This document shows, in pieces, positions 1 to 58,487 of a DNA stretch of 58,487 nt (within the stretch, counting starts at the first letter, position 1; each line of letters starts with the position of its first letter). The DNA comes from Kushneria aurantia DSM 21353. GTDB taxonomy: Bacteria > Pseudomonadota > Gammaproteobacteria > Pseudomonadales > Halomonadaceae. The notes under the pieces are model-generated. The model searched no databases. It was given only the letters and a program-made list of their open reading frames with translations, and was not told the DNA's origin. The DNA lies in assembly GCF_000382245.1 (NCBI RefSeq), contig NZ_KB907884.1, positions 1-58,487 on the forward strand, written 5' to 3'. The position numbers and the translations under genes were made by a program.

Positions 1-291
1 AGAGGCCATAGTAGGCTCTCTAACCAGGAGCTGAAGGGCTGAACCTGTCACGAGTGGACAGTTGACCGCTCTCTGATGTGTACGAGCAGAAGCCTCCCCG
101 GAGGGCTCTCGATAACTGTATGGCGGGCCGGAAGCCCAAAGACTGTCGAAGCGCTCAGAGCGCACAGGTGGGCGAATTCAGCGGAACGAAGCTCAGCCCA
201 ACAATAATGGGGGACAGGAACCGCCGTGGTACGGATCCGTTTGCCCGGTGGTGTGAGAGGACGGGGGAGGCAACTCCCCCTCCTACTCGAT
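1..291 (+). mobile_element. 3' end of a group II intron (domains V and VI), left part outside the window
   Basis: The stretch around 221-291 looks like the catalytic 3' end of a bacterial group II intron. ACCGCCG (about 223) pairs with CGGTGGT (about 246) around an inner stem with a GATC loop, as in domain V. It is followed by a GGGGGAG/CTCCCCC hairpin and the ending CCTACTCGAT, as in domain VI with its branch-point A and an AY 3' end. No reverse-transcriptase reading frame is visible to the left edge, so the sequence here would be the region after the maturase gene or a remnant that has lost it. Because the element runs off the window, intact and truncated forms cannot be told apart. The identification is from remembered sequence resemblance and the fold. 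Confidence 0.7.
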
Positions 292-423
292 CGCTTCGAA
301 TAATTTGCGCATTGGATAAGAGGCGCATTGCTTTTACTTCTGCGCTCGCCCGTGGCGCCTGCGGGGCAGCTCTTTATCGTCTGTATGATGTGCTCAGCGG
401 CACATGGAGGCAGTAAAGCCGGT

Positions 424-1014
424 TTACACAAGGTGGGTGCCGTATCCCCATAGCAGCACGGTGACCGCCAATAGCGCTTCCAGTACCAGCACGCCGATGG
501 CAAAAGTCAGGCTGGAGACATAAAAGCTTTCGCCGCGCGTGATATCCAGGAAACCGGGAACCCCCAGGTAAAGCAGCCAGGCCGAATAGCACAGCCCTAT
601 AATGCCCGCCAGCAGGCACAGCCAGATCAGCGGGTAAAGTGCCACGATGCCTGCCAGCATGATGGGAGTGGCTACATAGCCGGCGAAGATGATGCAGCGT
701 TTTATCCCCGGCGGCGAGGTGTAGCGTTTCGCCATGCGGTAGATTACGTAGCCCATCAGTCCGACGGCGCCGATAATCGCCAGGTAAAACACTACGGCCA
801 GCTGTAGCGCGCTGACCGCCGTCAACGGAATCCTCTCGTTGCCGCCGAAATGCCAGCCAACGGTAGTCGTGCCGATAAAGGCGCAGATCACGGGTACCGC
901 TGCCAGTATCAGCACATGACGCATATACATTTGGGTGACGGTCTCTTCCTCGCCGTAGATTTCTCGCCACTCCTGACGAGGATGGGCAAGCAGTCCCCAG
1001 ACGTGATGTAGCAT
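424..1014 (-). CDS. YIP1-family multi-pass inner-membrane protein
   Basis: A 196-residue protein beginning MLHHVWGLLAHPRQEW. The tryptophan- and proline-containing N-terminal segment followed by about five hydrophobic helices (roughly residues 33-54, 62-90, 104-125, 127-150 and 170-190) is the usual pattern of bacterial YIP1-domain proteins. Their molecular function is not established. The start at 1014 is chosen because GGGAGA lies a few bases upstream. The same frame stays open back to 1224, but that extension would translate the repeat element at 1044-1187 and is not believed. The gene stands alone, downstream of the tmRNA terminator on the same strand. Insertion of the repeat directly in front of it means its promoter either lies inside the repeat or was displaced by it. 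Confidence 0.7.
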   Translation of the reverse strand: MLHHVWGLLAHPRQEWREIYGEEETVTQMYMRHVLILAAVPVICAFIGTTTVGWHFGGNERIPLTAVSALQLAVVFYLAIIGAVGLMGYVIYRMAKRYTSPPGIKRCIIFAGYVATPIMLAGIVALYPLIWLCLLAGIIGLCYSAWLLYLGVPGFLDITRGESFYVSSLTFAIGVLVLEALLAVTVLLWGYGTHLV

Positions 1015-1043
1015 GGTGATCTCCCTATCCGTACCAGTGCTAT

Positions 1044-1187
1044 GGAAACGCTGCATAAATGCCTGCGCTAGCGAATCGCTGCGTTGCGTGGTACTCGAAC
1101 ACTCGCCTAACCCCATGTTATGTCTCGTGTTCTGTGTTCCATGCGCCTTGCGCTTCATCTCGCTCGGCGATTTATTCAGCGTTTTCC
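1044..1187. repeat. MITE-like repeat, copy 1
   Basis: A 144-bp element whose ends form an imperfect terminal inverted repeat: the left end GGAAACGCTGCATAAAT against the complemented right end GGAAAACGCTGAATAAAT. The trinucleotide TAT flanks both sides and may be a target duplication. A second copy of nearly the same length and high identity lies at 48679-48821 in the same orientation. It has no convincing coding potential, and much of its interior can also pair as a long imperfect hairpin. The size and ends fit a miniature inverted-repeat transposable element mobilised in trans. The parent insertion sequence is not in the window. Confidence 0.75.
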
Positions 1188-1319
1188 TATAGGCCGTTTT
1201 CCGATAACTGAAGTTATCTTTCAAGTCGTCTCATTGCAATGATAGACGTCTTTTCACGAGGTGTCGGTAGTGGTAATGGCGGTAGCCGATCAGGTGGCCT
1301 GGTGCTGAACAATGAACAT

Positions 1320-1345
1320 AAAAAAGCCGCTGATGGATCAGCGGC
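1320..1345 (-). terminator. Intrinsic terminator of ssrA
   Basis: On the minus strand GCCGCTGA-tcca-TCAGCGGC is followed by six T residues, just beyond the CCA end of the tmRNA at 1358. Confidence 0.85.
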
Positions 1346-1357
1346 CTTTGCGGGATG

Positions 1358-1739
1358 TGGTGGAGGCGGGGGGAGTTGAACCCCCGTCCGCCGGCACTCG
1401 TCCATCAGCTCTACATGCTTAGGTCCGTCTTCTGGTTTAGCCGCATCGGCTCCGACGGGCAGGATCCGATGCTGCGATTTCTCTTTGTTTTAGCGCACGA
1501 TGCGAGAACAACACCGAACGCGATCCTGTCAGCTTTGGCTCGTCGCCCCGTTACGATGAACAGGCACATCGCTTCGGGGTAAGAAGGTTACCAGCAGGGT
1601 TTATGCTGCCAGCGCGCCCTCTTGAGCATAGTTTTCGTCGTTTGCGACTATTTTAAAGTAACGTGGTATTTACGAGATACGTTACGCTCTCGGCATGCAC
1701 CTCAGGATCTGCAACCGGCGTCGAATCCATAACGCCCCC
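1358..1739 (-). ncRNA. ssrA: Transfer-messenger RNA (tmRNA, ssrA)
   Basis: A 382-nt tmRNA that rescues stalled ribosomes with SmpB and tags incomplete proteins for degradation. The 5' end GGGGGCG pairs with CGCCTCC in front of the ACCA 3' end. The 5' domain contains the expected GGATTCGACGCCGG-type segment, and the T arm carries GGTTCAACTCC. The tag-reading frame (about 1606-1650 on the minus strand) decodes as ANDENYAQEGALAA followed by TAA, a typical gammaproteobacterial tag ending in ALAA. It has its own promoter just upstream and its own terminator. smpB lies immediately upstream on the same strand, the common pairing. The CCA is encoded. Confidence 0.97.
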
Positions 1740-1750
1740 ATAGCCTGTAG

Positions 1751-1779
1751 ATTCTAGCAGTATGGCGCCGCAATACCAA
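1751..1779 (-). promoter_or_regulatory. Promoter of ssrA
   Basis: Minus strand: -35 TTGGTA (1779-1774), a 17-nt spacer and -10 TAGAAT (1756-1751). This places the start of transcription close to the mature 5' end at 1739. Confidence 0.7.
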
Positions 1780-1848
1780 TCGCCGATGTCACACAACCTT
1801 CATTCAGGTGTTCAGGCGGGGCAGTCCCTGGCCGCGGCGGAGGTCTAT

Positions 1849-2325
1849 CTAGCGCTGTTCGCGCATGACGCGCGCTTTCTGGCGCTCCCAGTCGCGGCGC
1901 TTCTCTGTCTCGCGCTTGTCGTGCTTCTGCTTACCGGTCACCAACGCCAGCTCACATTTGACCATGTGCTTCTTCCAGTAAAGGCGCAGTGGCACGCAGG
2001 TATGGCCCTTGTCCTGGGTGCGCGAGAAGATTTTGGCGATCTCCTTTTTGTGCAGCAGCAATTTGCGCGTGCGGTCGGGCTCCGCTATGGCATGTGTGCT
2101 GGCGGTGCTCAGCGGCGTGAAGTGCGAGCCCAGTAGCCAGGCCTCACCACGACGCACCAGAATATAGGTATCGGTCAACTGGGCCTTGCCGGCGCGCAGA
2201 CTCTTGACCTCCCAGCCCGCCAGCGCCAGACCCGCTTCGAAGGTCTCCTCGATGTGATATTCGTGGCGCGCCTTGCGATTCTGAGCGATCAGATTGCCGG
2301 AGGGCTGCTGTTTCTTTTTGCCCAT
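1849..2325 (-). CDS. smpB: SsrA-binding protein SmpB
   Basis: A 158-residue protein that binds the tRNA-like domain of tmRNA and carries it to stalled ribosomes. The N-terminal [20 protein letters not shown], the central [14 protein letters not shown] and the lysine/arginine-rich C-terminal tail ([13 protein letters not shown]) are the classic family blocks. The tail is the part that occupies the empty mRNA channel. The start at 2325 is preceded by GGAGA about ten bases upstream; an in-frame extension to 2412 has no ribosome-binding site and no family similarity. ssrA lies 110 bp downstream on the same strand and ratA is divergent upstream. In many gammaproteobacteria smpB and the ratA-rnfH pair are likewise neighbours. 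Confidence 0.97.
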
Positions 2326-2491
2326 CGGGTTGCCGTCTCCTTGACTGTAGTGGTTACAGAGGCCGTTACATTCACTTGCGCTACTCGGGTACAGGGAGCA
2401 GCGTGTTATCATTCAGGGACTTGCAGGACAGGTCCACAGACAAAAGTAAACAGGGTAGCCGCCGCGGCTGCCGCTGTCATGGGAGATGGCA

Positions 2492-2926
2492 ATGCCCACC
2501 GTTGATCGCAATGCGATGGTGCGCCACACCGATCGACAAATGTTCGATCTGGTTAATGACTTCGAGCGCTATCCGGAGTTTCTGCCCAACTGTCGACGGG
2601 CGCACACCGTAGAGCAGGGGGAAAGCTATCTTGTCGGCGAGTTGACACTGGGCAAGGGTGGGGTCGAACAGACCTTTCGTACCCGTAATGATCTGCATCC
2701 TCCCGATCGTATCGATCTTTCGCTGGCCAGCGGTCCCTTTCGCCGCTTTGAGGGCTACTGGCGTTTTGTGTCAGTGGATGAGGGTTCCTGCCGCGTCGAG
2801 CTGCACCTTGAGTTCGAGTTCTCCAGCCGCTTGCTGGGTATGGCGTTTGGCAAGCTGTTCAGCCAGATTGCCGGGCAGCTCGTCAGTGCCTTCGTCAAAC
2901 GTGCCGACGAGGTGTATGGGCGCTGA
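2492..2926 (+). CDS. ratA: RatA / COQ10-type START-domain protein
   Basis: A 144-residue protein of the polyketide cyclase/START superfamily. The N-terminus MPTVDRNAMVRHTDRQMFDLVNDF and the later LVNDFERYPEFLP and EFEFSSRLLGMAFG blocks match E. coli RatA (YfjG). Family members bind ubiquinone-like lipids (COQ10 role in respiration), and E. coli RatA has been reported to inhibit 70S ribosome assembly. Which role applies here cannot be read from the sequence. ATG 2492 is preferred over ATG 2486 because GGGAG at 2481-2485 gives a 6-nt spacing to the former and almost none to the latter. The stop overlaps the next gene as TGATG, so the two are translationally coupled. Confidence 0.9.
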   Translation: MPTVDRNAMVRHTDRQMFDLVNDFERYPEFLPNCRRAHTVEQGESYLVGELTLGKGGVEQTFRTRNDLHPPDRIDLSLASGPFRRFEGYWRFVSVDEGSCRVELHLEFEFSSRLLGMAFGKLFSQIAGQLVSAFVKRADEVYGR

Positions 2927-3228
2927 TGAGCGATCGGCGAAAGGTCGTCTGCGAGGTTGCCTGGGCTGACCCTGATTGCCAGCGTCTGGTTGAGGTCGTT
3001 TTGGATGACGGTGCCAGTGCCGTTCAGGCCATTGAAGCTTCCGGGTTGTGCAACGAGGTTACGGCATTGACGGGCATCGCGATCGAGGCGCTGTCAGTGG
3101 GCGTTTTCGGCACTCGATTGACGTCGCCTCGATGCTATCCGGTCAAGGACGGTGATCGTATCGAGATTTACCGCCCTCTGCAGATCGACCCCATGCAGGC
3201 GCGCCGAGCCAGAGCGCGGCGCGATTAG
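2926..3228 (+). CDS. rnfH: RnfH/RatB-family ubiquitin-like protein
   Basis: A 100-residue beta-grasp protein (UPF0125/RnfH family), the usual partner of ratA. The core GVFGTRLTSPRCYPVKDGDRIEIYRPL contains the typical ending DGDRIEIYRPL of this family, followed by a basic tail (ARRARARRD). The function is unclear: it was named for an association with Rnf electron-transport genes in some bacteria, but is far more often found beside ratA and smpB, as here. Its start overlaps the ratA stop by one base. The stop lies only 5 bp from the convergent bamE stop, so no separate terminator fits between them. Confidence 0.88.
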   Translation: MSDRRKVVCEVAWADPDCQRLVEVVLDDGASAVQAIEASGLCNEVTALTGIAIEALSVGVFGTRLTSPRCYPVKDGDRIEIYRPLQIDPMQARRARARRD

Positions 3229-3233
3229 AGGTT

Positions 3234-3650
3234 TTATTCGCCAATGGGTTCGAAGTTGTTGTCCTCAAAGCCCGGAGGCGGCATGGCTCTGGCACCCGCC
3301 GAGGAGGGTGCGGCGCCGTCGGAGCCCTCGACCTGCGCCTCGATATTGCCCTGGGTGGCGATATTGGACAGGCGATCGCCCCGGAAAGTAAGCGATACCT
3401 GCTTTTCGGTAATATCGCCATCGGCTGCTTCGTGCCAATATACGTAGTCCCAGTTCGCCGCGTCGAAGGCATCTCTAAGAAGCGGGCTGCCCATGACGCC
3501 AACGACCTGCTGACGGCTCATGCCCGGCTGTAACTGCGACACCATATCTTCGGTGATCAGATTGCCCTGGGTCAGATCGCGTTTATAGACGCACGCGGCT
3601 AACAGGCTGAGCATAAAAGAAAAAATAATAAGCTTGAACGTGTTTTGCAT
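3234..3650 (-). CDS. bamE: Outer-membrane assembly lipoprotein BamE
   Basis: A 138-residue lipoprotein of the BAM complex that inserts beta-barrel proteins in the outer membrane. A short hydrophobic signal peptide ends in the lipobox LLAAC (Cys20). The SmpA/OmlA domain follows, with VYKRDLTQGNLI and the MSRQQVVGVMGSPLL motif, and WDYVYW further on. The tail (about residues 107-138) is proline- and glycine-rich and longer than in E. coli BamE. The gene is divergent from fur across a 73-bp spacer. The bamE-fur-recN neighbourhood is a standard gammaproteobacterial arrangement. Confidence 0.95.
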   Translation of the reverse strand: MQNTFKLIIFSFMLSLLAACVYKRDLTQGNLITEDMVSQLQPGMSRQQVVGVMGSPLLRDAFDAANWDYVYWHEAADGDITEKQVSLTFRGDRLSNIATQGNIEAQVEGSDGAAPSSAGARAMPPPGFEDNNFEPIGE

Positions 3651-3723
3651 TTGCCTGGGACTTTCCCTATCGTTTGCCTTGATCGATCATACCCGATACA
3701 TCCAGAGACTGCGAAGAGCTACC

Positions 3724-4194
3724 ATGGCCGATAGAAATCAGGAATTACGCAAGGCGGGGCTGAAAGTCACGCTGCCGCGCGTAAAAATCCTTCAGATCCT
3801 CGAGGCGACTCGCGAAGAGGATCTGCACATGAGCGCCGAGGATGTCTACAAGGCGCTGCTCGACTCCGGCGAGGATGTCGGTCTGGCCACGGTATATCGT
3901 GTGCTCACGCAGTTCGAATCAGCGGGCCTGGTGGTGCGCCACAACTTCGACGGTGGTCATGCGGTCTTCGAGATGTCGCAGGAGGAGCACCACGATCATA
4001 TGCTCTGTCTGGAGAGCGGTGAAGTGGTGGAGTTTTTTGATCACGATATCGAGCGTCGTCAGCGCGAACTGGCCGAAGAGCGCGGTTTCGAGCTGGTCGA
4101 TCACGCCCTGGTGCTTTATGTGCGCCCCAAGGGCTCGAATGCCACCCGCCAGGAGGGTGGTGGTGGCACAGGCGGCGGTAATGGTCGCCGCTGA
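3724..4194 (+). CDS. fur: Ferric uptake regulator Fur
   Basis: A 156-residue iron-responsive repressor. The N-terminal winged helix (ELRKAGLKVTLPRVKIL, then GLATVYRVLTQFE) and the dimerisation domain with H79, the HHDH cluster (89-92) and C95 are clear. Only one of the usual cysteines is present: where E. coli has CxxC the sequence reads C-L-E-S-G, as remembered for P. aeruginosa Fur, so a structural Cys4 zinc site is not expected. An unusual glycine-rich tail (about residues 146-156) extends the protein. The start at 3724 follows weakly matching ribosome-binding sequence; the upstream in-frame ATG at 3634 would overlap bamE. A strong terminator follows at 4238. No obvious Fur box was seen in the short bamE-fur spacer. 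Confidence 0.97.
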   Translation: MADRNQELRKAGLKVTLPRVKILQILEATREEDLHMSAEDVYKALLDSGEDVGLATVYRVLTQFESAGLVVRHNFDGGHAVFEMSQEEHHDHMLCLESGEVVEFFDHDIERRQRELAEERGFELVDHALVLYVRPKGSNATRQEGGGGTGGGNGRR

Positions 4195-4237
4195 AGGGTA
4201 AGCCAGCCCTCAGCTCTTCGGGGAATCGATATGACAG

Positions 4238-4263
4238 CGCCGCGGTCAGTGCCGCGGCGTTTT
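4238..4263 (+). terminator. Intrinsic terminator after fur
   Basis: CGCCGCGG-tcagtg-CCGCGGCG, a perfect 8-bp stem, followed by TTTT. It sits between the convergent fur and recN genes. Confidence 0.8.
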
Positions 4264-4291
4264 GCGTTGGGTACCCTGCCGCGAGAGCGCG

Positions 4292-5965
4292 TCAGTGCGG
4301 CGCGCGCTGGCTGGTATCCAGCATCTCCCTGGCATGTGCCAGGGTGCGTTCCGAGAGATGGACCCCGCCCAGCATGCGGGCCAGCTCGCGCACTCGGCCG
4401 CTCTCGTCGAGCAGCGCCATGCTGGTGTGCGTGGTCTCCTCGCCGGCCTGCTTTTCGATATGCAGGTGCTGATGCCCCTGTGCGGCCACCTGCGGCAGAT
4501 GGGTGACGCACAGGATCTGGCCGTGGCCGCCCAGCTGACGCAGCAGCTGGCCGACAATCTCGGCGGTAGCGCCGGAGATGCCCACATCCACTTCGTCGAA
4601 AACGAGGGTGGGAATGGTGCTGTGCTGCGCCGCGACAACCTGAATGGCGAGACTGACGCGGGAGAGTTCGCCGCCGGAGGCGACCTTCGTCAGCGCCCGT
4701 GCCGGTTGTCCCGGGTTGGCGCTCATCAGGAAGCTGACCCGATCGGCGCCATCGGGCTGGGCGCTGTCGCGGCGCGCGACCTCGACGGTGAAACCGGCCT
4801 TGTCCATGCCCAGAAAGGCGAGCTGCGCCTGCACCTCGGCGCCCATGCGCGTTGCCGCTTCGGTGCGTCGCTGCGATACTTCGCGGGCCAGGGCGCGCCA
4901 GGCATCCCGCGCCTGCTCGGTTTCCCTGACCAGCATTTCGAGGCTCTCTTCGCCACCCTCCAGCTCGCTCAGCTCGTCACGCAGCCGGCGATGCAGCGCC
5001 GTGACCTCTTCGGGCAGCACATGATGCTTGCGCGCGATGCGGTGAACTTCCGCCAGCCGTGACTCGACCTGCTGCAGGCGTTCGGGGTCGAGTTCGGTGC
5101 CTTCGACATAATGGTGCAGCTCACGGCCCGCCTCCTCGAGTTGAATGCGTGCTTCGCCAAGCATCGCGAGGATATCGGCCAGTCGCCCGCTGTCACTGCC
5201 GGGTAGCTGTTCGAGACGCTGGCTGGCGCGGGCGAGACGGGTCAGGGCGCCCTCTTCGTCATGATCGCAGCAGTCGGCGGCAAACTGCGCCTCGCTGATC
5301 AGCTCTTCGGCGTTGGCCAGCCGGGTCTGCTCCTGTTCCAGCTCCTCCAGTTCCTCGTTGCCGAGCGCCAGGCTGTCGAGCTCTTCGACCTGATAGCGCA
5401 GCAGCTGGCGCCGCGCCTGCTGTTCGTCACCGCTGTCGCGCGCCTTTTTCAGGCGACGGCTGACCTGTTGCCACTGCCGGTAGAGGTCCATCAGCTGCGC
5501 CACGCTGTCGCTGTGGCCGGCGAAGTCATCCAGTAAGCGCAGATGCGTCTCTTCGCGCATCAGCGTCTGGTGGGCGTGCTGGCCGTGAATATCGATCAGG
5601 TGCTCGCTGAGCGCTTTCAGGTCGGCAAGGGTGACCGAGACACCGTTGATCCACGCCTTCGAGCGACCGCCGGCGCTCACCGAGCGGCGCACCAGGCATT
5701 CGCCGTTATCAATGTCACGGCTTTCCAGCCAGGCGCGCGCCTCGGGTAGATCGGCGACTTCGAAGCGTGCCGAAAGCTCGGCCCGTTTGGCACCGTGGCG
5801 CACGCTGTCGGCGTCGGCGCGCTCGCCGAGGCAGAGTGACAGGGCATCGAGCAGAATCGACTTGCCCGCTCCGGTCTCGCCGGTAATGGCGGTCATGCCC
5901 TGGCGGAAGTCGAGTTCGAGATGCTCGACGATGGCGTAGTTGCTGATGGCGAGTTGAGACAGCAT
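4292..5965 (-). CDS. recN: DNA repair protein RecN
   Basis: A 557-residue SMC-like ATPase of double-strand-break repair. Walker A GETGAGKS lies at residues 29-36, long coiled-coil arms fill about 150-370, and the C-terminal ATPase half has ASGGELSRVSLAIQ (signature) and LVFDEVDVGISG (Walker B). The start at 5965 gives the family-typical N-terminus MLSQLAISNYAIV; the in-frame extension to 6070 would translate the promoter and operator region. Two LexA-type boxes overlap the promoter, so SOS control is very likely. It is convergent with fur and divergent from grpE. Confidence 0.97.
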   Translation of the reverse strand: MLSQLAISNYAIVEHLELDFRQGMTAITGETGAGKSILLDALSLCLGERADADSVRHGAKRAELSARFEVADLPEARAWLESRDIDNGECLVRRSVSAGGRSKAWINGVSVTLADLKALSEHLIDIHGQHAHQTLMREETHLRLLDDFAGHSDSVAQLMDLYRQWQQVSRRLKKARDSGDEQQARRQLLRYQVEELDSLALGNEELEELEQEQTRLANAEELISEAQFAADCCDHDEEGALTRLARASQRLEQLPGSDSGRLADILAMLGEARIQLEEAGRELHHYVEGTELDPERLQQVESRLAEVHRIARKHHVLPEEVTALHRRLRDELSELEGGEESLEMLVRETEQARDAWRALAREVSQRRTEAATRMGAEVQAQLAFLGMDKAGFTVEVARRDSAQPDGADRVSFLMSANPGQPARALTKVASGGELSRVSLAIQVVAAQHSTIPTLVFDEVDVGISGATAEIVGQLLRQLGGHGQILCVTHLPQVAAQGHQHLHIEKQAGEETTHTSMALLDESGRVRELARMLGGVHLSERTLAHAREMLDTSQRAPH

Positions 5966-6015
5966 GGCCACTCCCGTTGGCGTTGTGCGACAAAGTGGAT
6001 CGAGTGGATAACAGA

Positions 6016-6070
6016 CTGGCTTTTTATACAGGATGTGTCTTTTTATACAGTGCTCTTGCCGCCGCTTCAA
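6016..6070 (-). promoter_or_regulatory. SOS promoter of recN with tandem LexA boxes
   Basis: Minus strand: -35 TTGAAG (6070-6065), 17-nt spacer, -10 TATAAA (6047-6042). One LexA-like box, CTGTATAAAAAGACAC (6050-6035), overlaps the -10. A second, CTGTATAAAAAGCCAG (6031-6016), follows 19 bp downstream. The consensus is CTG-N10-CAG; the second box fits exactly and the first ends CAC. Tandem boxes at recN are also known in E. coli. Confidence 0.85.
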
Positions 6071-6102
6071 TACCTGTCGCCGTCAAATTGGTGACCTGGC
6101 GC

Positions 6103-6131
6103 CTTGAGATTGTGCCGTTGGTGCCCCATCT
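6103..6131 (+). promoter_or_regulatory. Sigma32 (RpoH) promoter of grpE
   Basis: -35 CTTGAGA, 14-nt spacer, -10 CCCCATCT, close to the heat-shock consensus CTTGAAA / CCCCATNT. It lies about 100 bp before the grpE start. Confidence 0.82.
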
Positions 6132-6235
6132 GGTTAGACAGTTATTCAGGCGGAGGAGCGTTGCCGGGTCGCGTTATGCCTGGCTCGCCACCGCTGCCAT
6201 CGGAAACAGCCGACAGCACTGTCAGGAGTGGGATT

Positions 6236-6862
6236 ATGGCCAACAAGCCGAACAATCCGATCGATGAAGAGCTCGAGCGCGCAGAGCGCGATGCCGAGCC
6301 GCAGCCCGTTGAAGGTGACGACGCTGACAACGTCGAGAATATCGGCGAGGCGCTGCAGGAGGACGATGAGGGTGTATTGAGCGCCGGCGATCCGGAGGCG
6401 GATGTGCTGGCCGCTCGGGTGGCTGAGCTCGAGCAGGAGCTGGAGCAGGCGAAAGAGCAGCAGATGCGTACCGCTGCCGAGGCGCAGAACGCCCGCCGCC
6501 GTGCCGAGCAGGATGCCGACAAGGCGAAGAAATTCGCCCTCGAGAAGTTCGTCAAGGAGCTGCTGCCGGTGGTCGACAGCCTTGAAAAGGGGCTCGAGAG
6601 CATGGAGGAGGTCAGCGAGACCCACCGTGAAGGGGTGTCGATGACCCTCAAGCTGCAGCTTGACGTGCTGGAAAAGTTCGGCGTCGAGCAGATCGATCCC
6701 CACGGCGAGACCTTCGACCCGCAGTATCACGAAGCGATGACGATGGTGCCCAACCCCGAGATGACGCCCAATACCGTCATGGAAGTGATGCAGAAGGGCT
6801 ACACCCTCAACGGTCGACTGATACGTCCTGCCATGGTGGTGGTGACGAAGGCGTCCGAGTAG
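6236..6862 (+). CDS. grpE: Nucleotide exchange factor GrpE
   Basis: A 208-residue co-chaperone that releases ADP from DnaK. An acidic, low-complexity N-terminus (residues 1-55) leads into a long charged coiled coil (about 55-105), then the globular beta domain with the family blocks VKELLPVVDSLEKGL, FGVEQIDPHGETFDPQYHEAM and the end GYTLNGRLIRPAMVVVTK. The start is set by AGGAGTG just upstream; in-frame sequence before it has no GrpE similarity. It lies 143 bp before dnaK, in the order grpE-dnaK-dnaJ, under a sigma32-type promoter. Confidence 0.97.
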   Translation: MANKPNNPIDEELERAERDAEPQPVEGDDADNVENIGEALQEDDEGVLSAGDPEADVLAARVAELEQELEQAKEQQMRTAAEAQNARRRAEQDADKAKKFALEKFVKELLPVVDSLEKGLESMEEVSETHREGVSMTLKLQLDVLEKFGVEQIDPHGETFDPQYHEAMTMVPNPEMTPNTVMEVMQKGYTLNGRLIRPAMVVVTKASE

Positions 6863-6902
6863 GGTCGCCATCCCGGGACAGTAAGCGGATATCGGTCGGG
6901 GC

Positions 6903-6930
6903 CTTGAAAAGCAGCGTTATGCCCACACAT
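6903..6930 (+). promoter_or_regulatory. Probable sigma32 promoter of dnaK
   Basis: A perfect heat-shock -35, CTTGAAA (6903-6909), is followed after 12-13 nt by CCCACACAT, a weaker match to CCCCATNT. The position in the grpE-dnaK spacer supports it. Confidence 0.5.
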
Positions 6931-7005
6931 TAGCCGACATCCGCGCAGCGACATTGCTGAACAAAAGCGCTTTTCGATTCCTGAAAGAATTATCGAGGTG
7001 AGATT

Positions 7006-8931
7006 ATGGGACGCATTATTGGTATTGACCTGGGGACGACCAACTCCTGTGTGGCCGTGCTCGATGGTGACAAGACTCGCGTGATCGAAAACGCCGAAGG
7101 CGCACGCACGACGCCTTCGATCATCGGCTATACCGATGATGGCGAAACCCTGGTGGGGCAGGCGGCCAAGCGTCAGGCGGTCACCAATCCTCACAACACG
7201 CTTTATGCGGTCAAGCGCCTGATCGGCCGCAAGTTCAAGGACGATGTCGTCCAGAAAGACATCAAGATGGTGCCCTACAGCATCGTTGAAGCCGACAACG
7301 GCGATGCCTGGGTGCAGGTCAACGACCAGAAGATGGCACCGCCGCAGGTCAGTGCCGAAGTTCTCAAAAAGATGAAAAAGACCGCCGAGGATTACCTCGG
7401 TGACGAAGTGACCGAAGCGGTTATCACCGTGCCGGCCTACTTCAACGATTCTCAGCGTCAGGCCACCAAGGATGCCGGTCGTATCGCCGGTCTCGAGGTC
7501 AAGCGCATCATCAACGAACCCACCGCGGCGGCGCTGGCCTATGGCATGGATCGCAGCGGCGGTGATCGTACCATCGCGGTCTATGACCTTGGCGGCGGCA
7601 CTTTCGATATTTCCATCATTGAAGTGGCCGACGTCGACGGTGAGAAGCAGTTCGAGGTGCTGGCCACCAACGGTGACACCTTCCTGGGCGGTGAGGACTT
7701 CGACCTCAAGCTGATCGACTATCTCGTCCAGCAGTTCAAGAACGACTCGGGCATCGACCTGTCCGGCGACTCGCTGGCCATGCAGCGTCTCAAGGAAGCT
7801 GCCGAGAAGGCCAAGATCGAGCTCTCCTCGGCGCAGCAGACCGAAGTCAACCTGCCCTATATCACAGCGGATCAGGCCGGTCCCAAGCACATGGCCGTCA
7901 AGGTCACCCGCGCCAAGCTGGAGTCGCTGGTCGAGGATCTGGTGCAGCGTTCGCTGGGCCCCTGCAAGACCGCGATGGAGGATGCCGGTCTCTCCAACAA
8001 CAAGATTGACGATGTCATTCTGGTGGGTGGTCAGACCCGCATGCCGCTGGTTCAGCAGAAGGTTTCCGAGTTCTTCGGCAAGGATGCGCGCAAGGACGTT
8101 AACCCGGATGAAGCTGTCGCCATGGGCGCGGCGATCCAGGGGGGCGTGCTGGGCGGCGACGTCAAGGACGTGCTGCTGCTCGACGTGACGCCGCTGACGC
8201 TGGGTATCGAAACCATGGGCGGGGTGATGACGCCGCTGATCGAGAAAAACACCACCATCCCGACCAAGAAGACGCAGACCTTCTCGACCGCCGAGGACAA
8301 CCAGACGGCCGTGACCATTCACGTTCTTCAGGGGGAGCGAAAGCAGTCGGGTCAGAACAAGTCGCTGGGTCGTTTCGATCTTTCCGACATTCCGCCGGCG
8401 CCGCGCGGTGTGCCGCAGATCGAGGTGGCTTTCGACCTCGACGCCAACGGCATTCTCAACGTCTCGGCCAAGGACAAGGCGACCAACAAGGAGCAGTCGA
8501 TCGAGATCAAGTCCTCCGGTGGCCTCTCCGACGAAGAGATCGATCAGATGGTCCAGGACGCCGAGGCGCACGAGGCCGAGGACAAGAAGTTCGAAGAGCT
8601 GGTGCAGCTGCGTAACCAGGCTGACGGCATGATCCACGCTACGCGCAAGACCCTCGAAGAGGCCGGCGACAAGGCCACCGACGAGGAGCGTCAGAGCATC
8701 GAGACGGCCATCAGCGAGCTCGAAGAGGCGAGCAAGGGTGACGATCAGGAGCTGATCCAGTCGAAGCTTGATGCCCTCACCGAGGCCTCTGGTAACCTGG
8801 CACAGAAGATGTACGCCGAGCAGAGCGAAGAGCAGCCGGGTCAGGAAGAGCAGCCGCAGAGCCAGAAAGGTGAGGACGATGTGGTCGATGCCGACTACGA
8901 GGAAGTCAACGACGACCGCAAAAAGCAGTAA
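7006..8931 (+). CDS. dnaK: Chaperone DnaK (Hsp70)
   Basis: A 641-residue ATP-driven chaperone of normal length. The start [18 protein letters not shown] carries the phosphate-1 loop. [15 protein letters not shown] is the phosphate-2 motif and [14 protein letters not shown] the adenosine motif, followed by the linker [15 protein letters not shown] near residue 390 and the beta-sandwich plus helical lid. The C-terminus is rich in glutamate and glutamine and ends [18 protein letters not shown] strong ribosome-binding site (GAGGTGAG) precedes the ATG. A hairpin with a T-run separates it from dnaJ and may reduce dnaJ expression relative to dnaK. Confidence 0.99.
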
Positions 8932-8954
8932 GACGGCCACCGTCTGAAGCGCGC

Positions 8955-8985
8955 GACGCGGGGGCCCGGCTCCCGCGTCGTTTTT
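8955..8985 (+). terminator. Terminator-like hairpin between dnaK and dnaJ
   Basis: GACGCGGG and CCCGCGTC form an 8-bp stem around a 9-nt loop, followed by GTTTTT. It is a likely partial terminator or stabilising hairpin that sets the dnaK:dnaJ ratio. Confidence 0.6.
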
Positions 8986-9021
8986 GCGGATGTTCGATGA
9001 TCCGAGAGGAGGCCCGCCACC

Positions 9022-10167
9022 ATGGCGAAAAAAGACTACTACGAGGTGCTGGGCGTCGACCGCAGCGCCGATGAAAAGGACATCAAGCGAGCCTACCGCC
9101 GGCTGGCCCAGAAATATCATCCTGACCGTAACCCGGACGACGACAGCGCGGCGGAAAAATTTCGTGAAGTTTCCGATGCCTACGAAGTACTGAGCGATCA
9201 GCAAAAGCGTGCCGCCTATGATCAGTTCGGCCACGCCGGCGTTGACGGCCAGGCCGGTGGCGGCGGCGGTTTCGGCGGTGGCGCCGGTGCCGGCGGCTTC
9301 AGCGATATTTTCGGCGACGTGTTCGGCGACATCTTCGGTGGCGCCGGCGGACGCCGCGGTCCCGGTGGTGCGATGCGCGGCAGTGACCTGCGCTATAACC
9401 TCGAGATCGAACTCGAGGAAGCCGTCGCCGGTACCAACGTCGATATTCGCGTGCCGCGGCTGGTCGAGTGTGACCGCTGCCACGGCGATAGCGCTGAGCC
9501 CGGCACCAGCAAACACACCTGTGCGACCTGTAACGGCATGGGCCAGGTGCGTATGCAGCAGGGCTTCTTTGCTGTTCAGCAGACCTGCCCGACCTGTCAC
9601 GGCCAGGGCGAAACGGTCGACACTCCGTGTCGCAAGTGCCATGGCGAAGGCCGCGTGCAGGAGAGCCGCACCCTGTCGGTGAAGATTCCGGCCGGCGTCG
9701 ATACCGGCGATCGCATTCGTCTCAACGGCGAGGGTGAAGCCGGCGTCAACGGCGGCCCGGCGGGCGATCTCTACGTGCAGGTGGCGATCAAGGCACACGC
9801 CATCTTCGAGCGTGACGGTCGCGATCTTTACTGCGAGGTGCCGATCAATTTCGTTGACGCCACCCTGGGCGGCGAGCTGGAAGTGCCGACGCTGGACGGT
9901 CGGGTCAAGCTGCGCATTCCCACCGAAACCCAGACCGGCAAGCTCTTTCGCCTGCGTGGCAAGGGCGTCAAGCCGGTGCGCGGCGGTGCGCCGGGCGATC
10001 TGATGTGCAAGGTGGTGCTGGAGACTCCGGTCAACCTCAACGAAGAGCAGAAGGAGCTGCTGCGTCGCTTCCAGCAGAGCCTTGACGATACCGGTACTCG
10101 TCATTCACCGCGCAAGAGCAACTGGTTCGACGGCGTGAAGAAGTTCTTCGACGACATGCGTCCCTGA
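9022..10167 (+). CDS. dnaJ: Co-chaperone DnaJ (Hsp40)
   Basis: A 381-residue type I J-protein. The J domain has the HPD motif in [10 protein letters not shown] (about residues 33-36). A glycine/phenylalanine-rich linker spans about 72-115. The zinc-finger region has four CxxCxG repeats (CDRCHG, CATCNG, CPTCHG, CRKCHG); the first ends in Ser instead of the usual Gly. Two substrate-binding beta domains complete the protein. The start follows GAGAGGAGG. It stimulates DnaK ATPase and delivers substrates. A strong terminator follows at 10192. Confidence 0.98.
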
Positions 10168-10191
10168 CCGGTGTGCCCACCGGTGCGCTTC

Positions 10192-10217
10192 AAAACCCTG
10201 CCGCGGCAGGGTTTTTT
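10192..10217 (+). terminator. Intrinsic terminator after dnaJ
   Basis: AAAACCCTGCC-gc-GGCAGGGTTTT with two further T residues; it closes the grpE-dnaK-dnaJ cluster. Confidence 0.85.
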
Positions 10218-10309
10218 ATGTTTTGAAGCCGCAGGTCCCGTTCCAGTGGCGACAGCCCGGCGCGCGACGTCTACGCTTGAGGCGAAGCAGACCCGCACAG
10301 GAGTGCAAT

Positions 10310-10714
10310 ATGTCAACCATGTATGAAACCACCGTTAACGTCTCCGGCGGTCGCCGCGGCCACGCCCGCAGCGATGACGGCGTGCTGGATCTCGAGCTGG
10401 CCATGCCCGGTGCCGGTAAGCGCGCTACCAACCCGGAACAGCTTTTCGCCGCCGGTTATGCCGCCTGCTTTGCCAGTGCCGCCATGGGCGTGGCAAAGCA
10501 GCAGGGCTATCAGCTCGATGATATTCCGGTGGCGGGTCACGTCGCGCTCGACGCCGAAAATCATGACTACAACCTGGTGGTGAAGCTGACCGCCGAAGTG
10601 GCCCTGCCGCAGAAAGAGGCGGAGGCGCTGATCGAAAATGCCCATCAGATGTGTCCTTACTCGAAGGCAGTGCGTGGCAACATCCGCGTCGATATCGAGG
10701 TGAAAGGACAGTAA
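10310..10714 (+). CDS. ohr: Organic hydroperoxide resistance protein (Ohr/OsmC family)
   Basis: A 134-residue thiol peroxidase that reduces organic hydroperoxides. Both reactive cysteines are present: C53 in AAGYAACFASAA and C115 in AHQMCPYSKAVRGNI. Their separation of 62 residues is that of the Ohr subgroup rather than OsmC. NPEQLFAAGY contains the conserved glutamate. The start at 10310 follows ACAGGAG; an in-frame extension to 10223 has no family similarity. The gene stands alone between the dnaJ terminator and a hairpin shared with the convergent fds operon. No OhrR-type regulator gene is adjacent. Confidence 0.93.
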   Translation: MSTMYETTVNVSGGRRGHARSDDGVLDLELAMPGAGKRATNPEQLFAAGYAACFASAAMGVAKQQGYQLDDIPVAGHVALDAENHDYNLVVKLTAEVALPQKEAEALIENAHQMCPYSKAVRGNIRVDIEVKGQ

Positions 10715-10820
10715 AGCGGAGAGTGGCGTGGCGATGCACCTGTTCTTTCCGCGATCCTGGCGCTGGTGGAGGCGTTTCTGCGCGCTCGGGAGGGGTAAAC
10801 CGAATGGCGCTCCGGCTACA

Positions 10821-10844
10821 AAAACCGGCGCAAGGCCGGTTTTT
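10821..10844. terminator. Bidirectional terminator between ohr and fdsD
   Basis: AAAACCGGC-gcaag-GCCGGTTTT with A residues before and a T after, so it can serve both converging transcripts. Confidence 0.7.
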
Positions 10845-10873
10845 CATGCTCGGGTCTGTCGGATACCTACCAC

Positions 10874-11137
10874 TTATCCCGCATCCGAGGTCTCTTCCCA
10901 GTCGCGCACTGTTCCCGACATCGTGGCCAACCGCGCCACCGCCAGTTGCGAGACGGGTGTCAGTTCACCGCCGTCGGCTTCCAGATAGGCGATGATCTGC
11001 TGCTTCATGCGGCGTGCCCAGAACTTGCGAAGATGGGTAGCGACGACTTCCGCCGCCGCTTCGTCGCTGGCGTGGTGAGCGTTGTTGAGGCTGATCTGGT
11101 TGACCATCTTGACCAGCGATGTCTTCTCGTCGTTCAT
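10874..11137 (-). CDS. fdsD: Formate dehydrogenase delta subunit FdsD
   Basis: An 87-residue protein in the position and size of FdsD. N-terminal KMVNQISLNN and the later VVATHLRKFWARRMKQQIIAYL are recognisable family blocks (NAD-dependent formate dehydrogenase delta subunit). FdsD is a small accessory protein needed for a fully active enzyme in Cupriavidus-type systems; its exact biochemical role is unsettled. It lies 33 bp downstream of fdsA and is the last gene of the operon. FdsC (an FdhD-like sulfur-transfer factor), found before fdsD in Cupriavidus, is absent here. Confidence 0.88.
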   Translation of the reverse strand: MNDEKTSLVKMVNQISLNNAHHASDEAAAEVVATHLRKFWARRMKQQIIAYLEADGGELTPVSQLAVARLATMSGTVRDWEETSDAG

Positions 11138-11170
11138 GTCGATCTCTCCATGCAGGCCCGCCAGCGGCGC

Positions 11171-14074
11171 TCACTTGAGCGCCGCTGGCGACTCGTCGGC
11201 CCCTTCCAGATGACGCTGCTGCTGGGCGTCGAACCGATGGAAATGGCGCTGCCAGGCGGATGGCTGCGTCACCTTCTCCACCTGTACCGCCGTTACCTTG
11301 TACTCCGGGCAGTTGGTGGCCCAGTCGGAGTTGTCGGTGGTGATCACGTTGGCCCCGCTGCCGGGGTGGTGGAAGGTGGTGTAGACCACTCCCGGGGCCA
11401 TGCGCTCGCTGACCCGGCAGCGTAGCACCGTGTGGCCCACCCGGCTGCGAATGCCCAGCCAGTCGCCGTCGCGCAGGCCGCGGTCGTCGGCATCGGCGGG
11501 ATGAATCTCCAGCACATCCTCGGCGTGCCAGGCGCTGTTGGCGGTGCGCCGCGTCTGCGCGCCGACGTTGTACTGACTCAGAATGCGCCCGGTGGTCAAA
11601 AGCAGCGGATAGTGCCGGCTGGTGCGCTCCTCGGTGGCCACGTACTCGGTGATGGCGAAGTGCCCCTTGCCGATCGGGAAGTCGATCTCGTGCATGGTCG
11701 GGGTGCCGCCGGGAAAGGCGTCGTTGCAGGGCCACTGAATGCTGCCCAGCTGTTCGAGGCGCTGATAGCTGACCCCGGTGAAGCTGGGCGTCAGCTGTGC
11801 GATCTCGTCCATGATCTCGGATGGATGCTGATAATGCATCGGGTAGCCCAGCGCGTTGGCGAGATCCTGGGTGACCTCCCAGTCCTCCTTGCCGGCCACC
11901 GGCGGCATCACCCGGCGTACCCGATTGATGCGCCGTTCGGCGTTGGTGAAGGTGCCGTTTTTTTCGAGGAAGGTCGCGCCGGGCAGCAGCACATGGGCGT
12001 ACTTGGCCGTCTCGTTGAGAAAGATATCCTGCACGATCAGGCAGTCCAGCGCCGACAGCGCCGCCTCCACATGCTGGGTATTGGGGTCGGACTGGGCGAT
12101 GTCCTCGCCCTGCACATAGAGCGCCCGGAAGGTGCCGGCGACGGCGGCGTCGAACATGTTGGGAATGCGCAGCCCCGGCTCGTCGTCGAGGGTCGTATTC
12201 CATACCGCTTCGAAGCGCTGGCGCACGGCGGGGTCGGCGACGTGCTGATAGCCCGGCAGCTCGTGGGGAAAGGAGCCCATGTCGCAGGAGCCCTGAACGT
12301 TGTTTTGACCGCGCAGCGGATTGACGCCGACCCCTTCGCGGCCGATGTTGCCGGTGGCCATGGCGAGGTTGGCGATGCCCATCACCATGGTCGAGCCCTG
12401 GCTGTGCTCGGTGACGCCGAGGCCGTAGTAGATGGCGCCGTTAGCGGCGCTGGCGTAGGCGCGGGCGGCCTCGCGCAGCTGCTCGGCGGGCACGCCGGTG
12501 ATCGCTTCCACCGCTTCCGGAGCGTGGCGTATCTCGCTGATGAAATCGCGCCATTTGTGATAGGCGTCGCCCTCGCAGCGCCGCGCGATGAAGTCGTGAT
12601 CCTCCAGCCCTTCGCTGATCACCACATGGGCGAGGGCGTTGACCAGCGCCACGTTGGTGCCGGGCCTGAGCGGCAGATGCAGGGCCCGGCCGCCGTGGGG
12701 GGTGGCGAGCAGGTCGATACGGCGCGGATCGGCGACGATCAGGGTCGCTCCCTGGCGCAGACGACGCTTCATCTGCGAGGCGAATACCGGGTGGGCATCG
12801 GTGGGGTTGGCGCCGATCACCAGGATGGTGTCGGCCTTCATCACCGAGTCGAAGGTCTGGGTGCCGGCGGACTCGCCCAGGGTGGTCTTGAGACCGTAGC
12901 CGGTGGGCGAGTGGCAGACGCGCGCGCAGGTGTCGGTGTTGTTGTTGCCGAAGGCGGCGCGGATCAGCTTCTGGACCAGATAGGTCTCCTCGTTGGTGCA
13001 GCGCGACGAGGTGATACCGCCGATGCTGTCGCGGCCGTGCTCCGCCTGAATGCTCTTCAGGCGGCTGGCGGCGAAGTCGATCGCCTCCTGCCACGATACC
13101 GCCCGCCACGGCTGGTCGATGGCGTCGCGAATCATCGGCTCGCGAATGCGGTCCTTGTGGGTGGCGTAGCCGAAGGCGAAGCGACCCTTGACGCAGGAGT
13201 GGCCGTGATTGGCGTCGCCGCCCTTGTACGGCACCATGCGGATCAGCTTGTCGCCCTTCATCTGCGCCTCGAAAGAGCAGCCCACGCCGCAGTAGGCGCA
13301 GGTCGTCACCACGCTGTGCTCGGGTACACCCTCGTCGATGACGCTCTTCTCCATCAGCGTTGAGGTGGGGCAGGCCTGCACACAGGCGCCGCAGGAGACG
13401 CAGTCGGAGTCCATGAAGGGTTCGCTCTGGCCGGCGGCGACCTTCGATTCGAAGCCGCGCCCCTCGATGGTCAGCGCAAAGGTGCCCTGCACCTCGTTGC
13501 AGGCACGCACGCAGCGCGAGCAGACGATGCACTTGCTGGGGTCGAAACTGAAGTAGGGGTTGGAGTCGTCGATCTCGGCGTCCAGGTGGTTGGCGCCTTC
13601 GAAGCCGTAGCGCACCTCGCGCAGTCCCACTGCGCCAGCCATGTCCTGCAGCTCACAGTCGCCGTTGGCGGGGCAGGTCAGGCAGTCCAGCGGATGGTCG
13701 GAGATGTAGAGCTCCATGACGTTGCGGCGCAGTTTCGCAAGCCTTGCGTTCTGGGTGGTGACCGCCATGCCTTCGCCGACCGGCGTGGTGCAGGACGCCG
13801 GCAGGCCGCGCTTGCCCTCGATCTCCACCGCACAGAGACGGCAGGAGCCGAACGCTTCGAGGTTGTCCGAGGCGCACAGTTTGGGAATGGTAATGCCCGC
13901 CAGCGCCGCGGCGCGCATCACCGAGGTGCCGGCCGGCACGCGTACCTCGACGCCGTCGATGGTCAGCGCCACCGCGCTTTCGGACTCGCGCGCCGGGGTG
14001 CCCAGGTCGCGCTGATAAAGGGTCGGGTCGAAGCTTTTGGGATCGCTCGTTCTGGGGTCGAAAAAGTCCAGCAT
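11171..14074 (-). CDS. fdsA: NAD-dependent formate dehydrogenase, catalytic alpha subunit FdsA
   Basis: A 967-residue molybdenum/tungsten enzyme subunit that oxidises formate to CO2. The N-terminal 2Fe-2S domain has Cys67, 78, 81 and 95. A His-Cys3 cluster region follows (H127, C131, C134, C140). A double 4Fe-4S ferredoxin has Cys182/185/188/192 and Cys235/238/241/245. The molybdopterin domain starts with Cys259/262/266/294. The metal ligand is cysteine (C387 in RVCHSPTGYG), not selenocysteine, so no SECIS element is needed. It is a soluble enzyme. The start overlaps the fdsB stop by ATGA, and fdsD follows. Confidence 0.96.
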   Translation of the reverse strand: MLDFFDPRTSDPKSFDPTLYQRDLGTPARESESAVALTIDGVEVRVPAGTSVMRAAALAGITIPKLCASDNLEAFGSCRLCAVEIEGKRGLPASCTTPVGEGMAVTTQNARLAKLRRNVMELYISDHPLDCLTCPANGDCELQDMAGAVGLREVRYGFEGANHLDAEIDDSNPYFSFDPSKCIVCSRCVRACNEVQGTFALTIEGRGFESKVAAGQSEPFMDSDCVSCGACVQACPTSTLMEKSVIDEGVPEHSVVTTCAYCGVGCSFEAQMKGDKLIRMVPYKGGDANHGHSCVKGRFAFGYATHKDRIREPMIRDAIDQPWRAVSWQEAIDFAASRLKSIQAEHGRDSIGGITSSRCTNEETYLVQKLIRAAFGNNNTDTCARVCHSPTGYGLKTTLGESAGTQTFDSVMKADTILVIGANPTDAHPVFASQMKRRLRQGATLIVADPRRIDLLATPHGGRALHLPLRPGTNVALVNALAHVVISEGLEDHDFIARRCEGDAYHKWRDFISEIRHAPEAVEAITGVPAEQLREAARAYASAANGAIYYGLGVTEHSQGSTMVMGIANLAMATGNIGREGVGVNPLRGQNNVQGSCDMGSFPHELPGYQHVADPAVRQRFEAVWNTTLDDEPGLRIPNMFDAAVAGTFRALYVQGEDIAQSDPNTQHVEAALSALDCLIVQDIFLNETAKYAHVLLPGATFLEKNGTFTNAERRINRVRRVMPPVAGKEDWEVTQDLANALGYPMHYQHPSEIMDEIAQLTPSFTGVSYQRLEQLGSIQWPCNDAFPGGTPTMHEIDFPIGKGHFAITEYVATEERTSRHYPLLLTTGRILSQYNVGAQTRRTANSAWHAEDVLEIHPADADDRGLRDGDWLGIRSRVGHTVLRCRVSERMAPGVVYTTFHHPGSGANVITTDNSDWATNCPEYKVTAVQVEKVTQPSAWQRHFHRFDAQQQRHLEGADESPAALK

Positions 14075-15636
14075 CAGCTGCCTCCCGCCGTGGCGGCTTG
14101 TCGAGGGGTCAGATCATCGGCGAAGTGCTGCATGACGCTCTGCACCGGGAAGGGCGCCATGCCCCCCATGGCGCACAGCGAGCCATCGACCATGGTATCG
14201 CACAGGTCGCTCAGCAGGGCGAGGTTTTGATCTGCCGCTTCGCCGGTGCGAATGCGGTCGATCACCTCCACTCCGCGTACCGCGCCGATGCGGCAGGGGG
14301 TGCACTTGCCGCACGACTCGACGGCACAGAACTCCATCGCGAAACGCGCCTGGTCGCCCATGTCGACGCTGTCGTCGAACATTACCACGCCACCGTGGCC
14401 GACCACGCCGCCGAAGGCGGCGAAGCCTTCGTAGTCGATGGGGTTGTCCCATTGGCTCTCCGGCAGATAGGCGCCCAGCGGACCGCCCACCTGTACCGCG
14501 CGCAGCGGTCGGCCGCTGCGGGTGCCGCCACCGAAGCCTTCCATCAGCTCGCGCAGGGTGGTGCCGAAGGCCAGCTCCACCAGTCCGCCGTACTTGACGT
14601 TGCCGGCCAGCTGGAGCGCCACCGTGCCGCGCGAGCGGCCCATGCCGTAGTCGGCGTAGGCGCTGCCGCCGCGGTCGAGAATGAAGGGCACGGCGGCCAG
14701 CGACAGCACGTTGTTGACCACCGTGGGGCGGCCGAAAAGCCCCTCGATGGCGGGCAGCGGCGGCTTGGCGCGCACCAGCCCGCGACGCCCCTCGAGGCTC
14801 TCCAGTAGCGAGGTCTCCTCGCCGCAGATGTAGGCACCGGCGCCGAGGCGCACTTCGAGATGAAAGTCGCGGCCGGAGCCGAGCATATTGTGGCCCAGAT
14901 AGCCCGCCGCCACGGCACGCTCGATCGCCTCATCGAGAATGGCGTGGGCCAGTGGATACTCCGAGCGCAGGTAGATGTAGCCCTGAGTGGCGCCCACCGC
15001 GAGGCCGGCGATGGTCATCCCCTCGATCAGCATGAAGGGGTCGCACTCCATCACCAGCCGGTCGGCGAAGGTACCGGAGTCGCCCTCGTCGGCGTTGCAG
15101 ACGATGTATTTCTGCCCCGGCGGCTGGTCGTGCACGGTCTGCCACTTGATGCCGGTGGGGAAGGCGGCGCCGCCGCGGCCGCGCAGCCCGGAGGCGGTGA
15201 TCTCGTCGACGACCGCCTGGCCATCCAGCGCCAGCGCCTTCTGCAGCCCTTCGAAACCGCGCAGCGCGGTGTAGTCGTCAAGCGAGGTGGGGTCGGTGAT
15301 GCCGATGCGTGCGAAGGTCAGGCGCTGCTGGCGGGCAAGATAGGGCATCGCCTCGGTGGGCCCCAGCGCCAGCGGATGATCGCTGCGCCCCTCGAACAGG
15401 CCGGCCTCGACCAGTGCGTCGACATCACCGGGCGTCACGGGGCCGTAGGCGAGGCGGCCCGCGGCGGTTTCCACCTCCACCAGCGGCTCCACGAAGAAGA
15501 GCCCGCGCGAGCCGTTGCGTACCAGTCTGATCTCCACCGAGCGAGCGGCGGCGGCGCGCTCCAGGCGCTGCGCAACCCGGTCGGCACCCAGCGACAGCGC
15601 GGTGGTATCGCGCGGTACATAAAGAGTGATCGCCAT
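14074..15636 (-). CDS. fdsB: Formate dehydrogenase beta subunit FdsB (NuoF-like)
   Basis: A 520-residue flavoprotein that passes electrons from FdsA to NAD+. The N-terminal ~110 residues form a thioredoxin-like extension. The NuoF-type core has the glycine-rich FMN/NADH motif GRGGAAFPTG (153-162) and CNADEGDSGTF (180-190). A 4Fe-4S site is given by C442, C445, C448 and C488 (SCGKCTPCRIG). It overlaps fdsG upstream (TAATG) and fdsA downstream (ATGA), so the operon is translationally coupled. Confidence 0.96.
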   Translation of the reverse strand: MAITLYVPRDTTALSLGADRVAQRLERAAAARSVEIRLVRNGSRGLFFVEPLVEVETAAGRLAYGPVTPGDVDALVEAGLFEGRSDHPLALGPTEAMPYLARQQRLTFARIGITDPTSLDDYTALRGFEGLQKALALDGQAVVDEITASGLRGRGGAAFPTGIKWQTVHDQPPGQKYIVCNADEGDSGTFADRLVMECDPFMLIEGMTIAGLAVGATQGYIYLRSEYPLAHAILDEAIERAVAAGYLGHNMLGSGRDFHLEVRLGAGAYICGEETSLLESLEGRRGLVRAKPPLPAIEGLFGRPTVVNNVLSLAAVPFILDRGGSAYADYGMGRSRGTVALQLAGNVKYGGLVELAFGTTLRELMEGFGGGTRSGRPLRAVQVGGPLGAYLPESQWDNPIDYEGFAAFGGVVGHGGVVMFDDSVDMGDQARFAMEFCAVESCGKCTPCRIGAVRGVEVIDRIRTGEAADQNLALLSDLCDTMVDGSLCAMGGMAPFPVQSVMQHFADDLTPRQAATAGGS

Positions 15637-16157
15637 TACTGCACCTCCACCACGGTGGCGCTCAGTTCATCGGCCAGTTCGTCGAAGGCAGCCGGCGTCA
15701 TGCGGCCGTGAATGTCGTCATCGACGCGAATCGACGGGCCGCAGGCGCAGTTGCCGAGGCAGTAGACCGGCTCGAGGGTAAATTCGCGATCCGTCGTGGT
15801 CTGATGATAGTCGATCCCCAGCGTCGATTTGACGTGGGCTTCGAGGCGGCGGCTGCCCACCGCCTGGCACGCCTCGGCGCGGCAGATCTGCAGCACGTGA
15901 CGCCCCGGCGGATGGGTGCGAAAGTGGTGATAGAAGCTGATGATGCCGTGCACTTCGGCGCGGGTGTGGCGCAGCGCTTCGGCGACCTGCGGGATCGCCG
16001 CTGCGGGGATGAACCCGAAGCGCGCCTGGATGGCGTGCAGGGTCGGCAGCATGGCGCCCGGCCGTGAACGGTGGGCGTCGATCACGTCCTGTATCTGTGC
16101 CGGCGTCCAGCCGTCGGCGGCGTGCGGGGTGGCGTGTGACATGGCCCGGGGTCTCAT
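15636..16157 (-). CDS. fdsG: Formate dehydrogenase gamma subunit FdsG (NuoE-like)
   Basis: A 173-residue thioredoxin-like 2Fe-2S protein, homologous to NuoE. The cluster ligands are C92 and C97 (ICRAEACQAVG) and C133 and C137 (CLGNCACGPS). The block GYHHFRxxPPGRH-like HGIISFYHHFRTHPPG is typical. First gene of the operon fdsG-B-A-D. The start is uncertain: ATG 16157 and ATG 16142 (MSHATPHAAD) are both possible and neither has a strong ribosome-binding site. A 189-bp divergent spacer with a perfect inverted repeat separates it from the regulator gene. Confidence 0.94.
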   Translation of the reverse strand: MRPRAMSHATPHAADGWTPAQIQDVIDAHRSRPGAMLPTLHAIQARFGFIPAAAIPQVAEALRHTRAEVHGIISFYHHFRTHPPGRHVLQICRAEACQAVGSRRLEAHVKSTLGIDYHQTTTDREFTLEPVYCLGNCACGPSIRVDDDIHGRMTPAAFDELADELSATVVEVQ

Positions 16158-16253
16158 CAGGTCGTTGGGTGTCAGCGCTGCTCGCGCGGCGAGTCAGTGG
16201 TTCTCGGCCAGGGGGCTTACAGGCATTCTGGTGCCTGACCTCTTCTTGTTGTG

Positions 16254-16280
16254 GACTGTTCGTGTTCAGGTCGAACAGTC
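16254..16280. promoter_or_regulatory. Perfect inverted repeat, candidate operator of the fds regulator
   Basis: GACTGTTCG and CGAACAGTC form perfect 9-bp arms separated by 9 nt, in the spacer between the divergent fdsG and regulator genes. A second, smaller palindrome, TGGCG-n7-CGCCA, lies at 16291-16307. The placement suits a regulator-binding site; binding is inferred. Confidence 0.5.
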
Positions 16281-16346
16281 GCTTTCTCGGTGGCGCATTT
16301 GACGCCAAACTAGCACTCTCGCTACGGTCACAAAATATGAACAGCC

Positions 16347-17432
16347 ATGCTTAGTAGAAAGTTGAATATCATCCCGGTGTGGCTGTTTCGCAGCGAGGCC
16401 GGCGAGCTGCTCGACCCGACGCTCTTTCGGCTGCTGGCCCACCTGCGCGAGAGCGGCAAGCTGACCCGTGCCGCTCAGGCGGCCGGTGTCTCCTATCGCC
16501 ATGCCTGGAATCTGCTTGATCGCGGCGAAAGGTTCTTCGAGCAGCCGCTGGTCGAGATGCGCCGCGGCCACGGCACCCGGCTCTCGGCGCTGGGCGAGAC
16601 GCTGCTGTGGTCGGAGCAGCGCATGAAGGCGCGGCTGGGGCCGCAGATCGACAGCATGGCCTCCGAACTCAACCACCAGTTGCAGCAGCTGCTGGACGGT
16701 GAACACCGGGTGCTGCGACTGCATGCCAGCCACGGCTATGCGGTGGCCCTGCTGCCCGATTTTGCCGGTGAGCTGGATCTGCGCTACTGCCATCCGGGCG
16801 AGGCGCTCGACGCTCTCGAGCGCGGTGAGTGCGATCTGGCCAGCTTTCACGTGCCGACCTGCCCGCAGTTGGCCGAGCGGGTCATGCAGCGCTACCGGCG
16901 CCAGCTGGCGTATCGGGATCTGGCGGTCATCCGCTTCGTGACGCGGCGCCAGGGCTTGATGGTGCGCGCCGGTGAGGGGGAGCGCATCAGTGGGCTGGAC
17001 GCCCTGACCCGCGCCGGCATTCGCTTTATCAACCGCGATGCGCATTCGGGAACGAGGGTGCTGTTCAATCTGCTGCTGGCCCGCCAGGGCATCGACGAGG
17101 CGCAGATTCAGGGGGCGCGTCAGGAGGAGTTTACTCACACCGCGGTGGCCGCCTATGTGGCGGCGGGCATGGCCGATGTGGGCTTTGGCCTTGAAGGGGC
17201 AGCGGCGCAGTTCGGGCTCGATTTCATCGACCTCTGTGGCGAGCACTATCTGCTGCTGTGCCGCGAGGAGCAGCTGTCGCAGGAGCGGGTTCAGGCGCTG
17301 CTGGCCTATATGACATCGAAGCAGCTCGCCGCCGGGATCGACGCACTCGACGGCTACGCAGCGGATCGCTGCGGCGAAGTGACGACCTTCGAGGCGCTGC
17401 TGGCGGAAGATCGCGAGCGTGCCGCGGGCACC

Positions 17433-17438
<6 letters not shown>
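16347..17438 (+). CDS. ModE/LysR-like regulator of formate dehydrogenase (FdsR type)
   Basis: A 363-residue transcription factor. Residues about 25-75 form a winged helix of the ModE/LysR kind (LLAHLRESGKLTRAAQAAGVSYRHAWNLLDRGE). Residues about 115-340 resemble a periplasmic-binding-protein domain of the molybdate/PBP-like type (HASHGYAVALLPDF, TRAGIRFINRDAHSGTRVLF, VAAYVAAGMADVGFGLE). Such proteins lie divergent to fds operons and are called FdsR in Cupriavidus; the ligand may be formate or molybdate. ATG 16347 lacks a clear ribosome-binding site; TTG 16362 is an alternative. Its 3' end overlaps the converging lipoprotein pseudogene by six bases. Confidence 0.75.
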
Positions 17439-19269
<1,831 letters not shown>

Positions 19270-19515
19270 TGGCCCTGGTAGCGCTTCCTTGTCCGATTCG
19301 ATCTACTTTGGAGCATAGCGACGATGACGTGGCCGCCGCTTGCGTGGTTGACCCTCAAGGGCCTGGCCTGTGGCTACCGCTGGCGCGGCCCCGCTTCCGA
19401 TCACTTCGACGGTGAGCAGCGCCGGCGGCCAATAGCACGAAAGGACGAAATCGGGTATCATCGGCCCAATTTGGCCGGGTTGCACCCGCGCTCGCACGCC
19501 ATATCTCGAACGCCC

Positions 19516-19554
19516 AGGCGGGATGAAACCCAGAGGATTTCGTCCCGCCTTTTT
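19516..19554 (+). terminator. Leader terminator (possible attenuator) before carA
   Basis: A 13-bp stem, AGGCGGGATGAAA against TTTCGTCCCGCCT with one G-T pair, has a 9-nt loop and is followed by TTTT. It lies 110 bp before the carA start in a 394-bp spacer (19270-19663) that otherwise holds no gene. A 15-codon frame starting with the ATG inside the stem (19524) ends in TGA at about 19569. The P. aeruginosa carAB leader is known to be regulated, so attenuation is plausible; simple termination of dapB transcripts is the alternative. Confidence 0.65.
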
Positions 19555-19663
19555 ACGACCCGAGGTTTGATGGCGCGGCGACGCCGGCCTGCCGATCCGA
19601 TCCAGTGCCGTCCCGCTGCGAACGGTGCTGGGCGCTCTTTATTGCCCTGTGGAGGACGTTGCA

Positions 19664-20818
19664 TTGATCAAACCCGCGATACTGGCGCTCGAGGATGGCA
19701 GCGTATTTCACGGTGTCTCCATCGGCGCCGACGGCGAGACCAGCGGCGAGGTCGTGTTCAACACGGCCATGACGGGGTATCAGGAGATACTCACCGACCC
19801 CTCCTACTCCCGCCAGATCGTGACCCTCACCTACCCCCACATCGGCAACACCGGCGTCAACGAGGAGGATATCGAGTCCCATCGTATCCACGCTGCCGGG
19901 CTGGTGATTCGCGATCTGCCGCGGCTGGTCAGCAACTTTCGCAGCGTGAAAGCGCTGGATGAGTATCTGGCGGCGCACGGCATTATGGGTATCGCCGATA
20001 TCGATACCCGTCGCCTGACCCGCCTGCTGCGCGACAAGGGAGCACAGAACGGCGCTATTTTCGCCGGCCCCGAGGCTCAGGGGGAGGAGGCGGTGGCGCA
20101 GGCACTGGCGGCGGCACGCGCCTTCCCCGGCCTCAAGGGCATGGATCTGGCGCGCGAGGCGAGCACCGGCGAGGTACACGAGTGGCACGACGGCGAGTGG
20201 ACGCTGGCCGAAGGTTACGCCAGGTTGCGTGAAGGCGAGCGCCCCTGGCACGTGGTGGCCTACGACTTCGGTACCAAGCACAACATCCTGCGCATGCTGA
20301 CCGGCCGCGGCTGCCGGCTCACCGTGGTGCCGGCGCAGACGCCGGCCAGCGAGGTGCTGGCGCTCAACCCCGACGGCGTCTTCCTCGCCAACGGGCCCGG
20401 CGACCCGGAGCCCTGCGACTACGCCATCCGCGCCATTCGCGAAATCGTCGACACCGGCCTGCCGGTATTTGGCATCTGCCTCGGCCACCAGCTGCTGGGA
20501 CTGGCCAGCGGCGCCTCGACGGTCAAGATGAAGCTGGGCCACCACGGCGCCAACCACCCGGTGCTGGATATCGACTCGGGCCATGTGATGATCACCAGCC
20601 AGAATCACGGCTTCGCGGTCGATGAAGCGACCCTGCCCGGCAATGTACGCGCTACGCATCGTTCGCTGTTCGACGGCACCCTGCAGGGGATCGAGCGCAC
20701 CGATCGACCGGCCTTCAGCTTCCAGGGACATCCGGAAGCGAGCCCCGGTCCCCATGATGTCTCACCGCTTTTCGACCGTTTCGTGGCGATGATGTCGGCG
20801 CGCCGTCAGGCGGCCTGA
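19664..20818 (+). CDS. carA: Carbamoyl-phosphate synthase small subunit CarA
   Basis: A 384-residue glutamine amidotransferase that supplies ammonia to CarB for carbamoyl phosphate (arginine and pyrimidine synthesis). The C-terminal class I domain has the nucleophile C272 in [10 protein letters not shown] and the [11 protein letters not shown] block with the catalytic His/Glu. The N-terminal domain has [19 protein letters not shown]. The start is TTG 19664, preceded by GGAGGA with a 7-nt gap and giving [13 protein letters not shown]. coli carA also uses UUG. Unusually, carB does not follow directly: two accessory genes lie between. Confidence 0.97.
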
Positions 20819-20854
20819 CATTAGTCGAGAGGCCGGATGGCCGGGAGTGAGCGC

Positions 20855-21970
20855 ATGACCGATATCGTGATCGAAGAGCTCAAGGGGGTGGGGCGGGTCG
20901 AACTGACCCTCGACGACAAGGCGCGCGTTTTTACTCTGTTCGGCAGCAACGGCGTGGGCAAGACCAAGTGCCTGGAGGCCCTTTATCAGATGTGGCTGTG
21001 CCGGCACCGACAGGCAGGCGAGCTGGTACAGCAAGGGCACTGGTCGGTGATGGCGTCGCTGTCGATCGATGGGGAGCCCGCCTTTGTAATGCGGCCACCT
21101 GTCAGGTCGGGCATAGCGGTAGATATTCGCCAACATGCAGACGCTGCCCCTCATGATCGTCCGGTGGTGATGGTCGGCGCGGTGGGACGTTCGTCACTGA
21201 CGGCTGCGCAGTCGCGTAGCCAGCACTATCTGGGCTCCTTCGAGGAGCGTCAGCAGCGCTACTTCGCGCGGATTGGTGACACCCTGCAGTCGGGGGGGCT
21301 GGCACAGGCAGCCATGGAAGAGGATGTGGCGGCCTGGTTCGTACTGCGCGCCCAGTCGGTCAACCCTTATCAGAAGGGTGCGGACAATCGCCGGATCGAG
21401 ATCGATACCGTGCTGGAGATGCTCCATGCCCTTGATGAGCGTATCGATGCGCACAGCTTGCAGGTGGATGGCAGCGGCCAGGTGTCACTGCAGATCGAGG
21501 GTGAATGGCGCCAGCTGGATGAGCTGAGCTCCGGTTTCGCTTCACTGCTCAGGCTGGTGCAGGCGATCGTGGCCGGTTATGCCGCCTTCAGCGATACGGC
21601 GAGTCTGCGTGAGCTGGCGGGTATCGTGTTGATCGACGAGATCGAGAGCCACCTGCATGTCAGCTGGCAGACGACAATTATTGCCGTGCTCAAGCATCTG
21701 TTGCCCCACACGACCTTTTATGTGGCGACCCATTCGCCGCTGGTGCTGACACAGCTGGAAGAGGGTGAGGCCTATCTGCTGGTGCGCGATGACGCTGGCG
21801 TCGTGCGCTCCACGCTGATCGATTCGCCGGACAAGCGCGCCTTTGTCGACGTGCTGGATTCGGCGCTGGGGGTCGATCTCAATGCGCTCAAGCGTGAGTC
21901 GTTGTCGAATGATGACCAGAGTGAAGCCAAGAGCAGACTGCTCGGCCTCCTGAAAGGGGAGGAGGGTTGA
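20855..21970 (+). CDS. AAA_21-type ATPase, first gene of an ATPase-PIN cassette
   Basis: A 371-residue ABC/SMC-like ATPase of the AAA_21 group. Walker A GSNGVGKT is at residues 30-37, an ABC-type signature LSSG at 225-228, Walker B IVLIDEIE at 257-264 with the catalytic glutamate, and the switch histidine in ATHSP at 291-295. The insert between the two halves (about 90-215) has no motif I recognise. It ends without the TOPRIM domain of OLD nucleases. ATG 20855 is preferred (GGGAG, 7-nt gap) over ATG 20837. The PIN gene starts 4 nt after its stop. Such ATPases often regulate a partner effector in defence or toxin-antitoxin systems; the role here is inferred only. Confidence 0.8.
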   Translation: MTDIVIEELKGVGRVELTLDDKARVFTLFGSNGVGKTKCLEALYQMWLCRHRQAGELVQQGHWSVMASLSIDGEPAFVMRPPVRSGIAVDIRQHADAAPHDRPVVMVGAVGRSSLTAAQSRSQHYLGSFEERQQRYFARIGDTLQSGGLAQAAMEEDVAAWFVLRAQSVNPYQKGADNRRIEIDTVLEMLHALDERIDAHSLQVDGSGQVSLQIEGEWRQLDELSSGFASLLRLVQAIVAGYAAFSDTASLRELAGIVLIDEIESHLHVSWQTTIIAVLKHLLPHTTFYVATHSPLVLTQLEEGEAYLLVRDDAGVVRSTLIDSPDKRAFVDVLDSALGVDLNALKRESLSNDDQSEAKSRLLGLLKGEEG

Positions 21971-21974
21971 TACC

Positions 21975-22379
21975 ATGGCGCGTGCTTTCCTGCTGGACGC
22001 CAACCTGCTGATCGGCGCCTTTGATGGCGAGCCGGGTAATGAGGACCATGAGGCTGCAAAAAGCCGCCTGGCCGGGCTGCTTCGGGATCCGCAGGTCAGG
22101 CTGGCGATCACACCGCTGATTCGCTACGAGGTGCTGCGCGGTGCCAGACACGTCTCGCTGGATGAGCTGAGCGCCGCACTGGACGATTTTCAGGAGTTCG
22201 AGATTCGCGGCCGTGACGCTTACCGTGCCGCTCAAGTGTTTCAGCAGGCGGCGCGACACGGCAGACCTCTGGATAAACGCCGGTTCGATGTTTTCCACTG
22301 CGTCTGTGCCGAATCCAACGAACTCGAAATGCTTAGTCAGGATAGCGACATCGCCGCTATCCGTGAATTGATGGAATAA
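21975..22379 (+). CDS. PIN-domain (VapC-like) RNase, second gene of the cassette
   Basis: A 134-residue PIN-domain protein. The acidic active site appears complete: D8 in FLLDANLLIGAF, E52 in RYEVLRGA, D105 in RRFDVFHC and D123/D125 in SQDSDIAAI. VapC toxins of this size cleave tRNA or rRNA and are normally paired with a small DNA-binding antitoxin. None is present here; the only partner is the ATPase encoded 4 nt upstream. carB starts 9 nt after its stop, so the cassette is transcribed with the carbamoyl-phosphate synthase genes. A toxin, an RNA-processing enzyme or a defence effector are all possible. Confidence 0.82.
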   Translation: MARAFLLDANLLIGAFDGEPGNEDHEAAKSRLAGLLRDPQVRLAITPLIRYEVLRGARHVSLDELSAALDDFQEFEIRGRDAYRAAQVFQQAARHGRPLDKRRFDVFHCVCAESNELEMLSQDSDIAAIRELME

Positions 22380-22388
22380 CGACGTCAC

Positions 22389-25615
<3,227 letters not shown>

Positions 25616-25619
<4 letters not shown>

Positions 25620-26095
25620 ACAAGGTTCCCATGACCGTGCAGGGCGAGCAGGCCCTGCGCGAAGAGCTCAATCATCTCAAGGGCGAAGAGCGTCCGCGGG
25701 TCATCGCGGCGATCGCCGAGGCGCGCGAGCACGGCGATCTCAAGGAGAACGCCGAGTACCATGCCGCCCGTGAGCAGCAGGGCTTCATCGAGGGGCGCAT
25801 TCAGGAGATCGAATCGCGCCTGTCCAACGCCCAGGTGATCGACGTCACCAAAATGCCGCAGACCGGCAAGGTGATCTTTGGCACCACGGTGACGCTGATC
25901 AATCTCGATACCGACGAGGAGGTATGCTACCGCATCGTCGGTGAGGACGAGGCCGATATCAAGGCCGGCAAGATCTCGGTGGGCTCGCCCATCGCCCGTG
26001 CACTGGTGGGTCGCGCAGAGGGCGATGTGGTCAATGTCACCACGCCCGGTGGCGAGGTCGAATACGAGATCAGCGCGGTGGAGCACATCGGATGA
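25616..26095 (+). CDS. greA: Transcription elongation factor GreA
   Basis: A 159-residue factor that inserts its coiled coil into the RNA polymerase secondary channel and stimulates cleavage of backtracked RNA. The N-terminal coiled coil has the tip acidic pair in [25 protein letters not shown]. The C-terminal FKBP-like domain ends [12 protein letters not shown]. The start overlaps the carB stop, so it is translationally coupled to carB, an arrangement common in gammaproteobacteria. It converges on yhbY; no strong terminator is seen in the 75-bp spacer. Confidence 0.98.
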
Positions 26096-26170
26096 TGGCG
26101 CCGGCGTGAGGGGGGCGTGCCCCGAGAGTTCGTTGCGGCCGGATTCTGCCATCGGGGCAGGCGCGCTTGC

Positions 26171-26482
26171 CTACTCGGTATAGCGGGCGATATTGGAGAG
26201 CCTCGGATCGGCCTCGGGGTTATGGCGATAGAGCAGCGCGGTCTTGCCGATGCTCTGCACCAGCTCGGCGCCGGAGCGCTCGATCAGCCGCTGGATCAGT
26301 TTGGCGCGTTCATCGCGCTCGGCACCGGCAATCCTGATCTTGACCAGTTCGTGGTCGTTGAGGGCGCGCTCGAGCTCGCCCAGCACGCCCTCGGTCAGGC
26401 CGCGATCGCCGATCTGTACGACCGGGTCGAGGATGTGGCCCACGCTTTTCAGGGTTTTCTTTTGTGACGCTGTCAGGCTCAT
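26171..26482 (-). CDS. yhbY: CRM-domain ribosome assembly protein YhbY
   Basis: A 103-residue protein with a single CRM (CRS1-YhbY) RNA-binding domain that associates with pre-50S particles. LTASQKKTLKSVGHILDPVV, the GDRGLTEGVLGELERALNDHELVKIRI block and GKTALLYR match the E. coli protein. ATG 26482 gives the family start; the frame is open to 26524 but that ATG has no proper ribosome-binding site. It is divergent from rlmE, the usual arrangement, across a 157-bp spacer. Confidence 0.95.
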   Translation of the reverse strand: MSLTASQKKTLKSVGHILDPVVQIGDRGLTEGVLGELERALNDHELVKIRIAGAERDERAKLIQRLIERSGAELVQSIGKTALLYRHNPEADPRLSNIARYTE

Positions 26483-26639
26483 GTCGGATTGGTCGTCCTT
26501 GATCCCTGGTTGATTCACGCCCATCCTACCCGATAGCGTCGTTGCGGCGCCATGCTGGTAGCGCGGCGAGAGCCGCCAATGACCGCGACGAGGGCGTTGT
26601 CTCCTGCGCCCGCACGATCAATTACCGCCGGATGACAAC

Positions 26640-27296
26640 GTGACACGCGCCAGAAATTCGCGACAATCGGGCCAGGGCAAAAAGAGTGCCGGCGACAGCA
26701 GCTGGATGAAGGAGCACTTTGACGATGTCTGGGTCAAGCGCCGCTGGGCCGATGGCTATCGCTCCCGCGCCAGCTACAAGCTGATCGAGATCGACGATCG
26801 CGACCGGCTGCTGAAAAAGGGCGCCGGTGTGGTCGATCTGGGCGCCGCACCCGGGGGCTGGAGCCAAGTAGCCGCAGCCCGGGTCGGCAGCAGCGGTCGA
26901 GTGGTAGCAACCGATATTCTGGAGATGGATCCTGTCGGCGGCGTCGACTTTATTCAGGGTGATTTCACTGAAGAGGCGACGCTGCATGCTATGCTCGAAG
27001 CGCTGGATGGTCAGCCGGTCGATCTGGTGCTGTCCGATATGGCGCCCAACATGAGCGGCCAGGCGGCGATCGACCAACCCGGTGCCATGTACCTGGTCGA
27101 GCTGGCGCTGGATATGGCGCAGCAGGTGCTGTCGCCGGGCGGCGACTTTCTCGCCAAGGTGTTTCAGGGCGAAGGTTTTGATGACTACCTCGCCGAATTG
27201 CGCCGGCACTTTGACAAGGTCCAGACTCGCAAGCCCGAAGCCTCACGCCCGCGCTCGCGGGAAGTTTATCTGCTGGGGCGCGGATTTCGCGCCTGA
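26640..27296 (+). CDS. rlmE: 23S rRNA (uridine-2'-O-)-methyltransferase RlmE (FtsJ/RrmJ)
   Basis: A 218-residue heat-shock methyltransferase that modifies U2552 of 23S rRNA. The catalytic K-D-K-E tetrad is in place: K47 (ASYKLIEID), D133 ([10 protein letters not shown]), K173 (AKVFQGEGF) and E208 (RSREVYLL). The SAM motif is [13 protein letters not shown]. The start is GTG 26640, giving [15 protein letters not shown]; the ribosome-binding site is weak and the first ATG in frame (26706) would remove conserved sequence. A sigma32-type promoter begins right after its stop, ahead of ftsH. Confidence 0.96.
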
Positions 27297-27297
27297 G

Positions 27298-27326
27298 CTT
27301 GCAATCATCACGCTGCGGCCCCATTG
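27298..27326 (+). promoter_or_regulatory. Sigma32 promoter of ftsH
   Basis: -35 CTTGCAA, 14-nt spacer, -10 CCCCATTG, starting 2 nt after the rlmE stop and 70 bp before ftsH. It has the same spacing as the grpE promoter. Confidence 0.72.
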
Positions 27327-27395
27327 AGTGTCACCACAATTGCCACCATGAAAGGCCGCGCACGACAGGCTGAATGACGTAATGAGGGTGTCCCC

Positions 27396-29369
<1,974 letters not shown>

Positions 29370-29393
29370 ATCCTTTATTGCAGTATCATGACG

Positions 29394-29416
29394 ACCGCCC
29401 TCCGGGGCGGTTTTTT
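29394..29416 (+). terminator. Intrinsic terminator after ftsH
   Basis: ACCGCCC-tccg-GGGCGGT followed by a run of T residues, between ftsH and folP. Confidence 0.8.
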
Positions 29417-29458
29417 ACGCTCGGTTTTTCATGTCCATGGTTTTCGGGAGCAGCCACC

Positions 29459-30316
29459 TTGTCGCCAGCCGAGACGAGCAGCGAACTGCAGTGCGGCCGC
29501 CACCGGCTGGCGCGCAGCCGCCCGCAGGTGATGGGCATTCTCAATGTGACGCCCGACTCCTTCTCCGACGGTGGCCGCCACCATCGCCTCGACGGCGCGC
29601 TGCGCCGCGCCGAGCAGATGCTGGCCGAGGGGGCGGATATCATTGATGTTGGCGGGGAATCGACCCGCCCCGGTGCCACGCCGGTCAGTATCGACGAGGA
29701 GCTGGATCGGGTAGTGCCGGTGGTAGAGCGGCTGGCCGGCGAGCTGGGGGTGCCAGTGTCGGTAGACACCAGCGCTCCCGAAGTGATGGTCGAGGTGGCG
29801 GCATGCGGCGCGGCGCTGCTCAACGACGTGCGCTCGCTGCGCCGGCCGGGCGCGTTGGAAGCGGCTTGCGACAGTGGTCTGCCGGTGTGTCTGATGCACA
29901 TGGTGGGCGAACCCGACACCATGCAGAACGACCCGCGCTACGCTCGCCCCATCGAGGAGGAGGTGCATGATTTTCTCCTCGAGCGTATGGAAGCCTGCCG
30001 CGCGGCCGGTATCGACGAGCGGCGGCTGATTCTTGATCCCGGTTTCGGCTTCGCCAAGACGCTGGTACACAATCTGCGGCTGATGAACCGTCTCGACTAC
30101 CTCGAGCGGCTGGGCTGTCCGCTTTTGGTGGGCACCTCGCGCAAGGGCTTTATTGGCCGAACGCTCGGCCGCGAGGTGGACGAGCGCCTGCATGCCGGTC
30201 TGGCGCTGACCGCGCTGGCAGTCAGCAAGGGCGCCTGGATCATCCGAACCCACGATATCGCCGCCAGCGTCGATGCGATCCGCATGACGCAGGCGGTGCT
30301 CGAGGAAGGCGAATAA
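29459..30316 (+). CDS. folP: Dihydropteroate synthase FolP
   Basis: A 285-residue TIM-barrel enzyme that condenses p-aminobenzoate with dihydropterin pyrophosphate in folate synthesis; it is the sulfonamide target. The pterin-binding signature [15 protein letters not shown], the [11 protein letters not shown] loop and the [11 protein letters not shown] block are all present. The start is taken as TTG 29459 after GGGAG; earlier in-frame codons would run through the ftsH terminator. glmM begins 2 nt after its stop, the standard folP-glmM pair. Confidence 0.96.
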
Positions 30317-30317
30317 C

Positions 30318-31679
30318 ATGGCACGACGCTATTTCGGTACCGATGGTATTCGCGGCACGGTCGGCGAGGCGCCGATCACCGCTGATTTCATGCTGCGCCT
30401 GGGTTGGGCCGCAGGGCGCGTGGTGGCGCGCCGGCACAAGCGCCCGCGGGTGCTGATCGGCAAGGATACGCGCATCTCCGGCTACATGTTCGAGTCGGCG
30501 CTGGAGGCGGGATTTTCGGCCGCCGGCGTCGATGTTGCGCTGCTGGGGCCGATGCCGACGCCGGGTATCGCCTATCTCACCAGCACTTTCCGCGCCAGTG
30601 CCGGGGTGGTGATCAGCGCCTCGCACAACGCCTACCAGGACAACGGCGTCAAATTCTTCTCCGGCGAGGGCAGCAAACTCGCCGATGAGATCGAAGACGA
30701 GATTGAAAGTGAGCTCGACGGCGAACTCGACACTGTCGGTCCTGATCGGCTGGGCAAGGCGGTACGTATCGACGATGCCGCCGGACGCTACATCGAGTTC
30801 TGCAAATCGACCGTGCCCAATCGCTTCGGTCTGCACGGACTGAAAGTCGTGGTCGACTGTGCCAACGGCGCCACCTATCACATCGCGCCCAATGTCTTCC
30901 GCGAAATGGGTGCCGAGGTGGTGACGCTGGGTACCACCCCCGACGGGGTCAACATCAACCGTGAAGTGGGCTCGACCCACCCCGAAGCGATGCGCGACAG
31001 GGTATTGGAGAGCGGTGCCGATCTGGGCGTCGCCTTCGACGGCGACGGCGATCGGGTGATCATGGTCGACGGCGGCGGGCGTATCGTCGACGGCGACGAC
31101 ATCCTCTATATCATCGCCCGTGACCGCCATCACCGCGGCGTACTGGGCGGCGGCGTGGTCGGCACCCTGATGAGCAATTTCGGTCTGGCGGCAGCGCTGG
31201 AGGCGCTGGGCATCCCCTTCGAGCGGGCGAAAGTGGGTGACCGCTACGTGATTGAGCGCATGCGCCAGCGCGACTGGCAGCTGGGCGGTGAGTCCTCGGG
31301 TCATATCGTCTGCGGCCACGCCCAGACGACCGGCGATGGCATCGTCTCGGCGCTACAGGTATTGAGCATCATGGTGAGCCAGCAGCGCTCGCTGTCCGAA
31401 CTGCTCGCCGACATGGAGAAAGCGCCCCAGGCGCTGGTCAACGTGAGGCTGGTGCCGGGTATCGACAGAGCCGGACTGCTCGAGGTCGCGGCGATCCGCG
31501 AGGCGGTGGACGGCGTCGAGGCGCAGCTGGGTGACGAGGGGCGGATACTGCTGCGCCCCTCGGGTACCGAGCCGCTGATGCGCGTCATGGTCGAGGGGCG
31601 CCCTCATCTGGACGTCGAGGCAATGGCGCAACGCATCGCCGCTGAAATAGAGACGGCGATGGCCTCCGGCGGCCTCTGA
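30318..31679 (+). CDS. glmM: Phosphoglucosamine mutase GlmM
   Basis: A 453-residue alpha-D-phosphohexomutase that makes glucosamine-1-phosphate for peptidoglycan and LPS. The phosphoserine is S102 in [14 protein letters not shown], the metal loop is [10 protein letters not shown], the sugar-specificity loop is GGESSGHI, and the phosphate-binding loop is [27 protein letters not shown] is the canonical start. Two nucleotides separate it from folP; tpiA follows after 131 bp. Confidence 0.98.
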
Positions 31680-31810
31680 ACTCGCCAGCTTGACCGCCGG
31701 CGCCGGTTGTGTTCCGGGCGCCGCTCCATTACCATCGCCCCTCCCGCGAGGGCACAGGGTGAGCCTGACCCACTGCGCCAGGCCGCCAACCGATCCAGGG
31801 AGAAGTCATC

Positions 31811-32560
31811 ATGCGTACGCCACTGATCGCCGGTAACTGGAAGATGAACGGCTCGCTCGAGCTGATCGATGCCGTCACCGAGGCGCTGGCCGGTGCGCAT
31901 CTCGACAGCAACGTCGAGGTGGCGCTGATACCGCCGTTTACGCTGCTGATGCGTGCGGGCCAGGCGCTGGCCGACTCTCCGGTCCGACTGGGGGCGCAGA
32001 CGCTCAACCCCAACGCTCCGGGCGCGCATACCGGCGAAACCAGTGCTGCCCTGCTCAAGGAGTGCGGCGTTGAGCTGGTGCTGACAGGCCACTCCGAGCG
32101 GCGCACCCTCTACGGCGAAGACGACGCTGCCGTGCTGGCGCGCGTACGCGCCGCGCTGGAGGCCGGGCTGACGCCGCTGCTGTGCATCGGCGAAACCCTC
32201 GAGGAGCGCGAGGACGACCGTGTCGAGGCGGTGGTGCTGGGGCAGGTCGATGCCGTTATGGGCTCGCTCGAGCCCGCGCAGCGCGAGCGTCTGGTGATCG
32301 CCTATGAGCCGGTATGGGCCATCGGTACCGGGCGCACCGCCACGCCCGAGCAGGCGCAGCAGGTGCACGCCATGATCCGTGCCCGGCTGGCCGAACTGTC
32401 GCCGAGCCTGGCAGAGGGCATGCGGCTGCTTTATGGCGGCAGCATGAAAGCGGACAACGCTGCCGAGCTTCTGAAACAGCCGGATATCGACGGCGGCCTG
32501 ATCGGCGGTGCCTCGCTCAAACCCGACGACTTTATCGCGATTTGTCACGCAGCAGGTTGA
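31811..32560 (+). CDS. tpiA: Triosephosphate isomerase TpiA
   Basis: A 249-residue TIM barrel that interconverts dihydroxyacetone phosphate and glyceraldehyde-3-phosphate. Catalytic residues K11 (AGNWKMNG), H94 (LTGHSERR) and E166 (AYEPVWAIGTG) are present, as is the phosphate-binding YGGSMKADNA. The start follows GGGAGAAG. It lies 4 bp before secG, an order shared with Pseudomonas and its relatives. Confidence 0.98.
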   Translation: MRTPLIAGNWKMNGSLELIDAVTEALAGAHLDSNVEVALIPPFTLLMRAGQALADSPVRLGAQTLNPNAPGAHTGETSAALLKECGVELVLTGHSERRTLYGEDDAAVLARVRAALEAGLTPLLCIGETLEEREDDRVEAVVLGQVDAVMGSLEPAQRERLVIAYEPVWAIGTGRTATPEQAQQVHAMIRARLAELSPSLAEGMRLLYGGSMKADNAAELLKQPDIDGGLIGGASLKPDDFIAICHAAG

Positions 32561-32564
32561 TGTC

Positions 32565-33005
32565 ATGTACGTTGCCACGATCCTGATTCACATTGTTCTC
32601 GCCGTCAGCCTGATTGCGCTGGTACTTCTCCAGCGCGGCAAGGGGGCGGAAGCCGGTGCCGCCTTTGGCGGCGGCGCCTCCCAGACGGTGCTGGGCTCGC
32701 AGGGCACCTCCAATACGCTGGCGCGACTGACCGGCGTACTGATAGCGCTCTTTTTTGCGACGTCGCTGGGGCTTGCCTGGATGGTCGATCGCGGCGGTAG
32801 CGGCGAGCAGAGCGGTATTCCCGATGCCAGTGTGATCGAGCAGCAGCGCTCCGGCGTGCCCCAGCTCGATCAGAACGACGACGCAGCGCAGAGCGGCAGC
32901 GAAAACGCCGGTAGCGCCGCTGAAGGTAGCGGTAGCGACGGTTTGAGCGTACCCGGCAGTGACGGCGGCAATCAGCAGGCCCCGAGTCTCGGCGAAGGCT
33001 CCTGA
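32565..33005 (+). CDS. secG: Preprotein translocase subunit SecG
   Basis: A 146-residue inner-membrane protein that stimulates SecYEG export. Two hydrophobic helices (about residues 3-20 and 54-73) flank the conserved cytoplasmic loop LQRGKGAEAGAAFGGGASQTVLG. The C-terminal ~65 residues are long, acidic and low in complexity (Ser, Gly, Asp, Gln), longer than in E. coli and of no known function. ATG 32565 is 4 nt after the tpiA stop. The tRNA-Leu gene follows, a common arrangement. Confidence 0.95.
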   Translation: MYVATILIHIVLAVSLIALVLLQRGKGAEAGAAFGGGASQTVLGSQGTSNTLARLTGVLIALFFATSLGLAWMVDRGGSGEQSGIPDASVIEQQRSGVPQLDQNDDAAQSGSENAGSAAEGSGSDGLSVPGSDGGNQQAPSLGEGS

Positions 33006-33017
33006 CAAGATCTCGCT

Positions 33018-33046
33018 TGACGAAGGCGCGGCCGGTCGGCATAATA
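33018..33046 (+). promoter_or_regulatory. Promoter of tRNA-Leu
   Basis: -35 TTGACG, 17-nt spacer, -10 CATAAT, about 90 bp upstream of the tRNA. Confidence 0.6.
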
Positions 33047-33137
33047 TTGCGCCAGTATTGAGGCGGCAGCGGCGAGCGTCGCCTCTTTTCCGGGAAGTGA
33101 TTCCCGGCGCGTGACAGCGTTATCTGTCAGCCCTGAA

Positions 33138-33224
33138 GCCGAAGTGGTGGAATTGGTAGACACGCTATCTTGAGGGGGTAGTGGCCTTACGGTCGTGCGG
33201 GTTCAAGTCCCGCCTTCGGCACCA
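33138..33224 (+). tRNA. tRNA-Leu (anticodon GAG)
   Basis: An 87-nt class II tRNA with encoded CCA. The acceptor GCCGAAG pairs with CTTCGGC, the anticodon stem CTATC/GGTAG holds the loop TTGAGGG (anticodon GAG, reading CUC and CUU), and a long variable arm is followed by GGGTTCAAGTCCCG. It lies between secG and tRNA-fMet, as in Pseudomonas. Confidence 0.97.
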
Positions 33225-33292
33225 AGGGGAGTTTGAAGGTCGCAGCAGAGAATCGACCCGATCCCGCGCGATCGCCCTGATTTGCAAGGTTA

Positions 33293-33321
33293 TTGCTTCA
33301 GGATGAAAAGGTCTTTATACT
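33293..33321 (+). promoter_or_regulatory. Promoter of tRNA-fMet
   Basis: -35 TTGCTT, 17-nt spacer, -10 TATACT, with a GC-rich discriminator. It predicts a start about 10 nt before the tRNA, so the initiator tRNA can be made independently of tRNA-Leu. Confidence 0.65.
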
Positions 33322-33336
33322 GTCGGCGCATTCTGA

Positions 33337-33413
<77 letters not shown>

Positions 33414-33440
33414 CTCATCGAGTGGACAGCTTTTTCTCGA

Positions 33441-33468
33441 AAAGCCCCTTCCTTCGAAGGGGCTTTTT
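33441..33468 (+). terminator. Intrinsic terminator after tRNA-fMet
   Basis: AAAGCCCCTTC-cttc-GAAGGGGCTTT plus T residues, between the tRNA and rimP. Confidence 0.88.
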
Positions 33469-33576
33469 GTTACAGCGCACCCCTTATTCTGCGCAACAGG
33501 AACGCCCATCAGTCACCTTGTCCGCTCTCCTGTCACTTGCTCTCGGGTGCCTGATGCCACTGCAGGAGGCCATGTC

Positions 33577-34035
33577 GTGCCGACCAGGCAAGAAACACTG
33601 CATACGCTGATCGAGCCCGCCGTCGCGGCGCTGGGCTTTGAGCTCTGGGGTATCGACTATCAGGCTCAGGGCAAGCATTCGAAGCTGGTGGTCTATATCG
33701 AGCACGATGACGGCGTCAACGTTGACGACTGTGCCGACGTCAGTCGTCAGGTCAGCGCGCTGCTTGATGTCGAAGATCCCATTCCCGGGCAGTATCAGCT
33801 GGAAGTGTCCTCTCCCGGCATGGATCGCCCGCTCTACACGCTGTCCCATTTCGCGCGTTTCGCCGGCCACACCATTACGCTGAGGCTGCGTGCGCCCTTC
33901 GAGGGGCAGCGGCGTTTCAAGGGGCTGCTGGCCGGCGTCGACGAAGAGGAAGTGCTCCTGCAGTTCGAGGGCGAAGAGTATGGTTTCCCGATCGAGACCA
34001 TCGAACAGGCGCGCGTCGTGCCCGGTTTTGACTGA
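33577..34035 (+). CDS. rimP: Ribosome maturation factor RimP
   Basis: A 152-residue protein needed for 30S subunit maturation. [40 protein letters not shown] and [14 protein letters not shown] are the family blocks. The start is GTG 33577: AGGAGG at 33564-33569 gives a 7-nt gap, whereas the upstream in-frame GTG 33547 has no ribosome-binding site. It is the first gene of the rimP-nusA-infB-rbfA-truB operon; nusA follows after 44 bp. Confidence 0.95.
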
Positions 34036-34079
34036 TCGGCCACGGTGACAACAAGGAATTTTCTGGCGAGGCACATGAC

Positions 34080-35564
34080 ATGAGCAAAGACATTTTGCTG
34101 GTCGTCGATGCAATTTCGAATGAGAAGGGTGTTCCCCGCAACATCATCTTCGAGGCAGTCGAGGCGGCACTGGCCAGCGCTTCGCGCAAGCGTTTCGAGG
34201 GCAAGGAGGTCGATATCCGCGTGCGTATCGATCGCGAAAGCGGTGACTACGATACCTTTCGTCGCTGGACGGTAGTGCCCGACGAGGACTACACCACCTC
34301 GGCCAGTCAGATTCCGCTGGGCGCCGCCGAAGAGCGCGAGCCGCCGCTGGGCCTCGACGACGTGGTCGAGGAGCAGATCGAGTCCGCCGAGTTCGGACGT
34401 ATCGCCGCCCAGACCGCCAAGCAGGTGATTGTGCAGAAGGTGCGCGAGGCGGAGCGCGCCGAGATCGTGCGCCACTACGCCGAGCGTGAGGGTGAACTGG
34501 TCGGCGGCACGGTCAAGAAAACGACACGTGACGGTCTGATCATCGATCTGGGCGAGAATGCCGAGGCCTTTCTGCCGCGCGGCGAGATGATCCCCGGCGA
34601 GCGCTACCGTCTTAACGAGCGGGTGCGCGCGCTTTTGTGGCGCGTCGACCCGGAGGCGAAGGGCGCTCAGCTTATCCTGTCGCGTACCCGGCCGGAGTTT
34701 CTGGTCGAGCTGTTCACCATTGAGGTACCGGAGATCTCCGAGCAACTGATCGAGATCAAGGGCGCCTCGCGCGATCCCGGCTCGCGCGCCAAGATCGCGG
34801 TCAAGACCAGCGATCGCCGCATCGATCCCGTAGGTGCCTGCGTGGGTATGCGCGGTTCGCGGGTGCAGGCGGTTTCCAATGAGCTGCGCAACGAGCGCGT
34901 CGATATCGTGATGTGGGACGACAATCCCGCTCAACTGGTGATCAACGCCATGGCGCCGGCGGATGTGGCCTCCATCCTGGTCGACGAGGACAGTCACTCG
35001 ATGGACGTGGCGGTAGGAGAAGACAACCTCGCCCAGGCGATCGGCCGCAGCGGTCAGAACGTGCGGCTGGCCAGCGAGCTGACCGGCTGGACGCTCAACG
35101 TAATGACCGAGGACGAGGCCGAAGGCAAGCGTGAACAGGAGGTCGACAGTCACATCGAGTATTTCATCAACCATCTCGATGTCGACGACGAGCTGGCGCG
35201 TCTGCTGGTGGAAGAGGGCTTTACCTCGCTCGAGGAGGTGGCCTATGTACCGCTGGAGGAGATGCTGGAGATCGAGGGCTTCGACGAAACGATGGTCAAT
35301 GAGCTGCGTGCCCGCGCCAAGGATGAGCTGCTCAACCTGGCGATCGCCACCGAGGAGGAGCTCGACGGCACGGCGCCAGCCGAGGATCTGCTGGCGATGG
35401 ACGGCATGGATCAGCACCTGGCCTATCGGTTGGCAGGGCGCGGCATCATCACCATGGAAGATCTTGCCGAGCAGTCCATCGAAGACCTCAAGGATATCGA
35501 GGGAATGGACGAAGAGCGTGCTGCGGCACTGATCATGACGGCCCGGGCGCCGTGGTTCGAGTAG
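34080..35564 (+). CDS. nusA: Transcription termination/antitermination factor NusA
   Basis: A 494-residue RNA-polymerase-binding factor of full gammaproteobacterial length. The N-terminal polymerase-binding domain (1-125) is followed by an S1 domain (about 135-200, [17 protein letters not shown]), and KH1-KH2 (about 230-345, [17 protein letters not shown] and [18 protein letters not shown]). Two acidic C-terminal repeats complete it ([16 protein letters not shown] and [16 protein letters not shown]), which bind the alpha-subunit tail. It acts on pausing, termination and rRNA antitermination; a boxA for the latter occurs at the right end of the window. Confidence 0.98.
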
Positions 35565-35615
35565 CAGTCATAGCGTGCGCCGTATCGCGTCAGGTCACGG
35601 GTTCAGGAGGTCATA

Positions 35616-38138
<2,523 letters not shown>

Positions 38139-38158
38139 GGCGCCGTGGGAGGCAAGCC

Positions 38159-38551
38159 ATGCGTGAATTCAGTCGTACCGACCGCGTCGGCGAACAGCTG
38201 GCTCATGAGCTTGCGCTGCTGATACAGCGCGAGATCAAGGACCCGCGGCTGGGGATGGTGACGGTCAACAGTGCCCGCGTCAGTCGCGACCTGGGTTATG
38301 CCGACGTCTACATCACTCTGATGGGTGAAAACGACGAGCAGCGCATCGGCGAAAACCTTGCCGTGCTCAAGCGCGCCCGTGGCTTTCTGCGCTCGCGGGT
38401 GGCGCGCACCATGCAGCTGCGCCACGTCCCGGAGCTGCGCTTTCATTACGACGAGTCGGTCACCCGCGGCCATCAAATGGCCGAACTGATCGATCGCGCG
38501 GTGGAGAGCGACCGCGAACGTGGCGATGACGACGAAGGGACGCGTGACTGA
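38159..38551 (+). CDS. rbfA: Ribosome-binding factor RbfA
   Basis: A 130-residue KH-fold protein that binds the 5' helix of 16S rRNA in late 30S assembly and at cold temperatures. REFSRTDRVGEQLAHELALLIQ, DPRLGMVTVNSARVSRDL and RHVPELRFHYDES are typical. The start at 38159 follows GGGAGG. Its stop overlaps the truB start (TGATG). The C-terminus is acidic and charged. Confidence 0.97.
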   Translation: MREFSRTDRVGEQLAHELALLIQREIKDPRLGMVTVNSARVSRDLGYADVYITLMGENDEQRIGENLAVLKRARGFLRSRVARTMQLRHVPELRFHYDESVTRGHQMAELIDRAVESDRERGDDDEGTRD

Positions 38552-39489
38552 TGGCCAGAAGGCGGCGCGGCGAGCCCATTGACGGCGTGCTGCTGCTCGA
38601 CAAGGGCGAGGGCATGACCTCCAACCGTGCGCTGCAGCAGGCGCGCGGTATTTTCGGGGCGCAAAAGGCCGGTCACACCGGCACGCTTGACCCGATGGCC
38701 ACCGGTCTGCTGCCGCTTTGCTTCGGTGAAGCGACCAAGTTTTCCAGCTGGATGCTGGAGGCCGACAAGCGCTATCTGGCCAGTGTGCGGCTGGGTGCGG
38801 TGACCGATAGCGGCGACCGCGAAGGAGAAATACTGGAGAGTCGCGCCGTACCGGCGCTGGATGACGAGACATTGAAAGCAGTGCTGGATGAGTTCGTCGG
38901 TGACATCGATCAGGTGCCGCCGATGTATTCGGCGCTCAAGGTTGGCGGTCGGCCGCTCTATGAGCTGGCCCGCAGGGGTGAGCAGATCGAACGTGCAGCG
39001 CGACGCGTCAGCATTTATCATATCGGCCTGGTTGAGCGCCGCTCGGAGGGGTTCACCATCGAGGCGAGCGTCAGCAAGGGTACCTATGTGCGTACTCTTG
39101 CCGAGGATATCGGGGCACGGTTGGGCTGTGGTGCCCATCTCGATGGGCTGCGGCGGCTCGCCAGCGGCCCTTTCGACGACAGCGCCATGACAACGCTCGA
39201 AACGCTGGAGGCGCTTGACCCCGCTGCGCGCCGCGAGCGCCTGCTGCCGGTAGAGGTGCTGCTCGAGCACCTGCCGGCGTTGGCCGCCGATGACGAAGGT
39301 GCGCACCGTATCAGGATGGGGCAGACGATCGCCCTCGACGACGGTGGGCTGGCCATCGGCAGCGCTGCCAGGCTCTATCACGATCACACCCTGCTGGGTG
39401 TGGTTACCGTCAGCGCGCCGGGGCAGTGCAGCCCACGGCGACTGATCAACACCGCTTCACAGGGCGGTGTGTGCAACGCCGAGACCTGA
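38551..39489 (+). CDS. truB: tRNA pseudouridine-55 synthase TruB
   Basis: A 312-residue enzyme that forms pseudouridine at position 55 of the T loop in tRNA. The catalytic aspartate is D47 in GHTGTLDPMATG. YSALKVGGRPLYELAR and VSKGTYVRTLAEDIG are further family motifs, and a PUA-like domain occupies about 245-305. The start overlaps the rbfA stop by one base. rpsO follows after 79 bp, giving the conserved order infB-rbfA-truB-rpsO-pnp. Confidence 0.97.
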   Translation: MARRRRGEPIDGVLLLDKGEGMTSNRALQQARGIFGAQKAGHTGTLDPMATGLLPLCFGEATKFSSWMLEADKRYLASVRLGAVTDSGDREGEILESRAVPALDDETLKAVLDEFVGDIDQVPPMYSALKVGGRPLYELARRGEQIERAARRVSIYHIGLVERRSEGFTIEASVSKGTYVRTLAEDIGARLGCGAHLDGLRRLASGPFDDSAMTTLETLEALDPAARRERLLPVEVLLEHLPALAADDEGAHRIRMGQTIALDDGGLAIGSAARLYHDHTLLGVVTVSAPGQCSPRRLINTASQGGVCNAET

Positions 39490-39568
39490 TCGGGGCTCGG
39501 TATGAGACTGCAGATATGCGCGGTCTCGGATATTCAAATGCTCAGGCATATTCACTGGAGAGAACGCA

Positions 39569-39838
39569 ATGGCACTGACTGCCGAACGCAAGGCCGAAAT
39601 CGTCAGAGAATTCGGCACCAACGACACCGATACCGGCTCGCCGGAAGTGCAGATCGCCCTGCTGACCGACAACATCGTCACCCTGCAGAGCCACTTCAAG
39701 GACCACAAGCAGGATCACCACTCCCGTCGTGGCCTGATCCGCATGGTCAACCAGCGCCGCAAGCTGCTGGACTATCTCAAGCGCAAGAACTTCGACCGCT
39801 ACCAGCAGATCATTTCGCGTCTGGGACTGCGTCGCTGA
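39569..39838 (+). CDS. rpsO: 30S ribosomal protein S15
   Basis: An 89-residue primary 16S-binding protein of the platform. [19 protein letters not shown], the helix [14 protein letters not shown] and [17 protein letters not shown] match the family along its full length. GGAGAGAA precedes the ATG. The 5' leader (39490-39568) contains GAGAC/GTCTC arms; in E. coli, S15 represses its own translation through a pseudoknot in this region, but no equivalent pseudoknot is claimed here. A terminator follows. Confidence 0.98.
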
Positions 39839-39871
39839 TTGCTGCTGTTCAGCATCACGATGCTGCGAGCG

Positions 39872-39899
39872 GGCGGCTCCCTTCGGGGGCCGCCTGTTT
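39872..39899 (+). terminator. Intrinsic terminator after rpsO
   Basis: A GC-rich stem, GGCGGCTCCC against GGGGGCCGCC, capped by TTC(G), is followed by TGTTTTG. It separates rpsO from pnp. Confidence 0.75.
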
Positions 39900-40001
39900 T
39901 GTTATGGGCCTGTCTGCAAGCCGTCAGTGACACCCGCCGGGATCGGTTTTAAGATGGCGCCGAGCCAAAAGACGAACGATAGACAGCAAAAGGACAGCGC
40001 A

Positions 40002-42131
40002 TTGAACGCCGTAACCAGGACCTTTCAGTACGGTAATCACACCGTCACCCTCGAGACCGGTCGTGTGGCCCGCCAGGCCACCGGCAGCGTACTGGTGACC
40101 ATGGACAACACTGTCGTGCTCTGCACGGTGGTGGCCAAAAACGAACCCAAACCCGGCCAGGGCTTCTTTCCCCTGTCGGTGCACTACCAGGAAAAGACCT
40201 ACGCCGTGGGTAGCATCCCGGGCGGTTTTTTCAAGCGTGAGGGGCGTCCCAGCGAGAAGGAGACCCTCACCTCGCGGTTGATCGATCGCCCCATTCGCCC
40301 ACTCTTCCCGAAGGGCTTTCTCAATGAGGTGCAGGTGGTCTGCACGGTGCTCTCCGCCGAACGCCATCAGGATCCCGATATCGCGGCCATGCTGGGAACC
40401 TCGGCGGCGCTGGCGATCTCCGGCGTGCCCTTCGCCGGTCCCATCGGCGCCGCCCGGGTGGCGTTCACCGATGAGCGTGGCTATTTCCTCAATCCTTCTC
40501 AGGATGAGCTCAAGAATTCCGAGCTGGATATGGTCGTGGCCGGCACCGACAAGGCCGTGCTGATGGTCGAATCGGAGGCGAAGGAGCTCTCCGAGGACGA
40601 GATGCTGGGCGCGGTACTGTTCGCCCATGAAGAGATGCAGGTCGCCATCAGCGCCATCAATGAGTTCGTCCGGGAAGGCGGCAAGGCGAAGTGGGACTGG
40701 CGCCCCGAGGCGGATAATGCCGCCCTCAAGGAGGCCGTGGCCGGCGGTTTCGAGGGCGGCATTGGTGAGGCCTACCGCATTACCGACAAAATGCAGCGTC
40801 AAAAGCGCCTCGACGAGCTGCGCAGCGAGGCCATCGCCCGGCTGGCCGACGGCGAGGCGCCACTCTACACCGGTGAAGAGGTCGGCGGCGCCTTTGCCGG
40901 GCTCGAGAAGCGCATCGTGCGCGAGCGGGTGCTGGGCGGTGAGCCGCGCATCGACGGCCGCGATCACAGCACCGTCCGTCCGCTGGATATCGCCGTCGGC
41001 GTACTGCCGCGCACCCATGGCTCGGCGCTTTTCACCCGCGGCGAGACTCAGGCGATCGTCACCACCACCCTGGGCACCTCGCGCGACGCGCAGCTGATCG
41101 AGGGGCTCGACGGCGAGCGTCACGACAGTTTTATGCTGCACTATAATTTCCCGCCCTATAGCGTCGGCGAAGCCGGTTTCATCGGCTCGCCCAAGCGCCG
41201 CGAGATCGGCCATGGCCGGCTGGCGCGGCGCGGCGTGGCGGCGGTTCTGCCGGACTCCGAGACATTCCCCTATACCATTCGGGTGGTTTCCGAGATCACC
41301 GAGTCCAACGGTTCCAGTTCGATGGCCTCGGTGTGCGGTTCATCGCTGTCGCTGATGGACGCCGGCGTGCCGCTCAAGGCGCCGGTGGCGGGTATCGCCA
41401 TGGGCCTGGTCAAGGAAGACGAGCGCTTCGCCGTCCTGACCGACATCCTCGGTGACGAAGACCATCTTGGCGATATGGACTTCAAGGTAGCCGGTTCCGC
41501 AGAAGGCGTGACTGCCCTGCAGATGGACATCAAGATCGAGGGCATCAACGAAGAGATCATGGAGAAGGCGCTGGCCCAGGCACACCAGGCGCGTCAGCAG
41601 ATCCTTGCCGAGATGAACCGCGTGATCGGCGCAAGCCGCACCGAAGTGGCCGAGCATGCGCCCACCATGACGCGGCTCAAGATCGATCCGGAGAAGATCC
41701 GCGACGTGATCGGCAAGGGCGGCGCCACCATTCGTCAGATCTGCGAGGACACTGGCGCCTCGATCGATATCGACGACGACGGCAGCGTGCGCATCTACGC
41801 GGAAAGCCGCGAAGGGGCGAAGCGTGCCGTCGACACCGTGCTGGCGATCACCGCCGAGGCCGAGATCGGCAAGCTGTATCGCGGCAAGGTGGTGCGCATT
41901 GCCGACTTCGGTGCCTTCGTCAACTTCATGCCGGGTACCGACGGTCTGGTGCACATCTCGCAGATCGTGCCGGAGCGGGTCAACGACGTGCGCGACTACC
42001 TGAGCGAAGGTCAGATGGTGACCGTCAAGGTGCTGGACATCGACAACCGCAATCGCGTCAAGCTCTCCATCAAGGAGATCGGTGAAGAAGAAAAGGCGGC
42101 GTTCGAGGCGACACTGGAAGAGGGCGAGTGA
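40002..42131 (+). CDS. pnp: Polyribonucleotide nucleotidyltransferase (PNPase)
   Basis: A 709-residue 3'-5' phosphorolytic exoribonuclease of the degradosome. Two RNase PH-like core domains (about 1-220 and 310-540), a KH domain ([17 protein letters not shown], about 565) and an S1 domain ([28 protein letters not shown], about 625-690) are complete. The start is TTG 40002, preceded by AAGGA with a 7-nt gap, giving [18 protein letters not shown]; the frame is open to 39927 but that part is not conserved. A symmetrical terminator follows at 42157. Confidence 0.97.
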
Positions 42132-42156
42132 TCGCGTTGTCCTCTCTCGGTAATGC

Positions 42157-42181
42157 AAAACCCCGCCGCGGCGGGGTTTTT
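42157..42181. terminator. Bidirectional terminator between pnp and mazF
   Basis: AAAACCCCGC-cgcg-GCGGGGTTTT; A and T runs on the two sides let it serve both the pnp and the opposing mazF transcripts. Confidence 0.85.
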
Positions 42182-42204
42182 ACCGACAGCGCAGGTTGCG
42201 CTTT

Positions 42205-42549
42205 CTACCGCCCGCGTGGTGATATCGCCAGGCCGAGAAAAACCAGCATGGCCTGATTGAGGCGAAGCATCTCTTCATCATCCAGCCGTCCTGTTCTGTC
42301 GCCCAGCTTCGATTTTGCCACAGTGGTGATCTTGTCGACCATCAGGCATGAAGTGACTTGCAGGCCATTGCGCTCGTTGGGGGCGATAGGCAGCCGAAAC
42401 AGCGGGGCCTCGGTGGTGTCGGAGGTGAAGGCGCAGAGGGTAAGCGAATCCGTGGCGTCGAAACTGTTATCCTGAACAATGACGGCTGGGCGTGGTTTGC
42501 CTGCATAATGTGGTCCTCCCGCCACTGTCCATATCTCGCCGCGCTTCAT
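42205..42549 (-). CDS. MazF/PemK-type endoribonuclease toxin
   Basis: A 114-residue toxin of the MazF/PemK/CcdB fold. The N-terminal MKRGEIWTVAGGPHYAGKPRPAVIVQDN is the classic signature; TSCLMVDKITTVAKSKLGDRTGRLDDEEM covers the second conserved region. Such toxins cut mRNA at short sequences and are neutralised by the partner antitoxin. ATG 42549 overlaps the antitoxin stop as ATGA; TTG 42561 in the same frame is less likely. The pair sits between pnp and panC, outside the conserved gene order, and looks like an insertion. Confidence 0.88.
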   Translation of the reverse strand: MKRGEIWTVAGGPHYAGKPRPAVIVQDNSFDATDSLTLCAFTSDTTEAPLFRLPIAPNERNGLQVTSCLMVDKITTVAKSKLGDRTGRLDDEEMLRLNQAMLVFLGLAISPRGR

Positions 42550-42770
42550 TCGCCGGGCCAATCGGATACTGACTCGATAAAGGCCTGATCATCGCTGGTA
42601 CGATCACTTTGCGCGACAGCCAGCGACTGACGATGCGCTTCGGCCATGAAGGATGGTGCCCGTACATCCGGTACCCAGATCTGTATCGGGCGCAGCCCCC
42701 GCGCACGCAGTCTGGCGCGATATTCGCTGACTTTCCGGCTCGAGGAGCTTGAATCCGTTCGGGATGCCAT
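42546..42770 (-). CDS. MazE-like antitoxin
   Basis: A 74-residue protein of the kind annotated as antitoxin MazE-like (DUF3018). It has a Ser-rich N-terminus, then SEYRARLRARGLRPIQIWVPDVR, the family hallmark, and an acidic C-terminus (DDQAFIESVSDWPGE) suited to binding the basic toxin. CTAGGAGGG precedes its ATG. The toxin gene overlaps its stop. An inverted repeat just upstream, spanning the ribosome-binding site and the likely promoter, is a candidate autoregulatory operator. Confidence 0.82.
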   Translation of the reverse strand: MASRTDSSSSSRKVSEYRARLRARGLRPIQIWVPDVRAPSFMAEAHRQSLAVAQSDRTSDDQAFIESVSDWPGE

Positions 42771-42781
42771 GCTGACCCTCC

Positions 42782-42815
42782 TAGTGGTGAGACGGTGACA
42801 TGTAATTTACCACTA
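42782..42815. promoter_or_regulatory. Inverted repeat upstream of mazEF, candidate operator
   Basis: TAGTGGT (42782-42788) and ACCACTA (42809-42815) are perfect 7-bp arms 20 nt apart. The inner arm overlaps the antitoxin ribosome-binding site, and the spacer has a relatively AT-rich, promoter-like stretch. Confidence 0.4.
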
Positions 42816-42838
42816 CCGAGGCCACCTGCCAATTGGCA

Positions 42839-43684
42839 TCAGCTCCTGAGCCGCCGATTGTCGATCAGCCGCGTGCTGCCCAGTCGGGCGGCGACCAGCA
42901 GTACGCAGGGGCCGTTCCGGGGCAGGCAGGGGGCGAGCGTGTCGGCGTGGCGCAGTTCGAGATATTCCGGCTCGAAGCCGTCGGCTTCGAGTCTCGTCAG
43001 CGTCTCGGCCAGCACTCGTTGACGCTCTTCGCCATGGTTCAGGCGCGCCACCGCTTCCGTCAGGCGCTGATGCAGGCGCGGTGCGATGCGCCGCTGATCG
43101 GCGTCGAGATAGCCGTTGCGCGAGGAGAGTGCCAGACCGTCACGCTCACGGGTGGTCGGCACGCCGACGATCTCGATGGGGAAGTGTTGGTCGCGCACCA
43201 GCTTGCGAATGACCGCCAGCTGCTGGAAATCCTTCTCGCCGAAGCAGGCCAGATCGGGTCGGGTGATGTGGAACAGCAGGCTGACCACCGTGCTCACACC
43301 GTCGAAGTGGCCTGGCCGGTGAGCGCCGCACAGCCCTTCGGAGACGCCCGGCACCTGCACGCGGGTAAGGTCCTGTTGCCCATGCGGATAGAGCGTCTCG
43401 ACCGCCGGGGCGAACAGAGCGTCGCAGCCGCGCGCTGTCAGTCGCTCGCAGTCGGCCTCGAGGGTGCGCGGATAGCGTTCCAGATCCTCGTCGGGACCGA
43501 ACTGCAGCGGATTGACGAACAGGGTGGCGATCACCCGATCGGCCCGCGCTCGGGCGGCGTCGACCAGCGCCATGTGGCCCTCGTGGAGGTTGCCCATGGT
43601 GGGTACCAGTGCCAGTCGCTCGCCGGCGCGGCGCCACTGATCAAGCTGCTGCTGTAGCGCAGTGATGTGGTGAAAGAGCTGCAT
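42839..43684 (-). CDS. panC: Pantoate-beta-alanine ligase PanC
   Basis: A 281-residue enzyme for the last step of pantothenate (vitamin B5) synthesis. LVPTMGNLHEGHMALV contains the HxGH nucleotide-binding motif, and FGEKDFQQLAVIRKLV and TTRERDGLALSSRNGYL bind pantoate and ATP. ATG 43684 gives the family start MQLFHHITALQQQL; no good ribosome-binding site is seen. It follows panB in the minus-strand run pcnB-folK-panB-panC, the same order as in Pseudomonas. Confidence 0.96.
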   Translation of the reverse strand: MQLFHHITALQQQLDQWRRAGERLALVPTMGNLHEGHMALVDAARARADRVIATLFVNPLQFGPDEDLERYPRTLEADCERLTARGCDALFAPAVETLYPHGQQDLTRVQVPGVSEGLCGAHRPGHFDGVSTVVSLLFHITRPDLACFGEKDFQQLAVIRKLVRDQHFPIEIVGVPTTRERDGLALSSRNGYLDADQRRIAPRLHQRLTEAVARLNHGEERQRVLAETLTRLEADGFEPEYLELRHADTLAPCLPRNGPCVLLVAARLGSTRLIDNRRLRS

Positions 43685-43758
43685 AGGGAGGTTTGAGTCC
43701 GTTTCGGAGCGACACACTGCCTTCGGCACATGAGTACTTTTAAAGGTGTCGCGAGGAT

Positions 43759-44553
43759 TCAGAAACAGTGTTCGTCGGCAGGGAAGCGGCGCTCACGCAC
43801 CGCCTCGTGGTAGGCGCGAAAGGCATCCTGGAGGCTGCCGCTGCCGGCAAGAAAGTTTCTGACGAAGCGCGGTACCCGGCCACTGGTGGCGCCCAGCATG
43901 TCGTGCATGACCAGAATCTGGCCGTCCACTTCGGGGCCGGCGCCGATGCCGATCACCGGCACGCTGACCGCCGCATGCAGGCGTTGAGCCAGTACGCGCG
44001 GCACGCACTCCAGCAGTATGACCGCCGCGCCCGCCGCCTCGAGTGTCTGCGCCGCCTCGATCAGGTGCTGCGCCTGCACCTCGTCGCGCCCCTGCACGCG
44101 GTAGCCACCGAAGGCGTGAACGCTCTGGGGCGTCAGGCCCATGTGCACGCAGACCGGAACGCCGCGGCGCGCCAACGCGGTAACGGCTTCGGCCAGCCAG
44201 GCCTCGCCCTCCAGTTTGACCATCTGTGCGCCAGCGCGCATCAGCGCCCCGGCACTGTGCAAAATCTGCTCGGTGGTGACGTTGGTCATGAAGGGCAGGT
44301 CGGCCATCAGCAGGCTGTGCTGACGGCCGCTGGCCACGCAGCGGGTGTGATAGATCATGTCGTCGAGGGTCACGGCGAGGGTATCGCTGTGGCCCTGCAG
44401 TACCATGCCGAGCGAGTCGCCGACCAGCAGCACGTCGACGCCGGCAGCGTCGGCGCAGCGCGCCAGGCTGGCATCGTAGGCGGTCAGGCAGCTGAAGGCG
44501 CTTGCGTTGGCGCGATGCTCAACGAGGGTGCGAAGCGTCACGGGTTTGGGCAT
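43759..44553 (-). CDS. panB: 3-methyl-2-oxobutanoate hydroxymethyltransferase PanB
   Basis: A 264-residue TIM-barrel enzyme that adds a methylene-THF hydroxymethyl group to ketoisovalerate, making ketopantoate. LTAYDASLARCADAAGVDVLLVGDSLGMV, the VCVHMGLTPQSVHAFGGYRVQG loop and VPVIGIGAGPEVDGQILVMHDMLG are typical, with the metal-binding Asp and Glu residues. It lies between folK and panC. Confidence 0.97.
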   Translation of the reverse strand: MPKPVTLRTLVEHRANASAFSCLTAYDASLARCADAAGVDVLLVGDSLGMVLQGHSDTLAVTLDDMIYHTRCVASGRQHSLLMADLPFMTNVTTEQILHSAGALMRAGAQMVKLEGEAWLAEAVTALARRGVPVCVHMGLTPQSVHAFGGYRVQGRDEVQAQHLIEAAQTLEAAGAAVILLECVPRVLAQRLHAAVSVPVIGIGAGPEVDGQILVMHDMLGATSGRVPRFVRNFLAGSGSLQDAFRAYHEAVRERRFPADEHCF

Positions 44554-44583
44554 AGGGCGTTCTCCGGCTAAGCGTGCCCGGCG

Positions 44584-45066
44584 TCAGTCGGCCAGGCGCT
44601 GCAGCCCTTCGGCGCGCTGTGTCGCCGCCAGCGCGTCGAGGCGGCGGCCGTCGGGCAGAATCATTTCGGGCGCTATCTCGCGCAGCGGCAGCAGCACGAA
44701 GGCGCGCTGATGCATCTGCGGGTGCGGCAGTGTCAGCCGCGGCGTCTTTAGTTGCCGGTCATTGTACAGCAGCAGGTCGAGATCCAGAGTGCGCGGTCCC
44801 CAGTGGCGATCGCGCACGCGGCGGTGGCGCTGCTCCAGCGCCTGCAATTGGTCAAGCAGCGCCAGCGGCGACAGGCCGGTTTCCAGCTCGGCCACGGCAT
44901 TGATGAAATCCGGTTGATCCTGCGGGCCGAGCGGTCGGCTGGCATAGCAGGAGGAGGCGCCGGTGCGACGGGTCAGCGGCAGTTGATCGAGCTCTTCCAG
45001 GGCTGTTTCAACCTGGCGGCGTGGATCGTCGAGATTGCTGCCCAGACCGATCCAGGCGCGGTTCAT
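44584..45066 (-). CDS. folK: 2-amino-4-hydroxy-6-hydroxymethyldihydropteridine diphosphokinase FolK
   Basis: A 160-residue enzyme that pyrophosphorylates the pterin precursor for FolP (the folP gene is at 29459). IGLGSNLDDPRRQVE is the N-terminal motif and RHWGPRTLDLDLLLYND the catalytic and metal-binding signature, with LPHPQMHQRAFVLLPL further on. The start overlaps the pcnB stop by 4 bp, indicating translational coupling. Confidence 0.96.
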   Translation of the reverse strand: MNRAWIGLGSNLDDPRRQVETALEELDQLPLTRRTGASSCYASRPLGPQDQPDFINAVAELETGLSPLALLDQLQALEQRHRRVRDRHWGPRTLDLDLLLYNDRQLKTPRLTLPHPQMHQRAFVLLPLREIAPEMILPDGRRLDALAATQRAEGLQRLAD

Positions 45067-46412
45067 TCGTTGCCCTGCGGCGGCCCGCGACGCCGGCGCC
45101 GGCGCCGTGGCTTGCGACGCGGCTGGGGAAGGCTTTCCGGCGCAGCCTGTTCGGCGTCATCGTCATCGCTGCCGGCGCCGCTTTCGACTTCTTTGACCAT
45201 GTCGCGCTGGGTCTCTTCGCCGGCGTCCTGAAAGCGGGTCCACCAGTCGCCCAGGCCGGGGGCCAGTTCACCTGCGGATTCGCGCAGCAGCAGGAAGTCG
45301 TAGGCAGCGCGAAAGCGTTGATGGGCCAGCGTCTGGAAAGGGCGTTTGCCGCGTCGGCGCGGTAGTGTCAGCTGCATGTCCCAGATTTCACGCATGGGGA
45401 GGCTGAAGCGTTTGGGAATGGAGGTGTGCTGTAACTGGCGGCCGATCACCTGCTGTCCGGCCTGCTGCGCGGCGGGCACTGGCGGTATGCCGTCGGCAGT
45501 GAGGCGATTGGTGCTGTAGACCACGGCCGGCCACAGCAGCGCGCCGTAGAGAAAGGCCGGCGTGACCGGCTTATCGGCGCGGATGCGTGCGTCAGTGTTG
45601 GCCAGTGCCTGCTCGACCATCGGTAGCGCCCAGTCGAGCTGCTCGAAGGACTCCTCGGTAGCGGGAAAGAGCATGGCGAACAGCCCATAGCGTCGCAGAC
45701 CGTGAAAGGTGTCGAGGGCGTACCCGGAGAGAAAGAGCTTGAGTACTTCCTCGAAAAGCCGTGCCGGCGGAATCTGCAACAGCAGATGGGCGTAGTCGTG
45801 CAGCGGCGCTTCGGTATCTTCGGCCAGTGCAAAATCGAACCTGGCGGCGAAGCGCACCGCACGCAGCATCCGTACCGGATCCTCACGATAGCGCTGCGCC
45901 GGAGCACCGATCAGGCGCAGCAGGCGGTGTTCGAGATCCTCGATACCGCCGGTCCAGTCATGGATGGCGAAATCGCGGATGCTGTAGTAGAGCGCATTGA
46001 CGGTGAAGTCGCGGCGCATGGCGTCCTCGTCGACGCTGCCCCAGACGTTGTCGCGCAGTAGCAGGCCCTCCTGTGACTGCTGGGCGTGACGTTCGGCTTC
46101 CTCTCCCTCATGACCGCCGCGAAAGGTGGTGACCTCGATAATCTCGCGGCCGAAGCGCACATGGACGATACGAAAGCGGCGGCCGATGATACGGGCGTTA
46201 CGAAAGACGCCACGCACCTGCTCGGGCGTTGCATTGGTAGCGACATCGAAGTCCTTGGGGACCTGACCGAGCAGCGAATCACGCACGCAGCCGCCTACAA
46301 GGTAGGCCTCGAAGCCGGCCTGGTCGAGACGATAGAGCACCTTCAGCGCGCTGTCGCTGAGCATTCGACGGGAGATGGGGTGCTGGTCGCGAGGGAGGAT
46401 GGTGGGCGTCAA
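45063..46412 (-). CDS. pcnB: Poly(A) polymerase I PcnB
   Basis: A 449-residue class II nucleotidyltransferase that adds 3' poly(A) tails and so marks RNA for decay. AYLVGGCVRDSLLGQVPKDFDVATNATPEQV holds the head-domain motif with the catalytic Asp pair. RRDFTVNALYYS and YREDPVRMLRAVRFAARF follow. The basic tail (RRKPRRRRRRRG) suits RNA binding. The start is not clear: TTG 46412 gives PTILPRDQHPISRR, which aligns with E. coli, and a stop lies upstream in frame; ATG 46364 is shorter. The sRNA gene at 46546-46992 lies upstream on the same strand. Confidence 0.93.
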   Translation of the reverse strand: MTPTILPRDQHPISRRMLSDSALKVLYRLDQAGFEAYLVGGCVRDSLLGQVPKDFDVATNATPEQVRGVFRNARIIGRRFRIVHVRFGREIIEVTTFRGGHEGEEAERHAQQSQEGLLLRDNVWGSVDEDAMRRDFTVNALYYSIRDFAIHDWTGGIEDLEHRLLRLIGAPAQRYREDPVRMLRAVRFAARFDFALAEDTEAPLHDYAHLLLQIPPARLFEEVLKLFLSGYALDTFHGLRRYGLFAMLFPATEESFEQLDWALPMVEQALANTDARIRADKPVTPAFLYGALLWPAVVYSTNRLTADGIPPVPAAQQAGQQVIGRQLQHTSIPKRFSLPMREIWDMQLTLPRRRGKRPFQTLAHQRFRAAYDFLLLRESAGELAPGLGDWWTRFQDAGEETQRDMVKEVESGAGSDDDDAEQAAPESLPQPRRKPRRRRRRRGPPQGNE

Positions 46413-46545
46413 GGTGAAGCCATACTGACCTGTGGAAGTGTGGACGCCCGCACCGGAGCATCATGATCTGAGCGAGACATCGAAATGATCTGGAAATAGT
46501 CTAGCCGAGCGATGGGAGCTTGCATAGCACGCCGGCGATAGGCGT

Positions 46546-46574
46546 AAAAAACGGGGAGGCCGTTGGCCTCCCCG
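46546..46574 (-). terminator. Intrinsic terminator of the CrcZ-like RNA
   Basis: Minus strand: CGGGGAGGCC-aac-GGCCTCCCCG, a perfect 10-bp stem, followed by six T residues. It separates the sRNA from pcnB. Confidence 0.88.
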
Positions 46575-46992
46575 CGAATGAATGCCCTGTTTTATTTTCG
46601 TGATGGCTCATCGCCCTGAATACGTACCATGTTCATCAGCAAAGGGTTCAGCGCGCTGTTGTTGTTGTGATGTTTCGATAAACATCTCGTATTCAAAACG
46701 ATCTTCCATGACGATAGCCATTGGCTGCTCCGATCTCTTGTTGTTGTTTCGGAGTGTCGTGAGGCGGCATTGTTGTTGTTGGACCGTCCTGCGTTGACAT
46801 CGCATATCGACCCGGAGCGCTTTTGTTGTTGTCTGCTCCGTCTGGCGTTTTCAGGGAACAACCCCGACGCCCGAATGTCCGGCTGGGATATTGTTATTGT
46901 TCCGGGTTGCCGTAACCCTGCAGGTGTCTCTTTTTTGTTGTTATTGAAAAACGCCTGCCTGTGAAGCGCTGTTTGTTTTTGTTGCGCGTTCA
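46546..46992 (-). ncRNA. CrcZ-like small RNA (Hfq/Crc decoy) with seven CA-motif clusters
   Basis: The transcript-sense strand contains seven clusters matching AANAANAA, the CA motif bound by Hfq with Crc. They lie at about 46984-46972, 46946-46931, 46902-46890, 46832-46821, 46780-46770, 46749-46738 and 46668-46659. Several sit in or beside hairpin loops, for example CGGAGC...GCTCCG around the cluster at 46832. A sigma54-type promoter predicts a start near 46992 and a strong terminator ends it near 46546, giving about 445 nt. Pseudomonas CrcZ is about 407 nt, sigma54-dependent and encoded directly upstream of pcnB, as here. The role, relief of catabolite repression by titrating Hfq, is inferred by analogy. 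cbrA and cbrB are not in this locus. Confidence 0.82.
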
Positions 46993-47002
46993 CTTTATAG
47001 AG

Positions 47003-47018
47003 AGCACAAGCTGTGCCA
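47003..47018 (-). promoter_or_regulatory. Sigma54 promoter of the CrcZ-like RNA
   Basis: Minus strand TGGCACAGCTTGTGCT: a perfect -24 element TGGCAC, with GG and GC 10 nt apart as required, and a -12 element GTGCT against the consensus TTGCW. The 190 bp upstream (to gluQ) is AT-rich. It holds the space for an enhancer-binding protein such as CbrB, for example around the TTGTTAC at about 47133, but no site is asserted. Confidence 0.72.
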
Positions 47019-47210
47019 GTTTCTTGTTTTATCCTTTTATTTCAAAGGCTTTTAGGTTTTTTAAAGCAGCGTCTCGCAGCCTGCAGGGCTATTTTGATGC
47101 CTTTTTGCACGATTTTGGTGCTTTCTGTGTAACAAGGATGTGTGCTGGTGCAAGGCTGTGCTCAGCATACCCTGCACTCGGATCGGGAAAAGGCGACGAT
47201 GGTCGATAGT

Positions 47211-48113
47211 TCAGCCGCCGTGGTGGCTGAGAGGCCCCGCCGGCAGGGCGTCGGGTCGCCAGCCTGCCAGGGCAGCGTCGAGCTGTTCACGGATTGGTGT
47301 GGCGGCCGACAGCGCCGGCTGCGCAAGCAGCGTCAGTGCCTCGAACAGCAGGGCGCGCGCGGCTGTGTCATCGGTTGGCAGCGCGGTTGCGAGGTTCTGT
47401 TTGGAGAGTTTCTGGCCGTTGTCGGCCACTGCCAGCGGCAGATGCAGGTAGTGCGGCGTGGGCCAGCCCAGCGAGCGCTGCAGCAGAATCTGCCACGCGG
47501 TGTTGTCGAGCAGATCGGCACCGCGCACTACATCGGTGATGCCCTGCTCGAAATCGTCGGCGACGACCGCCAGCTGGTAGGCCCACAGGCCGTCGCGCCG
47601 TCTCAGGATCACATCGCCCAGGGTGGCCAGCGACCAGTGCTGCAGGCCCAGACGGCGGTCGTGCCAGCTAACGATATCGTCGCCGCAGTCAGTACGCAGC
47701 CGCCAGGCGCAGTCGCGCCCGGGCTCGCTGACGCCGCTGCGGCACCAGCCGGGATAGACCCGATAGTCGCGCCACTGGCGACGTGAGCAGCTGCAGGGGT
47801 AGGCCAGCCCGGCATCGGCAAGGCGCGTCAGCGTATCGCGGTAGCGCCCTTCACAACGGCTCTGGTAGCGAATTTCGCCGTCGTGTTCGAGACCGAAGGT
47901 GGCCAGCTGCGCGATAATGGTGGCATCGGTACCGGCTGGGCAGCGCGGCGGATCGATATCCTCGATGCGCAGCAGCCAGCGCCCATCCCGGGCGCGTGCG
48001 TCAAGCCAGCTCGCCAGTGCCGCCAGCAGCGAGCCGAAATGCAGTGGCCCCGAAGGGGTCGGCGCAAAACGGCCGACCACCGCGGGGCCCGTGGGGGTCA
48101 TGACGGCAGGCAT
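47211..48113 (-). CDS. gluQ: Glutamyl-Q tRNA(Asp) synthetase GluQ
   Basis: A 300-residue paralogue of glutamyl-tRNA synthetase lacking the anticodon domain; it attaches glutamate to queuosine in tRNA-Asp. GRFAPTPSGPLHFGSLLAAL is the HIGH region and NGQKLSKQN the KMSKS-like loop. The zinc-binding CSCSRRQW...YPGWCR segment is present. ATG 48113 directly abuts the dksA stop (TGAATG); ATG 48101 is an alternative. The dksA-gluQ pair is conserved in gammaproteobacteria. In Pseudomonas cbrA and cbrB follow; here an 800-bp non-coding stretch with the sRNA follows instead. Confidence 0.95.
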   Translation of the reverse strand: MPAVMTPTGPAVVGRFAPTPSGPLHFGSLLAALASWLDARARDGRWLLRIEDIDPPRCPAGTDATIIAQLATFGLEHDGEIRYQSRCEGRYRDTLTRLADAGLAYPCSCSRRQWRDYRVYPGWCRSGVSEPGRDCAWRLRTDCGDDIVSWHDRRLGLQHWSLATLGDVILRRRDGLWAYQLAVVADDFEQGITDVVRGADLLDNTAWQILLQRSLGWPTPHYLHLPLAVADNGQKLSKQNLATALPTDDTAARALLFEALTLLAQPALSAATPIREQLDAALAGWRPDALPAGPLSHHGG

Positions 48114-48551
48114 TCAGCCTCCCAGCTGCTTTTCCTTGAGTTCGGAAAGCGTCTTGCAGTCGACGCACAGCGTCGCTGTGGGGCGCGCCTCAAGACGGCG
48201 GATGCCGATCTCGACGCCGCACGCCTCGCAGAAGCCATAGTCGTCTTCATCGATACTGTCGATGGTTTCGTTGATCTTCTTGAGCAGCTTGCGCTCACGG
48301 TCGCGGGTACGCAGTTCGAGGTTGAACCCTTCTTCCTGGGTGGCGCGATCGGCCGGATCGGCATAGTTATTGACGTCTTCCTGAAGGTGGCGAACGGTGC
48401 GGTCGACCTCCTCCATCAGCTCTTTCTTCCAGCTCAGCAGTATGTGGCGAAAGTGCGCCAGCTGCTGCTCGTTCATATACTCTTCGCCGGGCGCCGGCTC
48501 GTAGGGCTTGAAGGTGTCGAGAACGGATTCCTGCTTTTCGGCTACGGCCAT
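48114..48551 (-). CDS. dksA: RNA polymerase-binding transcription factor DksA
   Basis: A 145-residue secondary-channel factor that works with ppGpp to control rRNA and amino-acid promoters. A coiled coil (about residues 33-108) carries the tip segment NYADPADRATQEE. The zinc finger has C114 and C117 (FCEACG) and C135 and C138 (LCVDCK), so this is the canonical zinc-binding form. The ribosome-binding region is AGGATGCCTCAC-like on the complement and weak. gluQ follows without a gap. The leader contains two strong hairpins. Confidence 0.97.
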   Translation of the reverse strand: MAVAEKQESVLDTFKPYEPAPGEEYMNEQQLAHFRHILLSWKKELMEEVDRTVRHLQEDVNNYADPADRATQEEGFNLELRTRDRERKLLKKINETIDSIDEDDYGFCEACGVEIGIRRLEARPTATLCVDCKTLSELKEKQLGG

Positions 48552-48638
48552 TAAGGATGCCTCACGATAGTGGATGGCGATGCCGCGGGCCCGCGGCGGG
48601 GCTTGGCGAACGCCGCATCGTTCGCCTCGGGGCCATGT

Positions 48639-48667
48639 TATTTAAAGTAAACACGAGCCGATTGCAA
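48639..48667 (-). promoter_or_regulatory. Promoter of dksA
   Basis: Minus strand: -35 TTGCAA (48667-48662), 17-nt spacer, -10 TAAATA (48644-48639). The leader that follows holds GGCGAAC-n8-GTTCGCC (48605-48626) and the 16-bp palindrome GCCGCGGGCCCGCGGC (48582-48597). Confidence 0.65.
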
Positions 48668-48678
48668 GCCCGTGCAAG

Positions 48679-48821
48679 GGAAACGCTGCATAAATGCCTG
48701 CGCGAGCGAATCGCTGCGTTGCGTGGTACTCGAAAACTCGCCTAACCTCATGTTATGTCTCGTTTTCTGCGTTCCATGCGCCTCGCGCTTCATCTCGCTC
48801 GTCGATTTATTCAGCGCTTCC
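48679..48821. repeat. MITE-like repeat, copy 2
   Basis: A 143-bp copy of the element at 1044-1187, in the same orientation and differing at only about a dozen positions. Its ends are GGAAACGCTGCATAAAT and, complemented, GGAAGCGCTGAATAAAT. No clear target duplication flanks it (gcaa to the left, gggg to the right). It lies between the dksA promoter and sfsA. The 331-bp stretch 48552-48882 consists of the dksA leader and promoter, this repeat and the sfsA ribosome-binding site. Confidence 0.78.
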
Positions 48822-48882
48822 GGGGCCGAGATACAGCCGGGGCTGGTGTCATGCAAAATTCCGGGAACCAGGGAGAGAAGGG

Positions 48883-49578
48883 ATGCTGTTGCCGCCACTC
48901 TATTGCGGCGTACTGCTGTCGCGCTATAAGCGTTTTCTGGCGGATATTCGCCTTGACGATGGGCGCGTGATTACCGCGCACTGCCCCAACACGGGGTCGA
49001 TGCGCGCCGTCAATGTGCCCGGCTGCCGGGTATGGGTCTCTTTTCACGATAGCCCCAAACGGCGGCTTGCCTGGACCTGGGAGCTGATCGAGCTGCCCGG
49101 TGGCGCGCTGGCTTCGGTGCATACCGGACGTACCAATGCCATCGCCGAAGAGGCACTACGTGCCGGCCGGGTCATGGCTCTGTCCGCCGATGCCCGCATT
49201 GATCGCGAGGTGCGCTGCGGCGAGGCGCGGCTCGATTTCCGTATCGATGATACCCATGCGGTGCCGCTCTGGCTGGAAGTCAAGCAGGTGACGCTGCAGG
49301 AGGACGACGGGTCGGGCTACTTTCCTGATTCGGTCAGTGCTCGTGGGCGGCGTCATCTGGAAGCGCTGACGGCACTGGTCGAGGGCGGCGAGCGGGCGAT
49401 GCTGCTGTTTATCGTCGCGCACACGCAGATCGAGCGAGTGCTCCCCGCCACGCATCTGGACCCTGGCTGGGCGGCGGCTTTCGAGCGCGCTCGTACGGCC
49501 GGCGTCGAGGTGCGGGCGCTGGGCTGTCGAATAGATGCAGGCCACATCGTTGCCGAGCGCCGCCTTGTCGTCGGTTGA
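48883..49578 (+). CDS. sfsA: SfsA family sugar-fermentation-stimulation protein
   Basis: A 231-residue protein of the SfsA family, with an N-terminal OB-like and a C-terminal nuclease-like fold; it is a proposed nucleic-acid-binding protein of unclear function. RYKRFLADIRLDDGRVITAHCPNTGSM, VHTGRTNAIAEEAL and WLEVKQVTL are characteristic, and HLDPGWAAAFERARTAGVEV ends the domain. The start at 48883 follows GGGAGAGAAGGG. The frame is open back to 48694, but that part is the repeat element. sfsA beside dksA is a conserved pairing. Confidence 0.94.
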   Translation: MLLPPLYCGVLLSRYKRFLADIRLDDGRVITAHCPNTGSMRAVNVPGCRVWVSFHDSPKRRLAWTWELIELPGGALASVHTGRTNAIAEEALRAGRVMALSADARIDREVRCGEARLDFRIDDTHAVPLWLEVKQVTLQEDDGSGYFPDSVSARGRRHLEALTALVEGGERAMLLFIVAHTQIERVLPATHLDPGWAAAFERARTAGVEVRALGCRIDAGHIVAERRLVVG

Positions 49579-49580
49579 TA

Positions 49581-49988
49581 TCAGGTCGCGCGGTCGGCGT
49601 CTTCCAGGTTGCGATCGCGCAGGTAGGTGATTTCGGTCTTGCCGTGGGGCGTCGGGCGGCCGTTCTCGTCCATGTTGACGAAAACGATCTCGTCGATCGT
49701 CAGGATATTTTTCTGAGTGAACTTGTTGCGCACCACGCAGTGCAGGGTCAGTGAGCTCTTGCCGAAGCGGGTGGCGGTGATGCCCAGTTCGATCACGTCC
49801 CCCTGGCGGGCGCTGGAGACGAAGTTGATCGACGACATGTATTTGGTCACCACCCGGTTATGCCCCAGCTGTATGACGGCGTAGATGGCGGCTTCCTCGT
49901 CGATCCACTTGAGCAGGCTGCCGCCGAACAGGGTGCCGTTGGGATTGAGGTCTTCGGGCTTGATCCATTTGCGAGTATGGAAGTTCAT
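49581..49988 (-). CDS. Hotdog-fold acyl-CoA thioesterase (YciA-like)
   Basis: A 135-residue hotdog-fold protein. NPNGTLFGGSLLKWIDEEAAIYA holds the N-terminal helix with the likely catalytic region, VTKYMSSINFVSSARQGDVIEL the strand that follows, and TIDEIVFVNMDENGRPTPHG the C-terminal core. Members hydrolyse acyl-CoA esters; the substrate cannot be read from the sequence. It converges on sfsA with 2 bp between the stops. A 14-bp perfect palindrome lies in its promoter region. Confidence 0.87.
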   Translation of the reverse strand: MNFHTRKWIKPEDLNPNGTLFGGSLLKWIDEEAAIYAVIQLGHNRVVTKYMSSINFVSSARQGDVIELGITATRFGKSSLTLHCVVRNKFTQKNILTIDEIVFVNMDENGRPTPHGKTEITYLRDRNLEDADRAT

Positions 49989-50018
49989 GCAGGCGCCTCA
50001 CAGTAGCAGATATCGCTT

Positions 50019-50032
50019 TATACTATAGTATA
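50019..50032. promoter_or_regulatory. Perfect 14-bp palindrome upstream of the thioesterase gene
   Basis: TATACTATAGTATA is its own complement, with further partly symmetrical CGCTT/AAGCG flanks. It lies 30 bp before the thioesterase start and just past the end of metW. It contains a -10-like TATACT, so it could be an operator over a promoter. Confidence 0.4.
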
Positions 50033-50058
50033 AGCGCAGGACCCGTTTTCGGTGTCTA

Positions 50059-50649
50059 TCAGCGCCGTACCCTGAAGATGGCGTTCTGACCGAAGAGGTT
50101 GGGCCAGCGACGGTGACGCCAGCGCCCCTCGCCGTTGCCGTTGCCCACCGCGCGATCGGCAATGGTATGCCCCTGGGCGCGGCACAGCTCGGCGAAGTCG
50201 CGAAAGGTCGAGAGGTGGATATTGGGGGTGTCGTACCAGGCATAGGGCAGCGAGCGCGATACCGGCATGCGACCGCGCAGGCCCAGCGCCAGGCGGTGGC
50301 GCCACCAGGCGAAGTTGGGAAAGGAGATGATGCATTCGTGTGCCACTCGCAGCATCTCTTCCAGGATCCGGTCGGGACGGCGTACCACCTGCAGCGACTG
50401 CGTCATGACCACCAGATCGAACATGTCGTCGGGGATGTTGGCCAGCCCCTGGTCGATGTCCTGTTCGATGACGTTGACGCCCTTTTTCAGACAGCTTGAG
50501 ATGCCGTCAGCGTCGATCTCGAGGCCGTAACCGGTCACCCCCTTGTAACGATACAGTGCGGCCAGCAGCGTGCCGTCACCACAGCCCAGGTCGAGTACCC
50601 GAGCGCCCTGTGGAATCCAGTCGTAAATCAGTGCCAGATCGGCGCGCAT
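50059..50649 (-). CDS. metW: Methionine biosynthesis protein MetW
   Basis: A 196-residue class I SAM-dependent methyltransferase-like protein. RVLDLGCGDGTLLAAL is the SAM-binding motif I, and YGLEIDADGISSCLKKGVNVIEQDIDQGL and HECIISFPNFAWWRHRL are MetW hallmarks. MetW is required with MetX for homoserine acylation in several proteobacteria and is thought to form a complex with it. The start overlaps the metX stop (ATGA). Last gene of the run yggS-proC-yggT-metX-metW. Confidence 0.96.
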   Translation of the reverse strand: MRADLALIYDWIPQGARVLDLGCGDGTLLAALYRYKGVTGYGLEIDADGISSCLKKGVNVIEQDIDQGLANIPDDMFDLVVMTQSLQVVRRPDRILEEMLRVAHECIISFPNFAWWRHRLALGLRGRMPVSRSLPYAWYDTPNIHLSTFRDFAELCRAQGHTIADRAVGNGNGEGRWRHRRWPNLFGQNAIFRVRR

Positions 50650-51887
50650 CAGCCTGACTCCCTCTGATCGTTTGGCATCCGCTGCCGTGAGGTTTCGCCA
50701 TGGTGAGCGCCATCGCCGCTCGGCCTGTTGGCGTCGATCGTTTCGATGTCGTTGGCGATACGTTGCATGAAACCGCCCAGTACCGCTGCGTAGCGTTCGT
50801 TGGGCAGCAGGAAGGCATCATGACCGTGGGAGGAGTCGATGTTGGCATAGCTGACGCCCTTGCCGGCGCGCAGCAGCGCGTCGACCATCTCTCGCGAGCG
50901 GGCGGGAGCGAAACGCCAGTCGGTGGAAAAACTGACCACCAGAAAGCGGCATTGCGCCGGTGACAGCGCACGAGCGAGGTCATCGTCGCTGTCGCCGGCG
51001 GGGTCGAAATAGTCCAGCGCCTTGGTCATCAGCAGATAGGTGTTGGCGTCGAAGCGCCTCGAGAAGCTGTCGCCCTGGTAGCGCAGGTAGGACTCGACCT
51101 CGAACTCGACGTCGTAGCCAAAATTGAGCCGGTCGGTGCGCAGGTCGCGGCCGAAGCGGGCGCCCATCGCGTGTTCGGAGAGGTAGGTAATATGGCCTAC
51201 CATGCGCGCCAGTCGCAGCCCCTGGCGTGGTAACGCCTGATGTTCGGCGTACCAGCCGTCATGGAACTCGGGGTCGGAGCGAATCGCCTGACGAGCGACC
51301 TCGTTGAAGGCGATATTCTGCGCCGAGAGTTTGGGCGTGGCGGCGATCACGGCGGCGTTGGCGAGCCGCGCGGGGAAGGTGATGCTCCACTGCAGTGCCT
51401 GCATGCCGCCGAGGCTGCCGCCCACTACCGCAGCGAAGCGTTCGATGCCGAGGCGGTCGGCGAGCATGGCCTGGCTGTGCACCCAGTCCTCGACCGTCAT
51501 CAGCGGAAAGTCGGGGCCCCATATCCGGCCGCTGTTCGGATCGATGCTCTGCGGCCCGGTGCTGCCGTGGCAGCCGCCGAGATTGTTGACCGAGATGACG
51601 AAAAAGCGTCGCGTATCGATGCTCTTGCCGGGGCCGATATGAGCGTCCCACCAGCCGGGCTTGCGGTCGTCAACGTGGTGATAGCCCGCAGCGTGATGAT
51701 GACCGGTGAGGGCGTGGCAGATCAGTACGGCGTTGCTGCGATCGGCATTGAGCTCGCCGTAGGTCTCGTACACCAGCTCAAAGGCGGGCAGCTCGCGACC
51801 GCAGGCCAGTGGCAGCGGGGTGTCGAAGCGGGCCACCTGTGAGGTGACCAGGCCTGTCGACTGAAGCGGGGGGCTCTCTTCGGTCAT
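50649..51887 (-). CDS. metX: Homoserine O-acyltransferase MetX
   Basis: A 412-residue alpha/beta-hydrolase enzyme that acylates homoserine (acetyl- or succinyl-CoA) at the entry to methionine synthesis. The nucleophile is S158 in [12 protein letters not shown]; the catalytic His lies in [13 protein letters not shown] near the C-terminus and the Asp in [10 protein letters not shown]. In proteobacteria with MetW the MetX enzyme is often a succinyltransferase, so acetyl specificity should not be assumed. ATG 51887 is used; the frame continues to 51929 without a ribosome-binding site. A 10-bp GC stem without a T-run (51959-51986) separates it from yggT. Confidence 0.95.
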
Positions 51888-51993
51888 CGATTCTCGGATT
51901 CGGTCGAGTGGTCGGGCGCAGGGGCCCAACGCAGGGCGCTCGGTGCGGTGTCTCGGCGGCCGGCGTTGTCGCGTGGCAACGCCGGCGGATCGT

Positions 51994-52575
51994 TCAGATC
52001 AGCGGTGCGAGCGGCCCGGCGGCGCGGCTCAGCGAGCCGACCAGGAAACTGTCGAGCACGTTGATCAGCAAAAAGACCACGATAGGTGACAGATCGATCA
52101 TGCCCAGCGGCGGGATGATGCGCCGCACCGGTGCCATGATCGGCTCGGTGATCTGATACACCAGCAGGGCGCCCGGATGAGCAGACTGCGGTGCCACCCA
52201 GCTGAGAATGATCATGATGATCAGGGCGAAAAAGTAGATCTTGAGAATGGCGTTGACCACTCCGGCCAGTGCTGCGGTGAGCAGCAGCCCGATCGGCGGC
52301 ATACCGAAGATCATCAGGCAGATGATCAGTATCCCCAGTGCCTTGAACAGCAGCGCCACTACCAGGGTGGCGATATCGACCGGCCCGGCGGGACGGATCA
52401 GGCGCTGCAATGGTGCCACCAGTGGTGAAGTGGCCTTGACCACCGCCTGGCTGATGGGGTTGTAGTAGTCGGCGCGCGAGGCGTGCAGCAGAAAGCGCAG
52501 CATCAGCACGAAGAGGTAAAGATTGATCAGGGTATTGACCAGCATGATGCCGGTGTTACCCAATTGGCTGCCCAT
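51994..52575 (-). CDS. yggT: YggT-family inner-membrane protein
   Basis: A 193-residue protein with two YGGT repeats, each a pair of hydrophobic helices: [14 protein letters not shown] with [24 protein letters not shown], then [19 protein letters not shown] with [19 protein letters not shown]. The function is uncertain; family members have been linked to osmotic tolerance and cell-envelope organisation. ATG 52575 follows GGAGAG with a 5-nt gap. It lies between proC and metX, a common proteobacterial order. Confidence 0.93.
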
Positions 52576-52664
52576 CAAGGCTCTCCATTGCTTTTTCAGA
52601 TAGATCGCGTCATCGGGTGAATGGCCGGCCATCTCGCTGTCGCCCGTCGCGTCATCGACGGCAG

Positions 52665-53492
52665 CTACTGATCGTCCAGCTCGCGCGCCAGGCTTTCGGC
52701 GCGCTTGAAGCAGGCCAGTGTGGCATTATCGATCATCTTTTCGAAGCCCGCGTTTTCAAGGCTTTTGATCGCCTCCTCGGTGGTGCCATGGGGTGACATC
52801 ACCTGACGCTTGAGGGTCTGCGGGTCGAATTCGCTTTCGCGCGCCATGCGGGCGGCCCCGAAGGCGGTCTGCAGCGCCAGCCGGCGGGCGCTCTCCTGCG
52901 GCAGCCCGCGGGCCACGCCGGCCTGTTCGAGCGCCTCATACATATAGAAGAAGTAGGCCGGTGCGCTGCCGGCGATGGCGGTCACGGCGTTGAGCAGGCC
53001 CTCTTCCTCGACCCATTCGACCATGCCCACCGCCGACAGAATCTCGCCGGCCAGTTCGCGCTGCGCCTCGCTGACCGCCGCGGTGGCGTAGAGTCCCATC
53101 GCCCCTTCGCCGACCATGGCGGGGGTGTTGGGCATGCAGCGGATGATGGCGAGGCTGTCGTCGCCCAGCCAGCGGGTGAGGGTGTCGACGGTCAGGCCGG
53201 CGGCCACCGAGATCATCAGTGGGCGGCTGATCTGCAGCGCCTCCTGCAGCGGTTCGCACACTTCGCGCATGATCTGCGGCTTGACGGCCAGCACGACCAC
53301 ATCGGCCTCGCTGACGGCGGCGGCGTTGTCAGTCGTGATGTTAATGCCGTAGCGGGCGCGGTGACGCTCCAGCGCCTGCTGATGGGTGGCGGTGGCGGTG
53401 ATGGCATCGGCGGGGTAGCCGCTGTCGACCAGCCCGGCGAAAATGGCGCCGGCCATGTTGCCGGCGCCGATGAAGGTCAGTTGACTTGCCAT
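52665..53492 (-). CDS. proC: Pyrroline-5-carboxylate reductase ProC
   Basis: A 275-residue NAD(P)H enzyme for the last step of proline synthesis. The Rossmann start LTFIGAGNMAGAIFAGL and the VLAVKPQIMREV strand are followed by the signature GSAPAYFFYMYEALEQAGVARGLPQESA and the GTTEEAIKSLENAGF end. It follows yggS, the usual neighbour. In a halophile proline is also an osmolyte, though nothing in the sequence shows salt control. Confidence 0.97.
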   Translation of the reverse strand: MASQLTFIGAGNMAGAIFAGLVDSGYPADAITATATHQQALERHRARYGINITTDNAAAVSEADVVVLAVKPQIMREVCEPLQEALQISRPLMISVAAGLTVDTLTRWLGDDSLAIIRCMPNTPAMVGEGAMGLYATAAVSEAQRELAGEILSAVGMVEWVEEEGLLNAVTAIAGSAPAYFFYMYEALEQAGVARGLPQESARRLALQTAFGAARMARESEFDPQTLKRQVMSPHGTTEEAIKSLENAGFEKMIDNATLACFKRAESLARELDDQ

Positions 53493-53531
53493 GGCGGTGT
53501 CCCTGCGAAAAGTGAGTGGGATATCATCGGC

Positions 53532-54260
53532 TCAGCGGCGTGCGCCGAAAAGGGCGGTGCCCAGTCTGACAATGGTAGCGCCTTCGGCGACGGCGGCTTC
53601 GAGGTCGCCGCTCATGCCCATCGACAGCGTGTCCAGTGGTGCTTCGGGGTGACGCTCGGCCAGTGACGCCAGCAGCCGGCGCAGCTCGGCGAAGGGCACG
53701 CGTTGGCGCTCTTCGTCCTCCTCCTGAGCCGGAATTGCCATCAGACCGCGCAGCTGCAGCCCGGGTAGCGCGATGACCTGTTCGGCCAGCGCCGCCAGCG
53801 CCTGCGGATCTACCCCTGATTTGGCCTCTTCGCGGCTGATATTGACCTGCAGGCAGATGTTCAGCGGACCGCGTTCGGCGGGGCGGGCATCGCTGAGCCG
53901 GCGAGCGATCTTCAGGCGGTCGACGGTGTGCACCCAGTCGAAATGACAGGCGACGTCGTGCGTCTTGTTGGACTGCAGGGCGCCGATAAAATGCCACTCG
54001 ATGCCTTCGAGATCGGCCAGTGCCTGCTGTTTCTCCAGCGCTTCCTGCAAGTAGTTCTCGCCGAAGTGGCGCTGACCGGCGGCGAAAGCCTCGCGCAGCA
54101 TCGCGACCGGTTTGGTCTTGCTGACCGCCAGCAGCAGGGCGCTGTCGTGCCCGCGCCCGGCTCGCTTCAATGCCTGCTCAAGTCGCCGGCGCGCGGCGAC
54201 GATATTGTCCCGGACACCTGGGTCCTGAACGTCGGCCGCAGGCCGCTGCTGCTCGCTCAT
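53532..54260 (-). CDS. yggS: PLP homeostasis protein YggS
   Basis: A 242-residue type III-fold pyridoxal-phosphate protein (YBL036C/PLPBP family) that keeps free PLP low and affects amino-acid pools. The PLP lysine is K48 in LLAVSKTKPVAMLREA. FGENYLQEALEKQ, WHFIGALQSNKTHDV and LSMGMSGDLEAAVAEGATIVRLGTALFG are the other conserved blocks. It is divergent from pilT across 38 bp. First gene of the minus-strand run through metW. Confidence 0.96.
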   Translation of the reverse strand: MSEQQRPAADVQDPGVRDNIVAARRRLEQALKRAGRGHDSALLLAVSKTKPVAMLREAFAAGQRHFGENYLQEALEKQQALADLEGIEWHFIGALQSNKTHDVACHFDWVHTVDRLKIARRLSDARPAERGPLNICLQVNISREEAKSGVDPQALAALAEQVIALPGLQLRGLMAIPAQEEDEERQRVPFAELRRLLASLAERHPEAPLDTLSMGMSGDLEAAVAEGATIVRLGTALFGARR

Positions 54261-54298
54261 GAATGATCTCTCTCAATCGACACCGGGATGGCAACCGC

Positions 54299-55309
54299 AT
54301 GGATATTACCGAACTGCTGGCATTTACAGCAAAACAGAACGCCTCCGACCTGCATCTCTCCGCCGGTTTGCCGCCCATGATGCGCGTCGACGGCGATATC
54401 CGTCGTCTCAACAGCGCTGCGCTGGATAATGCCGCGACGCGTGAGTTGCTCGACAGTGTGATGAACGAGGCACAGCGCGAAGAGTTCGAGCGTGAACTCG
54501 AGATCGATTTCTCTTATGAAGTGGCGGGGGTCTCGCGCTTTCGCGTCAATCTTTTTCACCAGGATCGTGGCGTGGCAGGCGTCTTTCGTACCATTGCGGC
54601 GAATGTTCCGAGCCTCGAGGAGCTGGAGCTGGGCGAGGTGTTCCGCCGACTCGCCTCCTGCTCTCACGGGCTGGTGTTGGTCACCGGGCCGACCGGCTCG
54701 GGCAAGTCGACCACGCTGGCGGCAATGCTCGATTACATTAACGCCACCCGTCACCAGCATGTGTTGACCATCGAGGACCCGATCGAGTTTGTGCACCATT
54801 CACGGCGTGCGCTGATCAACCAGCGCGAGGTCAGCCGCGACACCCATGCGGTCAACAATGCGCTGCGCTCGGCGCTGCGCGAGGACCCGGACGTGCTGCT
54901 GGTCGGTGAGCTGCGCGATCTGGAGACCATGCGGCTGGCGCTGACGGCAGCGGAGACCGGCCATCTGGTACTGGCCACGCTGCACACCACCTCGGCGGCC
55001 AAGACCGTCGACCGCGTGGTGGATGTCTTTCCCGGCGAGGAGAAGGCAATGATCCGCTCGATGCTGTCGGAGTCGCTGCGTGGGGTGATCTCGCAGCGGC
55101 TGATCAAGCGTATCGGTGGTGGCCGAATCGCGGCCCACGAGATCCTGATCGTCAACTCGGCGGTGCGTAATCTGATCCGCGAAGACAAGGTGGCGCAGAT
55201 CTACTCTGCCATTCAGACCGGCGGCAGCCTGGGAATGCAGACCATGGAGTCGGCGCTGACGCGGCTGGCGTCGGAAGGCGTGATTCTGCACGACGATTAC
55301 GGGCTGTAG
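54299..55309 (+). CDS. pilT: Twitching motility ATPase PilT
   Basis: A 336-residue hexameric motor ATPase that retracts type IV pili. The N-terminal PAS-like domain (MDITELLAFTAKQNASDLHL) precedes Walker A GPTGSGKST (130-138), the Asp box TIEDPIEFVH, Walker B DVLLVGELRD and the His box HLVLATLHT. AVRNLIREDK near the C-terminus is the PilT-specific retraction motif. ATG 54299 is chosen; its ribosome-binding site is modest. No pilU follows here: anmK converges 6 bp downstream. The pilT/yggS divergent pair is widely conserved. Confidence 0.96.
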   Translation: MDITELLAFTAKQNASDLHLSAGLPPMMRVDGDIRRLNSAALDNAATRELLDSVMNEAQREEFERELEIDFSYEVAGVSRFRVNLFHQDRGVAGVFRTIAANVPSLEELELGEVFRRLASCSHGLVLVTGPTGSGKSTTLAAMLDYINATRHQHVLTIEDPIEFVHHSRRALINQREVSRDTHAVNNALRSALREDPDVLLVGELRDLETMRLALTAAETGHLVLATLHTTSAAKTVDRVVDVFPGEEKAMIRSMLSESLRGVISQRLIKRIGGGRIAAHEILIVNSAVRNLIREDKVAQIYSAIQTGGSLGMQTMESALTRLASEGVILHDDYGL

Positions 55310-55315
55310 CGAATT

Positions 55316-56431
55316 TCAGCGGTGGTAGAGCGCGCCCAGTATGCGTGGGCCGGCGGCACCGGTAACTTCCGGAAGGTTGCCGCTCAGCCCTTCCAGCCGG
55401 CGCCACGCGAGCCAGCCGAAGGCCCCCGCTTCCAGCCAGTCCGGTGACCAGCCGAAGGCTTCGCACGGCATCAGCTCGAGAGGCGCCAGACGCTGCTCCA
55501 GTCGACGCAGCAGATAGCCATTGTGGACGCCGCCGCCGCAGACGATCAGGCCGGCCGTAGCGCGCTGTTCGGACGTCAGCGCCTGCTCCAGCGCTCGCGC
55601 CACGCTTTCGACGGTCAATTCACTGAGCGTGGCCTGCACGTCGGCCGGCGTTTCATCGGCAAGGCGCGGTTGCAGCCAGTCGAGGTGAAAGTGTTCGCGG
55701 CCAGTGCTTTTGGGAGGCGAGCGATCAAAGAAGGGATCCTCCAGCAACCGCTTCAGGAGGTTGTTATCGACTCGGCCGCTGGCGGCCCACTGGCCGCCGC
55801 TGTCGAAATTCTCACCGCGATGGCGGGCATGCCAGCCATCGAGCAGGACGTTGGCCGGTCCGGTGTCGAAGCCGGTGACCGGCAGCGCGCTGTTATGCGG
55901 GGGTAGCAGGGTGAGATTGGCGAAGCCGCCGAGGTTGAGCAAAACGCGCCACTGCGTGTCGTGGCGGAAGAGGGCGTTGTGAAAGGCCGGCGCAAGCGGC
56001 GCGCCCTGCCCGCCGGCGGCCAGATCGCGGCGGCGAAAGTCGCCCACTACCGGGCAGCCGGTCAGTTCGGCCAGAAGGTTCGGATTGTCGAGCTGGCAGG
56101 TCCAGGGAAAGTTGCCGTCCGGGCGATGCTCGATCGTCTGGCCGTGGCTACCGATAGCGGCGATGTCGGTGGCGTTGACGCCGCTTTTTGCCAGCAGTGC
56201 GGCTACCGCCTGTGCCTGCAGGCGGCAGAACTGCGTCTCGATGCGGGCCAGCTCGGCAAAATCTATCCCCTCGGCGTGACATAGTGACCAAAGCGATTGT
56301 CGCAGCGGCGCCGGCATGTCAAACCCCAGCGCCTCGAGCAGCTGCGGGCGGCTGTCGGCTTGGCAGCGCAGTAGCGCCGCATCGATACCATCGAGACTGG
56401 TACCGGACATCAAACCCACTACAAGGCTCAT
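55316..56431 (-). CDS. anmK: Anhydro-N-acetylmuramic acid kinase AnmK
   Basis: A 371-residue kinase of peptidoglycan recycling that opens and phosphorylates 1,6-anhydro-MurNAc. [16 protein letters not shown] is the N-terminal phosphate-binding signature, [14 protein letters not shown] and [22 protein letters not shown] contain catalytic residues, and [13 protein letters not shown] and [18 protein letters not shown] follow. It is divergent from tyrS. In Pseudomonas a peptidase gene lies between anmK and tyrZ; here they are adjacent. Confidence 0.96.
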
Positions 56432-56559
56432 CGCTCTCTCCTGTTGCCGGCAGGCGCCGCGCTGCGTCCATCATGCTATCATGGCCGCCATTTGAAATGC
56501 CCCATCGCCCGCGTGTCGGTCGCGGCGGTGTGGCCGTCTTGCCGAGGGAGAGAGTGACG

Positions 56560-57762
56560 ATGACGGATGTCGCCGATGCGCTGGCGCTGATCAAGCGCGG
56601 TGTCCATGAAGTGCTGATCGAAGAGGACCTCGAGCGCAAGCTGGCGCTGGGGCGCCCGCTGCGTATCAAGGCGGGATTCGACCCCTCTGCGCCCGATCTG
56701 CATTTGGGTCATACCGTGCTGCTCAACAAGCTGCGCCAGTTTCAGGATCTGGGCCATCACGTTCTTTTTCTGATTGGCGACTTCACCGGCCGCATCGGCG
56801 ACCCTACCGGCAAAAGCGCAACGCGCAGGTCGCTCACCGAGGAGGAGGTGCAGGCCAACGCCCGTACCTATCAGGAGCAGGTTTTCAAGGTGTTGCATCC
56901 GCAGCGCACCGAGGTAGTGTTCAACGCCGACTGGATGGGCAGGATGTCGGCCGCCGATCTGATCGGGCTGGCGGCACAGTCGACGGTGGCGCGCATGCTG
57001 GAGCGTGACGATTTCGAAAAGCGCTACCGCGCTAATCAGTCGATCGCCATTCATGAGTTTCTCTATCCGCTGATTCAGGGCTATGACTCGGTGGCTCTGG
57101 AGGCGGATGTCGAGATAGGCGGCACCGATCAGAAGTTCAATCTGCTGATGGGGCGCGAGCTGCAGAAGAGTCACGGCCAGGCGCCGCAGGTGGTGCTGAC
57201 CATGCCGCTGCTCGAGGGCCTGGACGGTGTGCAGAAGATGTCCAAATCATTGAACAACTATGTCGGTATTACTGACCGCCCGGGCGAAATGTTCAACAAG
57301 ATCGTGTCGATGCCCGACAGTCTGATGTGGCGCTATTTCGAACTGCTGTCGCTGAAACCGATGGATGACGTTCGCACGCTGATGGCTGAAGTCGATGCCG
57401 GTGCCAACCCCCGCGATATCAAGATGGTATTGGCACGTGAGCTGGTGGCCCGGTTTCACGGCGAGGAAGCCGCTGCCAATGCCCACCGCTCCAGCGGTAA
57501 CCAATTGGCCGAAGGGGAGCTGCCCGACGATCTGCCCGAAGTTGAAGTGTCCATCGAGGGTATGGAGGCTGCGCCGATCGGCTTTGTGCTTAACCGCGCC
57601 GGGCTTGTCCAGAACAGTGCCCAGGCGAAGGATATGCTGAAAAGCGCGCGGGTATGGGTTGATGGTGAGCAGGTCTCCGGTGACGCCGCTCTGGCTCCCG
57701 GGCAGGCCTACATCATACAGGCAGGCAAGAAGCGTTATGCCCGGGTAAAACTCAAGATGTGA
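56560..57762 (+). CDS. tyrS: Tyrosyl-tRNA synthetase (TyrZ-type)
   Basis: A 400-residue class I synthetase that charges tRNA-Tyr. The HIGH motif is HLGH (48-51), the KMSKS loop is K226-MSKS, and [17 protein letters not shown] is the tyrosine-binding region. A C-terminal S4 RNA-binding domain (about 335-395) is present. Its short length and HxGH spacing place it with the TyrZ group rather than E. coli TyrS. ATG 56560 follows GGGAGAGAG. The rRNA operon lies downstream, as in P. aeruginosa. Confidence 0.95.
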
Positions 57763-57775
57763 GTGTTTTTTCACA
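57758..57775 (+). promoter_or_regulatory. Possible GacA-type upstream activating site
   Basis: TGTGAG-tgtttt-TTCACA overlaps the tyrS stop codon. The 6-6-6 architecture is that of the GacA box TGTAAG-N6-CTTACA, with three mismatches. An AT-rich stretch separates it from the sRNA below. A TGTGA...TCACA resemblance to a CRP/Vfr site exists, but the spacing is 8 rather than 6. Confidence 0.3.
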
Positions 57776-57845
57776 ATTAATTGTACAGATAGGAAAGGTT
57801 TATCAATTTTCGTCAAATAAAGTTGGACAAGGGTGGTACGCCGGA

Positions 57846-58013
57846 GTATGGTTTTCATACGTTGGGGCAGGAGGCGCAGGGATAGCGCCGAACTACCTAT
57901 GGAATGGGTGCCTTGGCGTAAAATCCTGAACATCGCTATGGAAGGCGGTGGTAGCCGATCAAGGAGGATCGGCAGCAAAAAGCCTGCTGTTGCCATGCAA
58001 CAGCAGGCTTTTT
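57846..58013 (+). ncRNA. Candidate RsmY/RsmZ/CsrB-like small RNA
   Basis: About 170 nt between tyrS and the rRNA operon folds as consecutive perfect hairpins. They are GTATG-gtttt-CATAC (57846-57860), GGCGC-agggata-GCGCC (57873-57889) and GCCGATC-aaggag-GATCGGC (57954-57973), then the 16-bp terminator stem. Six GGA trinucleotides occur after 57865. Two hairpin loops read AGGGAT and AAGGAG, matching the ANGGAN loop bound by CsrA/RsmA, and two further ATGGA motifs lie in likely single-stranded parts. A possible promoter is TTGGAC (57823-57828), 18 nt, TATGGT (57847-57852), which would start the RNA near 57859 and remove the first hairpin. The 5' end is therefore uncertain. No coding sequence fits the region. 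Confidence 0.55.
57977..58013 (+). terminator. Strong intrinsic terminator (candidate sRNA 3' end)
   Basis: AAAAAGCCTGCTGTTG-ccatg-CAACAGCAGGCTTTTT, a perfect 16-bp stem. Confidence 0.9.
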
Positions 58014-58027
58014 GTTGATCTGGCGCT

Positions 58028-58051
58028 GTCAAAAATCGTTCCCGACGATTT
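58028..58051 (+). repeat. 24-bp direct repeat with terminator-like hairpin, copy A
   Basis: It contains AAATCGT-tcccg-ACGATTT. The same 24 bases recur at 58098-58121. The T-run after this copy is broken (TTTGTTG). Confidence 0.7.
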
Positions 58052-58097
58052 GTTGTGTTCGCCCTCCCTTGCGAACCCCCTTCGGGCCGCCTTCGGC

Positions 58098-58125
58098 GTC
58101 AAAAATCGTTCCCGACGATTTTTTT
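58098..58125 (+). terminator. Terminator, copy B of the 24-bp repeat
   Basis: The same hairpin as at 58028, here followed by an unbroken run of seven T residues. Together with the terminator at 57977 it insulates the rRNA promoter from upstream transcription. Confidence 0.75.
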
Positions 58126-58312
58126 ATGACAGCGGGGTTGCATGGCGCCGCCACGGGCGGTAAAGTGCGCATCCGCTGTCACGGGGCAAGAGGCCACGGC
58201 GGCAGCGGGAAGTGCAGCAGGTGATTGTTTCGGCTTGTTTTTCCGGTCGAAAAGCGGTTTTTCAAAAGCCCTGTTTCACTTCATCATCGACGGTCAACGC
58301 AGCGCACAACGG

Positions 58313-58340
58313 TTGACATTTCGATGACGGGCTGTAGAAT
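58313..58340 (+). promoter_or_regulatory. Promoter of a ribosomal RNA operon
   Basis: Consensus -35 TTGACA, 16-nt spacer, -10 TAGAAT, followed by a GC-rich discriminator (GCCCAC), the pattern of a strong, stringently controlled rRNA promoter. An AT-rich stretch with T- and A-runs near 58235-58270 is well upstream of the usual UP-element position. Confidence 0.85.
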
Positions 58341-58346
58341 GCCCAC

Positions 58347-58487
58347 TCTCTCGAAGCGGCGCCCATTCGGGCCGGTGCTTCAGGAGCGCTCTTTAACAAG
58401 TCGATCAGGCAATTTGTGTGGGCGTCCGGCTCGCGTGACACAGTCACATCGATAGTCGAGCAGGACGAACACTCGTCAAGAGATTCG
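58347..58487 (+). other. Leader of an rRNA operon with boxA antitermination site (16S gene beyond the window)
   Basis: The leader contains GCTCTTTAACA (58388-58398), the boxA core bound by NusB-S10, followed by AATTTGTGTGGGCG with a boxC-like segment. This arrangement resembles Pseudomonas rrn leaders. The 16S gene does not start before the window ends. No rRNA sequence itself is visible. Confidence 0.8.

Follow-up and report, generated by a model that had tools for sequence, protein, structure and literature searches.

The salt-loving bacterium Kushneria carries a predicted crcZ-like RNA gene on the minus strand between gluQ and pcnB, and the explanation that best accounts for its sequence, one that we regard as probable when taken as a whole, is a CrcZ-type decoy that has lost CbrAB and whose promoter is most likely activated by NtrC. 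In Pseudomonas, CrcZ is a sponge RNA driven by CbrAB, which sequesters Hfq and Crc and lifts food-preference repression, and AAN repeats belong to the sequences that Hfq binds with its distal face. The stretch analysed here, referred to as the window, comprises 58,487 nt of Kushneria aurantia DSM 21353 (NZ_KB907884.1, positions 1-58,487), the whole genome being 3.75 Mb in size.

Results

The predicted decoy RNA gene (46546-46992, minus strand) spans about 447 nt from the predicted +1 at 46992, placed 12 nt past the -12 element of the promoter, to the end of the T-run at 46546. An earlier note had described the array as bounded by a sigma54-type promoter and a strong terminator, and both were found at this locus on the minus strand: the promoter TGGCACAGCTTGTGCT, recognised by its sequence pattern, at 47003-47018, and a strong intrinsic terminator at 46546-46575, formed by a stem (46575-46551) and the T-run. 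With pcnB downstream (45063-46412; NCBIfam TIGR01942), gluQ upstream (47211-48113; TIGR03838) and dksA beyond it (48114-48551; NCBIfam), all on the minus strand, NCBIfam assignments confirmed the proposed gene order dksA-gluQ-(RNA)-pcnB-folK-panB-panC. Judged from its sequence context, the locus is the positional counterpart of crcZ. Elsewhere in the window, Rfam identified a tmRNA (1358-1739, minus strand) and two tRNA genes (33138-33221 and 33337-33410, plus strand), and a small ORF near panC (42205-42561, minus strand) resembles a MazF/PemK-type toxin by eye.

Seven A-rich clusters matching the pattern AANAANAA were confirmed on the minus strand of the locus, as had been claimed, at 46973-46983, 46932-46945, 46891-46901, 46823-46830, 46770-46780, 46738-46748 and 46659-46666, the last lying inside a conserved 3' helix; the opposite strand of the locus has none. 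Dinucleotide shuffles of the locus set the chance expectation at 0.67 ± 0.76 clusters, with a maximum of 4 among 2000. When both strands of the window were divided into 582 tiles, only four contained at least two clusters, three of which overlap the locus (8, 4 and 4 clusters) and one of which lies elsewhere (2 clusters). The 3.75 Mb genome contains the stricter pattern AAYAAYAAYAA at 7 places, and the RNA locus accounts for 4 of these; a reversed control is uninformative for this pattern because it is symmetric and reads the same backwards. The suggestion that clusters sit in hairpin loops held in part: the minimum-energy fold places most of them in loops, but their unpairedness does not exceed that of controls in which the cluster motifs were kept and the remaining sequence was shuffled (motif bases unpaired 0.903 vs 0.871 ± 0.046; 34 of 150 controls reach this value), and loop placement, which gave no sign of selection, was dropped as evidence. 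The RNA as a whole folds more stably than the motif-keeping controls (-143.4 vs -116.3 ± 6.3 kcal/mol).

Regions upstream of pcnB were compared across 117 genomes, 73 from the family of the window and 44 that each represent another family of the order, with the signature defined as a sigma54-type promoter followed by A-rich clusters within 60 nt. The signature is present in 71 of the 73 family genomes, the exceptions being G026, with several clusters and a degenerate promoter, and G032, which has no clusters, and in 30 of 43 genomes from other families (G116, with 149 nt upstream, was excluded). It was likewise found in 79 of 80 named loci (all but L196), including those of Pseudomonas, Stutzerimonas, Marinomonas, Microbulbifer, Gilvimarinus, Cobetia and Oceanospirillum. 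Among named relatives, Kushneria stands closest, with six loci whose PcnB is 75-84% identical. A terminator was called in 65 of the 71 promoter-bearing family genomes, with 5-9 clusters each, and in 20 of 30 rows from other families the terminator scan gave none or one weaker than the family's, so that the 3' end of the RNA is only putative there. The earlier note had held that loss of the motifs in close relatives would speak against its reading; they are retained, with CrcZ-type anatomy in all ten Kushneria genomes. An alignment of these ten with one neighbour genus (11 sequences) has most A positions of the clusters invariant while third positions and flanks vary, and the window lacks one cluster present in the other aligned sequences. 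By this sequence pattern, the clusters are kept by selection in relatives. Five other-family genomes (L088, L090, L092, L103 and L111) have tandem promoter-plus-array units, two each, upstream of pcnB, which resembles local duplication of a decoy.

A family-specific 3' domain (46593-46717, minus strand) encloses the last cluster by pairing (A)UUGUUUUGAAUACG with CGUAUUCAGGGCGAU; its helix joins 46702-46688 with 46624-46610 and continues with 46685-46680 against 46634-46629. Allowing up to one mismatch, the first helix block, (A)UUGUUUUGAAUACG, was detected in 64 of 65 family RNAs, G025 being the exception, and in none of 7 Pseudomonadaceae RNAs examined. In 30 family sequences selected for carrying the block, 97.6% of pair cells are kept vs 30.8-44.5% when the pairing is slid, and the covariation score of the helix lies above all 500 shuffles; pairs changed on both sides number 4, a count reached by 57 of 500 shuffles, and the main helix is nearly invariant. 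A covariance model of the domain built from 65 sources recovers the window and ten named family loci, with one copy per genome in the ten Kushneria, and finds nothing in 11 Pseudomonadaceae loci, in 40 other non-family loci or in G025, G026 and G032. As far as these sequences go, the 3' helix is near-invariant and peculiar to the family of the window, and the invariance of its sequence suggests that it may be more than a stem.

A search of the genome for crc, which had been proposed as a check, revealed a Crc-like protein, and Hfq is encoded as well. The Crc-like protein is found in 73/73 family genomes. Its best solved relative is 4jg3, named 'Catabolite repression control protein' (8.5e-70) and from P. 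aeruginosa; a chain named ExoIII (2myi) matches nearly as well (2.5e-69), and NCBIfam labels the protein exodeoxyribonuclease III (TIGR00633, above cut-off). By eye, the protein is without the nuclease motifs QETK, GDFN and SDH, all of which the ExoIII of the same genome keeps, and this absence is as expected of a predicted Crc. Among the 43 other-family genomes, signature and Crc occur together in 30, the signature alone in 0, Crc alone in 7 and neither in 6 (Fisher p = 2.8e-4); if the weak Crc matches of G088, G089 and G110 are treated as absent, these numbers become 29, 1, 5 and 8 (p = 7.0e-5).

Other readings of the region were weighed against this evidence. Lying directly 5' of pcnB on the same strand, it could be a long pcnB leader instead of a separate RNA, but the terminator called in most promoter-bearing family genomes, which in the window ends 138 nt before pcnB, makes a leader very unlikely. 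The minus-strand ORF 46592-46993 is open in the window and could encode a real, Asn-rich protein of 133 aa with the repeats as codons. The clusters, however, are spread over three reading frames (0,2,1,0,2,1,2 in the window) and are therefore not coding repeats, their frame order varies between relatives, and the ORFs listed 3' of the promoter in other Kushneria differ from this one; on the frame positions in the window and in relatives we rejected the coding reading, which we find barely credible. The RNA might instead sponge Hfq alone, or act on other sRNAs, without Crc, as AAN repeats bind Hfq unaided. We consider this improbable given that Crc is retained in every family genome, including the 23 without CbrAB, and that the signature is absent from all six other-family genomes without a Crc match, one of which (G074) is 75% complete. 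A decoy role of the RNA, indicated by its CrcZ-like anatomy and setting, is by contrast very likely.

CbrB was searched with a query protein encoded next to the RNA gene in a relative and with our own cut of 345 bits, which within the family falls in a broad gap, while in the other families G110 (346.7 bits, adjoining pcnB) stands barely above the best non-CbrB match (336.8). With absences resting on the candidates scored per genome (at most 14 for CbrB and 7 for CbrA), CbrB was found in 50/73 family and 41/44 other-family genomes, and CbrA (E at most 1e-80) in 38/73 and 36/44, respectively. Within the same numbers of candidates, neither protein was found in any of the ten Kushneria genomes. 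These ten, together with 13 genomes from six other genera, make up the 23 CbrB-less family genomes, and CbrA was found in none of the 23. Twelve family genomes have CbrB but no CbrA match reaching E 1e-80 (G010, G015, G020, G023, G027, G033, G038, G048, G052, G059, G063 and G069), where CbrB is perhaps an orphan response regulator and maybe marks a stage in the loss of the system. In the window gluQ lies directly upstream of the RNA, whereas in most relatives examined a CbrB-type activator gene (GAFTGA motif) stands in between. On a 50-row PcnB tree covering 48 of the 73 family genomes and 2 outgroups, rooted by midpoint and with deep forks unsettled, the distribution of CbrB takes 2 changes of state to explain (range 2-4 over bootstraps, with a single change in 1%). 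CbrAB has been called exclusive to Pseudomonadaceae in PMC8871633 and PMC6296734. Our survey contradicts this exclusivity, as CbrA and CbrB both occur well outside that family. Transcripts of cbrAB are reported from seawater metatranscriptomes (PMC5073097).

The sites upstream of the promoter follow the same division. The published CbrB site reads TGTTAC-N12-14-GTAACA-N15-19-GTAACA (PMC8871633), and 43 of the 49 family genomes with CbrB carry its outer subsites TGTTAC..GTAACA without a mismatch. Within the allowed spacing, two of the remaining six have 2 mismatches and four have 3, these four being three of the genus Cobetia and Terasakiispira, where TGTTAC and GTAAC are present at a different spacing. 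Among the 22 CbrB-less family genomes with a promoter, none has the subsites with at most one mismatch and one has them with 2, a level (at most 2) that shuffles reach in 3-6%; in all ten Kushneria the subsites are at least 3 mismatches off. The upstream region of the window contains a perfect GCAC-N7-GTGC palindrome, the proposed NtrC site GCACCAAAATCGTGC (47107-47121, minus strand), which we take to fit the NtrC consensus. This palindrome is perfect in 6/10 Kushneria, where it lies at -103 to -113 relative to the start of the promoter, vs 0.45% of shuffles, and imperfect in the other four, with one mismatch in G002, G003 and G007 (one of them at -134) and two in G004; at most one mismatch is seen in about 6% of shuffles. 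Because the ten Kushneria form one clade, these are not ten independent observations. Perfect copies are absent from the 12 other CbrB-less, 49 CbrB-bearing and 29 other-family genomes.

Thirty base pairs from the palindrome, on its upstream side, lies GCACCA (47146-47151, minus strand), which may be an NtrC-type half-site. GCACCA or its complement occurs in 9/10 Kushneria, 13/13 other CbrB-less genomes (the promoter of G026 being placed by hand), 33/49 CbrB-bearing genomes and 1/29 other-family genomes. Its spread across CbrB-bearing and CbrB-less genomes suggests that a nitrogen-type half-site may have been in place before CbrAB was lost; since it stands beside the CbrB site in the 33 CbrB-bearing genomes, it may also belong to something else.

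The genome of the window encodes three strong sigma54 activators and has three weak AAA matches besides, the strong ones comprising NtrC, above its equivalog cut-off (744 bits vs 559), a GlrR-like activator (756.8 bits vs a cut-off of 763) and a third without equivalog that we read as DctD-like. A search for the palindrome followed after 70-100 nt by a sigma54 promoter gave 18 matches in the ten Kushneria genomes (none in G002) and 0 in the reversed control. Six are at the decoy RNA, and 11 of the other 12 precede amidase, GntR/racemase, GntR/allophanate-hydrolase-like or NarK-family genes, identities that rest on one searched example per kind: the same amidase gene accounts for seven matches in seven genomes, two stand before a GntR-type regulator with an Asp/Glu/hydantoin racemase downstream of it, one before a GntR-type regulator with an allophanate-hydrolase-like amidase downstream (truncated at the locus end), and one before a NarK-family transporter (309.8 bits, cut-off 311.7). 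The second match in the genome of the window stands before a TRAP transporter, itself no obvious nitrogen gene. Beyond the decoy RNA, the combination thus appears to mark mainly nitrogen-scavenging genes in Kushneria. At glnK, used as a positive control in three Kushneria, a sigma54 element occurs with near-palindromes carrying one mismatch per site.

A genome that encodes NtrC and places a palindrome fitting the NtrC consensus 5' of a sigma54 promoter shows the sequence arrangement of an NtrC regulon, and we lean towards NtrC control of the decoy RNA promoter. The same decoy RNA could alternatively be switched on by another enhancer-binding protein, GlrR-like or DctD-like, with the palindrome being incidental; three strong activators of this class are encoded and the palindrome is imperfect in four of ten Kushneria, which speak for this, while the site pattern that we assume for GlrR, TGTC-N10-GACA, is present in 0/10 Kushneria upstream regions (220 nt) and the predominance of nitrogen genes among the palindrome-plus-promoter matches fits NtrC, so that we judge another activator unlikely. 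With CbrAB not found and the upstream sites pointing to NtrC, control of the decoy may respond to nitrogen and not to carbon. In P. stutzeri, most ncRNAs decreased in ntrC or rpoN mutants, according to PMC6606865.

Of the three AAYAAYAAYAA occurrences beyond the RNA locus, one falls on the ribosome-binding region of an ethanolamine permease gene (TIGR00908, 545 bits, cut-off 382), its end 11 nt short of the start codon; by eye, the other two fall in an rpsB-like coding sequence and at one unassigned spot. AANAANAA lies within 54 nt upstream of the aligned permease start in 9/9 Kushneria in which the gene was found (not in G004), and the A-rich arrays upstream of this start (loci L254 and L260-L268) were noted as candidate Hfq/Crc targets. 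The leader looks like that of an Hfq/Crc-repressed mRNA, which makes the permease mRNA a candidate target; ethanolamine is a nitrogen source, and its link to the decoy RNA is one that we infer.

Discussion

The proposed mechanism, in which transcription, Hfq/Crc binding, NtrC activation and the physiological effect of the decoy RNA are all inferred, would run as follows. A sigma54-dependent small RNA would be made from the locus, and its A-rich clusters would titrate the Hfq/Crc complex off catabolic mRNAs with A-rich ribosome-binding regions, the ethanolamine permease mRNA for example, whereby repression would be lifted. The ancestral promoter of the decoy RNA would have been CbrB-driven; in Kushneria, where CbrAB would have been lost, it would most likely be activated by phosphorylated NtrC, and the decoy RNA would be made on nitrogen limitation. 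In its broadest form, to which we give slightly less than even credence, decoys and CbrAB would be ancient across the order, the Kushneria decoy would have outlived the carbon sensor and been rewired to NtrC as a nitrogen-starvation switch with the aid of an NtrC-type half-site already present in the family, and the 3' helix added by the family would confer a second activity.

If true, a carbon catabolite switch would have been turned into a nitrogen-starvation switch, and Hfq/Crc decoy RNAs and CbrAB would not be a Pseudomonadaceae invention. In the other families, 30 of 43 genomes have the CrcZ-like locus and 41 of 44 have CbrB, which stands against the exclusivity to Pseudomonadaceae of CbrAB and its CrcZ output, as published in PMC8871633 and PMC6296734. 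Kushneria would offer a natural experiment, with the sensor gone and the decoy retained, in which the re-plugging of a global RNA decoy into a new signal is directly testable, and the ethanolamine permease provides a compact candidate target.

Compared with CrcZ (RF01675; also CrcY and CrcX), the Kushneria RNA likewise stands upstream of pcnB with a sigma54-type promoter and a terminator, has its first A-rich cluster soon after +1 and several AAN clusters, from which production of a decoy-class RNA is presumed, and occurs in a genome encoding both Crc and Hfq. In contrast, the genome has no cbrAB that we found, the CbrB subsites are lost and an NtrC-type palindrome is present, and the 3' helix, with its single copy per Kushneria genome, was not found in 11 Pseudomonadaceae loci. 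The Rfam CrcZ covariance test, which the earlier note had put forward, failed (12.4 bits vs a cut-off of 95, at the terminator end only), and an Rfam scan of the window at both thresholds made no CrcZ call; on 20 named loci the same model recognised 11/11 Pseudomonadaceae and 0/9 others. RF01675 is further described as a gene between cbrB and pcnB with a sigma54 promoter activated by CbrB; here gluQ is upstream and, while the promoter is present, neither CbrA nor CbrB was found in the genome. As the RNA fails both the Rfam model and these CbrB features, it is therefore a variant and not a member of RF01675, and the idea of a CrcZ homologue outside Pseudomonas stands in its CrcZ-type anatomy at the crcZ position and in its Crc and Hfq, but not in Rfam membership or in CbrAB.

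Titles and abstracts of the open-licence literature yielded no report of crcZ outside Pseudomonadaceae. Crc-dependent regulation outside Pseudomonas has been described for Acinetobacter sp. SK2 (PMC8312277), an account that, in the portions available, describes no decoy RNA, has CrcZ in its references only and leaves CbrAB to future work. The CbrAB system itself extended beyond Pseudomonadaceae in our survey and was not found in Kushneria; of the relatives' 80 loci examined, 63 have a CbrB-type gene 5' of this position, and most family genomes with CbrB carry the published subsites. NtrC-activated sigma54 promoters form a general class, which the Kushneria locus resembles in having an NtrC-type palindrome about 90 bp upstream of its sigma54 promoter and from whose usual members it differs in its predicted product, an A-rich protein-binding RNA.
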